A stretch of DNA of 64,000 nucleotides, taken from contig NZ_CP166097.1 in assembly GCF_041228105.1 (NCBI RefSeq), positions 2,728,001-2,792,000 on the forward strand, in the 5' to 3' direction. The notes under the pieces were generated by a model. The model was not told the origin of the DNA. It worked only from the letters and a program-made list of their open reading frames with translations, and did not search any database. Both the position numbers and the translations under genes were made by a program. Positions 1 through 64,000 of this stretch are shown one piece after another. How positions within the stretch are numbered: the first letter of the stretch is position 1; each line of letters opens with the position of its first letter. The stretch comes from Pectobacterium aroidearum. Lineage in GTDB: Bacteria; Pseudomonadota; Gammaproteobacteria; Enterobacterales; Enterobacteriaceae.

Positions 1-18
1 CGTCAGCCGCAGCGCTAA
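1..18 (+). CDS. 3' end of trpC/trpF (partial)
   Basis: The first 18 bases read as five codons (RQPQR) and a TAA stop, 16 nt before trpB. In enterobacteria the gene just upstream of trpB is the fused indole-3-glycerol-phosphate synthase / phosphoribosylanthranilate isomerase, so this is probably its last codons. The assignment rests on position alone. Confidence 0.45.
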
Positions 19-34
19 AACAGACGGGAAAATT

Positions 35-1225
35 ATGACATTACTCAACCCTTACTTCGGTGAATTCGGCGGACAATTTGTTCCGCAGATCCTCATGCCG
101 GCGTTACGCCAGCTGGAAGAGGCTTTCGTCAATGCACAAAAAGATCCTGAATTTCAGGCTGAATTTACCGATCTGCTGAAAAACTATGCGGGTCGTCCAA
201 CGGCGTTAACCCTGTGTCAAAACCTGACTGCTGGGACGAAAACCAAGCTGTATCTGAAACGCGAAGACCTGCTGCACGGTGGCGCGCACAAAACTAATCA
301 GGTGCTCGGGCAGGCCCTGCTGGCCAAGCGCATGGGTAAAAGCGAAATCATCGCTGAAACCGGTGCAGGCCAACACGGTGTCGCGACAGCGCTGGCTTGC
401 GCCCTTCTCGGCCTGAAATGCCGCGTTTATATGGGAGCAAAAGACGTTGAGCGCCAGTCGCCGAACGTCTTCCGTATGCGTCTGATGGGTGCAGAAGTGA
501 TTCCGGTTCACAGCGGTTCCTCTACGCTGAAAGATGCCTGTAACGAAGCGCTACGTGACTGGTCTGGCAGCTATGAAACCGCACACTATCTGCTGGGAAC
601 AGCGGCAGGCCCGCATCCTTACCCGACTATCGTGCGCGAATTTCAACGCATGATTGGTGAAGAGACGAAAGCCCAGATTCTGGAAAAAGAAGGTCGCTTG
701 CCGGATGCGGTATTGGCCTGCATCGGCGGTGGCTCTAACGCGATTGGAATGTTTGCTGATTTCATCGACGATACCAGCGTCCGTCTGATCGGCATTGAAC
801 CTGGCGGCTTGGGCATTGAATCCGGGCAGCACGGTGCACCGTTAAAACATGGTCGCCTCGGTATCTATTTCGGCATGAAGTCCCCCATGATGCAAACCTC
901 CGACGGACAAATTGAAGAGTCCTACTCTATTTCCGCCGGTCTGGATTTCCCGTCCGTCGGCCCGCAACACGCCTACCTGAACAGCATCGGTCGCGCTGAC
1001 TATGTCTCGATTACCGATGACGAAGCGCTGGATGCATTCAAAACGCTCTGCCGCAGTGAAGGCATTATCCCCGCGCTGGAATCCTCCCACGCGCTGGCAC
1101 ACGCCCTGAAGATGATTAAAGCGGAACCGGAGAAAGAGCAACTGCTGGTGGTCAACCTTTCAGGCCGTGGTGATAAAGACATCTTTACCGTGCATGATAT
1201 TTTGAAAGATCGGGGAGAAATCTAA
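35..1225 (+). CDS. trpB: Tryptophan synthase beta chain
   Basis: TrpB joins indole and L-serine to make L-tryptophan in a PLP-dependent reaction, as the beta subunit of the cytoplasmic alpha2-beta2 complex. The 396-residue protein has the family length. The PLP Schiff-base lysine is Lys86 in the GGAHKTNQ motif, and the cofactor phosphate loop GGGSNAIG lies near residue 232. The N-terminus ([13 protein letters not shown]) matches E. coli TrpB, which supports this start. Its TAA stop overlaps the trpA ATG by one base (TAATG), so translation is coupled as in other trp operons. The trp promoter and leader lie outside the window. Confidence 0.98.
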
Positions 1226-2031
1226 TGGAGCGTTATCAACAGCTGTTTAATCGCCTGTCAGAGAAAAAGGAAGGCGCGTTCGTTCCCTTTGTCACACTGG
1301 GCGATCCCTCCCCCGAGCAGTCTCTGAAAATTATCGACACGCTGATTGCCGCCGGTGCCGATGCGCTGGAGTTAGGCGTGCCCTTCTCTGACCCACTGGC
1401 AGATGGCCCAACCATTCAGGATGCCAACCTGCGCGCCTTTGCTGCCAGCGTCAACCCCGGCCAGTGCTTCGAAATGCTGGCAACCATTCGTCAGAAATAC
1501 CCGGACATCCCGATTGGTCTGCTGATGTATGCCAATCTGGTCTTCAGCAACGGCATTGATGAATTCTATCAGCGCTGCGCGCAGGTTGGCGTTGATTCGG
1601 TGTTAGTGGCAGATGTTCCAGTGGCGGAGTCAGCGCCTTTCCGTACGGCTGCGCTGCGGCATGGCATTGCCCCTATTTTTATCTGCCCGCCCAATGCCGA
1701 CGATGAACTGCTGCGCGAGATCGCTTCCTATGGCCGCGGTTATACCTATTTAGTGTCGCGTGCGGGCGTAACCGGGGCAGAAAAACGCGCCCAACTACCG
1801 CTGAATCATTTGGTAACCAAACTGAACGAGTACCATGCTGCCCCTCCGCTGCAAGGATTTGGCATTTCCGATCCTACTCAGGTGCGGGAAACGTTAGCAT
1901 CAGGCGCTGCGGGTGCCATTTCTGGCTCGGCGATCGTGCGGATTATCGAAAAAAATCTGAACCAGCCTGACGTTATGCTGTCAGAGTTGCACACCTTTGT
2001 GAGTGAAATGAAAGCCGCTACGCGCTCATAA
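1225..2031 (+). CDS. trpA: Tryptophan synthase alpha chain
   Basis: TrpA cleaves indole-3-glycerol phosphate to glyceraldehyde-3-phosphate and indole, which is channelled to TrpB. The 268-residue TIM-barrel protein keeps both catalytic acids, Glu49 in [10 protein letters not shown] and Asp60 in LADGPT. The phosphate-binding end of the barrel (GISDP, then GAISGSAIV) is present near residues 212-236. The start is fixed by the one-base overlap with trpB. It is the last gene of the trp operon. No yciGFE-type genes follow, unlike E. coli. Confidence 0.98.
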
Positions 2032-2042
2032 CACTTTTCAGG

Positions 2043-2078
2043 CGCGCGATTTGTGCTTAACGCAAGCCGTATCGCGCG
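2043..2078 (+). terminator. Possible trp operon terminator hairpin
   Basis: CGCGCGAT pairs with ATCGCGCG 20 bases later, and the loop can form an inner GCTT/AAGC stem. It begins 12 nt after the trpA stop. A T-run does not follow, so it may act as a Rho-assisted or RNA-stabilising end. Confidence 0.4.
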
Positions 2079-2415
2079 TCGAATAATGTTTCAATTCATT
2101 TCTTATTTAATTAACCTGAAATATCTGCAATTATTATTTAATGTCCAATTCATTATAATTGTAATAAATGTTTTCAAATTGAAATAATTATTTAATTCCA
2201 CATTAAAGAAAAAATTAATTAACCATTCCTTTTTAAACTGCATAAATCCCGCCAATAAAATACGAAGAAAATCACAGAATTGAGATCGTTTTTAATTTTC
2301 TCTTTTTAACGATCTCGTTCACATTACTGTAAGAAATAATAAATAGAATGGAACCGCTGAACAAAAGTGGCAGCGCGTTTTTAAATAATAATTCTCTTTG
2401 ACTTGGGATAATAAA
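2079..2415. other. A+T-rich intergenic region before the kdgM-like gene
   Basis: About 340 bp, very rich in A and T, with no credible ORF. It must hold the promoter of the porin gene. CRP- and KdgR-type sites would be expected here from kdgM biology. Only a TCACA half-site near 2319 and loose GAAA/TTTC pairs are visible, so no operator is called. Confidence 0.4.
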
Positions 2416-3147
2416 ATGAAAGCTAAAATATTGACGATGATGGTAACCTCCTTAATCAGCTTAAGCTCCATGGCTGTTACGATTGACTATCGTCATGAAA
2501 TGAATGATACGGCAAAAAACGATCATAAAGATCGCCTGCTGATGTCCCACCGTTTTGACAACGGTTTTGGCCTGTCGATGGAAGGCAAATGGGGTCAATC
2601 AGGCAGCGATAAAACGCCAAATAAACCGTTTAACGAAACGGTCAGCAACGGTACTGAAGTGACCGCCAGCTACCTATATAAATTCGATAAAACTTTTGGG
2701 CTGGAAGGTGGTTTAAACATGGTTTCCACTTCCAACAACAACAACTATCGTCCATATATCAAAGGTTCGGTTAACATCACCGATTCTCTGTATTATGCTC
2801 TGCGCTATCGTGCATCCTATCTGCGTAATAGCAACAACATCGGTAACCCGAATTCTGCTACAAACCCTACTAGCATTAAAGGTTACACCATCACCAGTAC
2901 GCTGGGTTATAAACTGCCAGCCAACTTCGTGGTTGAATACGAATTTGAATACGACAAGAAAACTAAAGCGGGTTCTGTTGGCTATATTGCAGACAATGAC
3001 AACTATGGTCTGACTCATAACGTTAAATTAGCCTATAAAGTCGACAAAAACTGGACGCCTTACGCTGAAGTCGGCAACGTGGTTGGCAGCACAACAACTG
3101 ACGAACGTCAAACTCGTTACCGCGTTGGTGTACAGTACAATTTCTAA
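2416..3147 (+). CDS. KdgM-family oligogalacturonate-specific porin
   Basis: This is a small outer-membrane beta-barrel protein of the KdgM/KdgN family, which lets acidic pectin oligomers through the outer membrane of soft-rot bacteria. The start is taken at the ATG giving MKAKILTMMVTSL, because this yields a normal signal peptide cut after SSMA; the mature protein then begins VTIDYRHEMND, the family's N-terminal strand. A TTG start 18 bp upstream would spoil the signal peptide. The 243-residue precursor ends in the barrel signature RYRVGVQYNF with a terminal Phe. It is a single-gene unit closed by a strong terminator. Which KdgM paralogue it is cannot be told here. Confidence 0.9.
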   Translation: MKAKILTMMVTSLISLSSMAVTIDYRHEMNDTAKNDHKDRLLMSHRFDNGFGLSMEGKWGQSGSDKTPNKPFNETVSNGTEVTASYLYKFDKTFGLEGGLNMVSTSNNNNYRPYIKGSVNITDSLYYALRYRASYLRNSNNIGNPNSATNPTSIKGYTITSTLGYKLPANFVVEYEFEYDKKTKAGSVGYIADNDNYGLTHNVKLAYKVDKNWTPYAEVGNVVGSTTTDERQTRYRVGVQYNF

Positions 3148-3220
3148 TGGTTAATACCCTATAGATAATTGCTGCAATAAAATAGCGTTCTCTTTATTGG
3201 TTTGTTATTTCCTGTCTATA

Positions 3221-3253
3221 AAAACGGCGACGTTATTTACGTCGCCGTTTTTT
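3221..3253. terminator. Bidirectional terminator between kdgM-like gene and ompW
   Basis: AAAACGGCGACGT pairs with ACGTCGCCGTTTT around a TATTT loop, giving a 13-bp stem with T-runs on both strands. It sits between the convergent porin and ompW genes and can end both transcripts. Confidence 0.9.
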
Positions 3254-3273
3254 ACATCAAATTAAATTAACCA

Positions 3274-3906
3274 TCAGAAGCGGTAACCTACACCAAACAT
3301 AAAGGCCCATGGATCAAGCTTAGTATGGATACTTTGCTGAGCGTTACCGGCTTTAAATTTCACATCGGTATCAATATCCATCCACCATACGGACATGTTT
3401 ACTAGCCAATTCTTGTCCAAGTTGTAATCCAGCCCAGCCTGTGCAGCAACGCCCCAGGAATTTTTCAGGCTTAGATCGCTCAGACCCGCACCTGTCCCCT
3501 TGTCATTAAATTTCTCATCGAAGAACATCGTGTAATTCAGACCAACGCCCAAATAAGGACGTAACTTATCTTGAGCATCACCAAAATAGTACTGCGCGAC
3601 CAGTGAAGGCGGCAGGTGCTTCACTTCTGCAATCGTGCCCGTACCGGGTGTTCCGACTTTGTGTTTGAATGGGGTGGCCGCGAGCAATTCAACCCCAATA
3701 TTGTCCGTCACCATGTAGCTGAAAGTCAGGCCCAACTGAGTATTGTTGCTAACCTGAAACTCCCCCAACCCCAGCACGTTGTCCGAACTTTCAGCAGGAC
3801 GCACCGTTGCTGAGCCTGCCCGAACAATAAAATCACCCGCTTGATGAGCCTGTGCCAACGCAGGCATAAACGCCGCTGCCAACAATAATAAAGATGTCTT
3901 TTTCAT
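3274..3906 (-). CDS. ompW: Outer membrane protein W
   Basis: OmpW is an eight-stranded outer-membrane barrel with a narrow hydrophobic channel. The start is set at the ATG giving MKKTSLLLLAAAFMPALAQA, a clean signal peptide with GGAG 7 nt upstream; an ATG four codons earlier gives a poorer leader. The mature part begins HQAGDFIVRAGSATVRP, the OmpW family start, and the protein ends GVGYRF with the C-terminal Phe required for barrel insertion. Length (210 residues) is normal. A perfect FNR box lies about 150 bp upstream, in keeping with the oxygen control of ompW known in enterobacteria. Confidence 0.96.
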   Translation of the reverse strand: MKKTSLLLLAAAFMPALAQAHQAGDFIVRAGSATVRPAESSDNVLGLGEFQVSNNTQLGLTFSYMVTDNIGVELLAATPFKHKVGTPGTGTIAEVKHLPPSLVAQYYFGDAQDKLRPYLGVGLNYTMFFDEKFNDKGTGAGLSDLSLKNSWGVAAQAGLDYNLDKNWLVNMSVWWMDIDTDVKFKAGNAQQSIHTKLDPWAFMFGVGYRF

Positions 3907-4052
3907 TACCCACTCCATTTATAGGGTTTAAAATTCGAGCGAAATATAACCCTAAGTAGGTATCCTTGTTTTAAGCCAGATCACATCTTTTAAAGATTTT
4001 ACACTCAAATTGAACCACATCATTTATCGCTAACTGATTAAAAATACTAGAA

Positions 4053-4066
4053 TTGATCCAAATCAA
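4053..4066. promoter_or_regulatory. FNR box between ompW and the divergent cysteine-cluster gene
   Basis: TTGAT-CCAA-ATCAA is an exact match to the FNR consensus TTGATnnnnATCAA. It is centred about 153 bp upstream of the ompW start and 130 bp upstream of the divergent gene. A class II ompW promoter would start transcription near 4018, where the minus strand offers an A+T-rich -10 (GATAAA). Control of either gene is possible. Confidence 0.7.
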
Positions 4067-4189
4067 TAAATGGCGAAAGATACATAACGTGCGCTGCCAG
4101 CAAATTGCGTTACCGCGCGGACGCATTCAACGGTAGATTTTTATTTTCATTAATGTGATTCACGCTGGCTGGGGGCAGTTAGTCATCCA

Positions 4190-4594
4190 ATGAGCGATAA
4201 TACCTGTATGCACTGTGGCGCATGCTGCGCTTATTTCAAGGTGTCTTTCTATTGGGCTGAAGCGGATGACGGTGGCGGTGTTGTACCTTCTTCGCTCACC
4301 GAACCCGTTTCCCCTTTTTTACGCTGCATGGCGGGTACGAACAGCAAAACCCCGCACTGCCAGGCGTTGGAAGGCACAATCGGGGATACCGTTAGTTGTT
4401 CTATTTATGTTAATCGCCCTTCATCGTGCCGTGAATTTATGCAATCCGGTGAAAATGGACAGACCAATGATGCCTGCAATCGGGCACGGGAAAAGTATGG
4501 TCTGCCACCTTTGGTAACCCTTTCATCACCGTCTTTCATTACTGAAGGGAAAAACAGCATTGCATCACTGACGGGGTGCCACAGTACGGATTAA
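4190..4594 (+). CDS. YkgJ-family CxxCxxCC cysteine-cluster protein
   Basis: A 134-residue cytoplasmic protein of the CxxCxxCC (YkgJ) family, thought to bind zinc or an iron-sulfur centre. The N-terminal motif is CMHCGACC (residues 6-13). Further cysteines follow in RCMAG, PHCQAL, VSCSIY, SSCREF and DACNRA, the family pattern. The biochemical role is unknown. It is divergent from ompW and upstream of yciC, though a gap of about 60 bp and a fresh ribosome site separate them. The ATG lacks a strong Shine-Dalgarno sequence. YcgN at the far end of the window belongs to a related family. Confidence 0.85.
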
Positions 4595-4652
4595 CAGGTT
4601 ACAATCACGAGTTAAGTTCTATCCGTTGATTTATCTTTTTCAAGGAGCCTGC

Positions 4653-5405
4653 ATGCCTATCACGGCTAACACGTTGTACCGTGACACAATGAACTTTACC
4701 CGCAACCAGTTCATCAGCATCTTAATGATGTCACTGTTGACGGCCTTCATTACTGTCATACTGAATCATGCGCTATCGCCTTCTGTAGACGAGTTACGGA
4801 TTCTGAGCAGTTCCGGCAGCGATCTGTCATCTTCTGTCGAATCCGGCCTGATGGACTTGATTCAGCAGATGACGCCGGAACAACAAACCGTGTTGCTAAA
4901 AATGTCGGCGGCGGGCACCTTTGCTGCGTTAGTGGGCAACGTGCTGCTGACGGGCGGCGTTCTGATGCTGATCCAACTGGTCTCTGACGGGCACCGTACC
5001 AGCGCACTGCGTGCGATTGGCGCTTCCACGCCTTTTTTACTGCGCTTACTTTTTCTGATTCTGCTATGCACGCTGCTCATCCAGCTTGGCATGATGCTTC
5101 TGATCATTCCTGGCGTGCTGCTGGCCATCGCACTGAGTTTGTCGCCCGTGATTGTCGTCACTGAAAAAAGCGGGATTTTCAGCGCGATTAAAGCAAGCAC
5201 CAAATTGGCCTATGGCAACTTACGCGCAACCGCGCCAGCCATTGTAATGTGGTTGTTGGCTAAAATCGCTATTTTGCTGGTCGTGTCGAAGTTACCGATT
5301 TCCTCACCTACCGTGCTCGGCGTGGTTCTGAACGGATTAAGCAACCTGATCTCCGCTATCCTGCTGATTTATCTCTTCCGCCTTTATATGCTGCTGCGCG
5401 CATAA
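4653..5405 (+). CDS. yciC: YciC-family inner membrane protein (UPF0259)
   Basis: A 250-residue integral membrane protein of unknown function. The N-terminus [20 protein letters not shown] is the family start, and AAGGAG lies 7-8 nt upstream, so this ATG is preferred over an upstream TTG. About six hydrophobic segments can be seen (near residues 20-40, 87-108, 127-148, 150-168, 196-215 and 223-245). It lies between the YkgJ-like gene and yciB in the conserved ompW-yciC-yciB-yciA-tonB order. Confidence 0.93.
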
Positions 5406-5542
5406 TTACCGTTCTTCGCCTATGCCGCAACTCCGGCGGCATAGGCTTCGCCAGTTCCCGCGTTCACGACTTGCCCAATCGTAATTTTCTGCAAATTATT
5501 ACAATATCTCGGGAATGGTGTTCCACAATGGAGGATAATGGC

Positions 5543-5605
5543 ATGAGCTATCGGATAACTCTTGTGGGTTATGATTACGACACTTTGAGTGATGGATTGA
5601 CATAA
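5543..5605 (+). CDS. 20-codon upstream ORF overlapping the yciB start
   Basis: The ORF reads [20 protein letters not shown] and its TAA overlaps the yciB ATG by one base (TAATG). GGAGG lies 8 nt before its ATG, stronger than anything available to yciB itself. An in-frame ATG at 5528 would add MEDNG. The arrangement suggests that its translation feeds ribosomes to yciB, as leader peptide or small protein. I do not recognise a family. Coding status is inferred from the ribosome site and the overlap only. Confidence 0.5.
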
Positions 5606-6171
5606 TGAAGCAACTTCTTGATTTTATACCGTTGGTCGTGTTTTTTGCGGCCTATAAACTTTATGACATCTATATCGCATCGGGTGCACTGATTGCGGCA
5701 ACGGCGCTGTCACTCGCAGTCACCTGGGTGATGTATCGTAAAATAGAGAAAATGACGCTGGTCACCTTTGCGATGGTCGTCGTTTTTGGCTCGCTAACGC
5801 TGGTGTTCCATAACGATCTGTTTATCAAGTGGAAAGTCACCATCATCTACGCATTGTTTGCCGTTGCTCTGCTGGTTAGCCAGTTTGTCATGAAGCAGAC
5901 GCTGATTCAGAAGATGCTGGGTAAAGAATTAACCTTACCGCAATCCGTCTGGGGGAAATTGAATTTCGCCTGGGCCATGTTCTTTCTGGTGTGTGGACTG
6001 GTTAACATCTATATTGCTTTCTGGTTACCGCAAAGCGTTTGGGTCAATTTCAAAGTCTTTGGCCTGACTGGTGTGACGCTGCTGTTTACGCTGATGTGTG
6101 GCGTTTACATCTACCGCCATTTGCCTGGCGACCAGGAAAAACCAGAAGAAGAAAAAAGCGAGCAGCCATAA
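5605..6171 (+). CDS. yciB: YciB/IspZ inner membrane septation protein
   Basis: A polytopic inner-membrane protein of the YciB/IspZ family, linked in enterobacteria and Shigella to cell division and envelope synthesis. The N-terminus [21 protein letters not shown] is the family signature. Five hydrophobic segments span the rest, and [19 protein letters not shown] near residues 105-125 is the conserved loop. At 188 residues it is slightly longer than usual because of a charged tail ([13 protein letters not shown]). The start is fixed by homology and overlaps the stop of the upstream small ORF. Confidence 0.95.
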
Positions 6172-6207
6172 TTCGCTAAAGCAATACACCGTGTTTGATA
6201 AAGACAC

Positions 6208-6245
6208 TATACCCGTCAGCAAGAACGCTTTGATCGACGGGTATA
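6208..6245. repeat. Short inverted repeat between yciB and yciA
   Basis: TATACCCGTC and GACGGGTATA form a perfect 10-bp stem around an 18-base loop. The arms match the outer end (TATACCCGTCA) of the larger dispersed repeats at 24473 and 37939. It may be a remnant or short derivative of that family, and it would fold in the yciB-yciA transcript. Confidence 0.55.
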
Positions 6246-6275
6246 CTCAACTTAACCAACTTGACTGATTGCACA

Positions 6276-6698
6276 ATGAGCACACAAAACGTGTTACCAC
6301 AGGGCGAACTGGTTCTCCGCACGCTGGCAATGCCAGCCGATACCAATGCGAACGGGGATATTTTTGGCGGCTGGCTGATGTCACAAATGGACATCGGCGG
6401 CGCAATTTTGGCGAAAGAAATTGCCGAAGGGCGTGTCGTTACCGTACGGGTTGATGGAATGTCGTTCTTAAAACCTGTCGCCGTTGGCGATGTGGTTTGC
6501 TGTTATGCGCGTTGTTTACGGACTGGTCGCAGTTCTATCAACGTCAACGTTGAAGTCTGGGTAAAGAAAGTCTCGTCTGAGCCGATTGGCCAGCGCTATC
6601 GGGCGACCGAAGCGTTATTCACCTACGTCGCGGTAGATGAAGAAGGTCATCCACGTGAACTGCCAGCGGGTAAAAGCAATTTCACGCCAAGCGAGTAG
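6276..6698 (+). CDS. yciA: Acyl-CoA thioester hydrolase YciA
   Basis: YciA is a hotdog-fold thioesterase that hydrolyses a wide range of acyl-CoA esters. The 140-residue protein carries the motif NANGDIFGGWLMSQMD (near residues 24-39), with the catalytic Asp of GDIFGG, then VTVRVDGMSFLKPVAVGD. The ATG giving MSTQNVLPQGEL is chosen by match to E. coli; a TTG five codons upstream is less likely. It lies in the yciB-yciA-tonB block and converges on tonB. Confidence 0.96.
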   Translation: MSTQNVLPQGELVLRTLAMPADTNANGDIFGGWLMSQMDIGGAILAKEIAEGRVVTVRVDGMSFLKPVAVGDVVCCYARCLRTGRSSINVNVEVWVKKVSSEPIGQRYRATEALFTYVAVDEEGHPRELPAGKSNFTPSE

Positions 6699-6770
6699 TG
6701 TCCGGCATCATTCTGACGTAAGTGCGACGTCATCTATCCTGAATAATTAATGGATATATCGAACTAACGA

Positions 6771-6812
6771 AAACGGGGTGTCATCAGCTAACGATGGCAC
6801 CCCGTTTCTTTT
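6771..6812. terminator. Bidirectional terminator between yciA and tonB
   Basis: AAACGGGGTGTCATC pairs with GATGGCACCCCGTTT (15 bp with one G-T pair) around AGCTAAC, followed by CTTTTTT on the plus strand and by TTTTCG on the minus strand. It separates the convergent genes yciA and tonB. Confidence 0.9.
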
Positions 6813-6827
6813 TTGGACTGGCATGAA

Positions 6828-7586
6828 TTATTCGACGGCTGCCCCGCCATCAATTTTAAAGACGATGGTCACAACCAGATCTTTACCCGGCTTGCCAGAT
6901 TCGTAACGCCATTTGCGCATCGCCTGTTTGATATCACGCTCGAACATATTACGCGGTTCGGCAGAAAGCACGCGAACGTTATCAACACGTCCAGACTCAT
7001 CCACATCAAACTGCATTTTTACCCGGCCCTCAACGCGCAGGGAAAACGCGCGAGCAGGATACTGAGGCTGTGCGCGGCTCAGCGGGCGTGGCCCACTAGA
7101 CTGCGTGCTTGCTGCTGGCGCAGGCGCCTGCTTCACCGGTGCATTATTCACGTTGCGCGTCGGTTCTTCGCTGGTAAACGGCGAAGGCGGCTGTTTTTCA
7201 ACGGTTGGTTCACGCTTAACCAGCTTCGGCTGTTCAACCTTCTTCACTGGCTTAGGTTCCGGTTTAGGCTTCGGCGGCTTGGGCTTTGGTTCAGGCAATG
7301 GCATAGGAACCGGCTGCGGGACGGGCTCCGGCTCTGGAATCGGTTCCGGCTCAGGTTCAGGCTGCTTAACCGGTTCTGGCTCAGGGGCAGATTTGGCAGC
7401 AGGAGCCGCTTCATAGGCCGCAGGGTTCACCATCACAACACTAATGGGTTTGGATTCCTGCGGTAATTCGATCGAATTATTAAACGATGCGTACAGCAAA
7501 CCTGCAATCAGTGAACCGTGAAAACCAACTGAAAGTATGAATGGCCATGAGTAACGGCGGGTCAAAAAAAACTTTTTTTGCGGCAT
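6828..7586 (-). CDS. tonB: Energy-transducing protein TonB
   Basis: TonB spans the periplasm and transmits proton-motive force from ExbB-ExbD to outer-membrane siderophore and B12 receptors. The 252-residue protein has an N-terminal anchor (about residues 16-35, with [17 protein letters not shown]), a long Pro-rich spacer (residues 68-135) built of PEPEP and KPKPKP runs, and a C-terminal domain. That domain includes the family motif [15 protein letters not shown], in which the YP pair corresponds to the Gln160-region contact with TonB boxes. It is monocistronic, as in E. coli, and a Fur-box-like site lies just upstream. Confidence 0.97.
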
Positions 7587-7624
7587 AGTCTGTCTTTATC
7601 CTCTTATGCCGCCCAAGTTTAAAT

Positions 7625-7643
7625 GCAAATAGCAATCATATTC
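7625..7643 (-). promoter_or_regulatory. Fur box upstream of tonB
   Basis: GCAAATAGCAATCATATTC matches the 19-bp Fur consensus GATAATGATAATCATTATC at 12 positions, including the AATCAT core. It is about 40-57 bp upstream of the tonB start, where Fur would be expected to repress tonB under iron sufficiency. Confidence 0.6.
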
Positions 7644-7835
7644 AATAACAACCCGTGGAATTGTCAAAAAAACAGAAATCGTGGGGGGATTACTCTGGCA
7701 AATCAACCTATTGTCCTCGAACAACATCACGTATGATGGTAGAAACACGCGTCTCTTACCCGATAGCGTTTGGCCACTGGGCGCTAGCCCGGCATCCCAA
7801 ACGAACAAGGGTACCTTCCTACCTGTGAGGTCACT

Positions 7836-8132
7836 ATGCTCTATGTCATTTATGCTGAAGATAATGTTGATTCATTAGCAAAACGCCTATCGGTAAGACC
7901 CGATCATCTTGCCCGGTTACAGGCATTGCGCGATCAGGGGCGACTGATTACTGCGGGGCCTTTACCTGCTATCGACAGCGACGATCCCGGCCAAGCTGGC
8001 TTTAGCGGTTCCGTCATTATCGCCGAATTCGCGTCACTGGATGAGGCAACAGCGTGGGCTGATGCCGACCCCTATATCGCGGCAGACGTCTATAAACACG
8101 TCAGCGTGAAGCCATACAAGAAAGTGTTTTAA
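7836..8132 (+). CDS. yciI: YciI-family protein
   Basis: A 98-residue alpha/beta-barrel dimer of the YCII superfamily with unknown reaction. It has the family start MLYVIYAED and the conserved histidine-aspartate pair (H24 in [11 protein letters not shown], and [10 protein letters not shown] near residue 80). GAGGT lies 6 nt before the ATG. It is divergent from tonB, as in E. coli, but kch, which follows in E. coli, is missing here. Confidence 0.94.
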
Positions 8133-8137
8133 GGTTC

Positions 8138-8404
8138 ATACTCTAAATAATTCGAGTTTCAGGACAAAACGTTAGCGTTTTGAACAGCGCTTGCGCTGAC
8201 CCTGAAGGGGTGAGGCCATAAGGCCGAATAACGCGGCAAGAGAAGGAATCCCGATGAGCTTACTCAGGTAAGTGATTCGGGTGAGTGACAAATTTGCCAG
8301 AGGCAGATTTGAGCGCTGCTTGCAGCGACCCCAACGGGGCGAGGTCCACGCGAGTGGGCCGAGTAGCGTAGCCAACGTACATGTAACTTGAAGTATGACG
8401 AGTC
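8138..8404. repeat. Dispersed repeat, copy 1 (long form)
   Basis: This non-coding element of about 267 bp begins ATACTCTAAATAATTCGAGTT and ends AACTTGAAGTATGACGAGT. The ends are imperfect inverted repeats of each other. Inside are repeated modules (GACCC..GGGG.GAGG..CCGA.TA occurs twice, near 8200-8230 and 8323-8365). Related copies lie at 24473-24671 and 37939-38137. The open frame on its minus strand is not thought to be coding. The 125 bp from here to the next gene hold only its promoter and leader. Confidence 0.8.
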
Positions 8405-8529
8405 TATTGATACAGGTCATGATTGGAGGGAAAAATCATGACCCTTTACCTCCCCGCTAAAAGCTGAAATATTTTAGTCATTTAACAATGATAGTTTGAC
8501 CGCTATTCATATATAGAGGGTCAACAATC

Positions 8530-10203
8530 ATGTTAATGCCAGCGATTTTGCGAAACGGAATTGCTACTATCCGCCGCCGTCATCGCCTCAGTATTCTCTC
8601 CGGATTGTTATTGATCATTGGGTTATTTTCTTTACTGCAATTGGTTTCCGTCGGGGTTATTTCTCAAACAATGACCCAGGTTCGGCAGGATATTTCCGCT
8701 AACGAAAGCCTTCGTCAGCAACAAGCGTTAATGGATAAAGCACGGATGGAAGTGATGAATGCCAGCGATAAACTCAACCGCGCGGGCATTTATCTACTGG
8801 TGGACAAAGAAACAGGGTCTGAAGGCAGTTGGCACAGCCTGATGGATGAGGCAGAAGTGTCTCTCAAACAGGCACAGGAGTTCTACCAACAGTTGGGGGC
8901 GGTCACGACGTCAGAAGCGGAAACAGCCGCGTTCATAGACCTGAAGAAGAGCTACAGCCAACTCTATTCCGGGCTTATTGAACTCGCTCAGGGAATAAAA
9001 TCCACCAACCAGATCGATATTTTCTTTGCCGTTCCCGTTCAGGCCTATCAAAGCGATTTTACCCAGAAATATTCACACTACCTGCAAGACACCGATGCAT
9101 TGCAAAAGCAGCACGGCCAACAATTTCTGGCGTCTCTCGATCAAGCTAAAACGATTTTTATCACGGTACTCGGGCTCTTACTGGCGATCGCCATCGCAGT
9201 TTGGATCGGCGTGAGTCGGGTCATTATTCGTCCCCTGACGCAGATTATTGCCCATTTAAAACTGATTGCCGCAGGCGATCTTTCTCACTCGGTAAACGCA
9301 GAAATGCGGGGTACACGCGAGATTGGTCAACTTAATACCAGCGTCGTTCAAATGCAGGAAGGTCTGGTGACATTAGTCAATCAGGTTCGCCAGGGCGTTG
9401 ACCACATGGTGACGCAGGTTGATCGGGTTGCAGCGGATAACCAGCAGCTTTCCGAACAGGCTAATCGCCAATCCCATGAGCTCAAGGCCACTACAGAGCA
9501 CATTATTCAGCTCAGCCAGCATCTTGAGCAAAATGCGCTGCACACTCAACAGGCCAACCTGCATGCGGAAGACACCAGCAAGATCGCCGCACAGGGCGAG
9601 AACATGATGAATGACGTCAAAGCGGCGATGTCAGACATTGCAGGCAGGACGCGCGAAATGACGGAAGCGATTGGGATGATTGAAAACGTGGCGTTCCAGA
9701 CGCATATTTTGTCGTTGAATGCTGCAATAGAAGCGGCACGAGCCGGAACGATGGGACGAGGTTTTGCCGTTGTCGCACGGGAAGTCGGTACGTTGGCTTC
9801 ACAAAGCAGTCATTCCGCACAAAATATTAATGTGCTGATTCGTGATTCAGACAACAGCGTAAGCGCAGGAACGCGACTGGTGAACAAACTGAATGACAGC
9901 CTGCACAACATCATTCAGACGGCGAAAGGCACCGGCACGTTTTTGAGCGAGATCTCGGAAATATCGCACCAGCAGAACAAAAGTATTCATGAAGTAACCG
10001 CCCGACTCAGTACGCTGAATGACACCGTCAGAGAAAATGCGGGACAGGTTGAAGCCTCCGCACACACCTTCACCTCACTGCTGGAGCAAACGGAACGCTT
10101 AAATACCTCGGTATCGCTGTTTATCCTGCCCTCGACAGAGGATGACATTCATCAGATGCTCGATCAGCGAGACATGCCGCAGCGCATTCCCGTTATGGGA
10201 TAA
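8530..10203 (+). CDS. Methyl-accepting chemotaxis protein
   Basis: A transmembrane chemoreceptor that controls CheA. Order: basic N-terminus, TM1 (about residues 22-44), a helical periplasmic sensor domain of the four-helix-bundle type (45-205), TM2 (207-230), HAMP (230-285) and the cytoplasmic coiled coil. The signalling tip is recognisable near residues 383-420 as ENVAFQTHILSLNAAIEAARAG, then GRGFAVVAREVGTLA. No C-terminal NWETF-type pentapeptide is present (it ends RIPVMG), so adaptation enzymes are not tethered here. The ligand is unknown. It occupies the place of kch between yciI and clsA in E. coli, next to a dispersed repeat. Confidence 0.95.
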   Translation: MLMPAILRNGIATIRRRHRLSILSGLLLIIGLFSLLQLVSVGVISQTMTQVRQDISANESLRQQQALMDKARMEVMNASDKLNRAGIYLLVDKETGSEGSWHSLMDEAEVSLKQAQEFYQQLGAVTTSEAETAAFIDLKKSYSQLYSGLIELAQGIKSTNQIDIFFAVPVQAYQSDFTQKYSHYLQDTDALQKQHGQQFLASLDQAKTIFITVLGLLLAIAIAVWIGVSRVIIRPLTQIIAHLKLIAAGDLSHSVNAEMRGTREIGQLNTSVVQMQEGLVTLVNQVRQGVDHMVTQVDRVAADNQQLSEQANRQSHELKATTEHIIQLSQHLEQNALHTQQANLHAEDTSKIAAQGENMMNDVKAAMSDIAGRTREMTEAIGMIENVAFQTHILSLNAAIEAARAGTMGRGFAVVAREVGTLASQSSHSAQNINVLIRDSDNSVSAGTRLVNKLNDSLHNIIQTAKGTGTFLSEISEISHQQNKSIHEVTARLSTLNDTVRENAGQVEASAHTFTSLLEQTERLNTSVSLFILPSTEDDIHQMLDQRDMPQRIPVMG

Positions 10204-10246
10204 ACTGGTGAAGCAATAACCCCAGCAGGTAATAACAGAGTGATAA

Positions 10247-10280
10247 AAAAATAGCGACCATACCTCGGGTCGCTATTTTT
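10247..10280. terminator. Bidirectional terminator between the chemoreceptor gene and yciY
   Basis: AAAAATAGCGACC pairs with GGTCGCTATTTTT around an 8-base loop, with A-runs before and T-runs after. It serves the convergent chemoreceptor and yciY genes. Confidence 0.88.
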
Positions 10281-10289
10281 CTCACTGGC

Positions 10290-10466
10290 TTACCAATCGT
10301 AGGTTACCGCATAGAGCAATGCTCGTCGTTTGTGCTTTTGCTGCAAATAACGGGCAGAGCGAATATGGCGATACGTCCGTGATTGAGCTTCCAACCAGCG
10401 ACTTCTTCTACGCTGGACCTGACGTAACATCCGCCAGCGCCCCACTTCATTCCGACTGCGTTTCAT
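10290..10466 (-). CDS. yciY: YciY-family small basic protein
   Basis: A 58-residue, very Arg-rich protein starting MKRSRNEVGRWRMLRQ, closely resembling E. coli YciY (MKRSRTEVGRWRMQRQ). The match continues through RRRSRWLEAQSR. It lies divergent from clsA, the same place as in E. coli. The function is unknown. The C-terminal half (YLQQKHKRRALLYAVTYDW) diverges from the E. coli protein. Confidence 0.85.
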   Translation of the reverse strand: MKRSRNEVGRWRMLRQVQRRRSRWLEAQSRTYRHIRSARYLQQKHKRRALLYAVTYDW

Positions 10467-10660
10467 GATGCGACTCTTGTTAATACACTCGCGCTGGGCA
10501 TTATATACCCCTGATACGTGGCGACAATCAGTGAATCGCCCTCTCCGCCACCTTCTTCTTACTCGTTACGCTATTTTATTCAGAGGAAAGGCATTTCCCC
10601 TTTTATAAATCTATGCGTACACTTTGTTAATTCTTTGCAGAAGGGAACTGTGCTGCTTTT

Positions 10661-12121
10661 ATGTCGACATTTTATACCGTAATAAGTTGGTTACTGGTTT
10701 TTGGCTACTGGTTACTAATCGCAGGTGTGACCTTACGTATTCTGATGAAACGTCGGGCGGTACCTTCTGCGATGGCCTGGCTACTGGTAATTTATATTCT
10801 GCCACTTGTCGGTATTGTTGCTTATCTTTCGTTCGGCGAGCTCCATCTGGGCAAACGCCGGGCTGAACGCGCCAGCAAAATGTGGCCATCAACCGCAAAA
10901 TGGCTGCGCGAATTAAAAGAGTATCGCCGTATTTTCGCGACGGAAAACAGCGAAGTCGCTAGCGCATTATTCCAGCTGTGTGAACGACGCCAAGGGATTG
11001 GTGGCGTTAAAGGCAATCAGTTGCAGCTGATGACCACGTTTGATGACACGATTAAAGCGCTATTACGTGATATTGAACTGGCCCGCAGCAACATCGAAAT
11101 GGTGTTCTATATCTGGCAACCCGGCGGCCTGGTTGAGCAAGTCTCCTCTTCTCTCATCGCGGCTGCACGACGCGGAGTACACTGCCGTATTCTGCTCGAC
11201 TCTGCCGGCAGCGTACAATTCTTCCGCCAGCATCACCCCGAATTGATGCGCACGGCCGGAATAGAAGTGGTTGAAGCCCTGAAAGTGAATCTGTTCCGTG
11301 CCTTCCTGCGCCGCATGGATTTGCGGCAGCACCGTAAAATTATCCTGATCGATAACCGTATTGCTTACACCGGCAGCATGAATATGGTCGATCCTCGTTT
11401 CTTCAAACAAGATGCTGGCGTCGGGCAATGGATTGACCTGATGGCGCGAATTGAAGGGCCGGTCGCGACCACACTGGGGATTATTTACTGCTGTGACTGG
11501 GAAATGGAGACGGGCAAGCGCCTGCTTCCTCCGCCGCCGGATGTTAACGTCATGCCGTTCGAACAGGAGAGCGGCCACACCATTCAGGTGATTGCTTCCG
11601 GCCCCGGTTACCCGGAAGAGATGATTCATCAGGCGCTGCTGACATCTGTCTATTCAGCACGTAAGCAGTTGATCATGACCACCCCCTACTTCGTGCCCAG
11701 CGACGACCTGCTGCACGCCATCTGCACCGCTGCCCAGCGCGGGGTTGATGTCAGCATTATTGTGCCGCACAAGAATGACTCCGTGCTGGTCGGCTGGGCC
11801 AGCCGCGCCTTCTTCACGGAATTGCTGGCCGCTGGCGTAAAAATTTATCAGTTCAAGGACGGCCTGCTGCACACCAAAAGCGTATTGGTCGACGGACAGC
11901 TTAGCCTGGTCGGCACGGTCAATCTGGATATGCGAAGCCTGTGGCTGAATTTTGAAATCACGCTGGTGATTGACGATGCCGGATTCGGCAGCGATTTAGC
12001 CTGTGTGCAGGAAGATTACATCGCCCGCTCACGCCTGTTAAACGCGACACAGTGGCAAAACCGTCCTTACTGGCAACGTATCGTCGAGCGGCTGTTCTAC
12101 TTTTTCAGCCCCCTGCTATAA
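10661..12121 (+). CDS. clsA: Cardiolipin synthase A
   Basis: ClsA makes cardiolipin from two phosphatidylglycerol molecules in the inner membrane. The 486-residue protein has two N-terminal membrane segments (about residues 3-29 and 37-58) and two phospholipase D (HKD) motifs: [18 protein letters not shown] near residue 224 and [18 protein letters not shown] near 404. It ends FYFFSPLL, like E. coli. The start [11 protein letters not shown] is chosen by alignment to E. coli Cls. yciU follows 56 bp downstream, probably in the same transcript. Confidence 0.97.
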
Positions 12122-12147
12122 ATGCGCGTTTTCCCGTGTTCTAATAA

Positions 12148-12501
<354 letters not shown>

Positions 12502-12537
12502 GCCCAGAGGAAAGAATAAGTTATCTCGCTTAAACGT

Positions 12538-12567
12538 AAGGCGTCCCCCGCAGGAGACGCCTTTTTT
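12538..12567 (+). terminator. Terminator after yciU
   Basis: AAGGCGTC and GACGCCTT form the stem with a C-rich/G-rich inner part, followed by six T. It ends the clsA-yciU transcript and lies between the convergent genes yciU and oppF. Confidence 0.85.
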
Positions 12568-12590
12568 ACATCCGTAACCGGTAAAACGGG

Positions 12591-13625
12591 TTACGGAGCT
12601 TCGACTTCTTCCACCGGTAACAATGCCTGAGGATCAACTTTCAGGCACGACACCGCGTGTGTAAAGCTCCCTTCCAGCAAGGGACGGGTTTTCGAGCACT
12701 CTGGGCCAACAACCGGACAGCGGGTGCAGAACACGCAGCCCGATGGCGGATTGATCGGTGAAGGCAAATCCCCTTCCAGCAGCTGTATCTGCTTATTGCG
12801 TTCCTGATCGGGATCGGGAATCGGCACCGCAGACATCAGCGCACGGGTGTAGGGATGCTGTGGATTTTGATAAACCTGGTCGTACGTTCCCAGCTCCACC
12901 GCATGGCCCAGATACATCACCAACACGCGATCGGAAATGTGCTTCACCACCGATAAATCATGCGCGATAAAAATCAGCGACAGGCGCATTTCACGCTGCA
13001 ACTGACGCAACAGGTTAACGACCTGTGCCTGAATCGACACGTCCAGCGCGGAAACCGGCTCGTCGCAGATAATCAGCTTCGGTTCCAGAATCAGCGCACG
13101 CGCGATCCCGATACGCTGACACTGCCCGCCGGAGAATTCATGCGGATAACGGTTGATCAGGTTCGGCAACAGCCCAACCTTCAGCATCATCGCTTTCACG
13201 CGATCTTTTACCGTCTGCCGATCCAGTTCAGGATGATAAACCTTTAACGGCTCCGCAATAATCTCACCGATGGTCATACGCGGATTCAGCGACGCCAGCG
13301 GATCCTGGAATATCATCTGAATATCGCTACGCGCCGCACGCCATTGATCGTCGCTCATACCCAGCAGGTCTTTCCCCAGCCAGGTCACTCGCCCGTCGGT
13401 CGCTTTTACCAGACCGATAATGGCACGCGCCAGCGTAGACTTACCGCAGCCGGATTCCCCTACCACGCCCAGCGTTTCGCCTTCATATAAGCGCAGCGTC
13501 ACGCCATCGACCGCTTTCAGTTTTTTCGGCGGCTGCCAGAACCACTGTTTATCATCTCTGACATCAAAGTGGACTTTCAGATCGTCCACTTCTAACAACA
13601 CCTTTTTCTCGTCCGCGTTGTTCAT
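12591..13625 (-). CDS. oppF: Oligopeptide ABC transporter ATP-binding protein OppF
   Basis: One of two ATPases driving oligopeptide import through OppBC. The 344-residue protein has Walker A GESGCGKST (near residue 55), the ABC signature FSGGQCQRIGIARAL (near 164), and Walker B LIICDEP followed by H-loop IAHDL. The C-terminal oligopeptide-transporter extension carries the Cys cluster CVFCTRCPVVGPEC (about residues 297-310), which in this family can hold an iron-sulfur cluster. Its ATG overlaps the oppD stop by four bases (ATGA). It is the last gene of oppABCDF. Confidence 0.97.
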   Translation of the reverse strand: MNNADEKKVLLEVDDLKVHFDVRDDKQWFWQPPKKLKAVDGVTLRLYEGETLGVVGESGCGKSTLARAIIGLVKATDGRVTWLGKDLLGMSDDQWRAARSDIQMIFQDPLASLNPRMTIGEIIAEPLKVYHPELDRQTVKDRVKAMMLKVGLLPNLINRYPHEFSGGQCQRIGIARALILEPKLIICDEPVSALDVSIQAQVVNLLRQLQREMRLSLIFIAHDLSVVKHISDRVLVMYLGHAVELGTYDQVYQNPQHPYTRALMSAVPIPDPDQERNKQIQLLEGDLPSPINPPSGCVFCTRCPVVGPECSKTRPLLEGSFTHAVSCLKVDPQALLPVEEVEAP

Positions 13626-14617
13626 ACCACCTCCTCAATCGCTCTAAAGCAGGCGCGCAAGCGGCCATCACCAAAAGATTCCAGCGCAGGTGCGCTATGG
13701 CAGACATCCATTGAATACGGACAGCGCGGTTGGAATGGGCACCCTTTCGGCAGACGTAATAAGTTCGGTGGATTACCCGGAATGGTCGCTAATACTTCAT
13801 CCTCTGCATCCAGACGCGGCACGGCATTAAGCAGGCCGACAGAATACGGATGACTCGGATGATAAAAGACATCGCGGGCAGCGCCGTATTCCATGGTACG
13901 TCCAGCGTACATCACCAGTACTTTGTCACAAATACCAGCAACGACGCCCAGGTCATGGGTGATCATGATAATGGCAGTATTAAACTCGCGCTTCAGCTCG
14001 TTCAACAGCGTCATAATTTGCGCCTGAACCGTCACATCCAGTGCTGTTGTCGGTTCATCGGCAATCAGCAGCTTTGGACGACACAGCAGCGCCATCGCGA
14101 TCATCACGCGCTGACGCATCCCACCGGAAAATTCATGCGGATACATCTTCATACGCTTACGCGCTTCCGGCATTTTGACCGCATCCAGCATTTTGACCGA
14201 CTCTTCAAACGCTTCGCTTTTACTCAGATGCTTGTGCAGCATCAGTACTTCCATCAGCTGTTCACCGACGCGCATGTAAGGGTTCAGCGAGGTCATCGGA
14301 TCCTGGAAAATCATACTGATTTCTTCAGCACGTAGCTTATTCAGTTGGCTTTCAGGCAGGTTGAGAATTTCTTTACCACGAAAACGGGCGGAGCCGCCAA
14401 TGCGGCCATTGCGTGCCAACAACCCCATCAGCGCAAACGCGGTTTGTGATTTACCGGAACCAGATTCTCCGACAATTCCCAGCGTCTCACCGGCGTTGAG
14501 CGTGAAATTCAGGTCGTTAACCGCCGTTACATCGCCATCCTGCGTTTTGAACGTTACCCGGAGATCCTGAACATGTAGCAGCGCGTCGTGCGCGCCAGTT
14601 AACTCAATCTTGCTCAT
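13622..14617 (-). CDS. oppD: Oligopeptide ABC transporter ATP-binding protein OppD
   Basis: Partner ATPase of OppF. The 331-residue protein has Walker A GESGSGKSQ (near residue 50), signature FSGGMRQRVMIAMAL, Walker B LLIADEPTTALDV and the H-loop ITHDLG. The C-terminal extension contains CPFQPRCPYSMDVC. Eleven bases separate it from oppC, and it overlaps oppF by four bases, so the genes are translated together. Confidence 0.97.
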   Translation of the reverse strand: MSKIELTGAHDALLHVQDLRVTFKTQDGDVTAVNDLNFTLNAGETLGIVGESGSGKSQTAFALMGLLARNGRIGGSARFRGKEILNLPESQLNKLRAEEISMIFQDPMTSLNPYMRVGEQLMEVLMLHKHLSKSEAFEESVKMLDAVKMPEARKRMKMYPHEFSGGMRQRVMIAMALLCRPKLLIADEPTTALDVTVQAQIMTLLNELKREFNTAIIMITHDLGVVAGICDKVLVMYAGRTMEYGAARDVFYHPSHPYSVGLLNAVPRLDAEDEVLATIPGNPPNLLRLPKGCPFQPRCPYSMDVCHSAPALESFGDGRLRACFRAIEEVV

Positions 14618-14628
14618 GTTAATACTCC

Positions 14629-15537
14629 TCAGCGATCTTTCGGGTCGAGGGCATCACGCAGGCCATCGCCGATAAAGTTAAAACAAAACAGCGTGACAAC
14701 CAGAAACGCCGCCGGATAGAACAGTAACCACGGCGACACTTCCATTGAGTTTGCACCATCATTCAGTAAGGCGCCCCAGCTGCTTAACGGCTCCTGCGTA
14801 CCCAGCCCCAGGAAGCTCAGGAAGGATTCAAACAGAATCATGCTTGGCACCAGTAATGAGGCGTAAACCACCACCACACCCAGCACGTTAGGCACAACGT
14901 GGCGCAATACGATACCGCGAGTGGAAACACCGGACACCATCGCCGCTTCAATGAACTCTTTACGTTTCAGACTCAGCGTTTGACCGCGCACGATACGCGC
15001 CATATCCAGCCAGGACACCATACCGATAGCCACGAAGATCAACAGCATGTTCTGCCCGAAGAACGTTACCAGCAGAATCACGAAGAACATGAACGGGAAT
15101 GAGTTGAGGATCTCCAGCAAACGCATCATCACTGAATCCACTTTCCCACCCAGATAGCCGGACATCGCGCCATACAGCGTTCCGACAATCACCGCGACCA
15201 GCGCCGCCGCCACGCCGACCATCAGCGAGACGCGGCCACCGATGGCAACACGAACCAGCAGGTCACGGCCAGATGAGTCCGTACCAAAATAGTGCCCGGA
15301 CGTCATATCCGGCGCGGCTGACATCATTCCCCAGTCCGTATCGGCATAGTCAAATGCGGACAGCATCGGGGCGAAAATCACAAACACGGTAATGACAGCC
15401 AAAACAAACAAGCTGGCCAGCGCGGCACGGTTATGGATAAAGCGCAGGCGCGCATCCTGCCACAGGCTACGCCCTTCAATTTCTGTCTGCTCGGTGAAGT
15501 TCTCTAACGCTTCAACGTTTTTTCGATTCCAAAACAT
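14629..15537 (-). CDS. oppC: Oligopeptide ABC transporter permease OppC
   Basis: Inner-membrane permease of the oligopeptide importer, pairing with OppB. The 302-residue protein has a cytoplasmic N-terminus (RKNVEALENFTEQ), six predicted membrane segments (the first near residues 38-58) and the EAA loop EAAMVSGVSTRGIVLRHVVPN (about residues 197-217) that docks on the ATPases. It ends RDALDPKDR, as in E. coli OppC. It lies 11 bp after oppB. Confidence 0.97.
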   Translation of the reverse strand: MFWNRKNVEALENFTEQTEIEGRSLWQDARLRFIHNRAALASLFVLAVITVFVIFAPMLSAFDYADTDWGMMSAAPDMTSGHYFGTDSSGRDLLVRVAIGGRVSLMVGVAAALVAVIVGTLYGAMSGYLGGKVDSVMMRLLEILNSFPFMFFVILLVTFFGQNMLLIFVAIGMVSWLDMARIVRGQTLSLKRKEFIEAAMVSGVSTRGIVLRHVVPNVLGVVVVYASLLVPSMILFESFLSFLGLGTQEPLSSWGALLNDGANSMEVSPWLLFYPAAFLVVTLFCFNFIGDGLRDALDPKDR

Positions 15538-15548
15538 AGCGCCCCCAA

Positions 15549-16469
15549 TTAATAGCGAATTTTCGGATCGATAACAGCGTAGAGCACGTCAATGATCGCA
15601 TTAAAGAGAATGGTTAAGCCGCCGACCAGAATCGTCAGACTCAGTACCAGTGAGTAGTCACGGTTCAGCGCACCGTTCACGAAAAGTTGCCCAATACCCG
15701 GTAAACCAAAAATGGTTTCAATCACCATTGAGCCGGTAATAATCCCGACAAACGCCGGCCCCATGTAGGAGAGCACCGGCAGCAACGCAGGCTTTAACGC
15801 GTGGCGCAGAACGATGCGACGCATCGGCAGTCCTTTGGCGCGCGCGGTACGGATAAAGTTAGAGTGCAAAACCTCGATCATAGATCCTCGGGTAATACGC
15901 GCGATGCTGGCGATATAAGATAAAGACAGCGCCACCATCGGTAAAATCATGTATTTGGGCGCCCCGCCGTTCCAGCCACCGCCGGGCAACCAACGCAGCG
16001 TAATGGCAAAAATCAGCACCAATAACGGTGCGACGACAAAGCTGGGAATCACCACCCCCGTCATGGCAAAGCCCATCACGGTATAATCCCATTTCGTATT
16101 CTGATTCAGTGCGGCGATCACGCCAGCACTCACACCAAAAACAATCGCCAGAACGAATGCCGCGAACCCCAATTTTGCAGAAACGGGGAAAGACGTCGCG
16201 ACCAAATCGTTCACAGAATAGTCTTTGTATTTAAAAGAAGGACCGAAATCACCCTGCACCAGTTGCAGTAAATAGTTACCGTACTGCGTCAGTATTGGGT
16301 CGTTCAGATGATACTTGGCTTCAATATTCGCCATCACTTCCGGCGGTAAATTACGCTCACCGGTAAAAGGGCTGCCGGGTGCCAATCGCATCATAAAGAA
16401 CGAGATGGTGATCAGGATAAATAGTGTTGGAATCGCCTCTAAACAGCGGCGAAGAATAAATTTTAACAT
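15549..16469 (-). CDS. oppB: Oligopeptide ABC transporter permease OppB
   Basis: Inner-membrane permease forming the translocation pore with OppC. The 306-residue protein starts MLKFILRRCLEAIPTLFILI, the OppB/DppB start and first membrane helix. The EAA-like loop is TARAKGLPMRRIVLRHALKPA (near residues 208-228). The C-terminus VIDPKIRY is typical. A hairpin separates it from oppA upstream, which probably lowers its expression relative to oppA. Confidence 0.97.
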   Translation of the reverse strand: MLKFILRRCLEAIPTLFILITISFFMMRLAPGSPFTGERNLPPEVMANIEAKYHLNDPILTQYGNYLLQLVQGDFGPSFKYKDYSVNDLVATSFPVSAKLGFAAFVLAIVFGVSAGVIAALNQNTKWDYTVMGFAMTGVVIPSFVVAPLLVLIFAITLRWLPGGGWNGGAPKYMILPMVALSLSYIASIARITRGSMIEVLHSNFIRTARAKGLPMRRIVLRHALKPALLPVLSYMGPAFVGIITGSMVIETIFGLPGIGQLFVNGALNRDYSLVLSLTILVGGLTILFNAIIDVLYAVIDPKIRY

Positions 16470-16486
16470 TGCTCGTACCTATAAAA

Positions 16487-16516
16487 GGCTGGCAGCACAA
16501 CCGCGTGCGGCCAGCC
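16487..16516 (-). terminator. Attenuating hairpin between oppA and oppB
   Basis: On the minus strand GGCTGGC and GCCAGCC enclose a second GCAC/GTGC stem, followed by TTTTA. It begins 7 nt after the oppA stop. Such intercistronic hairpins let the binding protein be made in excess of the membrane parts by partial termination or by protecting oppA mRNA. Confidence 0.75.
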
Positions 16517-16523
16517 ATTATTA

Positions 16524-18161
16524 TTAGTGCTTGATGATATAAAGATCTTTCACGTAAACATTATCCTGAGGATCGTTGCCCGTTAATCCACCAACATAAG
16601 GTTTCACCAGTCGGGTATTCGCATAGTAATAAACTGGGATGGTGACAGCGTCTTTATCCAGCTGTGATTCAGCCTGCTGATAAATCGCGGCGCGCTCCTC
16701 GTCGGTTTTCACCTGCAGGGATTTCGCCACCAGTGCATCAAACTCTTTGCTCTTATAGTGCGAGGTGTTACTGCTGCTGTCAGACAGCATGCTATTCAGG
16801 AAGGTTGAAGGTTCGTTATAGTCCGCACACCATCCGGCGCGTGCGACATCATAGGTCCCCTGATGACGGGTGCTGAGGAAGGTTTTCCATTCCTGATTTT
16901 CCAGCTTAACATCCACACCGATATTCTGTTTCCAGATAGAGGCAGCCGCGATCGCCATCTTCTTATGCAGATCGGATGTGTTGTACAGCAGGCTCAGCGT
17001 CAGCGGTTTTTCCGCGGTATAACCCGCTTCTGCCAACAGTTTTTTCGCTTCTTCGTTACGTTTCGCCTGTGGCCAGGTGAACCACTCTGGCACTGACGCT
17101 TTCAGGCCATCAATATACGGTGGTACAAAACCATAGGCAGGAATATCGCCCTGATTTTTCACCTTGTTGGTCAGAATATCCTGGCTCAGACCCAGACGCA
17201 GTGCGGTACGTACGCGTACATCGTTAAACGGCGGCTTCTGGTTGTTAACTTCGTAGTAGTAAGTACACAGATACGGGTTAACCTTCACTTCATCCGGGAT
17301 TTCTTTCTTCAGCTTTTGGAAGAGTTCGATTGGCAGGTTGTTGTACGTCATGTCGATTTCACCGCTGCGGTAGCGGTTAACGTCCGTCACTTCAGACGCA
17401 ATCGGCAAATACGTCACCTGATTAATCACAGTATGGGCGTTGTCCCAATATTGCGGGTTACGCTCCAGCACCATTTTTTCGTTTACGACCCAGCTTTTCA
17501 GCTTGTAGGCACCATTACCAACCCAGTTTTGCGGCTGCGTCCATTTTTCACCGAATTTTTCAACCACGGCTTTATTGATTGGGGACATCGCAACATAAAC
17601 AGGCAGTTTATAGAAGTAAGGTACGGCTTCAGAAAGCGTGACTTCAAACGTATGATCGTCAATCGCTTTCACGCCCAGCGTATCCGGAGATTTTTTGCCG
17701 GCGATGATGTCATCGATATTCAGCAGATGACCGTATTGCAGATAGCTGGCGTAAGGCGATGCTGTTTTTGGATCGGCCAGACGCTGCCAGCTGTAGACGA
17801 AATCTTGTGCGGTAACTGGCTCACCATTGGACCATTTAGCATCTTTACGCAGGTGGAATGTCCACACTTTAAAATCTTTGTTATCCCAGCTTTCCGCTAC
17901 GCCTGGGCTGGTTTTGCCGTTAACGTCGGAAATGACCAGTCCTTCCAGCAGATCGCGCGACACGTTGGATTCCGGCACGCCTTCGATTTTATGCGGGTCA
18001 AGGGAGGAAACTTCAGCGCCGTTATTACGAACCAGCTCTTGTTTTTCTGCTAACTGCACGCCAGCGGGAACGGTCGCGGCAAAAGCAGAAACAGCCATCG
18101 TGCTACTCAATGCCGCGATAATAGCGGCCGCTACTCTTTTTTTAGTTGTGATGTGTGTCAT
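16524..18161 (-). CDS. oppA: Periplasmic oligopeptide-binding protein OppA (copy 1)
   Basis: Captures peptides of about two to five residues in the periplasm for OppBCDF. The 545-residue precursor has a signal peptide cut after AVSAFA, then the SBP family 5 start ATVPAGVQLAEKQELVRNNGAEVSSLDP. Typical motifs follow: WTFHLRKDAKWSNGEPVTAQDFVYSWQRL split over residues 103-130, and the C-terminal DPQDNVYVKDLYIIKH. It is the first gene directly joined to oppBCDF. The leader upstream holds a hairpin belonging to the second oppA. OppA mRNAs are usual targets of the GcvB sRNA, but no pairing was tested here. Confidence 0.97.
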   Translation of the reverse strand: MTHITTKKRVAAAIIAALSSTMAVSAFAATVPAGVQLAEKQELVRNNGAEVSSLDPHKIEGVPESNVSRDLLEGLVISDVNGKTSPGVAESWDNKDFKVWTFHLRKDAKWSNGEPVTAQDFVYSWQRLADPKTASPYASYLQYGHLLNIDDIIAGKKSPDTLGVKAIDDHTFEVTLSEAVPYFYKLPVYVAMSPINKAVVEKFGEKWTQPQNWVGNGAYKLKSWVVNEKMVLERNPQYWDNAHTVINQVTYLPIASEVTDVNRYRSGEIDMTYNNLPIELFQKLKKEIPDEVKVNPYLCTYYYEVNNQKPPFNDVRVRTALRLGLSQDILTNKVKNQGDIPAYGFVPPYIDGLKASVPEWFTWPQAKRNEEAKKLLAEAGYTAEKPLTLSLLYNTSDLHKKMAIAAASIWKQNIGVDVKLENQEWKTFLSTRHQGTYDVARAGWCADYNEPSTFLNSMLSDSSSNTSHYKSKEFDALVAKSLQVKTDEERAAIYQQAESQLDKDAVTIPVYYYANTRLVKPYVGGLTGNDPQDNVYVKDLYIIKH

Positions 18162-18253
18162 TATTTTCTCCTGTAATGTTGCCGTGTTAGTTATCCCAGC
18201 ACGATTCCTGAATTAGAGCCTTATGAAAAAACGATTAATCGATTCGACTCACG

Positions 18254-18280
18254 ACCCATTCCCACATAGCAGGAATGGGT
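18254..18280 (-). terminator. Hairpin after the second oppA gene
   Basis: ACCCATTCC and GGAATGGGT form a 9-bp perfect stem around 9 bases, 72 nt past the stop of the upstream oppA copy on the minus strand. A T-run is missing, so it could be a partial terminator or RNA-stability element. Confidence 0.5.
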
Positions 18281-18351
18281 AACCAGAGATTAAACACCAA
18301 ATTAATCGTTGCTCGCTCACTTCATTTGCATCAAACCGTAAACAGCGCGGA

Positions 18352-19989
18352 TTAATGCTTAATGATATAGAGATCCTTCACCCGTATATTATCCAAAGGA
18401 TCCTTGCCGGTAATGCCGCCGACATAAGGTTTTATCAGCCTGGCGTTCGCGTAGTAATAAACCGGCACGATCGCCGCATCTTTATCCAACTGCGATTCGG
18501 CCTGCTGATAAACTTGTGCACGTTCATCGTCCGTTTTCGCCTGAACAGCCTGCTCCATCAGCTTGTCGAACGCCGCGCTCTTATAATGTGCGGTGTTGTT
18601 ACTGCTGTCTGACAGCATACTATTCAGGAACGATGTCGGTTCGTTATAGTCCGCACACCATCCGGCACGCGCAACGTCATAATTGCCTTGATGACGCGTG
18701 CTGAGATAGGTTTTCCACTCCTGATTTTCCAACTTCGCGTCAACGCCCAGATTTTGTTTCCAGATCGAGGCCGCCGCGATCGCCATCTTTTTATGCAAAT
18801 CAGACGAGTTATAAAGCAAATTAAACGTTAGCGGCTTCTCTGCGGTATAACCCGCTTCCGCCAGCAGTTTTTTCGCTTCTTCATTACGTTTCGCCTGCGG
18901 CCAGGTAAACCACTCTGGCGTATGCGCTTTCAGGCCGTCCGTAAAGGGAGGAATATAGCCATAGGCAGGAATATCACCCTGATTTTTAACTTTATTGGTC
19001 AATATGTCTTGATCCAGCCCCATGCGCAGAGCGGTACGCACCCGTACATCGTTAAATGGCGGTTTCTGATTATTGATTTCGTAATAATAAGTGCAGAGGT
19101 AGGGATTGATGTTAACTTCTTGTGGGATTTCTTTTTTTAGCTTCTGAAATAGCTCAATGGGTAGTTTGTTGTTGGTGACATCAATTTCACCCGCGCGATA
19201 GCGGTTAACATCCGTGACTTCAGAAGCAATCGGCAAATAGGTGACCTGATTAATCACCGTCTTGGCGTTATCCCAATATTGGCTATTACGCTCCAACACA
19301 AGCCGTTCATTCACGACCCAGGATTTAAGACGGTAAGCACCATTTCCTACCCAGTTTTCAGGCTGAGTCCATTTATCACCAAATTTCTCCACCGTCGCTT
19401 TATTGACCGGAGACATCGATGAGTGATTCAGCAATTTATAAAAGTACGGGATTGGCTCGCTTAATGTCACTTCCAGCGTATGGTCGTCGAGCGCTTTTAC
19501 GCCTAACGTATCAGGAGATTTCTTGCTGGCGATAATGTCATCAATATTCAGCAGATGACCATATTGCAAATAGCTGGCATAAGGAGAAACGGTTTTCGGA
19601 TCGGCCAGACGCTGCCAGCTATAAACGAAATCTTGCGCGGTAACCGGTTCGCCATTTGACCACTTGGCGTCTTTACGTAAATGGAATGTCCAGACTTTAA
19701 AATCGCTGCTTTCCCATCGCTCAGCCACGCCAGGAATCGGGTGTCCGTCAGGATCGGAAATCACCAGCCCTTCATATAAATCGCGTGCGACGTTGGATTC
19801 CGGTACACCTTCTATTTTATGCGGATCCAGTGATGACACCTCGGCGCCATTGTTTCTCACCAGAACCTGCTCTTTCGCCAGCTCAACACCGGCAGGTACA
19901 TTAGCAGCCTGAACATTCACGCATGACGCCATCACTGCGGCAGCAATCATACTGGTAACAAAGCATCGTTTTGTTTTGCGAATTTTCAC
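18352..19989 (-). CDS. Oligopeptide-binding protein, OppA paralogue (copy 2)
   Basis: A second complete OppA-type periplasmic binding protein, upstream of and in the same direction as oppA. It shares long stretches with copy 1 but differs in scattered places, for example around residues 170-180 (NHSSMSPVNKAT against YVAMSPINKAV). The GTG giving VKIRKTKRCFVTSMIAAAV is chosen. It leaves a normal signal peptide ending NVQA, gives exactly the 545-residue length of copy 1, and has GGGG about 9 nt upstream; an upstream ATG would add a charged stretch before the signal. Tandem duplication followed by divergence is the simplest origin. Its peptide range may differ. Confidence 0.92.
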   Translation of the reverse strand: MKIRKTKRCFVTSMIAAAVMASCVNVQAANVPAGVELAKEQVLVRNNGAEVSSLDPHKIEGVPESNVARDLYEGLVISDPDGHPIPGVAERWESSDFKVWTFHLRKDAKWSNGEPVTAQDFVYSWQRLADPKTVSPYASYLQYGHLLNIDDIIASKKSPDTLGVKALDDHTLEVTLSEPIPYFYKLLNHSSMSPVNKATVEKFGDKWTQPENWVGNGAYRLKSWVVNERLVLERNSQYWDNAKTVINQVTYLPIASEVTDVNRYRAGEIDVTNNKLPIELFQKLKKEIPQEVNINPYLCTYYYEINNQKPPFNDVRVRTALRMGLDQDILTNKVKNQGDIPAYGYIPPFTDGLKAHTPEWFTWPQAKRNEEAKKLLAEAGYTAEKPLTFNLLYNSSDLHKKMAIAAASIWKQNLGVDAKLENQEWKTYLSTRHQGNYDVARAGWCADYNEPTSFLNSMLSDSSNNTAHYKSAAFDKLMEQAVQAKTDDERAQVYQQAESQLDKDAAIVPVYYYANARLIKPYVGGITGKDPLDNIRVKDLYIIKH

Positions 19990-20040
19990 TTTATAAACGC
20001 CCCTGTCTTGATACCACGCCATACCGGACTCTATGCGCAA

Positions 20041-21033
20041 AAATCGCTGTTACATAGAGCAGAAAAGAATGCCCATTATCCAAATAAATCATAAAATTAA
20101 TTTATGGGTAAATAACGAATAACAGGCAGAAACTCGAAGCTATCAAAAGCGGACACATTCGCCAATATTTTTACATTGATGTTGCTTAATTTTCTTTACG
20201 ACGGTCGGATAAAGGCTTTAATGCAACAGAACAACGAAATCATTAACCTTATGATAAACAATGTTTTTTATTTTAATTTGCACGTATTTTTTAAAAATTC
20301 AGCAATTTATAGATTTTGCGCAAAAAAACATCGTAGTGGGTTTCATCATTTTCACAGAACAAAAATGATGATGCATGCTTACCTGTCCGCGTCATTGCCT
20401 GACAGAAATGTTATTATTTTAACAATTACATTACTCATCTTGCCCAACAATGGTCTCCTATCTCTAGGCTTATAGGCTCCATGCAAAATAACTAACCCGA
20501 TTAAGATATAAGCACTGTTTATACGAACACGTTTTATACGAACAGGTCATCCCCAGTACACAAACAAATCGTCCCTGGCATTTCTCACGACAATACTTCA
20601 CCTCAGCGCCGGCCGTTTATTCCTTACCGATCCATTTTAGGTAGAGAAACCGTTGATTTTATCTAGTTAATGATATTCGTTATCACCTACAGCCTGCTGA
20701 ATGGTGTCAGCATCAATAAAAATAGATATTGATCACAAAAAAGGCACCCACAAATAGGTATGCTCATTCCATACCGTAACAAGCACGTAAATCCTCTTAA
20801 TTTTGATGTGTTTTCAAAACAATATTTCAAAAATTTACGATATCGGCGGTTACAGTATTTTAAAAAGCAGAAATCGCGCCACAACGGTGACTGACAAGCT
20901 CTTTGAGTCAATTAATGCGAAATAGGCAGAAAAGAATAGCCAGGTAACGGAAACGTCCCCCGCTCGTTTATCTATACTGTTCTATTCGGCGAACAATTGA
21001 CTGAAAGAGTTTAACATTTATCAGGAGAGCATT
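20041..21033. other. Long intergenic region between the oppA paralogue and adhE
   Basis: About 1 kb, A+T-rich, between divergent genes. It must hold the promoters of the opp cluster (minus strand) and of adhE (plus strand), whose leader ends AGGAGAGCATT before the ATG. The frame at 20221-20475 has an AAGG ribosome-site-like stretch, but its protein is low-complexity and unlike anything I know, so I do not call it. ychE, present here in E. coli, is missing. No clear operator was found. Confidence 0.5.
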
Positions 21034-23709
21034 ATGGCCGTAACCAACGTTGCTGAACTTAACGCACTGGTCGAAAGAGTGAGAAAGGCACAGCAGGAAT
21101 TTGCCACTTACACTCAGGAACAAGTGGACAAGATCTTCCGCGCTGCTGCACTCGCTGCATCGGATGCGCGTATTCCGCTAGCAAAAATGGCGGTTGCCGA
21201 ATCCGGTATGGGGATCGTGGAAGATAAAGTCATCAAAAACCACTTCGCCTCTGAATACATTTATAACGCCTATCAGGATGAAAAAACCTGCGGCGTCCTC
21301 TCAACTGATGACACTTTTGGTACGATTACCATTGCAGAGCCTATTGGCCTGATTTGCGGTATTGTTCCCACCACCAACCCCACTTCTACCGCGATTTTTA
21401 AAGCGCTGATCAGCCTGAAGACCCGTAACGGGATTATCTTCTCTCCGCATCCGCGTGCAAAAAATGCGACCAATAAAGCCGCAGACATTGTTCTGCAAGC
21501 TGCGATTGCAGCAGGTGCGCCGAAAGATATCATCGGCTGGATCGATCAGCCTTCCGTTGAATTGTCCAACCAGCTTATGCACCATCCTGATATCAACCTG
21601 ATTCTGGCTACCGGTGGCCCAGGTATGGTGAAGGCCGCGTACAGTTCCGGTAAACCCGCAATCGGCGTAGGTGCAGGTAACACGCCGGTTGTCGTTGACG
21701 AAACCGCAGATATCAAACGTGCCGTTGCTTCTATTCTGATGTCGAAAACTTTCGATAACGGCGTAATTTGTGCGTCAGAGCAATCAGTCATCGTCGTAGA
21801 CAGCGTCTATGACGCCGTGCGTGAACGTTTTGCTACCCACGGCGGCTACATGCTGAAAGGCAAAGAACTGCATGCCGTACAGGGTATTTTGCTGAAGAAC
21901 GGTTCACTGAATGCTGACATCGTGGGTCAACCCGCACCGAAGATCGCAGAAATGGCGAGCATCACCGTCCCTGCCAACACCAAAGTGCTGATCGGTGAAG
22001 TCACCGCGGTCGATGAGTCCGAACCATTTGCTCATGAAAAACTGTCTCCGACGCTGGCGATGTACCGTGCGAAAGACTTCAACGACGCCGTTATTAAAGC
22101 GGAAAAACTGGTCGCAATGGGTGGTATCGGTCACACATCCTGCCTGTATACCGATCAGGACAATCAGCCTGAGCGCGTAAATCACTTCGGCAATATGATG
22201 AAAACCGCGCGTATCCTGATTAACACACCTGCGTCTCAGGGGGGTATCGGCGATCTCTACAACTTCAAACTCGCCCCGTCTCTGACGCTGGGCTGTGGCT
22301 CATGGGGCGGAAACTCCATCTCCGAAAACGTCGGTCCGAAGCATTTGATCAACAAGAAAACGGTAGCCAAGCGAGCAGAGAATATGTTGTGGCATAAACT
22401 TCCTAAATCCATCTATTTCCGTCGCGGCTCACTGCCCATCGCGCTTGAAGAAGTGGCCTCCGATGGTGCAAAACGCGCCTTTATCGTAACTGACCGCTTC
22501 CTGTTCAATAATGGCTATGTCGATCAAGTGACATCTGTATTGAAACAGCACGGACTGGAAACCGAAGTGTTCTTTGAAGTTGAAGCTGACCCAACGCTGA
22601 GCATCGTGCGTAAAGGCGCCGAGCAAATGCACTCCTTCAAACCGGATGTGATCATTGCGCTGGGTGGTGGTTCACCAATGGATGCGGCGAAAATCATGTG
22701 GGTGATGTATGAACACCCTACGACACACTTCGAAGAGCTGGCGCTACGTTTCATGGATATTCGTAAACGTATCTACAAGTTCCCGAAAATGGGCGTCAAA
22801 GCCAAAATGGTGGCCATTACCACCACCTCCGGTACGGGTTCAGAAGTGACGCCGTTTGCCGTGGTGACCGACGATGCAACCGGACAGAAATATCCGTTAG
22901 CGGACTATGCGCTGACGCCAGATATGGCGATTGTTGATGCCAATCTGGTGATGAACATGCCGAAATCACTGTGTGCGTTTGGTGGACTCGATGCGGTAAC
23001 ACACTCACTGGAAGCCTATGTTTCCGTACTGGCAAACGAATATTCAGACGGACAGGCGTTGCAAGCGCTGAAACTGCTGAAGGAGAACCTGCCAGACAGT
23101 TACCGCGACGGGGCGAAAAACCCGGTTGCCCGTGAGCGCGTGCATAACGCCGCGACGATTGCCGGTATCGCGTTTGCCAACGCCTTCCTCGGTGTCTGCC
23201 ACTCCATGGCGCATAAGCTGGGCTCTGAATTCCATATCCCGCACGGCCTGGCTAACGCCCTGCTGATCTCAAACGTGATTCGTTATAACGCGAACGATAA
23301 CCCGACCAAGCAAACGACGTTCAGCCAGTATGACCGTCCGCAGGCTCGCCGTCGCTACGCGGAAATAGCCGACCACCTGCGCTTGACCGCACCAAGCGAT
23401 CGTACCGCGCAGAAAATCGAGAAATTGCTGAACTGGCTGGAAGAAATGAAGACTGAGCTGGGGATCCCCACCTCGATTCGTGAAGCTGGCGTACAGGAAG
23501 CCGATTTCCTGGCTAAGGTAGATAAGCTGTCAGAAGATGCATTCGACGATCAGTGTACCGGGGCTAACCCACGCTATCCGCTGATTTCCGAACTGAAACA
23601 GATTCTGCTGGATACTTACTATGGTCGTAAGTTCTCTGAAGAGGCGAAAGCAGAAGTGGTTGAGCCTGTAGCAAAAGCCGCTAAAACCGGTAAGAAAGCT
23701 GCACATTAA
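21034..23709 (+). CDS. adhE: Bifunctional acetaldehyde-CoA / alcohol dehydrogenase
   Basis: AdhE reduces acetyl-CoA to acetaldehyde and then ethanol with two NADH, regenerating NAD in fermentation; it assembles into spirosomes. Residues 1-440 are the aldehyde dehydrogenase part, with the catalytic Cys in DNGVICASEQS near residue 246. A linker leads into the iron-dependent alcohol dehydrogenase (about 450-870), with GGGSPMDAAK, TTTSGTGSEVTPFAV and metal ligands in CHSMAHKLGSEFHIPHG. The 891-residue length and the start MAVTNVAELNALVERV agree with E. coli. A good ribosome site (AGGAGA) precedes it. It is a single-gene unit with its own terminator. Confidence 0.98.
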   Translation: MAVTNVAELNALVERVRKAQQEFATYTQEQVDKIFRAAALAASDARIPLAKMAVAESGMGIVEDKVIKNHFASEYIYNAYQDEKTCGVLSTDDTFGTITIAEPIGLICGIVPTTNPTSTAIFKALISLKTRNGIIFSPHPRAKNATNKAADIVLQAAIAAGAPKDIIGWIDQPSVELSNQLMHHPDINLILATGGPGMVKAAYSSGKPAIGVGAGNTPVVVDETADIKRAVASILMSKTFDNGVICASEQSVIVVDSVYDAVRERFATHGGYMLKGKELHAVQGILLKNGSLNADIVGQPAPKIAEMASITVPANTKVLIGEVTAVDESEPFAHEKLSPTLAMYRAKDFNDAVIKAEKLVAMGGIGHTSCLYTDQDNQPERVNHFGNMMKTARILINTPASQGGIGDLYNFKLAPSLTLGCGSWGGNSISENVGPKHLINKKTVAKRAENMLWHKLPKSIYFRRGSLPIALEEVASDGAKRAFIVTDRFLFNNGYVDQVTSVLKQHGLETEVFFEVEADPTLSIVRKGAEQMHSFKPDVIIALGGGSPMDAAKIMWVMYEHPTTHFEELALRFMDIRKRIYKFPKMGVKAKMVAITTTSGTGSEVTPFAVVTDDATGQKYPLADYALTPDMAIVDANLVMNMPKSLCAFGGLDAVTHSLEAYVSVLANEYSDGQALQALKLLKENLPDSYRDGAKNPVARERVHNAATIAGIAFANAFLGVCHSMAHKLGSEFHIPHGLANALLISNVIRYNANDNPTKQTTFSQYDRPQARRRYAEIADHLRLTAPSDRTAQKIEKLLNWLEEMKTELGIPTSIREAGVQEADFLAKVDKLSEDAFDDQCTGANPRYPLISELKQILLDTYYGRKFSEEAKAEVVEPVAKAAKTGKKAAH

Positions 23710-23761
23710 GGTTCAGACCGCAACCGCCTAGTTCTCTATAAGGCGCGTTATCTCACTGTAC

Positions 23762-23790
23762 TGCCCAACCCTAAACGGTTGGGCATTTTT
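23762..23790 (+). terminator. adhE terminator
   Basis: TGCCCAACC pairs with GGTTGGGCA around CTAAAC, followed by five T. It lies 53 nt after the adhE stop, between adhE and the convergent tdk. Confidence 0.88.
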
Positions 23791-23851
23791 ATTACTCACG
23801 CACATCAATACGCCGTGTATTACTCGTCCGCCAGTCGGATATTTAACCGTC

Positions 23852-24448
23852 TTACTCACTTTCCTTACGGGTTAATCCCAGCGCAATTTTATAATGTTTA
23901 CGACACACGGAAACATAGCTCTCATTGCCGCCAATAACAACCTGCTCCCCTTCGTGGACGGCATTACCTTGCGCATCTAATCGCAATACGCAGTTAGCTT
24001 TACGGCCACAATGGCAGACCGTTTTTAACTCAATCAGCTTATCTGCCCATGCTAATAAATAGTGACTCCCGGAAAACAAATCACCGCGAAAATCAGTACG
24101 CAACCCGTAGCACAATACCGGGATGTCTAATTGGTCCACAACATCGGAAAGCTCACTCACCTGCTCGCGGGTTAAAAATTGACATTCATCAATTAATACA
24201 CAATCTACGGGCTGAGCTCGGTGCTCTTTCTCCAGCAATCCAAATAAGGATGTCTGCGGATTAAACAATAATGCCGGAGAAGAAAGGCCGATTCGTGAAC
24301 TTACAACCCCCACACCGTGCCGATTATCTATTTCAGCAGTGAACACCAGCGTACGCATCCCGCGCTCCTGGTAGTTATATGATGACTGCAATAGCGCCGT
24401 CGATTTCCCTGCATTCATTGCAGAATAATAAAAATAAAGTTGGGCCAC
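23852..24448 (-). CDS. tdk: Thymidine kinase
   Basis: Phosphorylates thymidine to dTMP with ATP in the salvage pathway. The 198-residue type II enzyme has P-loop [15 protein letters not shown] (residues 6-20), the Walker-B-like [12 protein letters not shown] (near 83-94) with the catalytic Glu-Cys-Gln, and a structural zinc site from CHCGRKANC and VCRKH. The start [16 protein letters not shown] matches E. coli. It lies between adhE and hns, as in E. coli. Confidence 0.97.
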
Positions 24449-24472
24449 TCAGCTACTCCAAAAGGCAGGCTA

Positions 24473-24671
24473 TATACTCGTCATACTTCAAGTTGCATGT
24501 GCGTTGGCTACATTCACTCACCCGAATCACTTACCTGTGTAAGCAGATCGGGATTAAATGAGAGGCATCCTGTCTCTCACCGGACGCCAGCCGTTGGCTG
24601 GTTAAATTCGTTCCCGACGAATTTGTCCTTCCCTTGCCACCTTCCTGAAACTCGAATTATTTGGAGTATAT
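24473..24671. repeat. Dispersed repeat, copy 2
   Basis: This 199-bp element runs from TATACTCGTCATACTTCAAG to the CGAATTATTTGGAGTATA end, in the opposite orientation to copies 1 and 3. It shares with them the AACTTGAAGTATGACGAG and CTCAAATAATTCGAG ends and the inner ACTCACC..AATCAC.TAC.. stretch. It lies just upstream of the tdk start, so it must be transcribed from or separate the tdk promoter. The remaining 300 bp to the hns promoter are A+T-rich with no gene seen. Confidence 0.8.
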
Positions 24672-24967
24672 GATCTTCGTGTCGTAAAAACTTATTGTAA
24701 CAACTCGTCTTCACGCTGTGCAATGGGCTATTCCCAGACCATATTTTGTCCATATGCCCACCAGCGGCGGCCTGTTACGATAAAAGATATAAACATTCCT
24801 TATAACAACGACGCGGCATCAATAAGCCATTCTCTGTCGTTTGAGAGAGAAAAACGGTATACCAAATGTATTTTTTTGATAACAGGAAAGTATTTATATT
24901 TATGTAACATACGATGTGAGTTCTGTTTTAAAAATGAGGTTTTTTAACAAACTTACAAATTTGACTA

Positions 24968-24996
24968 TTGCAGAAAGGAAAATAGCACTCTATTAT
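24968..24996 (+). promoter_or_regulatory. hns promoter
   Basis: TTGCAG, 17 bases, TATTAT: a good sigma-70 match, ending 42 bp before the hns ATG. The region upstream is strongly A+T-rich, as expected for the curved DNA through which H-NS represses its own gene. Confidence 0.65.
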
Positions 24997-25038
24997 CACA
25001 CTACACGCCACCAATAATATTAATTTGAGATTATCACA

Positions 25039-25446
25039 ATGAGCGAAGCACTAAAGATTCTTAACAACATCCGTACTCTGCGTGCCCAGGCAAGAGAATG
25101 TACCCTGGATACTTTGGAAGAAATGCTGGAAAAACTGGAAGTCGTGGTTAATGAACGCCGCGAAGAAGATAGCCAGGTTCAGGCTGAAGTTGAAGAACGT
25201 GCGCGTAAATTGCAGCAATATCGCGATATGCTGATTGCCGACGGTATTGACCCTAACGAATTATTACAGTCTTTAGGTTCAGTGAAAGTTGCAGGTAAAA
25301 GCAAACGCGCTGCCCGTCCGGCAAAATATCAATACACTGACGAAAACGGCGAAGTTAAAACCTGGACTGGCCAGGGTCGTACACCGGCAGTAATCAAGAA
25401 AGCAATCGAAGAGCAAGGTAAATCTTTAGACGATTTCCTGCTGTAA
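25039..25446 (+). CDS. hns: Nucleoid-associated protein H-NS
   Basis: H-NS coats A+T-rich DNA and silences horizontally acquired genes. The 135-residue protein has an N-terminal coiled-coil oligomerisation domain (residues 1-65, starting [18 protein letters not shown]) and a linker rich in Lys and Arg (about 80-95). The C-terminal DNA-binding domain carries the AT-hook-like loop [14 protein letters not shown] (near 114-127). It lies in the conserved tdk-hns-galU order. Confidence 0.98.
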
Positions 25447-25470
25447 TTGTTTATAAGTACTGAATACTAA

Positions 25471-25502
25471 AAAAACCCCCGATGACTATCGGGGGTTTTT
25501 CT
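25471..25502 (+). terminator. hns terminator
   Basis: AAAAACCCCCGAT pairs with ATCGGGGGTTTTT around GACT, giving a 13-bp stem with a T-run. It lies 25 nt past the hns stop, before the convergent galU. Confidence 0.93.
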
Positions 25503-25552
25503 TTGGTAACACGTTTTGCAAAGAGAAAACAGATATGTCGCCGTTTTTAGCT

Positions 25553-25578
25553 GCTCTCTGTTTTTGTAAACAGAGAGC
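25553..25578 (-). terminator. Hairpin after galU
   Basis: GCTCTCTGTTT pairs with AAACAGAGAGC around a short loop, 16 nt past the galU stop. No T-run follows on the minus strand, so termination efficiency is uncertain. Confidence 0.5.
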
Positions 25579-25593
25579 AATCATTACATTCTG

Positions 25594-26505
25594 TTATTTT
25601 TCTTCTGCTTCAATCGTTTCCTGCAGCCATTGCGCAAATTCCTGACCTAAACCGTCATGGCGCAAACCATATTCCACGAATGCCTGCATATAGCCTAATT
25701 TATTACCACAGTCATGGCTCACGCCTTTCAGGTGATAGGCTTCTACCGTCTCTTTTTCCATCAACATTGCGATGGCATCGGTTAACTGAATTTCATTGCC
25801 AGCGCCCGGTGGTGTTTTCTCCAGCAGGGACCAAATATCCGCAGAGAGTACATAACGGCCAACGACGGCTAAATTAGACGGCGCCTCGGAGGCTTTCGGT
25901 TTTTCAACCACGCCCACCATAGGTGCACTATCCCCTGCTTTTAATTCCACTCCTTTGCAATCAACCACGCCATAGCTGCTTACATTTTCAACCGGCTCGA
26001 CCATAATCTGGCTGTGACCTGTAGTAGAAAAACGTTGCAACATTTCGCTCAGGTTATCTTTCTTCAGATCGGACGCATATTCATCAATAATCACATCAGG
26101 CAGAATAACTGCGACGGGTTCATCTCCCACTAATGGGTGCGCGCACAATACGGCATGGCCCAGCCCTTTAGCTAATCCCTGACGCACTTGCATAATGGTG
26201 ACGTGTTTAGGACAGATAGATTGAACTTCTTCCAACAGCTGACGTTTAACGCGTTTTTCTAGTATGGCTTCCAGCTCAAAACTGGTATCGAAATGGTTTT
26301 CGATAGAATTCTTAGAAGAGTGTGTAACCAGAATAATTTCATTAATCCCTGCAGCGATACACTCATTAACAACATATTGGATCAGCGGTTTATCTACCAA
26401 CGGCAACATTTCTTTAGGAATGGCTTTGGTGGCAGGCAGCATACGCGTCCCTAATCCAGCAACCGGTATGACCGCTTTTTTTACTTTTTTATTCACAATA
26501 GACAT
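25594..26505 (-). CDS. galU: UTP-glucose-1-phosphate uridylyltransferase
   Basis: Makes UDP-glucose from UTP and glucose-1-phosphate, feeding LPS, exopolysaccharide and osmoregulated glucan synthesis. The 303-residue protein has the nucleotide-binding start [21 protein letters not shown] (residues 13-33), the conserved [11 protein letters not shown] (near 133) and [11 protein letters not shown] (near 200). Its length agrees with E. coli GalU. It is convergent with hns and downstream of, but well separated from, rssB. Confidence 0.97.
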
Positions 26506-26632
26506 AAACAGCCTCTTATATACCGCTCAAATAATGAACTTTATTTATCTAATCAAGATAACCGAAAGAGTATAACGACTTTAACAAGAGTACGCTTGTC
26601 CCAACATTACTACTCAATAAAAATAAGATAAC

Positions 26633-26649
26633 TCCCTACATAGTAGGGA
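26633..26649 (-). terminator. Possible rssB terminator hairpin
   Basis: TCCCTAC and GTAGGGA form a 7-bp perfect stem around three bases, 62 nt past the rssB stop. A TTATTTTTATT stretch follows on the minus strand after about 6 bases. The stem is short and A+T-rich neighbours make chance pairing possible. Confidence 0.35.
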
Positions 26650-26710
26650 ATAAAAAATAATACCGAAAGATGGGTATGGCCCTAAATCCGTACCGCCCTG
26701 CGCTATCGGA

Positions 26711-27727
26711 CTATTCTGCCGTCAACATAAGCCGTAATCGACCACCGCCACCCCATATCTGACATTGCCACGCTTCACACTGATAATTCAGTTGATTGAG
26801 ATAAGCGCCTTCAAGCGTGCCTAAAGGGATACCGCTATTTAGGGCTATCTGCTGTTCGTTAACATTCAGCGTCGCGTTTAGCCCAGCAGAAATCAGTATC
26901 AGTTGTTTTAACTGTCGATGGTAATACCCCACCAGCAAAGGAAAACGTCCATCCAGACTCGCCTGACGCAGCAACTGATTGACCTGCTTTAATAGCGTCG
27001 GCAGATACGGCAAACGGTGTTGCTGATCGGCTAAATGCTCCTGAAGCAGCCCATTGAACAACGTTCGCAGCAGTAAGGCTGCAAGCGTACCATTGTTATT
27101 GACACCCTGAGTGACATCCAGGCAATAGAACGCCAACTCCGTCTCCGAAAGTGCGGCAATATCCAACACCAGTCCAGGATGTTCCGCTGCCGTCAATTGG
27201 CGGTAGTTAACACGGCAATGAGCGAGTGTTTGTTGCACGGGAGGCTGTAGCTGGGCAAGCAGTTTGGTGACTGCTTCAGGTGATTGATTGAGGGAATCCA
27301 TGTCCTGCATCAGTTGATCCATCTCATTCAGCTGTGAAGTGAACATATCAGGATACAAGCAGGACATTACGGCTTCACGCAAGCGGGCATAATCACGAAT
27401 CGGTTTCAGCAACACATCCTGAACACCAAGACGCAAGACTTTGGCAATGTCCGCCATCTGGCTGGTTGCAGAAATAATCAGTATCGGCGTATCGTTATCT
27501 TTCAAACGCAGGCGTTCAAGAAACTCAATGCCTCCCATCGTCGGCATCTTCAGGTCGCAAATCATTAAATCGGGTTGATAGTGTTCGAGAATACTTAGCG
27601 CATCTAATCCATTAATCGCTTCCTGAACTGAAGCCCCAAGAGAAGTCAGATAACCAGCGAGCACAGATCGAAAAACGGCCTCGTCATCAATGACTAAAAT
27701 ATGCTTACCCGCTAGTGGTTGTTCCAT
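26711..27727 (-). CDS. rssB: Response regulator RssB (RpoS adaptor)
   Basis: RssB delivers the stationary-phase sigma factor RpoS to ClpXP for degradation. The 338-residue protein has an N-terminal receiver (residues 9-125) with the phospho-acceptor Asp in LMICDLKMPTMGG (Asp58) and the conserved Lys in DVLLKPIRDY. The C-terminal part is an inactive PP2C-phosphatase-like domain with GVNNNGTLAALLLRTL. It differs more from E. coli RssB than most genes here, but order (galU-rssB-rssA) and domain layout agree. Confidence 0.93.
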   Translation of the reverse strand: MEQPLAGKHILVIDDEAVFRSVLAGYLTSLGASVQEAINGLDALSILEHYQPDLMICDLKMPTMGGIEFLERLRLKDNDTPILIISATSQMADIAKVLRLGVQDVLLKPIRDYARLREAVMSCLYPDMFTSQLNEMDQLMQDMDSLNQSPEAVTKLLAQLQPPVQQTLAHCRVNYRQLTAAEHPGLVLDIAALSETELAFYCLDVTQGVNNNGTLAALLLRTLFNGLLQEHLADQQHRLPYLPTLLKQVNQLLRQASLDGRFPLLVGYYHRQLKQLILISAGLNATLNVNEQQIALNSGIPLGTLEGAYLNQLNYQCEAWQCQIWGGGGRLRLMLTAE

Positions 27728-27861
27728 CAGTACCCCTTACTTCAAACCCCGAATAATCACACCTGCTTTAGCGCTAACATGCCAGATAGACGGCATACTT
27801 ACGCATTTTTAACGACATGTGCTCTCAACAACATGCGCTCTTTACACCATGACGTTCTTCG

Positions 27862-28767
27862 TTACGCTTCTTTTGCGAACGGCAACAATTCATCACGCAT
27901 CTTTTCTACTGCCTTATAGCCCGCTTCAATCGCTTCCTGTGCGCGATGAAAATCCAAGGTCGCGATCTGAGGACAATACGGTTGCAGCAGTACATCAGGC
28001 GGATCACCTGCCATCCGGGTCATCTTCAACCGATTTTCCAGAATCTGGATCGATGTGCTCATGATCTCCATCGCCGTTGGCGAACTTTCTGTTGGCTGGC
28101 GGCGGCCTCGCAGTAAACGTTCACGAATTCTGCTACGCCAATCTTGCGGGACATTTTCCGCATCAATGTCCGACTCTGTCGGTTTTATCGACAGCAAATT
28201 CTGGTGATTCAGACTGGCATCGTGCTGGAGATCAACCGCAATCACTATGTCAGCGCCCATAGCCCGTGCCAGAGAAACAGGAACAGGGTTAACTACCGCG
28301 CCATCCACCAGCCAGTAATCGTTAAACCGAACGGGGGATAGCAGGCCAGGCATGCTGCAAGATGCGCGCATAGCCTGATGTAAATCGCCTTCTGTCAGCC
28401 AGAGCTCACGCCCTGTACTCAGATTTGTCGTCACCACGCCATATTTGATATCACAGTCTTCAATCTGTGTTGTCGGGAGCAAATGCTTCACACTATTGAA
28501 GACACGATCGCCGCGCAATAAGCTTCCGCGCTGCCAGGAGAGATCCATCAGTCGAATCACGTCCCAATAGCCAAACGCCCTCACCCAGCGATCCATTGAG
28601 GCTAAATTGTTGGTGGCATACGCCGCCCCAACCAGCGCGCCGATAGAACAACCGGCTACAACATCAACCGCAATCCCCATTTCTGTTAACGCATTAAACA
28701 CACCAATATGCGCCCATCCCTTCGCTGCCCCGGATCCCAAGGCGACTCCAATTTTTTTCCGCTGCAT
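27862..28767 (-). CDS. rssA: Patatin-like phospholipase RssA
   Basis: A patatin-family hydrolase whose substrate is not established; in E. coli it shares a locus with rssB. The start is set at MQRKKIGVALGSGAAKGWAH, because E. coli RssA begins at the matching place and GGTGG lies about 8 nt upstream; 11 more codons are open before it. The glycine-rich oxyanion loop is GSGAAKGWAHIG (about residues 10-21), the nucleophile Ser is in GCSIG (near 44) and the partner Asp in DGAVVNPVP (near 158). Length is 301 residues. Confidence 0.93.
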   Translation of the reverse strand: MQRKKIGVALGSGAAKGWAHIGVFNALTEMGIAVDVVAGCSIGALVGAAYATNNLASMDRWVRAFGYWDVIRLMDLSWQRGSLLRGDRVFNSVKHLLPTTQIEDCDIKYGVVTTNLSTGRELWLTEGDLHQAMRASCSMPGLLSPVRFNDYWLVDGAVVNPVPVSLARAMGADIVIAVDLQHDASLNHQNLLSIKPTESDIDAENVPQDWRSRIRERLLRGRRQPTESSPTAMEIMSTSIQILENRLKMTRMAGDPPDVLLQPYCPQIATLDFHRAQEAIEAGYKAVEKMRDELLPFAKEA

Positions 28768-28899
28768 GATCGAACCACCCGTCTTCATTTTAGCGCACAT
28801 TGCTACACGTAGAGTTTCTTAGGTAACATATCGGCATCCTGCATAGGGATCTGTTTATTATCTATCAGTTTTTATCTTAAATTTTCTTCAGGAGACATC

Positions 28900-29367
28900 G
28901 TGTCAGAATCTTGCCCCTGTTGCAGTGGATTGCAGTATAACGCATGCTGTCAACCCTACCTCACGCATGCCGCAACAGCGGCTGAACCCGCCGTATTGAT
29001 GCGATCGCGCTATACCGCCTATGTCAAACACGATGTCGATTACCTTATCGCCACCTGGCATCCCGATCTCCAGCCCGAGAAATGGCGCGCGTCTCTCGCT
29101 GAAAGCTGCCAGAACTCGCAGTGGCTCGGGCTCACTATACTGGCACCGTCTCCCGGAAAAACGCCCGATGAGGGATATGTGGAATTCGCCGCACGTTATA
29201 TCTCAGAAACGAACAGCCAGCGAACAGAAGTCATGCGAGAACGCTCACGCTTCCTTCGCCAGCATAATCGCTGGTACTATATAGACGGCGTTCATGTGCA
29301 GACAGGCAGAAATGAACCTTGCCCGTGCGATTCCGGCAAAAAATACAAAAAGTGCTGCGGACAATAG
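28900..29367 (+). CDS. ychJ: YchJ-family SEC-C motif protein
   Basis: A 155-residue protein with metal-binding cysteine motifs at both ends: CPCCSGLQYNACC (residues 5-17) and, at the C-terminus, the SEC-C motif NEPCPCDSGKKYKKCCG. The middle part has an NTF2-like fold typical of the family (MRSRYTAYVKHDVDYL). The function is unknown. The start is GTG with AGGAG 6 nt upstream. It is divergent from rssA and precedes purU, as in E. coli. Confidence 0.95.
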   Translation: MSESCPCCSGLQYNACCQPYLTHAATAAEPAVLMRSRYTAYVKHDVDYLIATWHPDLQPEKWRASLAESCQNSQWLGLTILAPSPGKTPDEGYVEFAARYISETNSQRTEVMRERSRFLRQHNRWYYIDGVHVQTGRNEPCPCDSGKKYKKCCGQ

Positions 29368-29450
29368 AACACAGGCAGTCGCCCACGCGGCTTTATCGCT
29401 GCGGTACCACAAAATCGTTATTTTAGTTTTTGGACAGGATCCACGCACTC

Positions 29451-30299
29451 ATGCAATCCCAAAATATACAAAGAAAAGTATTACGAACCATTTGCCCCGA
29501 CGCAAAAGGGCTCATCGCAAAAATTACGAATATTTGTTACAAGCACGAACTGAACATCGTGCAAAACAATGAGTTTGTCGATCATCGCACTGGCCGCTTT
29601 TTCATGCGGACCGAGTTGGAAGGGATTTTCAACGACACCACATTGTTAGCCGATCTGGATAGCGCACTTCCTGAAGGCTCTTCTCGCGAATTAACCGCCG
29701 CAGGTCGTCGTCGTATCGTCGTACTGGTGACAAAAGAAGCCCATTGTCTGGGCGATCTGTTGATGAAAAGCGCTTATGGCGGCCTGGATGTCGAAATCGC
29801 GGCCGTCATCGGCAACCACGATACCTTGCAGACGCTGGTCGAGCGGTTTGATATCCCTTTCCACCTGGTCAGCCATGAAGGGTTAACTCGCGAAGAGCAC
29901 GATCAACAGATGATCGCGCAGATCGATCAATACAAACCCGATTACGTCGTGCTGGCGAAATACATGCGAGTGCTGACACCGGCGTTCGTTCAGCACTATC
30001 CGAATCAAGTGATCAACATCCACCATTCTTTCTTACCCGCCTTTATCGGTGCCCGACCGTACCATCAGGCATACGAACGCGGTGTAAAAATCATTGGCGC
30101 GACGGCACACTACGTTAACGATAATCTGGATGAAGGCCCGATTATTATGCAGGACGTTATTCACGTCGACCATACATACTCAGCAGATGACATGATGCGC
30201 GCAGGCCGTGACGTTGAGAAAAATGTTCTGAGCCGTGCGTTGTATCGCGTGCTGGCGCAGCGTGTTTTTGTCTACGGCAATCGTACTATTATTCTGTAA
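29451..30299 (+). CDS. purU: Formyltetrahydrofolate deformylase
   Basis: Hydrolyses 10-formyl-tetrahydrofolate to formate and tetrahydrofolate, balancing one-carbon pools and feeding PurT. The 282-residue protein has an N-terminal ACT domain (KVLRTICPDAKGLIAKITNI, residues 8-27) and a C-terminal formyltransferase-like domain with HHSFLPAFIGARPYHQAYERG and the catalytic Asp in VNDNLDEGPI. The ATG is chosen by agreement with E. coli PurU rather than the upstream TTG. tRNA-Tyr follows. Confidence 0.97.
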   Translation: MQSQNIQRKVLRTICPDAKGLIAKITNICYKHELNIVQNNEFVDHRTGRFFMRTELEGIFNDTTLLADLDSALPEGSSRELTAAGRRRIVVLVTKEAHCLGDLLMKSAYGGLDVEIAAVIGNHDTLQTLVERFDIPFHLVSHEGLTREEHDQQMIAQIDQYKPDYVVLAKYMRVLTPAFVQHYPNQVINIHHSFLPAFIGARPYHQAYERGVKIIGATAHYVNDNLDEGPIIMQDVIHVDHTYSADDMMRAGRDVEKNVLSRALYRVLAQRVFVYGNRTIIL

Positions 30300-30384
30300 T
30301 TGGTTGATCGGGCATCTTTTTGTATAAGGATGCGCCGAACGGAATAAAAAAACGGCAGGCGCATTTATTTTTGATATATACCGC

Positions 30385-30412
30385 TTTACAGGGGCGTGGC
30401 ATTTGATATGAT
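30385..30412 (+). promoter_or_regulatory. Promoter of tRNA-Tyr
   Basis: TTTACA, 16 bases, TATGAT, followed by the G+C-rich discriminator GCGCCCCG typical of stable-RNA promoters under stringent control. It ends about 40 bp before the tRNA. Confidence 0.75.
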
Positions 30413-30453
30413 GCGCCCCGCTTGAAGCGAAAGCCTCTTGCAGCAAGGCCAGT

Positions 30454-30520
<67 letters not shown>

Positions 30521-30538
<18 letters not shown>

Positions 30539-30822
30539 TTTCAAAGCTGTACTTCTGAATTACATCCCAACGCCAAAATATCAAATTCCCATTAGGGGAA
30601 GGTGAGAATCTTCGACCAAGGTTCGACAAAACCGGCACGGTTTTGAGCAACGCGCAGCGTTGACCCGAAGGGTGAGGTGCGAAGCACCGAATTATCCTTC
30701 CCCCACCACCATTTCAAAGCTGTACTTCTGAATTACATCCCAACACCAAAATATCAAATTCCCGTAGGGGAAGGTGAGAACCTTCGACTAAGGTTCGACA
30801 AAATCGGTACGGTTTTGAGCAA
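30521..30822 (+). repeat. Tandem repeats copying the tRNA-Tyr 3' end
   Basis: A unit of 173 bp starting with the last 18 bases of the tRNA (ATCCTTCCCCCACCACCA) is followed by a second, truncated unit from 30694 with nearly the same sequence (TTTCAAAGCTGTACTTCTGA and onwards). The layout is that of the rtT repeats behind E. coli tyrT, where each unit includes 19 bases of tRNA and a small RNA (RttR) is released. The first unit also holds a GACCCGAAGGGTGAGG..CACCGA module seen in the dispersed repeats of this window. Confidence 0.85.
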
Positions 30823-30895
30823 TCCTTAACGTTATTTACCCCACCGCCATACGCACAGCTAATCAGCGCGACATAGACGATGGGGAAATATAGCC

Positions 30896-31522
30896 TTACG
30901 CTTTGCCTTTCCAGCGCCCAGGAACATAAGAGAACACTGGGAGTTGCCATGACCAGCGAATTGCGGCCAGACGCACCGCCAAACCAATAGTGAATGACAC
31001 CAGCAGGTTAATATCGTGGTTGATGTTAAGCGACTTGAGCCCCAGATATAAAAGTGCGACTAAAAGCGAGACACTGGCGTACAGCTCTTTCTTCAATACC
31101 ATTGGTGTGCGGTTGCAGAAAATATCACGCAATATTCCACCAAAAATCCCGGTTACGATGCCCGCCATGACCACCACTGTCATCGAATAATTCAGCTTCA
31201 ACGCCACATTGCAGCCAATAATGGTGAAGGCGATGAGCCCCATCGCATCAAGAACCAGAAAGAGGCGATGCAAATGGTGCATAAAGCGTGCAATGATAAT
31301 TGTGAAAAGACCCGCTCCAATGGTGAGGTAGATATAGCCGGGATGCTGCGTCCAGCCGATGGGATAATTACCGAGGAGAATATCGCGAACGGTGCCACCG
31401 CCAAGCGCGGTGATAAAGGCAATCATGCCTACGCCAAAAATATCCATATTACGACGTCCAGCGGCCAGCGCCCCGGACATCCCCTCTGCCGTAATCGCGA
31501 TCAGATAGATGTAAGTCAGCAC
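30896..31522 (-). CDS. UPF0126 / TRIC-family membrane protein (candidate glycine transporter)
   Basis: A 208-residue membrane protein of the YicG/YadS family (Pfam Gly_transporter, a name given from riboswitch association). Two repeats of three helices each are visible. The first starts IYLIAITAEGMSGALAAGRRNMD and holds GGGTVRDILLGNYP; the second holds GGILRDIFCNRTPMVL. The start is taken as GTG (VLTYIYLIAITAEG), with AGGA 7 nt upstream and by match to E. coli YicG. An upstream ATG would translate riboswitch RNA. A tandem glycine riboswitch ends 25 nt before the start, so expression should follow glycine. Confidence 0.92.
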   Translation of the reverse strand: MLTYIYLIAITAEGMSGALAAGRRNMDIFGVGMIAFITALGGGTVRDILLGNYPIGWTQHPGYIYLTIGAGLFTIIIARFMHHLHRLFLVLDAMGLIAFTIIGCNVALKLNYSMTVVVMAGIVTGIFGGILRDIFCNRTPMVLKKELYASVSLLVALLYLGLKSLNINHDINLLVSFTIGLAVRLAAIRWSWQLPVFSYVPGRWKGKA

Positions 31523-31547
31523 ACAAGTTATCCTGTGAAATGTGCCA

Positions 31548-31742
31548 CTCCCTCTGTCCGCTTTACCTGAGAGTTTACGCAGCCGTGCTGCTTGCCCCTT
31601 CGGTGGGTTGCATTGCAACCTCTCTCCAGTTGGCTTCAATGAAATTCGCAGTTAGGGTAGCCTGAGCGATTATGGGAGTTTGCGCCTTCGGCGGAGCGTT
31701 ATAGTATTACTTATACTATGTGCCCTCTCTCCTGCGAGGTGC
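31548..31742 (-). promoter_or_regulatory. Tandem glycine riboswitch
   Basis: On the minus strand two aptamers lie in series. The downstream one has all conserved parts: GGAGAGAGG, CCACCGAAGGGGCAAGCAG, AAACTCTCAGGT and GGACAGAGGGAG. The upstream one has GGAGAGAGGGCAC, an AGTATaagtAATACT stem, CCGCCGAAGGCGCAAACTCCC and CTCAGG, and is more degenerate. It lies just upstream of the UPF0126-family gene. The switch mode (terminator or ribosome access) is not evident. From here to xthA the DNA holds only presumed promoters. Confidence 0.92.
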
Positions 31743-31940
31743 GGAGTATAACGGCCGACAAGGCTTAGGTTCAACTGAATATAAGTGAATCTTATTTTCA
31801 ACGATTCTCATCTGCACTAACCGCCTCTGGAGCAACGGCAATACGTTCATTAACGACATCCTAAAGCCTCGACTCGCCGTGACGGCATACCTCATTTTCT
31901 GCTACCATCTGGTCACATTTTTTAGCGAATGGCAGCGAAC

Positions 31941-32747
31941 ATGAAAGTTGTATCTTTTAATATCAATGGCCTGCGGGCGCGCCCTCATCAGTTGGCCGCC
32001 ATTATCGAACAACACCAGCCAGATGTGATCGGGTTGCAGGAAACAAAAGTCCACGATGACATGTTTCCGTTAGAGGATATCAGCCAGTACGGCTACCACG
32101 TTTATTATCATGGGCAAAAAGGACACTACGGCGTCGCCTTGCTGTGTAAAACGCAGCCGATTGCGGTGCGTCGTGGTTTCCCAACGGATGAAGACGATGC
32201 GCAGCGCCGGATCATTATGGCGGATTTCGCCACTGAACATGGCACCTTCACGATCGTTAACGGGTATTTTCCTCAGGGAGAAAGCCGTGACCATCCAGTG
32301 AAATTCCCCGCGAAGACGCGTTTCTATCAGGATTTGCAAACCTATCTGGAACAGCACCACAGCGCCACACAACCGCTGATCGTGATGGGCGATGTCAATA
32401 TCAGCCCCACCGACCTGGATATCGGCATTGGTGAAGAGAATCGCAAGCGCTGGTTACGCACGGGTAAATGTTCTTTCCTACCGGAAGAACGTGAATGGAT
32501 GGCGCGTTTGCAAGGCTGGGGACTGATTGACACTTTCCGTGCCGCCAACCCAGAGAGCAACGATCGTTTTTCGTGGTTTGATTACCGCTCAGCCGGGTTC
32601 GATGACAACCGCGGCCTGCGTATCGACCTGATTCTCGCCAGCAACTTCCTGGCCGACCGCTGTGTTGCTACCGGTATTGACTACGATATTCGTGGAATGG
32701 AAAAACCGTCTGACCATGCGCCAATTTGGGCACAATTTGCGCTATAG
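31941..32747 (+). CDS. xthA: Exonuclease III
   Basis: 3'-5' exonuclease and major AP endonuclease of base-excision repair. The 268-residue protein has the EEP-fold motifs: [14 protein letters not shown] (residues 5-18), the metal ligand Glu in IGLQETK (near 34), [14 protein letters not shown] with Asp-Asn near 151-153, FSWFDYRS, and the C-terminal SDHAPIWA with the catalytic His. The start MKVVSFNI follows E. coli; an ATG four codons upstream is possible, and neither has a strong ribosome site. Confidence 0.97.
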
Positions 32748-32821
32748 AAACAGGTTGCTCTGTAGAAAGCGTACGTTGTAAAGGCAGTGCGTGGTAACAA
32801 ACAGTACGCGGTAAAAACAAG

Positions 32822-32858
32822 ATCCCCGCAGCACATCAAATCGCAGCGGGGATAAAAA
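32822..32858. terminator. Hairpin between xthA and ynjH
   Basis: ATCCCCGC and GCGGGGAT pair around 16 bases; AAAAA follows on the plus strand. On the minus strand CTTGTTTTT follows the stem, as for a terminator of ynjH. It lies between convergent genes. Confidence 0.55.
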
Positions 32859-32898
32859 GCAGTGGGAAGATTAAGCGTAATACTCTCTTATCGCTCCG

Positions 32899-33189
32899 TT
32901 ATTGCTTAACCACCTGCCATATGAGGTTGTTGGTTCCCAGCGTTTGTTTGTCCCGCACGCATTGCAGAATCACGCCTTCAACCTTTAGCACCGCACCTTC
33001 AGAATAGTTACGGTTCTCATACACACAACAGCGCAGGCAGTTGTTATTTTGCTCCCGCACCGTCGTACCCGCGCCCCACACTTCCGGTGGCACGGGAACC
33101 ACAATATCCGTTCCGCCGCGATTAGCCTGCGCCAGCGTGGGCAGCACCAGTATCACACTGGCGAAACACAAAGACACTAACGATTTCAT
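32899..33189 (-). CDS. ynjH: YnjH-family (DUF1496) exported protein
   Basis: A 96-residue protein with a signal peptide cut after LAQA, followed by [16 protein letters not shown], the YnjH start. A cysteine pair [17 protein letters not shown] (residues 51-67) and a later ILQC suggest a disulphide-bonded periplasmic protein. The function is unknown. Its ATG overlaps the topB stop by four bases, so it is translated with topB. Confidence 0.88.
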
Positions 33190-35111
33190 TGCTCCTGCTC
33201 CTTCGCTTTTTTAGTCTGAGGCTTGCGCCGTTTTGCGGCACCCGACGGCGGCGCGGAAAGCCCTTTAAACGCTCTCACCGCGCCGTTTTGTTTGGCCTGC
33301 TGAATCAGCTCCTGCAAGGAATGGGTCAGCGGCTGCATAAAATCCTGATAGCGGCATTTCTTCTCGCTGATTTGCGTCAACGTGGCTTCCCAATGCGCCG
33401 TCATGTCTGGGTGTGCTGCACTGGCAGGCAGTGAGTGAATCAACGCCCGTCCCGCTTCACTCGCGTGAATATAGCGCGCTTTCTTAAACAGAAACGTCCG
33501 TTTAAATAATAATTCGATGATACCTGCTCGCGTCGCCTCTGTGCCTAATCCATCGGTCGCCCGCAGGATTTTCTTCAGTTCTTTATCCTGCACAAAACGC
33601 GCAATCCCCGTCATCGCCGACAGCAACGTCGCATCGGTAAACGGTCGCGGCGGCTGCGTTTGGCGCTCAACCACTTCACCACGTTCACACAGTAGCTCAT
33701 CACCTTTTGCCACCACAGGCAACGGCATGCCTTCGTTTTCTTCGTCGCGTTCTTTACCGCCCAGCAGCGTGCGCCACCCGGCTTCGGCCAGGAACCGTGC
33801 TTTGGCAATAAATTTACCCCCCGCAATATCCAGTTCAATGACACACTTGCGGAACACGGCGTCTGGGCAAAATTGCATGATGTATTGCCGTGCAACTAAA
33901 CCATACACTTTACGCTCATTTTCCGTCAGCGAGGCGCTTGCGCTACGAGCGGTAGGAATAATTGCGTGGTGAGCATCGACCTTACCATCGTCCCAGCAAC
34001 GGTTGCGTCGATCCACATCCATAACCGGCTGTGGCAGCAGATCGGGCTGGTGTACGGATATCGCGTTTAAGACGGCATGACGCCCGGCAAAATGTTCCTC
34101 GGGCAGATAGCGGCAATCAGAACGCGGATAGGTGATCAGCTTATGGGTTTCATAGAGTTTCTGGCACACATCCAGCACTTGTTGAGCACTCAGCCCGAAA
34201 CGCTTCGCCGCTTCGATCTGTAGTGTCGACAGCGAATAAGGTAACGGCGCGGTTTCCGATTCCCGTTTATCATTATAGCTGGTGACAAACGCGGGCTGGC
34301 CTTCAATACGTTTGACGACATGTTCTGCCAGAGAACGATGCAATAACCGCCCTTCTTCATCCTGATAAGGTTCACAGGATTCGCTGGGCTGCCAGAGTGC
34401 GACAAAGCGCTCATCGGCAGGCGTCACGATATGGGCTTTCACTTCAAAGTAATCTTTGGGAACGAAATTTTCGATTTCTTCATCCCGCCGCACCACCAGT
34501 CCCAGCACCGGCGTTTGCACGCGGCCAACCGACAACACGCCATCATAGCCAGCATTGCGTCCTAATAGCGTATAGGCACGGGTCATGTTTATGCCGTAGA
34601 GCCAATCCGCACGGGAACGCGCCAGTGCCGACACGCACAAAGGAATGAACTCTCGGTTCTCACGCAAACGAGAAACCGCGCGCTCTACCGCTTGTGGGTT
34701 GAGATCGTTGATCAGGCAACGACGCACCTGCTGGCGTTTTTCTTCCGGCAAAGCAAGATATTCCAACACTTCATCCACCAGCAGTTGCCCTTCACGATCG
34801 GGGTCTCCAGCGTGGATCACTTCGTTGGCATCATTCAGGAGCTTTTTAATGGTGTTCAGCTGCTTACTGACCGAGGGACGCGGTTGCAGCAGCCATTTCT
34901 GAGGAATGATAGGTAAATCGGCAAGAGACCACCGGGCGTAGCGCGCATCATAAACATCCGGCTGCGCCTGCTCTAGCAGGTGTCCTACGCACCACGTCAC
35001 GACATCATTCTGACCGCAGGCAATAAAGCCATCGCCGCGTCGATGCGGTTTGGGTAACACGTCTGCAATCGCCCGCGCAAGGCTGGGCTTTTCGGCAATA
35101 AAAAGTCGCAT
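33186..35111 (-). CDS. topB: DNA topoisomerase III
   Basis: Type IA topoisomerase that decatenates replication intermediates and acts with RecQ. The 641-residue protein has the TOPRIM domain at the N-terminus ([20 protein letters not shown], then [16 protein letters not shown] near 103). The catalytic Tyr is in [11 protein letters not shown] near residue 330. The C-terminal tail is short and basic ([17 protein letters not shown]) without zinc ribbons, as usual for TopB. selD, next to topB in E. coli, is missing here; ydjA follows upstream directly. Confidence 0.97.
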
Positions 35112-35211
35112 TATTCACCCTATCGCACACAGGCTAGGCATTTCCCGCGTAATTCGCGGGAAAGCACGCTGTAAAACGGGTGGGAAATCGATATTCTTCA
35201 AAAGATGGCAA

Positions 35212-35763
35212 TCAGAAGTAGTGAACAAACGTGTCAGTATCAAGCGGCGTGACCGTAGTCGAGGCTTTGAGCTGTGGCGTCCCGAGATAGAGGAAACCGA
35301 CAATTTCATCCTGTTCACGACAGTTGAACGCTTCGCGTACCAACGCATTGTGCGTCCAGGCACCGCTACGCCAGATACCGTTAAAGCCCTGAGCCAATGC
35401 AGCCATTTGCATAGCCTGAACGGCACAGCCAGCGGAGACAATTTGCTCCCAAAGCGGGACTTTCGGGTTCTCTTCACAATGCGCGACAACGGTAATAATC
35501 AGCGGGGCGCGATAAGGGGCCTGACGTGCCTTATCGATACCGGCGTCATCCAATCCTTCCTGCTGCGCCGCACGAGTCAGTAGCGTACTAAAACGATCCA
35601 GACCGTCATTTTCGATCATAAAAAAGCGCCACGGCTGCATGGCACCATGATCCGGCGCACGCATACCCGCGTGGATAATGTTATTCAATGCGTCACCCGT
35701 CGGTGCTGGCGCGGTCAGGCGCGAGGCCGAACGACGATTCAATAGCAATTCAAGAGCATCCAT
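35212..35763 (-). CDS. ydjA: YdjA-family nitroreductase
   Basis: A small FMN-dependent NAD(P)H oxidoreductase, 183 residues. The start [21 protein letters not shown] matches E. coli YdjA. A long open frame before it is unlikely to be read, and the ATG is preceded by GGAGATG. The flavin-site stretches [20 protein letters not shown] and [12 protein letters not shown] are visible. The natural substrate is unknown. It lies between topB and the divergent sppA. Confidence 0.95.
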
Positions 35764-36066
35764 CGCACATCTCCTGTATGGCAATATAATTTCTGCGATA
35801 CACCCTATTTCTACGGTAGAAGCACTATTTACGCTAAAACGATGTTTACGGTAAAAACAGGGGTACGGCAACGTTGCGCGCCACGTTAGCACAAGTAGAA
35901 GTTTTGTTACAAGATAACCCCGACAGGGCGCGCCTCCGCGGCGATTTAATGCTGACTTTTTACTGTCCGCTCATTAGGATACTATCACGCCTTGTGCTTC
36001 ATCACTTGCCAAAGGGCGAGTTGAAGGACGTAGAGCACACGTTGTTTACCCGTTCATGGAGATATC

Positions 36067-37917
36067 ATGCGCACATTGTGGCGAATTTTTAGTGGATTTT
36101 TTAAGTGGACATGGCGTCTGCTTAATTTTATCAGAGAATTTATTCTCAATATTTTCCTTATCGCCCTGATTCTGGTTGGCGTTGGGATCTACTCACAGGT
36201 AAAAACAACGCCGGAAGCAGCCACGAAGGGTGCGCTGCTGGTCGATCTGACGGGTGTGGTCGTTGATCAACCTACCGTCAATAACAAACTACGCCAATTA
36301 GGGCGCGAATTCTTCGGCGCATCGAACAACCGTCGTCAGGAAAATTCACTGTTTGATATCGTCGACAGTATTCGTCAGGCAAAAAGCGACGATAACATCA
36401 CAGGAATGGTGCTGGATCTCAGCGACTTCACTGGCGCCGATCAACCGTCCTTACAATATATTGGTAAGGCGCTGCGCGAATTCCGCGACAGCGGTAAACC
36501 CATTTATGCAGTCGGCGACAGCTACAACCAGTCTCAATATTATTTGGCCAGTTTTGCCAATACGGTGTCATTGACGCCACAAGGTAGCGTCGATCTGCAC
36601 GGTTTTGCGACCAATAATCTCTACTTCAAATCCATGCTCGACAAACTGAAAGTGACCACCAATATCTTCCGTGTGGGCACCTATAAGTCAGCCGTTGAAC
36701 CGTATCTGCGTGACGATATGTCCCCTGCAGCGCGCGATGCCGATGGTCGTTGGATCAACGCGCTGTGGCAACAGTATTTAAATACAGTTTCCGCTAACCG
36801 CCAGATTACGCCTCAGCAGCTTTTCCCTGGTGCGGCGGGTATCATTGCAGGCTTACAGTCCGTTCAGGGCGATACCGCACGCTATGCGCTAGACAACAAA
36901 CTGGTTGATGAAGTGGCATCACGTTCCATGACCGAACAGTCGCTGGTTAAAGCATTCGGTTGGAATAGTCAGAAAAACAATTTTAACTTCGTCAGCATCT
37001 ACGATTACGTCGTCAAACCGCCAGTGCAAAACAACAATCAGATCGCGGTTGTATTTGCTAATGGTGCAATCATTGACGGGCCGGAAACACCGGGAATGGT
37101 CGGTGGCGATACCACAGCAGCGCAAATTCGTGCCGCACGCCTCGATCCTAAAGTCAAAGCGCTGGTACTGCGCGTCAATAGCCCCGGTGGTAGCGTCACT
37201 GCGTCGGAGCTGATTCGCTCGGAACTGATGGCGCTCCGTCTGGCGGGCAAACCGATCGTGGTATCTATGGGCGGTATGGCAGCATCGGGTGGCTACTGGA
37301 TCTCAACGCCAGCAAACGCGATCATCTCCAGCGCCAGTACGCTGACAGGTTCTATCGGCATTTTTGGCGTGATTACCACGTTCGAAAATTCGCTGGAAAG
37401 CCTTGGCGTCCATACGGATGGCGTTGCCACCTCCCCACTGGCCGATCTGTCGATTACCAAATCCCTGCCGCCTGAATTCTCGCAGATGATGCAGTTGAGT
37501 ATTGAACGCGGCTATAAGAACTTTATCGATATCGTGGCACAGGCACGTAAGAAAACGCCTGAGCAAATCGATCAGATCGCGCAAGGTCACGTTTGGGTCG
37601 GTAGCGATGCGAAAGAAAATGGTCTGGTCGATCAGATCGGTGATTTTGATGACGCCGTGAAGAAAGCCGCTGAGTTGGCTAAACTGGGACAATATCAATT
37701 GAACTGGTATGCCGAACAACCCGGCCTGCTCGACACCATGCTGAATCAGGTGAACGCTTCCGTTTATGCCCTGCTGCCCGTTGCCGTTCAGTCTATGTTG
37801 CCGGCACCGGTCGCACAGCTGGCGGAGGTCGTGCGGGCACAGCCGTCTATCATGAATAACCTGAACGACCCGCAGAACCGGTACGCATTCTGCCTTAACT
37901 GCGGAGAAGTTCGGTAG
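36067..37917 (+). CDS. sppA: Signal peptide peptidase SppA (67-kDa type)
   Basis: Inner-membrane protease that degrades cleaved signal peptides on the periplasmic side. The 616-residue protein has an N-terminal anchor (residues 25-45) and the two tandem SppA/ClpP-like domains of the long enterobacterial type. The catalytic pair is Lys207 (VGTYKSAVEPY) and Ser407 (GGMAASGGYW), matching E. coli Lys209 and Ser409. The RBS is GGAG 6 nt upstream. A dispersed repeat lies between its stop and a downstream terminator. Confidence 0.97.
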   Translation: MRTLWRIFSGFFKWTWRLLNFIREFILNIFLIALILVGVGIYSQVKTTPEAATKGALLVDLTGVVVDQPTVNNKLRQLGREFFGASNNRRQENSLFDIVDSIRQAKSDDNITGMVLDLSDFTGADQPSLQYIGKALREFRDSGKPIYAVGDSYNQSQYYLASFANTVSLTPQGSVDLHGFATNNLYFKSMLDKLKVTTNIFRVGTYKSAVEPYLRDDMSPAARDADGRWINALWQQYLNTVSANRQITPQQLFPGAAGIIAGLQSVQGDTARYALDNKLVDEVASRSMTEQSLVKAFGWNSQKNNFNFVSIYDYVVKPPVQNNNQIAVVFANGAIIDGPETPGMVGGDTTAAQIRAARLDPKVKALVLRVNSPGGSVTASELIRSELMALRLAGKPIVVSMGGMAASGGYWISTPANAIISSASTLTGSIGIFGVITTFENSLESLGVHTDGVATSPLADLSITKSLPPEFSQMMQLSIERGYKNFIDIVAQARKKTPEQIDQIAQGHVWVGSDAKENGLVDQIGDFDDAVKKAAELAKLGQYQLNWYAEQPGLLDTMLNQVNASVYALLPVAVQSMLPAPVAQLAEVVRAQPSIMNNLNDPQNRYAFCLNCGEVR

Positions 37918-37938
37918 CGTTTACAGTAAGCGCACATA

Positions 37939-38137
37939 TATACCCTAAATAATTCGAGTTGCGTGAAGGCGGCAACCGAACGAATCCCCAGGAGCTTACA
38001 CCAGTAAGTGACTGGGGTGAGTAAGGACAAATCGGCTTAGCCGATTTGAACGCCGCTTGCGGCGGCCCTTCAGGGCGAGGCTCAGAAATGAGCCGAGTAT
38101 TGTCAACGCACAAGCAGCTTGAAGTATGACGGGTATA
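37939..38137. repeat. Dispersed repeat, copy 3
   Basis: A 199-bp element beginning TATACCCTAAATAATTCGAG and ending CTTGAAGTATGACGGGTATA, with ends that pair imperfectly with each other. The inner modules (AGGAGCTTACACCAGTAAGTGACTGGGGTGAG, split by two mismatches from copy 1; GGCCCTTCAGGGCGAGGC..GAGCCGAGTA) match copy 1. It begins 20 bp after the sppA stop and abuts the terminator before ansA. Confidence 0.82.
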
Positions 38138-38184
38138 GCCCGGTAATAGTCATTGCTTATGATAGTATTATCGGGCTATTTTTC
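38137..38184 (+). terminator. Terminator between sppA and ansA
   Basis: AGCCCGGTAATA pairs with TATTATCGGGCT around 17 bases, followed by ATTTTTCC. The repeat copy 3 is placed between it and the sppA stop, so sppA mRNA would carry the whole repeat. Confidence 0.8.
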
Positions 38185-38222
38185 CCTCTATAATTCTTGG
38201 TTTAATCCTTACTCACACCACC

Positions 38223-39242
38223 ATGCGAAAGAAATCCATTTATGTCGCCTACACGGGCGGCACCATCGGCATGCAGCGATCTGCGAATGGCTATGTACCG
38301 GTATCCGGTCATTTACAGCAGCAGTTGGCAAAAATGCCCGAATTCCATCGCGAAGAGATGCCATCGTTTACGATTCATGAATATGAACCGCTGATCGATT
38401 CGTCCGACATGACGCCAGCAGACTGGCAATCCATCGCGGACGATATTCAAGACCACTACGATGATTACGACGGTTTCGTGATTCTGCATGGTACTGACAC
38501 GATGGCGTTCACCGCCTCTGCGCTCTCATTTATGCTGGAAAATCTGGCCAAACCGGTTATCGTGACAGGGTCACAAATTCCATTAGCGGAATTGCGCTCG
38601 GACGGCCAGACCAACCTGCTGAACGCGCTATACGTTGCCGCTAATCATCCGATTAATGAAGTCGCCCTCTTCTTCAATAACAAACTGCTACGCGGCAATC
38701 GCACCACCAAAGCCCATGCGGATGGTTTTGATGCTTTCGCTTCCCCTAATTACCCGCCACTGCTGGAAGCGGGTATCCATATTCGTCGGTTGGCACCCAC
38801 CGTAGAATGCAACAACTGCCCGCCGCTGAAAGTGCATCACATTACGCCACAGCCTATCGGGGTGATTACGATTTATCCCGGCATTTCTGCCGATGTCATC
38901 AGTAATTTCCTCCGTCAGCCAGTGAAGGCGCTCATCCTGCGCTCCTACGGCGTTGGTAACGCGCCGCAAAGTCCCGGCTTGCTGCACGAATTACGTGAAG
39001 CCTCCGCGCGCGGCATTGTGGTCGTCAACCTGACGCAGTGCATTTCCGGGCGTGTGAATATGGGCGGCTATGCGACAGGCAATGCGCTGGCGCATGCGGG
39101 AGTGATCAGTGGCTTTGATATGACCGTTGAAGCCGCATTAACCAAACTGCATTACTTATTGAGCCAGCAGGATTTAAGCGCCGATGAAATTCGCCATTTA
39201 ATGCAGCAGAACCTGCATGGAGAATTGAGCGATAAAGATTGA
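38223..39242 (+). CDS. ansA: L-asparaginase I (cytoplasmic)
   Basis: Hydrolyses L-asparagine to aspartate and ammonia in the cytoplasm; the low-affinity enterobacterial type. The 339-residue protein has the first active-site Thr in YVAYTGGTIGMQ (residues 7-18) and the second in FVILHGTDTMAFTAS (near 88-102). No signal peptide is present, unlike the periplasmic AnsB. The ATG lacks a clear ribosome site but agrees with E. coli AnsA. pncA follows 19 bp later, probably in the same transcript. Confidence 0.97.
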   Translation: MRKKSIYVAYTGGTIGMQRSANGYVPVSGHLQQQLAKMPEFHREEMPSFTIHEYEPLIDSSDMTPADWQSIADDIQDHYDDYDGFVILHGTDTMAFTASALSFMLENLAKPVIVTGSQIPLAELRSDGQTNLLNALYVAANHPINEVALFFNNKLLRGNRTTKAHADGFDAFASPNYPPLLEAGIHIRRLAPTVECNNCPPLKVHHITPQPIGVITIYPGISADVISNFLRQPVKALILRSYGVGNAPQSPGLLHELREASARGIVVVNLTQCISGRVNMGGYATGNALAHAGVISGFDMTVEAALTKLHYLLSQQDLSADEIRHLMQQNLHGELSDKD

Positions 39243-39261
39243 GTCAATCACGGAGTAGGTA

Positions 39262-39909
39262 ATGAAAAAAGCATTGCTATTAGTTGATTTACAAAATGAT
39301 TTTTGTCCCGGCGGCGCATTAGCCGTTGACGAAGGTGACCACGTCATTGCGGTTGCCAACCGCGCTATTGAAGCCTGCATAGCCGCGGGCGTCACCGTGA
39401 TCGCCACTCAAGATTGGCACCCCGAGAACCACGGTTGCTTTGCCGTGAATGCGAATACCAAGATCGGAGAAATCGGCGAACTAAACGGATGGCCGCAGAT
39501 CTGGTGGCCGATTCATTGCGTGCAGGGAACGACAGGCGCTGATTTCCATCCTGCACTTAATCAGTCTGCTATTCAATGGATCATACAAAAAGGGACTCAG
39601 CCGGAGATCGATAGCTATAGCGCTTTTTTCGATAACGGACATCGGGTAAAAACCGAATTGGATGACTGGCTACACGCCAACCACATCACCCATTTGACCA
39701 TTCTGGGGCTGGCGACAGATTATTGCGTCAAGTTCAGCGTGTGGGATGCAATTGCTCTGGGTTATCACACCGAAGTATTGGTGGACGGTTGTCGCGGCCT
39801 GAATCTTTCGCCCGATGACAGCGAATCCGCATTACGGGAGATGGCACAGCGTGGAGCGACGCTTACGGACATGACAGAGTTTCTTGCCTCACTGCCTTCC
39901 GCGCGTTAG
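39262..39909 (+). CDS. pncA: Nicotinamidase
   Basis: Converts nicotinamide to nicotinate for NAD salvage. The 215-residue cysteine hydrolase has the catalytic Asp in LVDLQNDFCPGGAL (residues 7-20), metal ligands in TQDWHPENH (near 49-57), the Lys in a basic stretch near 110, and the nucleophile Cys in GLATDYCVKFSVWDA (near 157). GGAG lies 8 nt upstream. Order ansA-pncA is that of E. coli. Confidence 0.97.
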   Translation: MKKALLLVDLQNDFCPGGALAVDEGDHVIAVANRAIEACIAAGVTVIATQDWHPENHGCFAVNANTKIGEIGELNGWPQIWWPIHCVQGTTGADFHPALNQSAIQWIIQKGTQPEIDSYSAFFDNGHRVKTELDDWLHANHITHLTILGLATDYCVKFSVWDAIALGYHTEVLVDGCRGLNLSPDDSESALREMAQRGATLTDMTEFLASLPSAR

Positions 39910-39971
39910 TTATCGTCACTGCCGCCCAACATCGCGGCAGCGGCTACCAACTTACACGTTACGGTCGGGTT

Positions 39972-40250
39972 TCAATGCTCAGGTTTCAACGTAATAATGG
40001 CGTCAGCACCGCTAAACTGGCGCTTCAGTTCTTGCTTGCTTTTCATCACAATTTCGCCATTGGTGCCAATCGTCATGTGCTCAGCCTGTTCATTATGGCG
40101 AGCCTGCCACATCATCACCATTTGCAGGCTGTTCTCTTTCTGTTCAGCCGTCAACGCGACGCCATCTGGCCATTTGCCCAGTTCTACCGCCGTGACCAAG
40201 CGCTGGTAAATTTCTGGCGTCATAGCGTCGATCAGATCATTGAGTTCCAT
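39972..40250 (-). CDS. yeaC: YeaC-family protein (DUF1315)
   Basis: A 92-residue cytoplasmic protein of unknown function with the family start MELNDLIDAMTPEIYQRLVTAVELGKWPDG split around residue 20, and the C-terminal IVMKSKQELKRQF. It lies downstream of msrB in the same direction, with a 146-bp gap, as in the E. coli yeaC-msrB-gapA order. The ydjE-L cluster that separates pncA from yeaC in E. coli is missing. Confidence 0.93.
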   Translation of the reverse strand: MELNDLIDAMTPEIYQRLVTAVELGKWPDGVALTAEQKENSLQMVMMWQARHNEQAEHMTIGTNGEIVMKSKQELKRQFSGADAIITLKPEH

Positions 40251-40396
40251 ATCCGGTTTCTGCTCCGAGAAAGGTCAGAGTTATGCTTACTGAGTTCTGT
40301 TATTGACAGCGGCACAGGTAATTACAGAAACACCTGATAGCTGAATCGTTTAAAGCTATGTAATATCAGCCTGCCGCGCCCTATTCATCACACAGA

Positions 40397-40816
40397 TTAC
40401 CCGTCAACGCGCTCGCCATCAACGTCATCAATGAAGCTCAGCGACGCAGAATTCACACAGTAGCGTTCGCCGGTGGTTTTCGGGCCATCAGGGAAAACGT
40501 GCCCAAGATGCGCATCACACTGCCCACAGCGGATCTCTATGCGGCGCATATTGTGTGAATCATCTTCCAGATAGCGTACAGCCTCTGAGGAGACGGGTTG
40601 ATCGAAGCTAGGCCAGCCGCAGCCGGAGTCATATTTGCTATCGGAGTAAAACAGCGGCGCCTGGCAGCACAGGCAATGGTAAACGCCGGTGCGCTTGTTA
40701 TGCAGCAGTTTGCCTGAAAACGCAGGTTCCGTACCGCGTTGCTGGGTGACATAGCGCTGCATCTCTGTCAGTTCTGTGTTATCGGACGGGGTACGCGAAG
40801 CAGAGTCGTTAGTCAT
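40397..40816 (-). CDS. msrB: Peptide methionine (R)-S-oxide reductase
   Basis: Reduces methionine-R-sulfoxide in proteins, repairing oxidative damage. The 139-residue protein has structural zinc cysteines in CLCCQAPLF (near residues 48-56) and [12 protein letters not shown] (near 97-108). The catalytic Cys is in [11 protein letters not shown] (near 118-128). The length and divergence from gapA match E. coli. Confidence 0.97.
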
Positions 40817-40933
40817 GGAAGTCTCACAGCGGGTGTTATCAATTCAATTAATCATTGATTATAACAAAAAATTAACAACCTGACAGGCTGTTCTGGCCTA
40901 ATATTATGAATGTTATTAGCATGAATATTTAAT

Positions 40934-40949
40934 TGTGATACACGTCACA
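40934..40949. promoter_or_regulatory. CRP site between msrB and gapA
   Basis: TGTGA-TACACG-TCACA is a perfect match to the CRP consensus half-sites with the right spacing. It lies about 118 bp upstream of the msrB start and 211-226 bp upstream of the gapA ATG. CRP activates one of the gapA promoters in E. coli; the match suggests the same here. Confidence 0.75.
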
Positions 40950-41088
40950 TATTGAGACAACACAGGCTTTATATGATGCATTCCGCCCTCATATCAGTCT
41001 TAGATGTTACTTAGTTACAGGCTCGAGCGGTTTTCGCACAAAGATTGGTCATAGGTTTGACTTACAGCAACTATTGACACGATTCCGC

Positions 41089-41116
41089 TTGACGCTCAGC
41101 AAGGTTTTTGTAATTT
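41089..41116 (+). promoter_or_regulatory. Likely gapA proximal promoter
   Basis: TTGACG, 16 bases, TAATTT, giving a start near 41123 and a leader of about 37 nt. Other TTGACT/TTGACA hexamers at 41057 and 41074 may belong to further promoters, since gapA has several in E. coli. Confidence 0.55.
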
Positions 41117-41147
41117 TACAACCAACCTTTTATTCACAAACCAATAG

Positions 41148-42155
<1,008 letters not shown>

Positions 42156-42176
42156 GTGTCAGCGATGATTCGGTGA

Positions 42177-42207
42177 AAAAAGGGCGACGTTATGTCGCCC
42201 TTTTTTA
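42177..42207 (+). terminator. gapA terminator
   Basis: AAAAAGGGCGAC pairs with GTCGCCCTTTTT around a GTTAT loop, 21 nt after the gapA stop. It lies 56 nt before yeaD, so yeaD gets only read-through or its own promoter. Confidence 0.92.
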
Positions 42208-42262
42208 TTGTTTATTGCAGATTTCTTTTTACAACGAAAAACAATCAAAAAAAGGCTCTATC

Positions 42263-43132
42263 ATGCATAACACAATTTTCTCACTCCCCGTCACGAAACA
42301 AATTAGCGCCACCCTCAGCCAGCGTCAGTTGGACCAACTCCCCATCATCGTCGTTGATCATCCTGAAGTGCGTGCGGCAATAGCATTGCAAGGGGCGCAC
42401 CTACTCAGTTGGCAGCCGACAAACGAAGAGCCAGTGCTCTGGCTGAGCGACAATACGCCTTTTACTCATCACGTGGCGATTCGCGGCGGTGTACCGATTT
42501 GTTTCCCCTGGTTTGGCCCTTTCGCCGATCCTAATCATGGTTTCGCCCGCCTGCTGCCGTGGGAATTTACCGCCCACAGCGAAGATGAGCACGGCGTACA
42601 GCTCACGTTCACGCTGCGGGACAATGAAGAGACACGTAAGAGCTGGCCGCATGCGTTCACGCTCATCGCTCGCTTCAAGCTGGGCAAAGAGTGTGGCATT
42701 GAACTCGAAGCCCAAGGTGATTACAGCATTACCAGCGCGCTGCACACCTATTTCAACATCGGCGATATCAGTGATATTCGCATTACTGGTCTGGGTGAGT
42801 CATTTATTGATAAGGTCGATCAGGGCAAGCTGGCGACACAGCAAGGCGATCTGGTCTTTACCGACCGTACAGACCGCATTTACACCCAGCCACAGGACAC
42901 CAGCGTGGTACATGATGCCGTCCTGAAACGCAGTATCGAAGTACACCATTCACACCATAGCGATGTCGTGTCATGGAACCCGGGTGCAGAACTTTCTCGT
43001 ACGATTAGCGATATGACCGATGAGGGATATAAAACGTTCGTGTGCGTGGAAACTGCGCGAATTAATCAACCGTTTGTCGCATCCGCCAACGCGCCAGCAC
43101 GTCTGGCAACGGTTATCCGCATCAAAAAATAA
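42263..43132 (+). CDS. yeaD: YeaD hexose-6-phosphate epimerase (mutarotase)
   Basis: A galactose-mutarotase-fold enzyme that interconverts alpha and beta anomers of hexose-6-phosphates. The 289-residue protein starts MHNTIFSLPVTKQISATLS; upstream codons run through the gapA terminator and are not translated. Visible motifs are LQGAHLLSWQP (near 48-58), GGVPICFPWFGPF (near 79) and the catalytic-His stretch ALHTYFNIGDIS (near 158-169). AAAGG lies upstream. It follows gapA, as in E. coli. Confidence 0.95.
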   Translation: MHNTIFSLPVTKQISATLSQRQLDQLPIIVVDHPEVRAAIALQGAHLLSWQPTNEEPVLWLSDNTPFTHHVAIRGGVPICFPWFGPFADPNHGFARLLPWEFTAHSEDEHGVQLTFTLRDNEETRKSWPHAFTLIARFKLGKECGIELEAQGDYSITSALHTYFNIGDISDIRITGLGESFIDKVDQGKLATQQGDLVFTDRTDRIYTQPQDTSVVHDAVLKRSIEVHHSHHSDVVSWNPGAELSRTISDMTDEGYKTFVCVETARINQPFVASANAPARLATVIRIKK

Positions 43133-43140
43133 CCACCGCC

Positions 43141-43172
43141 AGAGGTATATGGCGATTTCGCCATATACCTCT
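43141..43172. terminator. Stem-loop between yeaD and yeaE
   Basis: AGAGGTATATGGCGA and TCGCCATATACCTCT form a perfect 15-bp stem with a two-base loop between the convergent genes yeaD and yeaE. T-runs are absent, but position and stability suit a bidirectional end. Confidence 0.65.
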
Positions 43173-43182
43173 TTCGCCTCAA

Positions 43183-44034
43183 CTACACCACATCCAGATG
43201 CTGTTTACGCGTCGGTGCTGGGAAAGCCAGATCTAACTGCGCGATATCTTCCGCAGATAACTGCACGTCCAGCGCTTTCGCATTTTCCTGTACATGCTTC
43301 ATAGAACTTGCTTTAGGAATCGCGATCACGCCCGGTTGACGGATAGCCCACGCCAATAACAGCTGAGCGGGCGTTATGCTATGTTCGCGCGCAATGCGGT
43401 TCACCACCGGATGTGAGAATAATCCGTCACGGAGACGCCCAGCCTGCGCTAGCGGACAATATGCCATAACGGGAAGCTGCTGTTGCTGACACCACGGCAG
43501 CAAATCAAACTCAATACCGCGCGATGCCAAATGGTAAAGCACCTGATTGGTCATACAGCGTTGTCCGCCGTTCAGAGACCACAGCTCCTGCATGTCCTCA
43601 AGGTCAAGATTGGAGACGCCCCACTGACCGATTTTACCCGCCTGCTGCAATCGTTCCATTGCAGCGATCGTATCAATTAACGGGATGCCACCACGCCAGT
43701 GCAACAGATAGAGATCGATACGCTCCGTTTGCAGACGCTTCAGGCTGCGTTCACACGCCTGTATCGCCTTTTCGCCACCGGCATTGTGCGGGTAGACTTT
43801 CGACACCAGATAGACGCTGTCACGACGGCCGCGTATTGCTTCGCCGACGACATCCTCGGCTCTGCCGTCCGCATACATTTCGGCTGTATCAATCAATGTT
43901 AATCCGAGGTCGATACCCGCTTGCAGCGCCGTCACTTCCTGTTCTTTCATTCGGGCATCTTCACCCATGTACCACGTTCCCTGACCGATCGCGGGTACAC
44001 GGGTGTCATCTGGAAAACGAACCGTTTTTGTCAC
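43183..44034 (-). CDS. yeaE: Aldo/keto reductase YeaE
   Basis: NADPH-dependent reductase; the E. coli enzyme acts on methylglyoxal. The 283-residue TIM-barrel protein has the catalytic tetrad in GLTLIDTAEMYADG (Asp, Tyr; near residues 48-61), SKVYP (Lys) and LYLLHWRGGIP (His). The cofactor loop is IPKASSMKHVQENAKA near the C-terminus. It lies convergent with yeaD and next to mipA, as in E. coli. Confidence 0.95.
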   Translation of the reverse strand: MTKTVRFPDDTRVPAIGQGTWYMGEDARMKEQEVTALQAGIDLGLTLIDTAEMYADGRAEDVVGEAIRGRRDSVYLVSKVYPHNAGGEKAIQACERSLKRLQTERIDLYLLHWRGGIPLIDTIAAMERLQQAGKIGQWGVSNLDLEDMQELWSLNGGQRCMTNQVLYHLASRGIEFDLLPWCQQQQLPVMAYCPLAQAGRLRDGLFSHPVVNRIAREHSITPAQLLLAWAIRQPGVIAIPKASSMKHVQENAKALDVQLSAEDIAQLDLAFPAPTRKQHLDVV

Positions 44035-44169
44035 GCGTTCCTCCCTTGCTTGCCGTTAACGTAACGCTTTCCCCTCAACCTAACATGACATTCAGTGCAC
44101 CATAAACGTGCAAATGGGGTGATATCACCCCATTATTGTACGGCAAATGCACCATGCTCACGAAAAGCA

Positions 44170-44919
44170 TCAGAAGCGATAGCTGACACCTGCGCTCATT
44201 AAGATGCTGTGGTTACTATCGACAATCGGGCTGTCCTTCATTTCGTCAGACAAACGTGTGTAACGACCCACGGCCCAGGCGCTCCAGCTTTGGTTAATCT
44301 GATAACCGGCGCTCAGTTCAAGATACGGAGCCCAGCCATCGCCAGGGCTATACTGGTTAAAGCCAGAACGCGCGGATTCCTGTGCGCTGACGCCGTAGTA
44401 ATACTGGTTCATGTTTTCACTGAACCAGGTCGCACCGATACCCGGAGTGATGCTCAAATCACCCATTGAGAAGCGGTAAAGATAAGCGGTATCCCACGCA
44501 AAACCGTTGCTGTAATCCAGCGTGTCGCCTGCCAGTACGGTACGGATTTCGCCCCAATCGGCGATATGACGGTAGGCCGCACCCGCCATCAGCGTACCGC
44601 GACGTTTATCTAACTGTTTCATCCGCAGATCGTCGCTATCTCCCGGCTTAAATCCTAAAGGCAGGTAGTAGGCCGTTAAAGAGAGACGATTTGCGCCGTC
44701 ATTCCACAGGTAGTATCCACCACCCAGCCCGCGGAAATAAAAATTTTCACTTTCATAATTCAGTACAGGAAGCGGATAAACGTCATTATCAACACCACGG
44801 TATACAGACGTTGAACCCGCAGCGCCAAGGCCCAGAGAGACATCTGCGGCATAGGCTGAAGGCAGGAGCACAGCGCCAGAAATCAGCGCGGCCAGCATAC
44901 ATAGTTGAGGTTTTTTCAC
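44170..44919 (-). CDS. mipA: MipA/OmpV-family outer membrane protein
   Basis: Outer-membrane barrel protein; in E. coli MipA scaffolds murein synthase PBP1B and hydrolase MltA. The 249-residue precursor has a signal peptide cut after PSAYA, then ADVSLGLGAAGSTSVYRGVDN. It ends SHSILMSAGVSYRF with the terminal Phe of a barrel protein. Alternating Tyr/Gly-rich strands fill the rest (YFRGLGGGYYLWNDG). A perfect inverted repeat lies about 100 bp upstream near its expected -35. Confidence 0.95.
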   Translation of the reverse strand: MKKPQLCMLAALISGAVLLPSAYAADVSLGLGAAGSTSVYRGVDNDVYPLPVLNYESENFYFRGLGGGYYLWNDGANRLSLTAYYLPLGFKPGDSDDLRMKQLDKRRGTLMAGAAYRHIADWGEIRTVLAGDTLDYSNGFAWDTAYLYRFSMGDLSITPGIGATWFSENMNQYYYGVSAQESARSGFNQYSPGDGWAPYLELSAGYQINQSWSAWAVGRYTRLSDEMKDSPIVDSNHSILMSAGVSYRF

Positions 44920-45015
44920 AGTTTTCTATTTCCTATTACAGATAAATATCATGAAACATGATAGGCCAATTACACACGTTCGCGTTCAGGTTATATAAAA
45001 ATAACATTAACGAAT

Positions 45016-45036
45016 AACCTATATATTCGATAGGTT
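45016..45036. promoter_or_regulatory. Perfect palindrome upstream of mipA
   Basis: AACCTAT-ATATTCG-ATAGGTT, 7-bp arms with a 7-bp spacer. Its CTAT-N7-ATAG core is like the inner half of an OxyR site, but the outer elements are poor. On the minus strand it adjoins TTATTC-N16-TATAAC, a possible mipA promoter. Probably an operator; the regulator is unknown. Confidence 0.5.
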
Positions 45037-45258
45037 TTACGTGCGCTAACGTCGGTAATAGGCAGTGTCCTTAAGGCCGAGCGCCTATTCTCTATAATGT
45101 TACACGGATTTTCCTGAAAGTGAGTCCTTGAAATATCTTAAAAATACGTCCGTGGACTAGAGGAAATTTTACGGATGCAAACTACGCTTTAATACAGAAG
45201 GTGACGTCTCCTTGACCAGCAGGCATGAATAAAATCACGACGCCCTGACGCAACAAGT

Positions 45259-45274
45259 TGGCATAAGGGTTGCT
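45259..45274 (+). promoter_or_regulatory. Sigma-54 promoter of yeaG
   Basis: TGGCATAAGGGTTGCT matches the -24/-12 consensus TGGCAC-N5-TTGCA, with exactly 12 bases from the GG to the GC element. Transcription would start near 45285, giving a 90-nt leader. The E. coli yeaGH operon is known to have an RpoN/NtrC-dependent promoter. No clear NtrC site was found upstream. Confidence 0.75.
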
Positions 45275-45374
45275 GGACTCAGGAGATTTCTTCTTTCGGA
45301 GGGCAATACATTAATAGGCATATATTCCACGCGCTCTCTTAATCTGTGCTAATCGACGAAGGACGGGCATCGCT

Positions 45375-47309
45375 ATGAACATATTTGATCACTACCGCCA
45401 GCGCTACGACGCTGCCAAGGACGAAGAGTTCACTCTGCAGGAATTCCTTACCATCTGTCAGCAGGATCGCAATGCTTATGCGAACGCGGCTGAACGATTG
45501 TTAACGGCTATCGGTGAGCCTGTAATGGTGGATACCGCCCAAGAATCACGAATGTCGCGCCTATTCTCGAACCGGGTGATTGCTCGCTATCCGGCTTTTG
45601 AAGAATTTTACGGTATGGAAGAGGCCATCGAACAGATTGTGTCTTACCTGAAACATGCCGCGCAGGGATTAGAAGAGAAGAAACAGATCCTGTATCTGTT
45701 GGGGCCGGTCGGCGGCGGGAAATCCTCTCTGGCCGAACGCTTGAAAGCGCTGATGCAACGTGTACCGATTTACATCCTCAGCGCCAACGGCGAGCGCAGT
45801 CCGGTGAATGATCACCCGCTCTGCCTGTTCAATCCGCAGGAAGATGCCGCAATACTCGAAAAAGAGTATGCCATTCCACGGCGCTATCTCGGCACCATCA
45901 TGTCACCGTGGGCGGCCAAACGCCTGCAGGAATTTGGTGGAGACATTTCCAAATTTAAAGTCGTCAAAGTATGGCCATCGATTCTGGCACAAATCGGGAT
46001 CGCGAAAACCGAACCTGGCGATGAGAACAATCAGGATATTTCAGCGCTGGTCGGCAAAGTCGATATCCGCAAGCTGGAGCATTATGCTCAGAACGATCCC
46101 GATGCCTACGGCTACTCCGGCGCATTGTGCCGCGCGAACCAGGGCATTATGGAATTCGTCGAGATGTTCAAAGCGCCGATCAAGGTGCTCCACCCGCTCC
46201 TGACCGCGACACAGGAAGGCAACTACAACGGGACGGAAGGCATTGCCGCCCTGCCGTTTAACGGGATTATTCTGGCGCACTCCAACGAATCCGAGTGGGT
46301 GCAATTCCGTAACAACAAGAACAATGAAGCGTTTCTTGACCGCGTGTACATCGTGAAGGTGCCGTACTGCCTGCGCGTGTCCGAAGAGGTCAAAATTTAC
46401 GACAAGCTGCTGAATCACAGCGAACTGACGCATGCACCTTGCGCGCCCGGCACGCTGGAAACACTGGCCCGCTTCTCCATTCTGTCGCGCCTGAAAGATC
46501 CCGAAAACTCCAGCATCTACTCCAAGATGCGGGTTTACGACGGAGAAAGCCTGAAAGATACCGATCCGAAGGCGAAATCCTATCAAGAGTACCGCGATTA
46601 CGCGGGCGTGGATGAAGGGATGAACGGCCTGTCGACCCGCTTCGCGTTCAAGATTTTGTCACGCGTCTTTAACTTCGATCACAGCGAAGTGGCCGCCAAC
46701 CCGGTACACCTGTTCTACGTACTGGAACAACAGATCGAGCGCGAACAATTCCCGCAGGAGCAGGCAGAGAAGTATCTGGAGCACCTGAAAGGCTATCTGA
46801 CGCCGAAATATGCGGAGTTTATCGGCAAAGAGATCCAGACCGCCTATCTCGAATCCTATTCCGAATATGGCCAGAATATTTTTGACCGTTATGTTACCTA
46901 TGCGGATTTCTGGATTCAGGATCAGGAGTACCGTGACCCAGATACGGGCCAGCTGTTTGACCGTGAATCATTGAACGCTGAGCTGGAAAAGATCGAGAAG
47001 CCTGCGGGCATCAGCAATCCTAAAGACTTCCGTAACGAGATCGTCAACTTTGTCCTGCGCGCCCGTGCCAATAATAGCGGCCGGAATCCAAACTGGACCA
47101 GTTACGAAAAACTGCGCACGGTCATTGAGAAGAAAATGTTCTCCAACACGGAAGAGCTGCTGCCTGTGATTTCGTTTAATACCAAAACCTCAACGGATGA
47201 ACAGAAAAAACATGATGACTTCGTCGATCGTATGATGGAGAAAGGCTACACCCGGAAACAGGTACGTTTGCTGTGCGAATGGTATCTGCGGGTGAGGAAA
47301 TCATCATAA
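45375..47309 (+). CDS. yeaG: PrkA-family serine protein kinase YeaG
   Basis: A serine/threonine kinase with an AAA+ N-terminal part, involved in responses to nitrogen starvation and stress in E. coli. The 644-residue protein has Walker A LLGPVGGGKSSLAERL (near residues 109-124) in the PrkA AAA domain, and the C-terminal PrkA kinase-like domain from about residue 380. The start MNIFDHYRQRYDAAKDEEF matches E. coli. yeaH follows 36 bp later in the same operon, and a sigma-54 promoter lies upstream. Confidence 0.97.
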   Translation: MNIFDHYRQRYDAAKDEEFTLQEFLTICQQDRNAYANAAERLLTAIGEPVMVDTAQESRMSRLFSNRVIARYPAFEEFYGMEEAIEQIVSYLKHAAQGLEEKKQILYLLGPVGGGKSSLAERLKALMQRVPIYILSANGERSPVNDHPLCLFNPQEDAAILEKEYAIPRRYLGTIMSPWAAKRLQEFGGDISKFKVVKVWPSILAQIGIAKTEPGDENNQDISALVGKVDIRKLEHYAQNDPDAYGYSGALCRANQGIMEFVEMFKAPIKVLHPLLTATQEGNYNGTEGIAALPFNGIILAHSNESEWVQFRNNKNNEAFLDRVYIVKVPYCLRVSEEVKIYDKLLNHSELTHAPCAPGTLETLARFSILSRLKDPENSSIYSKMRVYDGESLKDTDPKAKSYQEYRDYAGVDEGMNGLSTRFAFKILSRVFNFDHSEVAANPVHLFYVLEQQIEREQFPQEQAEKYLEHLKGYLTPKYAEFIGKEIQTAYLESYSEYGQNIFDRYVTYADFWIQDQEYRDPDTGQLFDRESLNAELEKIEKPAGISNPKDFRNEIVNFVLRARANNSGRNPNWTSYEKLRTVIEKKMFSNTEELLPVISFNTKTSTDEQKKHDDFVDRMMEKGYTRKQVRLLCEWYLRVRKSS

Positions 47310-47345
47310 TGACGCACGATGCTGGCAACAGCGTTTGGGGGAAAC

Positions 47346-48620
47346 ATGGCCTATTTTATTGATCGACGGCTAAACGGCAAAAACAAAAGCACGGTGAACC
47401 GCCAACGCTTTTTGCGCCGCTATAAGTCGCAAATAAAACAGTCGATTTCCGAGGCCATTAATAAGCGTTCGGTGACCGACATCGAAAGCGGGGAGTCAGT
47501 ATCGATCCCCAATGCAGACATCAACGAACCGATGTTCCATCAGGGCCGTGGAGGACGCCGCCACCGCGTCCACCCGGGCAACGATCATTTCGTACAGAAC
47601 GACAAAATCGAGCGGCCACAAGGAGGTGGCGGCGGTGGTTCCGGTCAGGGGGACGCCAGTAAAGATGGCGAAGGCGAGGATGAGTTTGTCTTTCAGATAT
47701 CCAAAGACGAATATCTGGATCTGCTGTTTGAAGATCTGGCGCTACCGAACCTGAAGAAAACCCAGCATCGGCAGATGAACGAGTATAAGACACACCGTGC
47801 CGGATACACCGCTAACGGCGTTCCTGCCAATATCAGCGTGGTACGGTCGCTGCAGAACTCGCTGGCACGCCGTATGGCGATGACAGCGGGTAAACGCCGC
47901 ACGCTGCATGAGCTGGAAGAGTCGCTGGAACAGTTGGCACATACTGAACCTGCACAATTGCTGGAAGAGGAACGGCTGCGGCAGGAAATTACCGAACTGC
48001 GCCAGAAAATTGCACGCGTGCCGTTTATCGATACGTTTGACCTGCGCTACAAGAACTACGAGCGTCGGGCCGAGCCATCGAGCCAGGCCGTGATGTTTTG
48101 TTTGATGGACGTATCCGGCTCCATGGATCAGGCGACAAAAGACATGGCGAAGCGCTTTTATATTCTGCTGTATTTGTTCCTCAGCAGAAATTACAAAAAC
48201 GTGGACGTTGTCTATATTCGCCATCACACGCAGGCAAAAGAGGTCGATGAACAAGAGTTCTTCTACTCTCAGGAAACCGGCGGCACCATTGTCTCCAGTG
48301 CGTTAAAGCTAATGGAGGAGGTCGTACGTGAGCGCTACGATCCGTCACAGTGGAATATCTATGCGGCACAGGCATCGGATGGCGATAACTGGGCTGACGA
48401 TTCACCGCTGTGCCACCAGATTCTGGCGAATCAGCTTCTGCCGATGGTGCGCTACTACAGCTATATTGAAATCACCCGACGTTCACACCAAACGCTCTGG
48501 CGCGAATATGAAACGCTGCGCGATACGTTCGATAATTTCGCTATGCAGCATATTCGCGATCAGGATGATATCTACCCTGTCTTCCGTGAACTTTTCCGTA
48601 AACAAACCGTAGGCCATTAA
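47346..48620 (+). CDS. yeaH: YeaH protein (UPF0229, von Willebrand-like)
   Basis: A 424-residue cytoplasmic protein of the UPF0229 family, co-expressed with YeaG. The start [20 protein letters not shown] is chosen by E. coli and by GGGGGAAAC just upstream; nine further codons are open. A Gly-rich linker ([10 protein letters not shown], near residue 90) precedes a coiled-coil region (about 180-225). The C-terminal von Willebrand-A-like domain carries the metal-site motif [11 protein letters not shown] (DxSxS). The molecular role is unknown. Confidence 0.96.
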
Positions 48621-48719
48621 CCACCTCTCCAGCCAGTTATCTGTTAGTTGTTGATGATGATAGTCATTGATGATCAATAGTTAGCTGGCTGATTCTCTTT
48701 CTCTGCGCATTTTTCCATA

Positions 48720-48742
48720 AACATGCATTTAAAATACATGTA
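48720..48742. promoter_or_regulatory. NsrR-like operator before the hemerythrin gene
   Basis: AACATGCATTT-A-AAATACATGTA fits the NsrR 11-1-11 consensus AAGATGCATTT-n-AAATGCATCTT with one mismatch in the left arm and three in the right. It ends 36 bp before the start codon, overlapping the probable promoter (TTATAC near 48765 as -10). NsrR represses nitric-oxide defence genes. Confidence 0.65.
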
Positions 48743-48778
48743 TTATAAATGACATTATACCTGCATAGAGAATCGCTT

Positions 48779-49189
48779 ATGAACATTGATAAATTCAAAC
48801 ACCAGCACACCGAGATACTCGAAAGTATTGATACCCTGCGCCAACTATCCCGTGCTGGCGTAACGGAAAATGCCGCTGACATCGCCCGCGCTATCGTCGC
48901 CATGAGTTCCACTATCAAATTGCACCTGTCCGCAGAAGATCGCGTGCTTTACCCTTCGCTTCAGCGCAGCGGTGATGAACAGTTAACGAAAATGAGTCAG
49001 CATTATCAGGATGAAATGCAAACCATTGCCGCCGATTACGATGCCTTTTCCCGTCGCTGGAATACGGCTTCACAGTTGATTGGCCACGACCGGGATTTCC
49101 GGGCGGATGCTAATCACGTATTGCGGAAGGTCTATGAGCGTATGCAGCGGGAGAACCACGATTTTTATCCCCGCATCGAAACGGCCTGA
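48779..49189 (+). CDS. Hemerythrin-like (HHE) domain protein
   Basis: A 136-residue four-helix protein expected to bind a di-iron centre. Candidate ligands are His10 (KHQHTEIL), His49 and Glu53 (LHLSAEDRVLYP), His75 (SQHYQDEM), and His113 or His127 (ENHDFYPRI). The start MNIDKFKHQHTEI is chosen because upstream codons overlap the promoter region. It stands alone between yeaH and an MFS gene. The NsrR-like site suggests nitric oxide or nitrosative stress as the trigger, as for the di-iron repair protein YtfE, though this protein lacks the YtfE N-terminal domain. Confidence 0.85.
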   Translation: MNIDKFKHQHTEILESIDTLRQLSRAGVTENAADIARAIVAMSSTIKLHLSAEDRVLYPSLQRSGDEQLTKMSQHYQDEMQTIAADYDAFSRRWNTASQLIGHDRDFRADANHVLRKVYERMQRENHDFYPRIETA

Positions 49190-49389
49190 GCGGATTAAGC
49201 ACAACCTGACTCACGGGTGGAGATGCTCTAACGACAGTAACTCCGCCCGCCCACGTCCTCTTTAATCATGGCCTTACAAAGCCATTTTTCGTTACGGCAA
49301 CATGACATTGTCACAAAGATAACACTTTCTTTCCGCCCGCGTGCGCATTACCCTGTCGACCCCATAAAATGTAGATTTCTGTTTTTGTT

Positions 49390-50592
49390 ATGCAACGATT
49401 TGTTCTGATTTTACTGACTCTGGTTCTGCTCGGCCCTCTGGGTATCGACATCTATTTGCCGCTTATTCCTGCCATTGCCGTGGCGCTAAACAGCCCTGAA
49501 TCGCTGATTCAGTCCACCGTCGCCCTGTTTATTCTGATCATGGGATTAGGCCAGCTTCTGGCTGGGCCGCTGGTCGACAAGTACGGTCGTCGCCCGATGG
49601 CGTTGGCAGGCGTGATGATCTATATCATCGGAGCTGTCATGGCCGCGCTGGCAACCAGCGCCACACTGTTCGTTCTCTCACGCCTTTTTCAGGGTATGGC
49701 CGTCTGCTGTACCGCCGTTGCCATTTTCAGCAGCGTCCGTGACAAGCTAAACGGCGACGATGCCGCCAGAACCTATGGTTTTCTCAACGGCACGCTGAAT
49801 ATTGTGCCGGCGCTGGCGCCGCTATTAGGCGGTCTGTTGGCCGAAGCCTTCGGCTGGCGTGCCCCCTTCTGGTTCCTCGCAGGCTACAGCATTCTGGTTC
49901 TGGCAATCGTCATCCGTTTTCTGCCCGAAACGCGCCCGGACTCAACGTTGCCCGTGCACGGCTTACCGCTGCGCCAATATGCCCGCTTGTTATCCGATCG
50001 CCACTTTCTAGGGTTCGCGTCAGTCAACGCAGGCGCAATGGGGATGGCGTTAACCTACGTCACCTTTTCCCCTGTGGTGCTGATGAATCAGGCACAGCTG
50101 ACGCCGCTTGAGTTTTCGATTGCCTTCGGCGCAAACGGCTTTTGGATCATGCTGGTCAGCTTTTTTGCAAACCGCATTATCCGCAAAGTCGGCCGTCCAC
50201 GCTGTCTGGCTGTGGGTAGCCTGCTGATGGGCGCGGGTTTCCTTTCGCTGCTTGGTGGTGTCGTGCTCTTACCTGACGCGCTGCAAAACACCTGGCCGAC
50301 CTACATGCTGCCCGTCGCCTTGGCCTGTGCCGGTCTGGCATTTTTGATCGGTCCCTCCACCAGCTATGCGCTGGAGCCTTATTCCAATGAGGCGGGGATT
50401 GCGTCGGCGATGGTAGGATTCGTGCAAATGGCAGGGGGTGCGGCGCTGGGGTTGATTGCGATGGCGCTCCCTCTGTCGTCAAAAATATCACTGGCACTGG
50501 TGATGCTCTGTGCCGCACTGCTGGCAATACGCGCCCGTCTGCTCACGCGGCACCACAAGGGCAGCATTACATCACTGCCCCGCACTGAGTAA
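49390..50592 (+). CDS. MFS drug-efflux transporter, Bcr/CflA-CmlA type
   Basis: A 400-residue, 12-helix proton-drug antiporter. It has the DHA1 signatures: LGIDIYLPLIPAIA (motif D1, near residues 18-31), GPLVDKYGRRPMALAG (motif A, near 59-74) and LNIVPALAPLLGGLLAE (motif C, near 135-151). RLFQGMAVCCTAVAIFSSVRD is close in pattern to CmlA-type chloramphenicol exporters. The substrate cannot be predicted. It is convergent with dadA and has no local regulator. Confidence 0.9.
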   Translation: MQRFVLILLTLVLLGPLGIDIYLPLIPAIAVALNSPESLIQSTVALFILIMGLGQLLAGPLVDKYGRRPMALAGVMIYIIGAVMAALATSATLFVLSRLFQGMAVCCTAVAIFSSVRDKLNGDDAARTYGFLNGTLNIVPALAPLLGGLLAEAFGWRAPFWFLAGYSILVLAIVIRFLPETRPDSTLPVHGLPLRQYARLLSDRHFLGFASVNAGAMGMALTYVTFSPVVLMNQAQLTPLEFSIAFGANGFWIMLVSFFANRIIRKVGRPRCLAVGSLLMGAGFLSLLGGVVLLPDALQNTWPTYMLPVALACAGLAFLIGPSTSYALEPYSNEAGIASAMVGFVQMAGGAALGLIAMALPLSSKISLALVMLCAALLAIRARLLTRHHKGSITSLPRTE

Positions 50593-50661
50593 AATCTCGG
50601 TGATGTTCAAAACATTAATGAGTTCAAAACATCCATTACTTCAAAAAACAGAACAGCGATA

Positions 50662-51915
50662 CTAACGAACGTATCTTTCCACGGACAAATCATCGGCCTC
50701 AATCTCCGGTGATTTGTCCGACAGAATATCCGCCAGTAACTTTCCTGACCCGCAGGCCATCGTCCAACCTAACGTGCCATGTCCGGTATTCAGGTACAGA
50801 TTTTTCAGCGGAGAACGCCCCACCAGCGGCGTGCCGTCTGGCGTCATCGGACGCAGCCCCGTCCAGAATGTTGCTTGTTCAATCGGGCCGCAATGGGGAT
50901 ACAGATCGCGCACGACCATCTCCAGCGTTTCACGTCGTTTAGGATTCAGATCGGTGTTGAAGCCCACGACCTCTGCCATTCCTCCAACGCGGATGCGACG
51001 ATCAAAACGCGTGATGGCCACTTTGTAGGTTTCATCCAGCACGGTAGAAACCGGCGCGGAGGCATCATCCGCCAGCGGGATCGTCAGTGAATAGCCTTTC
51101 AGCGGATAAACCGGAATATCGAACCACTGCCGCAGTAGTCCCGTGGAATAGGAACCGCAGGCCATCACATAGGCGTCCGCCACGATCATCTCATCATCAC
51201 ACTGAACGCCCGTTACGTTTTGGCCTTCTACCCGTAACTGACGAACGTGACGCCCCAGTTTGAAGGTGACGCCCGCATCGGCAGCCATCGCCGCCAGTTG
51301 ACGGGTGAACAGCTGACAGTCCCCAGTCTCATCATGTGGTAAGCGCAGCCCGCCGGTCAGTTTCTCCGCCACATTTGCCAGCGCAGGTTCAACAGAGGCC
51401 AATTCATGACACGTCAGCAGTTGGTATGGCACACCAGCCTCTTCCAGCACGGCGATATCCCGAGTTGCATTGTCATATTGCTGTTCGGTACGGAACAGTT
51501 GCAGCGTTCCGCCCTGCCGACCTTCGTACTGAATACCGGTATCTCGCCGCAGCTGTTGCAAACAATCACGGCTGTACTCCGCCAGACGCACCATCCTCGC
51601 TTTATTGGTCTTATAGTGGCGCGCATCGCAATTGAACAACATTTGCCACATCCAGCACAACTGCGCGGCCGTGAAGTCGGGCCGGATAGCCAGAGGCGCA
51701 TGGCGCTGAAACATCCATTTTATCGCTTTCAGCGGTATTCCCGGCGCCGCCCAGGGCGCAGCATAGCCGGGAGAAATCTGCCCGGCATTCCCGGCGCTGG
51801 TTTCTAACGCGGGCTCCGGTTGTCTATCGATAACGGTGACATCATGCCCTTCCTGCGCAAGATACCAGGCGGTACTCACGCCAACTACGCCACTTCCCAG
51901 AATCACAACCCGCAT
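50662..51915 (-). CDS. dadA: D-amino acid dehydrogenase small subunit
   Basis: Membrane-associated FAD enzyme that oxidises D-amino acids, above all D-alanine, to keto acids. The 417-residue protein has the FAD-binding GxGxxG start [20 protein letters not shown] and ends with the C-terminal FAD motif [20 protein letters not shown] (near 375-394). The usual partner dadX (alanine racemase) does not follow; an MFS gene converges on it. A perfect CRP site lies about 215 bp upstream. Confidence 0.97.
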
Positions 51916-52122
51916 GCTACCGCTCTCCCTTTCTCTCCGCTAAAGACCGTCTAATCTGCTAGAAAACTGTTTATTTAATGGAATAAAACACTAGGTAACA
52001 GGTGAAACTGGAGACTACTCTAGCATTTGGGAAGGAATTGTCACCCGTCTCAACGATAACATTTATCTATTGTTCCTTCTCACCCCAATCAATCTTCTCC
52101 AGGACATTCGTAATGAAATAAC

Positions 52123-52138
52123 TGTGAAATCATTCACA
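52123..52138. promoter_or_regulatory. CRP site between dadA and the PTS operon
   Basis: TGTGA-AATCAT-TCACA is an exact CRP consensus match. It lies 207 bp upstream of dadA (minus) and 262 bp upstream of the PTS operon (plus). A weaker match, CATGA-TAACCA-TCACA, is at 52245-52260. Catabolite control would make sense for both units. Confidence 0.75.
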
Positions 52139-52358
52139 AAATAGGCATTCGTTTTTTAGGAAGAAACGGTAGAAAGGATAAAAAAGACAGAAATGTTAAA
52201 ACTCAAATGAATGAATGCGTTAGCCCAGTCGCACATTTTAAAATCATGATAACCATCACAGAAACCTATCCCTATTCATCCCTGTCAAGCTGCGAAACCC
52301 CGTAATTAAATACAAATTTGAGATATTCATCAAAAAAATGCTTTATCAGTTTAATAAC

Positions 52359-52374
52359 ATTGTGTTCACACGAT
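52359..52374 (+). promoter_or_regulatory. Palindrome just before the PTS operon
   Basis: ATTGTGTTCACACGAT is symmetric at 12 of 16 positions (ATyGTGTnnACACrAT), 26 bp before the first start codon. A weak promoter, TTGAGA at 52318 and TTTATC at 52342, would place it at the transcription start, where a repressor could sit. The regulator is not encoded nearby. Confidence 0.4.
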
Positions 52375-52400
52375 AATTATTCATATTTCAGAGGTCAACG

Positions 52401-53381
52401 ATGAAAATTGGATTAGTCATTAGTGGCGGCGATGTTAGCGGAATAAATAACTTCATCTTTCAGGTGAACAGAATGACAGATGCTGACATCGTTATTTTTG
52501 ATGGTGGAATTAATGGCCTTATCGACAATTGCTGCAAAGCGATTACTCGCCGCGATCTGGTTGATTATTCCATCTCATCAATGCCGTTGATGACGTCAGG
52601 GAGAAGAGCAGGAAAATGCAGAAAAGCTGATTATGAGAAAATCGTTAAAAATATACAAAAACAAAAACTCGATGCGCTCATCATGGCTGGGGGTGATGGA
52701 TCATTCCAATTTCTCAAGAAGCTCAGCCACTATGGTGTCCATTGCTACGGCGTAGGAATGACGATTGACAATGATATTTCAGGAAACAGCTACACGATTG
52801 GTTTTTCTACCGCCTGCGAACAGGTAATGAGTGAGGTAGAAAAGTTACGCAATACGGGCCGGGGATTACAAGGCCGAGTATTCATGATTGAACTGCTGGG
52901 CGGTTATTGTGGGGAATTAACATTACAGGCCGCATTAAAAAGCAATGCTGACATTGCGCTTATTCCAGAGTCACCCTGGGACATGGATACGTTATCACAA
53001 TGTATTCGGGAAAAGATTGCAGAACAGAACAGCGTGATTATTTTATGCTCTGAAGGCTATACCCAGGAATATACGCCCGGCTTTCAGGGCGCGATCGACA
53101 CCATTATCAAGAAGCTAGAGCACAAAATTGGAATCCGTATCCGAAAGACTATTTTGGGATATGGTTTACGAAATGGCGCGCCCACCGGGGAAGAAATTAT
53201 TCAGGGCACCCTTTTAGCAGAGGAAGTCGTTCGGTGTATCAACACTGGGCTGACAAATAAAATCATTATTATTAATAACAACAACAAAGCTATTCCCATC
53301 GACTTAGAGGAGTCCGAACGCCGCTTAGTCGATGTAGAAAGTCATCTTTATAAGCTCGCGAAAGCTCATCATCTTATATGA
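52401..53381 (+). CDS. PfkA-family (ATP-type) sugar-phosphate kinase
   Basis: A 326-residue kinase of the 6-phosphofructokinase family; first gene of the PTS operon. The ATP-site GGDGS (residues 97-101) and catalytic TIDND (121-125) are intact, and the E. coli effector-side Arg72 region is changed (SGRRAGK). Of the residues that hold fructose-6-phosphate in E. coli PfkA, the counterparts of Arg162, Glu222, Arg243 and Arg252 remain (Arg159, Glu218, Arg248, Arg257). Arg171 is replaced by Gly168, His249 by Tyr254 and Met169 by Leu. A sugar-phosphate other than fructose-6-phosphate is therefore a fair guess. AGAGG precedes the ATG. Confidence 0.88.
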   Translation: MKIGLVISGGDVSGINNFIFQVNRMTDADIVIFDGGINGLIDNCCKAITRRDLVDYSISSMPLMTSGRRAGKCRKADYEKIVKNIQKQKLDALIMAGGDGSFQFLKKLSHYGVHCYGVGMTIDNDISGNSYTIGFSTACEQVMSEVEKLRNTGRGLQGRVFMIELLGGYCGELTLQAALKSNADIALIPESPWDMDTLSQCIREKIAEQNSVIILCSEGYTQEYTPGFQGAIDTIIKKLEHKIGIRIRKTILGYGLRNGAPTGEEIIQGTLLAEEVVRCINTGLTNKIIIINNNNKAIPIDLEESERRLVDVESHLYKLAKAHHLI

Positions 53382-53391
53382 GGCCATTATT

Positions 53392-53685
53392 ATGTTGAAA
53401 GTTCTTTGCGTATGCGGCTGTGGATTAGGCTCCAGTTTCGCTATCGAAATGAGTGCAAAATCCGTACTAAAAAAACTGGGCATTGATGCAGAAATAAATC
53501 ACACCACGATTTCAGAAGCCTCTGCCTTCCGCTATGACGTCATTTTAACGCAGAAAATATTTGCGGATATTCTGACTAGTGATGCCAATGAGGATGAGAA
53601 AAAAAGAATCATCATTCTTAATAAATTGACCGACAAAGACGAAATAGAAGAAAAAATCTTAGCGTATATTCAGGCTCATAAATAA
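53392..53685 (+). CDS. PTS EIIB component, ascorbate/lactose-type fold
   Basis: A 97-residue cytoplasmic phospho-carrier that passes phosphate from EIIA to the incoming sugar. The phosphocysteine is Cys8 in VCVCGCGLGSSFAIEM, the P-loop-like start of the SgaB/UlaB class. It begins 10 bp after the kinase gene and ends 13 bp before EIIC, so the three are translated as a block. Confidence 0.9.
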   Translation: MLKVLCVCGCGLGSSFAIEMSAKSVLKKLGIDAEINHTTISEASAFRYDVILTQKIFADILTSDANEDEKKRIIILNKLTDKDEIEEKILAYIQAHK

Positions 53686-53698
53686 CATGAGGTGAAAA

Positions 53699-55036
53699 AT
53701 GAACACCGTTATCAATTTCATTGTGAAAGATTTATTAGGCCAGGCATCCATATTAATCGCACTGATCGCCATGATTGGTTTGATTCTACAGAAAAAATCA
53801 GTCGGAAAAATTGCAGAAGGAACGTTCAAGACCCTACTGGGTTTCCTCATCATGATGGCGGGGATTAACATCATCGTCGACACCCTGACGTATTTGAATA
53901 GCATCTTTACTCAGGGGTTTGGCATGACAGGCTACATCACCGATGTTGCCGCTATCGCCGGACTGGCCAACCGCGAACTCGGGTCAGAAGTTGCCTTGAC
54001 GCTCATGGTGATCTTTGCGGTCAACATCCTTATTGCGCGCATTACTCCCTTTAAATATATCTTCCTGACTGGGCAAGCCCTGCTGTGGATGGCAACAATC
54101 GGTACCGTGATCGGCTACAAATCGGGTTTAACCGGCGCAACACTGATCCTCACCGGAGGCATATTTGGCGGCATTATGGCCGTGCTGATGCCCGCGCTAG
54201 CGCAGCCGATTGTACGTAAAATCACGAATTCTGATGATGTAGCGCTCGGGCATTTTTGTACCATCGGGTATCTGGTGCAAGCTGCCGTCGCCCGTTTAGT
54301 CGGTAAAAACTCCAAATCTACCGAGGACTTAACGCTACCCGATAACTTCAAATTCTTGCAGGATACCTACCTGTCAATGGCCGTGGTTATGGTACCGATG
54401 TACCTCATCCCTGCCGTGGCGGCTGGACCGGCCTATATCGCGCAATACGCCAACGGCGTTAACTATCTGATGTATTCCTTCATGCAGTCCATGCAGTTTG
54501 TCGCAGGGGTGTTTGTTCTCTACAGCGGTGTACGTCTGCTGCTTAATGAATTAGTTCCCGCATTCCGCGGCATCGCGATGCGTCTGGTACCCAACGCCAA
54601 ACCCGCGCTGGATTGCCCGGTGCTCTTCCCTTATGCGCCCAACGCCGTGATTGTCGGCTTTCTTGCTACCACCGTCGGCTCTGTTCTGGGAATGCTGATC
54701 TTTCCAATGTTTGGGTTGGCGATGATTCTGCCGGGGTTATTGACCAACTTCTTTGCTGGCGGGACAGCGGGTATTTTCGGCAACGCACTGGGAGGGCGTC
54801 GTGGCGCCGTCATCGGAGGCGTCGTTCATGGTCTTTTCATTACCCTATTGCCCGCCATTTTGGTGCCATTACTGGAAGTCTTCGGGTTTACCGGCGTGAC
54901 CTTTAGTGATTCTGATGTCATCAGTACAGGTCTGATATTAGGACACGCATTCCAACAAGATTGGTTATTTGTCGCTGCGTTTGTCGCATTCGTTGCATTC
55001 ATTGCCTTTATTGCGAATCGTAAATTATCGCAATAG
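53699..55036 (+). CDS. PTS EIIC component, UlaA/SgaT family
   Basis: Membrane channel of the PTS that carries the sugar across the inner membrane. The 445-residue protein has about eleven hydrophobic segments and UlaA-class landmarks: FKTLLGFLIMMAGINIIVDTL (near residues 42-62), ITPFKYIFLTGQALLWMA (near 115) and LTNFFAGGTAGIFGNALGGRRGA (near 351-373). The family is best known for L-ascorbate, but members with other substrates are common. No ulaD/E/F-type ascorbate genes are nearby, so ascorbate is unlikely here. Confidence 0.9.
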   Translation: MNTVINFIVKDLLGQASILIALIAMIGLILQKKSVGKIAEGTFKTLLGFLIMMAGINIIVDTLTYLNSIFTQGFGMTGYITDVAAIAGLANRELGSEVALTLMVIFAVNILIARITPFKYIFLTGQALLWMATIGTVIGYKSGLTGATLILTGGIFGGIMAVLMPALAQPIVRKITNSDDVALGHFCTIGYLVQAAVARLVGKNSKSTEDLTLPDNFKFLQDTYLSMAVVMVPMYLIPAVAAGPAYIAQYANGVNYLMYSFMQSMQFVAGVFVLYSGVRLLLNELVPAFRGIAMRLVPNAKPALDCPVLFPYAPNAVIVGFLATTVGSVLGMLIFPMFGLAMILPGLLTNFFAGGTAGIFGNALGGRRGAVIGGVVHGLFITLLPAILVPLLEVFGFTGVTFSDSDVISTGLILGHAFQQDWLFVAAFVAFVAFIAFIANRKLSQ

Positions 55037-55096
55037 CGCATGGCCTTTCGATGGTCTGTCGTCATTAACGTTATGTAAACGGGTTAAGGGGTCACG

Positions 55097-55375
55097 ATGT
55101 TTTCTTTTCTCAGGCGTTTTTTATCTTCCGGATTCTCTGCCGATCGTCGTAGTCATGTGAATGACAACATTGCCAAAGAAATGGAACAAGAATTAGCAGA
55201 GCTGGAATCTCGCTTAATACAAGATCCGAACCATAGTGAAACGCAGAAAATGTTAATGATTAAATACAACCAGGCCATCCAGTTATTTTCTGGGCATCCT
55301 GATTATCGACATCGCGTTGATGATATTTTTATCAAAATTGATGAACTCAGAAACACCATTCGTAAAAGTATATGA
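55097..55375 (+). CDS. 92-residue protein of unknown function in the PTS operon
   Basis: I recognise no family. The protein starts with an amphipathic stretch (MFSFLRRFLSSGFSADRR), followed by helices with heptad-like spacing (EMEQELAELESRLI, near residues 29-42) and a basic C-terminus (ELRNTIRKSI). Neither signal peptide nor metal motif is seen. AAGGGG lies 6 nt before the ATG. It lies between EIIC and EIIA, 60 bp after one and 6 bp before the other, so it is part of the operon. A regulatory or assembly role with the PTS is only a guess. Confidence 0.75.
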   Translation: MFSFLRRFLSSGFSADRRSHVNDNIAKEMEQELAELESRLIQDPNHSETQKMLMIKYNQAIQLFSGHPDYRHRVDDIFIKIDELRNTIRKSI

Positions 55376-55381
55376 GGCGTT

Positions 55382-55819
55382 ATGAGCATAAAAAACTTCC
55401 TGTTACAACATAACTGTATTCAACTTGGCGTGGTATGTAAAACGTGGGAAGACGCGATATATTGTGCCGCACAACCATTAATTAACGCAAAATTTATCAC
55501 GGATGAGTATCCCATCGCGGTGATAAAAAACACGAAGAAATATGGTCCTTATTATGTTTTTGATGAAGGCATCGCGATTCCACATGCTCGCCCTGAATGC
55601 GGGGTGCGGGAGAATTGTTTCAGTTTACTGACGTTACAAACACCGATCTCTATTCAGGGAAGTGAACCCGTGGATATTTTAATTATGTTCGGTGGCGTTA
55701 GCAGTGATGCACATATTACGGAAGGCATTGCCTCTATCGTCAATCTACTGGAAAAAGACGACATGATCTCTCGTATTCGAACTGCCATAACATTCGATGA
55801 CATTGTCGGGGTATTATGA
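55382..55819 (+). CDS. PTS EIIA component, mannitol/fructose-type fold
   Basis: A 145-residue phospho-carrier that takes phosphate from HPr. The phosphohistidine is His68 in the family motif DEGIAIPHARPE (residues 61-72), and the C-terminal helix region (NLLEKDDMISRI) is typical. The order EIIB-EIIC-EIIA with separate proteins matches the ascorbate-type layout. Its stop overlaps the next ATG by four bases (ATGA). Confidence 0.92.
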   Translation: MSIKNFLLQHNCIQLGVVCKTWEDAIYCAAQPLINAKFITDEYPIAVIKNTKKYGPYYVFDEGIAIPHARPECGVRENCFSLLTLQTPISIQGSEPVDILIMFGGVSSDAHITEGIASIVNLLEKDDMISRIRTAITFDDIVGVL

Positions 55820-56349
55820 AAAAACTTATTTTAGTAAATGGTATACCAGCATCGGGGAAAAGTACGGTAGCTCGAGTCATTGCAGATGAATTACATTTCC
55901 CTCTGTTGAGTCTCGATGAAATAAAAGAGCCTTTCATGGTGCAACTTTGCGACACCATTGATAGAACGTTAAACAGAAAGCTAGGGTATGCCGCGTATCA
56001 AGCCATGTTTAATATCGTTCAGCAGGCACCGAAAAACAGCACCATTATTCTTGATGCCTGGTTTGGTTTTCGCGAAAAATCACGATTACAAGAATATATC
56101 ACTGCGTGTGACATCCACCACACGCTTGAAATATGGAATGCAATTTCCCCCGAACGAGTAGCAGAACGTTATCAGGCCAGAGTGCATAAAAGAATAAAAG
56201 GCCATCCCGGTGATGAATACCTTCCGGAATTAATGGCACTCGCACATCAGGCTCACCCGATGAGTATTGGTAAGTGCTACACGGTTGATCAGGATAAGGA
56301 CATTAATTATCAGGAACTCATTCAATGGATTAAAAACAACCTGGATTAA
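55816..56349 (+). CDS. Small P-loop kinase of unknown substrate
   Basis: A 177-residue nucleoside-triphosphate-binding protein, probably a phosphotransferase of the AAA_33 / gluconate-kinase-like group. Walker A is GIPASGKST (residues 9-17). A likely second acidic motif is LSLDEIKEPF (near 36), and TIILDAWFG (near 75-83) is Walker-B-like. A lid-like basic stretch (ERYQARVHKRIKGHP) lies near 116-130. The start overlaps the EIIA stop, so translation is coupled. It may phosphorylate the sugar or a pathway intermediate. A zeta-toxin-like role is less likely because no antitoxin gene is present. Confidence 0.8.
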   Translation: MKKLILVNGIPASGKSTVARVIADELHFPLLSLDEIKEPFMVQLCDTIDRTLNRKLGYAAYQAMFNIVQQAPKNSTIILDAWFGFREKSRLQEYITACDIHHTLEIWNAISPERVAERYQARVHKRIKGHPGDEYLPELMALAHQAHPMSIGKCYTVDQDKDINYQELIQWIKNNLD

Positions 56350-56382
56350 TCGATTATTGATATTAATTTTATGAGGATAATT

Positions 56383-57285
56383 ATGATGAACACCATGACT
56401 ACGGCTGAATACCGGGGATATCAATTAATTTGTGATGCAACGGGCTCAATGATGGTTATTGCCTGCGATCAACGTGGCGGAATGCGAACATTATTAGCAT
56501 CGACCCCTGAAGCACAGGCTGCCATTACTAATGAAACATTAGGAAAAACAAAATATGACATTACACGTTATCTGGCGGCAGAGGCCGGATGCGTGCTGGT
56601 TGATCCTATTTGCGCCATACCCGGTCTGATCGATGAAAACATCTTGCCTCGTGATACCGGTCTGCTCATCGGGCTTGATGCGTCAGGCTGGGAAACGACG
56701 CCAGAAGGGTATCGGATCTCCACGCTGGTTGAGGGCGTCACGGCGCGTAAAGTACGTGAATGGGGAGCGACAGGGGGGAAAATTATGATCTACCTGCGTC
56801 CGGATAGACCGGATGCCAATACCCGTAACCTTGAAACACTCCGTACCGTGATACAGGATTTTGCGCAGGAAGATTTACTGCTCGTTGTCGAATTTCTGAC
56901 CTACTCTCTGGAAAATGAATCTCGCGACACCTACACTCGTCTCCTGCCCGAACTCATCCCAGCAGGCTGTCAGGCCTGTATCGAGGCAGGCGCAAAGGTT
57001 TTAAAAATTCCTTATCCTGGATCTGATGAAGCCTGCGCGCACGTTACCGCGCTCTGCGGTAACATCCCCTGGGCAGTCCTCTCTGCGGGTGTCGATCACG
57101 CAACGTTTCTCCCGCAGGTAGAAAGCGCGTTGAAAAATGGCGCATCTGGCGTCATTGCCGGGCGTTCACTCTGGAAAGACTGTATATCCCTCGAACGTGC
57201 AATTTCAAAAGAGAAACTGTCTACCGTCGCCGTCTCGCGACTCAGAGATATTCAGGCACTCCTAAAACGCTATCAACGCTCCTAA
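56383..57285 (+). CDS. LacD/YihT-family class I ketose-bisphosphate aldolase
   Basis: A 300-residue TIM-barrel aldolase related to tagatose-1,6-bisphosphate aldolase (LacD) and sulfofructose-phosphate aldolase (YihT). The N-terminal ACDQRGGMRTLL is the family start, and Lys208 in AGAKVLKIPYPGSDE is the expected Schiff-base lysine. VLSAGVDHATF (near 232-242) and the phosphate loop GVIAGRSLWKD close the barrel. The start is set at the ATG with GAGG 6 nt upstream; a second ATG follows directly. Last gene of the operon. With the PfkA-like kinase it would yield dihydroxyacetone phosphate and glyceraldehyde-3-phosphate if the substrate is a ketohexose bisphosphate. Confidence 0.87.
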   Translation: MMNTMTTAEYRGYQLICDATGSMMVIACDQRGGMRTLLASTPEAQAAITNETLGKTKYDITRYLAAEAGCVLVDPICAIPGLIDENILPRDTGLLIGLDASGWETTPEGYRISTLVEGVTARKVREWGATGGKIMIYLRPDRPDANTRNLETLRTVIQDFAQEDLLLVVEFLTYSLENESRDTYTRLLPELIPAGCQACIEAGAKVLKIPYPGSDEACAHVTALCGNIPWAVLSAGVDHATFLPQVESALKNGASGVIAGRSLWKDCISLERAISKEKLSTVAVSRLRDIQALLKRYQRS

Positions 57286-57301
57286 TCCGGCCTGCATTTT
57301 T

Positions 57302-57323
57302 TGCGCTCTCTCAGGAGAGCGCA
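57302..57323 (+). terminator. Hairpin closing the PTS operon
   Basis: TGCGCTCTC pairs with GAGAGCGCA around TCAG, 16 nt after the aldolase stop, followed by CTTCCCTCTCC. The downstream tract is pyrimidine-rich with few T, so termination may be partial. Confidence 0.55.
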
Positions 57324-57525
57324 CTTCCCTCTCCTCCCGTACATACGCATGAATTTTCTACCCTATCGACAACCTTTTACCATCACATACGTTCGATTCC
57401 TCAATTGCCGCGCCTCCAAAGCTCAGCTATAACTAAATGAACAACGATGATTTTTTTGGCTGGGCCAACCGGAAGGCAGTAAACGGAATCTCACGTACAG
57501 GTTTGCTATATTAGGGGGCGCGCTG

Positions 57526-59067
57526 ATGGCTATATCCACGGATAATCAGGTAAAAAAAACACTTCGCCTGAGTGATGGACCGGACTGGACGTTTGAGTTA
57601 TTGCAGGTTTACCTTGATGAAATTGATCGGGTGGCCAAGTTGTATCGTCTGTCGACCTATCCTCATCAGATCGAAGTCATCACCTCAGAACAAATGATGG
57701 ACGCCTATTCCAGTATAGGAATGCCGATCAACTATGCCCACTGGTCGTTCGGGAAGAAATTTATCGAAACCGAACAACGCTACAAACACGGGCAGCAGGG
57801 GCTGGCGTATGAGATCGTCATCAACTCCGATCCCTGTATCGCGTATTTGATGGAAGAGAACACACTGCCGATGCAGGCGCTGGTCATGGCGCATGCCTGC
57901 TACGGGCACAACTCGTTCTTCAAAGGCAACTACCTGTTCCGCAGTTGGACCGACGCCAGCTCCATCGTCGATTATCTGCTGTTTGCCCGGCAATATATCG
58001 CGCAATGCGAAGAGCGTTATGGCGTGGACGAAGTGGAACGCCTGTTAGATTCCTGCCATGCACTCATGAATTACGGCGTTGACCGCTACAAGCGCCCACA
58101 AAAAATTTCGCTTGAAGAGGAAAAGTCCCGCCAGAAAAGCCGTGAAGCCTACCTGCAAAGCCAGGTTAACGATCTCTGGAAGACATTACCACGGCGAGAA
58201 CAAGGTGCCGCACCGGAGCAAGCGAGACGCTTTCCGCAAGAGCCGCAGGAAAACCTGCTCTATTTTATGGAGAAGAACGCACCGCTGCTGGAGCCTTGGC
58301 AGCGTGAGGTTCTGCGTATCGTGCGGAAAGTCAGTCAGTATTTTTATCCGCAGAAGCAGACGCAGGTAATGAATGAGGGCTGGGCTACGTTCTGGCACTA
58401 CACCATTCTGAACCATCTCTATGATGAAGGCCGGGTCACTGAGCGCTTCATGATGGAATTCCTGCACAGCCATACCAACGTGATCTATCAACCGCCGTAT
58501 AACAGCCCGTATTACAGCGGAATCAACCCCTATGCGCTGGGCTTCGCGATGTTTCAGGATATCAAGCGCATTTGTCAGTCGCCGACGGACGAGGACCGTT
58601 ACTGGTTCCCCGATATTGCCGGTAAAGACTGGCTCGATACGCTGCATTTTGCGATGCAGAACTTCAAGGACGAGAGTTTCATCAGCCAGTTCCTGTCGCC
58701 TAAGCTGATGCGTGATTTCCGGCTATTTACGGTGCTGGACGACGATCGAAACAACTATCTGGAAATCGCGGCGATTCACGACGAAGAAGGCTACCGCCTG
58801 ATCCGGCAGGAGCTTTCCGCACAGTACAACCTGAGCCATCTGGAGCCGAATATTCAGGTCTGGAATGTGGATTTGCGCGGCAATCGGGCGCTAACGCTGC
58901 GCTATGTTCCGCATAATCGCGCCCCGCTGGATAAAAGCAGCCAGGAAGTGTTGAAGCACGTCCACCGCCTGTGGGGCTTTGACGTCTATCTGGAACAGGC
59001 TAACGCAGATGGAAGCGTTGAGCTGCTTGAACGCTGCCCGCCGCGTAACGGAACAGCATCCACATAG
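57526..59067 (+). CDS. ycgB: SpoVR-family protein YcgB
   Basis: A 513-residue cytoplasmic protein of the SpoVR family, of unknown biochemical activity; in E. coli ycgB, yeaG and yeaH are linked by stress regulation and phylogenetic co-occurrence. The long N-terminal domain is rich in Tyr, His and Trp, with AHACYGHNSFFKGNYLF near residues 126-142 and EGWATFWHYTILNHLYDEG near 285-303. The C-terminal part (from about 430) is the small SpoVR domain. The start MAISTDNQVKKTLRLSDGPDW is reasonable. It is convergent with fadR. Confidence 0.95.
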   Translation: MAISTDNQVKKTLRLSDGPDWTFELLQVYLDEIDRVAKLYRLSTYPHQIEVITSEQMMDAYSSIGMPINYAHWSFGKKFIETEQRYKHGQQGLAYEIVINSDPCIAYLMEENTLPMQALVMAHACYGHNSFFKGNYLFRSWTDASSIVDYLLFARQYIAQCEERYGVDEVERLLDSCHALMNYGVDRYKRPQKISLEEEKSRQKSREAYLQSQVNDLWKTLPRREQGAAPEQARRFPQEPQENLLYFMEKNAPLLEPWQREVLRIVRKVSQYFYPQKQTQVMNEGWATFWHYTILNHLYDEGRVTERFMMEFLHSHTNVIYQPPYNSPYYSGINPYALGFAMFQDIKRICQSPTDEDRYWFPDIAGKDWLDTLHFAMQNFKDESFISQFLSPKLMRDFRLFTVLDDDRNNYLEIAAIHDEEGYRLIRQELSAQYNLSHLEPNIQVWNVDLRGNRALTLRYVPHNRAPLDKSSQEVLKHVHRLWGFDVYLEQANADGSVELLERCPPRNGTAST

Positions 59068-59093
59068 CGGAACATGGCTACACAGCCAAAGAC

Positions 59094-59128
59094 AAAGGGG
59101 ATTCAGGTTGTCACCTGAATCCCCTTTT
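59094..59128. terminator. Bidirectional terminator between ycgB and fadR
   Basis: AAAGGGGATTCAGGT pairs perfectly with ACCTGAATCCCCTTT around TGTC, with A and T tracts outside. It serves the convergent genes ycgB and fadR. Confidence 0.92.
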
Positions 59129-59168
59129 CACATGTTCCGTTTAACAATGCAGCGACGCGGTATAAACC

Positions 59169-59888
59169 TTAGCGGCGAACTTCCGCGATATCCCGTGGGA
59201 TAGCGCTCTGCATACTGTGCCAGATCGCTCCGCTTTCTTTACCGTAATGTCTGACGACATCCATTACCTGATCGTACAGCTCTTCGCTGCGCAATGCTTC
59301 CAACCGACCGTAAAAATTCACCGCCAGCTTGCGGGCTTCCGGGTTGGAAAAATAGTAGCGCCCTACGCGAATATATAACCCCTTCAAACCGTTCAGGATC
59401 AGGCCATAAATCGGATTGCCGGAAGCAAAAGCCAGACCGCGGAACACGTTGTAATCCAGTTGCGCAAAGGCTTCTGCGCTATCGTCTACCGCGTTTGCCT
59501 GAGTCAACACGTCACGCACCTTTTCCGGGTTATGTCGTAACGCCGTCCGAATAAAGATGGCGGCGATGTTGGTTCGCACGGCCAGCAGGTTATCGATCAG
59601 CTGCGGCACGCTATCGTGATCGAGCCGTGCCAGCGTTTCCAGAATATTGAGCCCGGAAGTTTCCCAAAAATTGTTAATTTTTGTTGGCTTTCCGTGCTGT
59701 ATCGTTAGCCAACCATCGCGAGCCAAGCGCTGAAGCACTTCGCGCAGGGTAGTACGGGTCACGCCGATCAGTTCGGAAAGTTCTCTTTCCGCGGGCAAAA
59801 TAGAGCCTGGAGGAAAACGGTTATTCCATATACTTTCGATAATGTATTCTTCCGCGAATCCAGCCGGACTTTGCGCCTTTATAACCAT
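59169..59888 (-). CDS. fadR: Fatty acid metabolism regulator FadR
   Basis: Acyl-CoA-responsive GntR-family regulator that represses fatty-acid degradation (fad) and activates fabA/fabB. The 239-residue protein has an N-terminal winged helix (residues 8-72), with the recognition helix in [19 protein letters not shown]. The C-terminal FCD-type acyl-CoA domain starts near residue 80. It is divergent from nhaB, as in E. coli. Confidence 0.97.
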
Positions 59889-60118
59889 GTGTTTGATAAT
59901 CCGTAGCGGTGATTGCTGAAAAAAGCCGAATCATAATACCAGACGAAAGAATCATGATATAGCGCCGCACTCAGGCGCCGAACCATTTCAATGAAAAATT
60001 GTGACTACAAACCGCCCTCTCGCCGCGCAAAACGGTAGACTTCTGACCGTTTGTAAAGTTTTTACTATATGATAAGAGCCATCAAACTATTCTAACAAAT
60101 AAGGATTCTTCTTCTATT

Positions 60119-61699
60119 ATGACAGGCATGCCCCTCCACCGCGCGCTGTTAAAAAATTTCCTGGGATACGCGCCAGACTGGTACAAACTGACTATTTTTT
60201 GCTTCTTGCTGGTTAATCCGCTGCTGTTCTATTTTGTCAGCCCATTTTGGGCCGGCTGGTTATTAGTTGTGGAGTTTATTTTTACGCTAGGCATGGCGCT
60301 GAAATGTTACCCGCTACAACCCGGTGGCCTGCTGGCGCTACAAGCCATGCTCATCGGTATGACCAGTCCGCAGCAGGTGTGGCATGAAGTCACGGGGAAT
60401 ATTGAAGTCCTCATGCTGCTGGTGTTTATGGTGGCAGGCATCTATTTCATGAAGCAACTGCTGCTTTTTGTCTTTACTAAACTGCTGCTGCGCATTCATT
60501 CCAAGGCACTGTTATCACTCGCCTTCTGTGGTGCCGCTGCCTTCCTTTCCGCATTCCTTGATGCTCTGACCGTGATCGCCGTTGTTATCAGCGTCGCTAT
60601 CGGATTTTATGGTATTTACCACCGTTTCGCGTCCCAACAGGGTGGGAACGAAGCGGATATCAGCGATGATAGTGCGCTAAGCAGCGAGGAACATCGTCAT
60701 ACGCTGGAACAGTTCCGGGCATTCCTGCGCAGCCTGCTCATGCATGCTGGCGTCGGTACTGCACTGGGCGGCGTGATGACAATGGTTGGTGAACCTCAGA
60801 ATTTGATCATCGCGAAAAGCGCTGGCTGGGATTTCGTCAGCTTCTTCCTGCATATGTCACCCGTGACCGTTCCCGTGTTTATTTGCGGGATTCTAACCTG
60901 CGTGCTGGTTGAGCGTTTTAAAGTCTTCGGCTATGGCGTAAGTCTGCCGGACAACGTGCGACGCGTGCTTGAGGATTACGATCGGGACATGACAGAAAAA
61001 CGCACGCCGCAGGATAAAGTGCGCTTACTCGTACAGGCGGTGATTGGTATTTGGCTTATTGTCGCGCTGGCGTTTCATCTGGCTGAGGTCGGACTGATTG
61101 GTCTTTCCGTGATTATTATGGCCACGGCATTCTGCGGCGTGACCGAAGAACATGCCATCGGTAAAGCGTTTCAGGATGCCATGCCGTTTACCGCGCTGCT
61201 GACGGTTTTCTTTGCCATCGTTGCCGTCATTATCGATCAGCAGCTGTTTTCTCCGATTATCCATTACGTCCTGCAATCGTCTGAGAGTTCGCAACTGACG
61301 CAATTTTATCTGTTCAATGGACTGCTATCGTCGATATCGGATAACGTCTTTGTTGGTTCGGTTTATATCAACGAAGCGCGCAGCGCCTTTGAGAACGGTC
61401 ACATCTCGCTCTCTCAGTTCGAGTTGCTCGCCGTGGCGATCAATACCGGCACCAACCTGCCTTCTGTCGCCACGCCGAATGGGCAAGCGGCGTTTCTGTT
61501 TCTGCTGACATCTTCGCTGGCTCCGCTTATCCGCCTGTCTTACGGACGTATGGTGATTATGGCGCTGCCTTACACGATTGTGATGACGCTGGTCGGGTTG
61601 CTTTGCGTTGAGTTCACGCTAGTGCCGTTTACTGACTTTTTGATGAATAATCACTGGATTTCTTTGCCAAATTTGACCCTATCAGGCAGTCACTCATAA
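60119..61699 (+). CDS. nhaB: Sodium/proton antiporter NhaB
   Basis: Electrogenic Na+/H+ antiporter of the inner membrane. The 526-residue protein has about twelve hydrophobic segments and the conserved acidic site in [15 protein letters not shown] (Asp148), corresponding to a residue needed for transport in E. coli NhaB. Conserved loops are [16 protein letters not shown] (near residues 218-233) and [16 protein letters not shown]. The ATG at [16 protein letters not shown] is taken; an internal Met (residue 4) is possible. It is divergent from fadR and upstream of dsbB. Confidence 0.96.
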
Positions 61700-61894
61700 T
61701 CACGATCGTGTATAGTAATCACGGTGGCGACAATTTCCGTCTTGATGATGTTATCAATACGATTTTCGCCGCCGTAAAATGACAGAAAAAGCATCAAATA
61801 AACATATCGTTACGTTTTGCACAGTGAAATGATGGCAGTGAAGCCAGAACGGTTTACACTGCTGCTTTAATCATGTTTAGCATGGAATATTTTT

Positions 61895-62425
61895 ATGTTG
61901 CGATTTCTTAATCGTTGCTCACGCGGGCGTGGTGCGTGGCTGCTGCTGGCGTTTACTGCTTTAGCATTGGAATTGACTGCGCTCTATTTTCAGCATGTTA
62001 TGTTATTAAAACCGTGCGTGCTGTGTATTTATCAGCGTTGCGCGCTGTGGGGCGTGTTCGCCGCGGGTATTGTTGGTGCCATCGCACCATCAACGGCGTT
62101 GCGTTACCCGGCCATCGCGTTATGGATATACAGTTCTTACGAAGGCGTTCGACTGGCATGGAAACACACGGATATTTTGTTAAATCCGTCGCCATTTACC
62201 ACCTGTGATTTCTTTGTCAGCTTCCCATCCTGGTTACCTTTAGACAAATGGCTCCCGGCCATTTTCAATGCGACAGGGGATTGCTCAGTGCGTCAGTGGG
62301 AATTCCTCTCTCTGGAAATGCCGCAATGGCTGCTTGGCATCTTTGTCGCCTATCTGGTGGTTGCCGTGCTGGTATTGATCGCTCAGCCTTTCCGTCCCAA
62401 ACGCCGCGACCTCTTCAGCCGTTAA
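61895..62425 (+). CDS. dsbB: Disulfide bond formation protein DsbB
   Basis: Inner-membrane quinone reductase that reoxidises DsbA. The 176-residue protein has four transmembrane helices and the two periplasmic disulphides at the standard positions: Cys41-Cys44 (KPCVLC) and Cys104-Cys130. The quinone-contact Arg48 is present (YQRCALWG). It follows nhaB, as in E. coli, with a 195-bp gap and probably its own promoter. A terminator follows. Confidence 0.97.
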
Positions 62426-62452
62426 TCCATAATCTGTTAAGCATAAACCGAA

Positions 62453-62476
62453 AAGCCCGACACTGTTGTCGGGCTT
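62453..62476 (+). terminator. dsbB terminator
   Basis: AAGCCCGACA pairs with TGTCGGGCTT around CTGT, 27 nt past the dsbB stop. The tail is TTCTGG, so the T-run is weak, but the stem is strong and on minus strand also faces the convergent small gene. Confidence 0.75.
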
Positions 62477-62516
62477 CTGGTAACCGTTTCTACGCCTCAC
62501 AGGCTTGCTACGACGC

Positions 62517-62714
62517 TCACTGTTGTGGTCTGTAGATATCGCGATAATGGCCTAATCGCTCGTTGAAGAAAGGCCTTTTTTCCTGCGGGATTCTTCGTGA
62601 TATTTCATCTGCGTCGATCTTTTTTTCCTGACTTTCCATGAAAGCAATCGTGGAGGCAGCAAAGTCGGTGTACTGCTCGCTGTACTCAAGAATGATTTTC
62701 TCAAAGTTAATCAC
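62517..62714 (-). CDS. 65-residue protein of unknown function
   Basis: I do not recognise it. The protein is MINFEKIILEYSEQYTDF..., charged and helix-prone, with no signal peptide or membrane segment. It ends LGHYRDIYRPQQ. A ribosome site GGGGGAGAG lies 6-9 nt upstream of the ATG, the main reason to call it. It is convergent with dsbB and divergent from the lipoprotein gene. E. coli has nothing similar at this place that I recall. Confidence 0.7.
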   Translation of the reverse strand: MINFEKIILEYSEQYTDFAASTIAFMESQEKKIDADEISRRIPQEKRPFFNERLGHYRDIYRPQQ

Positions 62715-62788
62715 ATGCTCTCCCCCTCTGCTGGTTATGCTGCTCTAAAATTATACAACACGTCACGATTTATGCCGGAGGTGACAGC

Positions 62789-62863
62789 ATGATTCGCACA
62801 AGGAAAAAGAAAAATGTGAAGTGGCAGGCAAAACGCAGATGCGAGTTCACTGACGTCACCTAA
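62789..62863 (+). CDS. 24-codon basic small ORF with strong ribosome site
   Basis: The ORF reads MIRTRKKKNVKWQAKRRCEF and ends TDVT; ten of 24 residues are Lys or Arg. GGAGGTGA, an almost ideal Shine-Dalgarno sequence, sits 5-7 nt before its ATG. It lies between two divergent small genes, with no overlap. It resembles no family I know, though small basic ribosome- or nucleic-acid-binding proteins look like this. Coding is inferred from the ribosome site and composition only. Confidence 0.45.
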   Translation: MIRTRKKKNVKWQAKRRCEFTDVT

Positions 62864-62944
62864 AAATACGAAGAGGAAATTCTCCATTCATTTCGATATA
62901 ATCACTTAAAATTACTGTGGTTTTTCACAAGGAAGCAGTCTGTA

Positions 62945-63355
62945 ATGAAATATCTCTTTGCCATTATTCCACTGATGTTAACGTCGTGTACAACAACAAG
63001 CGAGCTCCAATCTGAATGCGAAAGCCGGTACGCGCGCCTCAGCGATATGGCGACCTGTCTGGATTACTCAATAAAAAAAGAACCCATTCTCTCTTCAACA
63101 CCTTGGCTGAAGCTCTATGTCTTAAACGCAAAAGTGTTGGGGAAAAAAGTGGACAAAGGGGAAATGGATGATCTGGATGCAAGAATTGAATTGCAAAATC
63201 AGTATATTGCTTTCAAACAAAAAGAAGCTGAAGCTGACGAAGCTCGTTATCAACAGTCACAAAGAAACCAGTTGGTTCAACAGGAGATTGACAGGAATCA
63301 GCAGTCGATAGACAGAGCAAAACTCATAAACGATAAAATCGCCGCACAACAGTAA
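62945..63355 (+). CDS. Putative lipoprotein with coiled-coil tail
   Basis: A 136-residue precursor with a lipoprotein signal: MKYLFAIIPLMLTSC, with lipobox LTSC and Cys15 as the lipid-bearing residue. Thr follows at position +2, so outer-membrane sorting would be expected. The C-terminal half (from about residue 80) is a Gln/Glu/Arg-rich coiled coil (KQKEAEADEARYQQSQRNQ). The two further cysteines (CESRYARLSDMATC) may form a disulphide. I recognise no function. AAGGAAG precedes the ATG. Confidence 0.8.
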   Translation: MKYLFAIIPLMLTSCTTTSELQSECESRYARLSDMATCLDYSIKKEPILSSTPWLKLYVLNAKVLGKKVDKGEMDDLDARIELQNQYIAFKQKEAEADEARYQQSQRNQLVQQEIDRNQQSIDRAKLINDKIAAQQ

Positions 63356-63387
63356 GCCTACGACTCAATACAGCACAACAGCAGCAC

Positions 63388-63420
63388 GTCACCGTGGCGT
63401 CTACTTCACATCACGGTGAC
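63388..63420. terminator. Stem-loop between the lipoprotein gene and ycgN
   Basis: GTCACCGTG and CACGGTGAC form a perfect 9-bp stem around 15 bases between convergent genes. No T-run follows closely (AATCTCTTTAATTT), so it is a tentative terminator. Confidence 0.5.
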
Positions 63421-63440
63421 AATCTCTTTAATTTACGCCC

Positions 63441-63887
63441 TCACCGCGCCCATTCAGGTTTGTTCAGTATGTGATCCTGCCAGTCCACCACTTCAGTCTC
63501 ACGTACAGCGATATGGCGCACGGAGATACGCTCGCGGTGCATGGCTGTCTTGGTGCCGCAGACCAGCGGATGCCACTGCGGTAAATCTTCACGTTCATGA
63601 ATCAGACGATACGCACAGGTCGCCGGTAGCCAGTTAAACGTCAGCAGGTTTTCTCGCGTCAGCTTGATGCAATCGGGTTCGTACTCGAAGCGTTTCTCAT
63701 AGTTACGGCACTGACAGCTTTTAATATTCAGTTGATTACAGGCGACGTTGGTAAAGTAGATCTCCTCCGTATCCTCATCAATCAGTTTATGCAAACAGCA
63801 CTGACCGCAGCCATCGCACAGCGATTCCCATTCATCGTCAGACATCTCAGACAACGTTTTTTGCTGCCAAAAAGGGCGTTCAGTCAT
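63441..63887 (-). CDS. ycgN: YcgN-family cysteine-cluster protein (UPF0260)
   Basis: A 148-residue protein of the CxxCxxCC superfamily. The motif is [12 protein letters not shown] (near residues 25-36), with later cysteines in [24 protein letters not shown] and ATCAYRL. This pattern is expected to bind a metal. The start [20 protein letters not shown] follows E. coli YcgN and has GGAAG upstream; 15 more codons are open. The function is unknown. The remaining 113 bp of the window hold no further gene that can be called. Confidence 0.94.
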
Positions 63888-64000
63888 GTTTCTTCCAGTT
63901 AACTTATGTTGCGTTGTGAATATTGTAAACAAAGATGCGTGATTCTGGCAGGCACGGCGGGGAGATTTTGCTGCCCGTCATTCAACACGGGCAGCCAGGG

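Follow-up and report, generated by a model that had tools for sequence, protein, structure and literature searches.

The stretch between dadA and the gene of a SpoVR family protein (PRK11767), which we take to be ycgB, in Pectobacterium aroidearum carries a seven-gene cassette (positions 52401–57285 of the window, that is, of the whole 64,000-nt stretch analyzed) that, judging from its sequence, is probably catabolic for a single ketose, which would be taken up through a phosphotransferase system (PTS) as its terminal phosphate, phosphorylated at C1 and split by aldol cleavage. Both flanking genes, the first encoding D-amino acid dehydrogenase, scored above their NCBIfam cut-offs. The seven ORFs are co-directional on the forward strand, start with ATG and encode, in order, a PfkA-family kinase (52401–53381; PF00365, 207 bits) predicted to act as a 1-kinase on a ketose terminal phosphate, PTS EIIB (53392–53685; PF02302, 46 bits), PTS EIIC of the UlaA/EIIC-GAT family (53699–55036; PF03611, 405 bits against a cut-off of 24), a small helical accessory protein termed orf92 (55097–55375), PTS EIIA (55382–55819; PF00359, 96 bits), an AAA_33-like P-loop kinase with a nucleotide-kinase-like fold (55816–56349; PF13671, 40 bits) and a class I aldolase of the DeoC/LacD family (56371–57285; PF01791, 58 bits). 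Every Pfam score exceeds its cut-off, and orf92 is the one protein with no Pfam match. These ORF and Pfam calls were complemented by NCBIfam for the PfkA-like kinase, IIC and aldolase, by residue conservation for IIB, IIA and aldolase, by residue and pocket alignments for the PfkA-like kinase and IIC, respectively, and by a fold search for the P-loop kinase. The PTS sugar operon proposed in the first-pass annotation was thereby recovered in full. Short gaps had likewise been described correctly (10, 13, 60, 6, –4 and 21 bp in gene order), but the supposed 4-bp overlaps come down to a single one, and one gap reaches 60 bp. As had been noted, too, Pfam and NCBIfam scans revealed no isomerase among the seven genes.

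A search for relatives returned 99 loci, 80 of which were retained as genome loci and had their gene counts redone by tblastn. This gene-neighborhood comparison bore out co-conservation: IIB, IIC, orf92, IIA and the P-loop kinase were present in all 80 and the PfkA-like kinase in 79, which excludes chance association. Orf92 and the P-loop kinase, two uncharacterized families that here gain a defined context, belong to the cassette. The relatives occupy several different insertion sites, and an order-wide sample contained the cassette in 14 of 394 genomes (the window's own counted). It is thus patchily spread rather than a Pectobacterium speciality, with some Klebsiella, Serratia, Pantoea and soft-rot bacteria among its carriers. 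For comparison, six dadA–ycgB regions were read in further genomes belonging to this GTDB family. In four, the two genes lie 0.3–0.5 kb apart with the operon genes absent. A fifth likewise lacks the operon genes, with dadA and ycgB separated by 1.9 kb; the sixth is a contig end from the genus Pectobacterium, and dadA is not on the stretch. These regions support the initial view of an accessory insertion into a conserved block. Across 20,395 E. coli records, neither the operon (megablast) nor its IIC (blastn) found a match. Nor did the top matches in the open-licence literature include a publication describing the operon, whose gene combination the first reading had been unable to place in a catabolic route.

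Some relatives have split, partial or missing genes (L070, L072, L074, L084 and L085), and the P-loop gene is absent from one of the three genus genomes in the order-wide sample. Together with the degenerate state of two upstream CRP-like sites (sites 2 and 3, see below), this might suggest a decaying or silent cassette without present function in this genome. We consider such decay extremely unlikely, as all seven frames are open, their catalytic residues are conserved, and each of the seven Pectobacterium loci among the relatives retains all seven genes.

In the proposed route, IIA, IIB and IIC would import the sugar and phosphorylate its terminal carbon, much as UlaA gives ascorbate 6-phosphate. 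EIIB cysteines C8 and C10 are conserved in 81 of 82 loci (one gap) and EIIA H68 in 82 of 82. IIC scored 822 bits against a general sugar IIC model (NF009551, cut-off 657). With the E. coli L-ascorbate PTS UlaABC (PF03611; structures 4rp8 and 5zov) the cassette shares the IIC fold family and the separate IIB and IIA subunits, and its IIC passes one ascorbate IIC cut-off (NF006919, 480 vs. 380 bits) while falling below two others (NF009549, 385/890 bits; NF007094, 268/687). Import of L-ascorbate or an ascorbate-like compound is nonetheless highly improbable. IIB and IIA match ascorbate models far below the cut-offs (24/138 and 101/187 bits), and Pfam and NCBIfam detected no ascorbate-route enzyme (presumably UlaD to UlaG) among the seven proteins; unlike UlaABC, the transporter is partnered by a kinase and a bisphosphate aldolase. 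Moreover, of 11 published ascorbate-contacting residues of UlaA (PMC6048161), eight are altered (T86V, Y87A, H135Q, I136A, Q139W, Q195F, I358L and M410F) and only H194, D314 and F362 retained, although the two proteins align only distantly and the alignment is gapped close to T86/Y87. The IIC pocket residues are invariant across the 82 loci (one gap), and an Enterococcus IIC (L005) agrees at 9 of 12 compared pocket positions. A ula locus with an unconfirmed substrate has also been reported for Proteus mirabilis.

For the second step, conserved catalytic and phosphate-binding residues suggest that the PfkA-like kinase would phosphorylate C1. T125, D127, D129, R162, E222, R243, R252 and the GGDG motif (classical numbering plus one) are present in 79 of 79 aligned rows, the window's copy included; the roles of these residues are those we presume from the family. 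R171 is replaced by G and H249 by Y or F in all 79 rows, G124 by M, and a 9-residue insert follows E222. The kinase hence appears to keep its catalytic and phosphate-binding residues around an altered sugar pocket. It scored below the equivalog model for ATP-dependent 6-phosphofructokinase PfkA (TIGR02482, 170/371 bits), and a second PFK gene elsewhere in the genome was read as the housekeeping PfkA. A pocket remodeled with an insert, its phosphate contacts retained, might also accommodate a ketoheptose such as D-mannoheptulose, whose 7-phosphate would be converted to the 1,7-bisphosphate and cleaved to dihydroxyacetone phosphate and erythrose 4-phosphate. PfkA and aldolases accept seven-carbon analogues, and several carriers of the class I aldolase are plant-associated, including Pectobacterium and Lonsdalea. 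We nevertheless regard a heptulose as improbable, since hexuloses explain the same facts and no heptulose PTS appeared among the top literature matches.

The third step would cleave the bisphosphate, releasing dihydroxyacetone phosphate together with an aldose phosphate for central metabolism, and is suggested by an exchange of aldolases. In the class I enzyme, the Schiff-base lysine K212 as well as D33, E174 and R265 are conserved in 20 of 20 sequences, and scores remain below the LacD models (TIGR01232, 47/432 bits; NF009498, 149/184). E. coli YihT, the sulfofructosephosphate aldolase, belongs to the same class I family (57 bits to 1to3) but acts on a sulfosugar, in a pathway without a PTS. 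By tblastn, the LacD-like class I aldolase is encoded in 19 of the 80 genome loci and a class II ketose-bisphosphate aldolase, unrelated to it, in 61, with no locus having both (20, 63 and 0, respectively, across 83 core-bearing loci; the class II assignment by PF01116 was checked on two members). A single change on the tree accounts for this distribution. The class II enzyme is nearer to fructose-bisphosphate than to tagatose-bisphosphate models, below all equivalog cut-offs. The chemistry common to these two unrelated aldolase classes in one slot is the strongest argument that the intermediate is a ketose bisphosphate, and their exchange within the same operon is a naturally occurring substitution between aldolase classes. 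The catabolic scheme first envisaged thus fits the gene set as regards uptake by the PTS, a second phosphorylation and an aldol cleavage, but LacD-type class I cleavage is not common to the cassette: with class II in 61 of 80 relatives, the LacD-like aldolase lies outside the shared core.

Among possible sugars, a rare ketohexose is the most likely. D-tagatose leads weakly, as a tentative candidate: a kinase and an aldolase of this sort are what its 6-phosphate requires, which makes it the simplest fit. The tagatose 6-phosphate pathway (LacC, LacD) and the GatY/KbaY routes resemble the proposed one in a second phosphorylation and in cleavage of a ketose bisphosphate by a LacD-like class I or a class II aldolase. 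The differences are a PfkA-type kinase in the cassette, where LacC is of the PfkB type, the lack of a LacAB isomerase gene and, in addition to the low LacD scores of the class I enzyme, class II scores below the GatY and KbaY cut-offs. Klebsiella oxytoca, of which one genome carries the cassette (L036), has tag genes for tagatose, likewise an enteric set comprising a PTS, a kinase and an aldolase; their PTS is fructose-type and their kinase of another family than that of the cassette. Conversion of tagatose-6-phosphate to tagatose-1,6-bisphosphate has been reported for E. coli PfkA (PMC10101011). Published reports also attribute a tagatose system and a psicose system to other strains of Klebsiella species with the cassette, which weakens both sugars as candidates. 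The psicose locus of Klebsiella pneumoniae, considered as a counterpart, was rejected as a different operon. The proposed route makes it possible to test directly which sugar this patchily distributed orphan PTS serves, and the answer would show what its carriers eat on plants and in guts.

The three-step ketose route leaves the P-loop kinase unexplained. Its predicted model (pLDDT 93) best matched the putative kinase 2rhm (E = 5.6e-11, TM 0.78), followed by adenylate, nucleoside and shikimate kinases and one sugar kinase, consistent with a general small-molecule kinase fold that gives no pointer to the substrate. A fold search with the predicted orf92 model returned no match at E 0.001. In Enterococcus, a TPR-like protein encoded next to the same IIC is a relative of orf92. 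Plasmid clusters of Enterococcus gilvus and E. raffinosus (L005, L109) encode a 62% identical IIC, the small TPR-like protein, a class II aldolase and a P-loop protein sharing a D-x-x-K-E-x-F motif; they differ in a PRD-type regulator fused to IIA and in having no PfkA-like gene within the 15 kb read. The P-loop protein could therefore be the real second kinase, making the bisphosphate or phosphorylating the aldehyde released by the aldolase, with the PfkA-like protein as an auxiliary; its gene is, after all, in 80 of 80 genome loci. We judge this unlikely: the PfkA-like protein has a full catalytic set and occurs in 79 of the 80, the housekeeping PfkA could serve in Enterococcus, and the similarity of the P-loop relatives (P = 6.9e-6) comes from a comparison with no shuffling control, to which the generic Walker A motif also contributes.

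Transcription of the proposed ketose cassette is probably driven by cAMP-CRP from a conserved two- or three-site promoter. Three CRP-like sites precede the operon on the forward strand: a perfect TGTGA-N6-TCACA upstream (site 1, 52123–52138) and two sites with two mismatches each, 74 bp apart (site 2, 52245–52260; site 3, 52319–52334). Site 3 is presumably placed as in a class II CRP-dependent promoter, going by its geometry, with a putative –10 element (TAACAT, 52355–52360, forward strand) 36 bp past its start, where the promoter alignment shows an A-rich block. Of 84 regions ahead of the cassette, 77 contain a site pair exactly 74 bp apart, compared with at most one in any of 20 shuffled sets. 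At –278 to –295, all 12 class I loci listed have a perfect CRP-like site, which is missing or weaker in class II loci. Promoter and terminator scans showed no excess over shuffles, and an Rfam scan of 51900–57530 gave no match up to E = 1, indicating no known leader RNA.

The seven genes encode no sugar sensor, and no gene cluster beyond the core, hence no regulator gene, is common to all loci. In a broader joint reading, which we find doubtful as a whole, a previously undescribed PTS route for a ketose (possibly a heptulose) other than the known ones would be combined with orf92 and the P-loop kinase as a new accessory module, common to Gram-negatives and Gram-positives, that controls or completes the work of the transporter, and, for most carriers, the promoter with its fixed 74-bp CRP spacing would stand in for a dedicated regulator. 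In 7 of the 80 loci, all from Serratia, the gene immediately upstream and in the same orientation encodes a DeoR-type regulator; its best match in the window's genome is only 33% identical, so a close counterpart is absent there. A LysR cluster occurs in the retrieved flanks of 24 of 85 loci, in varying places and orientations and with a median pairwise identity of 32%, and these genes were consequently read as different neighbors. Among ten flanking proteins tested from L105–L108, the one regulator was of the RpiR type and belongs to L107, where it lies 3 kb downstream.

The seven open reading frames of the first-pass annotation were borne out: all lie in the same direction and tightly packed at 52401–57285 of the window, and Pfam and NCBIfam domain searches recovered the families assigned there, namely a PfkA-like kinase, IIB, IIC, IIA, a P-loop kinase and a LacD-like aldolase, with a 92-residue protein of no assigned family (orf92) between IIC and IIA. 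Family searches likewise returned dadA and ycgB as flanks. That the operon is an accessory insertion, as had been proposed, found good support in six regions of genomes from elsewhere in the window's GTDB family: dadA and ycgB are 0.3–0.5 kb apart in four and 1.9 kb apart in a fifth, in each case without operon genes; the sixth is a stretch without dadA. The source genome measures 5.28 Mb; Pectobacterium aroidearum and Pectobacterium sp. PL152 carry copies of its IIC with 100% identity. A perfect 8-bp hairpin 3′ of the aldolase stop codon (57303–57322), absent from the terminator-scan list, has no T run after it and so does not resemble a standard terminator.

An IIC scan of the genome collection yielded 99 relatives. 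Neighbourhood search of the best 80 of these 99 confirmed co-conservation, with IIB, IIC, orf92, IIA and the P-loop kinase present in 80 of 80 loci and the PfkA-like kinase in 79 (locus L070 lacks it). The kinase or IIC gene is broken into two pieces in L072, L074, L084 and L085; counting L070 and L004, six loci have these genes split, partial or missing, which points to gene decay, or to errors in the sequence, for some records of Pantoea, Enterobacter and Klebsiella. Neighbouring genes vary by genus: the seven Pectobacterium loci have dadA upstream, and loci in Klebsiella, Pantoea and Serratia have different neighbours. Among 394 genomes drawn from the order (E 1e-10), 14 carry the P-loop gene, including the window's own, and one of three same-genus genomes in that draw is missing it. 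Of those 14 genomes, three are from other families, and all three hold the complete cassette with a class II aldolase. No match to the cassette occurred among the complete E. coli genomes searched, nor was a description of the operon found among the matches listed from open-licence literature.

Aldolase type was compared over 83 core-bearing loci (80 genome loci plus L003, L004 and the Enterococcus plasmid cluster L005). A class I LacD-like gene occupies the cassette's last position in 20; the other 63 carry a class II ketose-bisphosphate aldolase (PF01116, an assignment checked on two members), directly 3′ of IIC or, in Enterococcus, 3′ of the small protein, and none of the 83 has both. Clustering and tblastn agree on 19 class I and 61 class II among the 80 genome loci. 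In a kinase plus IIC tree of 80 rows, built by a quick method with SH-aLRT as its sole support measure, the 21 class I rows lie on one side of a single branch (support 100). As Enterococcus and the three loci from other families also have the class II form, it is probably the older. Cleavage of ketose bisphosphates is common to these two unrelated enzyme classes, and of the clues to function this shared chemistry of the swapped aldolases is the strongest. Among the models, the class II protein does best on those for fructose-bisphosphate aldolase, yet stays below every equivalog cut-off. In 11 of the 20 loci with a class I aldolase (L003, L014, L015, L017, L019, L020, L021, L022, L024, L029 and L071), the gene immediately after it encodes a HAD phosphatase, an arrangement seen in none of the seven Pectobacterium loci.

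Solved structures related to the cassette IIC are UlaA proteins, for which an excerpt of PMC6048161 names eleven ascorbate-contacting residues. Mapped via a UlaA alignment, H194, D314 and F362 are retained, while T86, Y87, H135, I136, Q139, Q195, I358 and M410 are changed; because eight of the eleven contacts differ, the predicted pocket is unlike the one published for ascorbate. Counting against this, of three ascorbate IIC models the protein scores above the cut-off for one and below it for two. Each of twelve positions (the eleven contacts and the hinge glycine G58) is invariant over 82 loci, one gap excepted, and nine of the twelve are identical in L005, so both aldolase clades and Enterococcus probably take the same sugar. 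IIB C8 and C10 are retained in 81 of 82 loci (one gap), and IIA H68 in all 82. Two further UlaA-type systems were seen. One, in the window's genome (L001, G000:C1:825632-826822, minus strand), has an IIC 45% identical, accompanied by IIB and IIA, with a pocket different again (N, E, H, H and F at UlaA positions 86, 87, 135, 136 and 139); the other (L105:17919-19900) lies ~3 kb upstream of the cassette in a genome from a different family of the order, its IIC being 46% identical.

Seventy-nine kinase rows, including the window's copy, were aligned against the second PFK gene that the window's genome carries (numbers as printed; classical numbering is one less). All retain the GGDG motif, T125, D127, D129, E222 and R162, R243 and R252, the last three presumably the arginines holding the 6-phosphate. 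R171 is glycine in all 79, and H249 is tyrosine in 73 and phenylalanine in six; the cassette kinase also has methionine for G124 and nine additional residues following E222, and scores 170 bits, below the PfkA equivalog cut-off of 371. We read it as a putative sugar-phosphate 1-kinase with a substrate other than fructose 6-phosphate.

In the route we propose, the PTS would import a ketose as its terminal phosphate, the kinase would phosphorylate this at C1, and the aldolase would cleave the bisphosphate, giving an aldose phosphate together with dihydroxyacetone phosphate. The sugar that fits such a route most simply is D-tagatose, since E. coli PfkA is reported, in an excerpt of PMC10101011, to make tagatose-1,6-bisphosphate from tagatose-6-phosphate. 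Against it, the same excerpt attributes to Klebsiella a tagatose transporter and kinase of its own, and another rare ketose, heptuloses included, is a possible substrate.

orf92 matched nothing in Pfam or NCBIfam. Its conservation lies mostly in the C-terminal half (77-sequence alignment), and its predicted model, a three-helix bundle with a short, low-confidence N-terminal helix (mean pLDDT 81), gave no significant match in a PDB fold search. Its profile aligned with that of an Enterococcus TPR-like protein (36 sequences), whose gene adjoins the same IIC, with an hhalign probability of 84%, P = 7.5e-6 and a score of 36.3, against ≤15.7 for twelve column-shuffled controls. The P-loop kinase model (pLDDT 93) best matched the putative kinase 2rhm (E 5.6e-11), followed by nucleotide, shikimate and sugar kinases. 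Its hhalign comparison with an Enterococcus P-loop protein (P = 6.9e-6, no shuffled control) spans 93 columns, among them those of the generic Walker A motif and of a D-x-x-K-E-x-F motif common to both.

Upstream of the kinase, two CRP-like palindromes lie exactly 74 bp apart in 77 of 84 regions (≤4 mismatches over both together) and the pair is absent from seven; the next-best spacing occurred in 14 of 84, and 20 base-shuffled sets gave ≤1 pair at any spacing. The 84 regions are related sequences and thus not independent, and the spacing is also kept among 23 that are <60% identical to one another. In these 23, agreement is 0.93 and 0.85 for half-site bases vs. 0.50 between the sites, the half-site agreement being partly built in because the regions were chosen for having sites. 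A GTCAA box, outside the selection criteria, lies between the sites in 20 of 20 diverse regions from the IIC scan or L003, and is not found in L105–L107. The window's pair (sites 2 and 3, at 52245 and 52319) has two mismatches per site; site 1 (52123) is a perfect palindrome, the only other one of CRP type in the window being at 40934–40949. A class II CRP site has a set position relative to the –10 element, and site 3 may be so placed relative to an A-rich, –10-like block. In the proposed reading, CRP would bind at these sites and control the cassette.

Gene clustering of loci and flanks revealed no regulator gene common to all. A DeoR-type gene lies directly upstream of the kinase, at about 0.4–0.6 kb, in seven of 80 loci, all from Serratia (L023, L025, L028, L030, L040, L051 and L055), and is a candidate regulator there; no close counterpart was found in the window's genome (best match 33%). 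Near 24 of 85 loci there are genes of LysR type; with a median identity of 32%, these look unrelated to one another.
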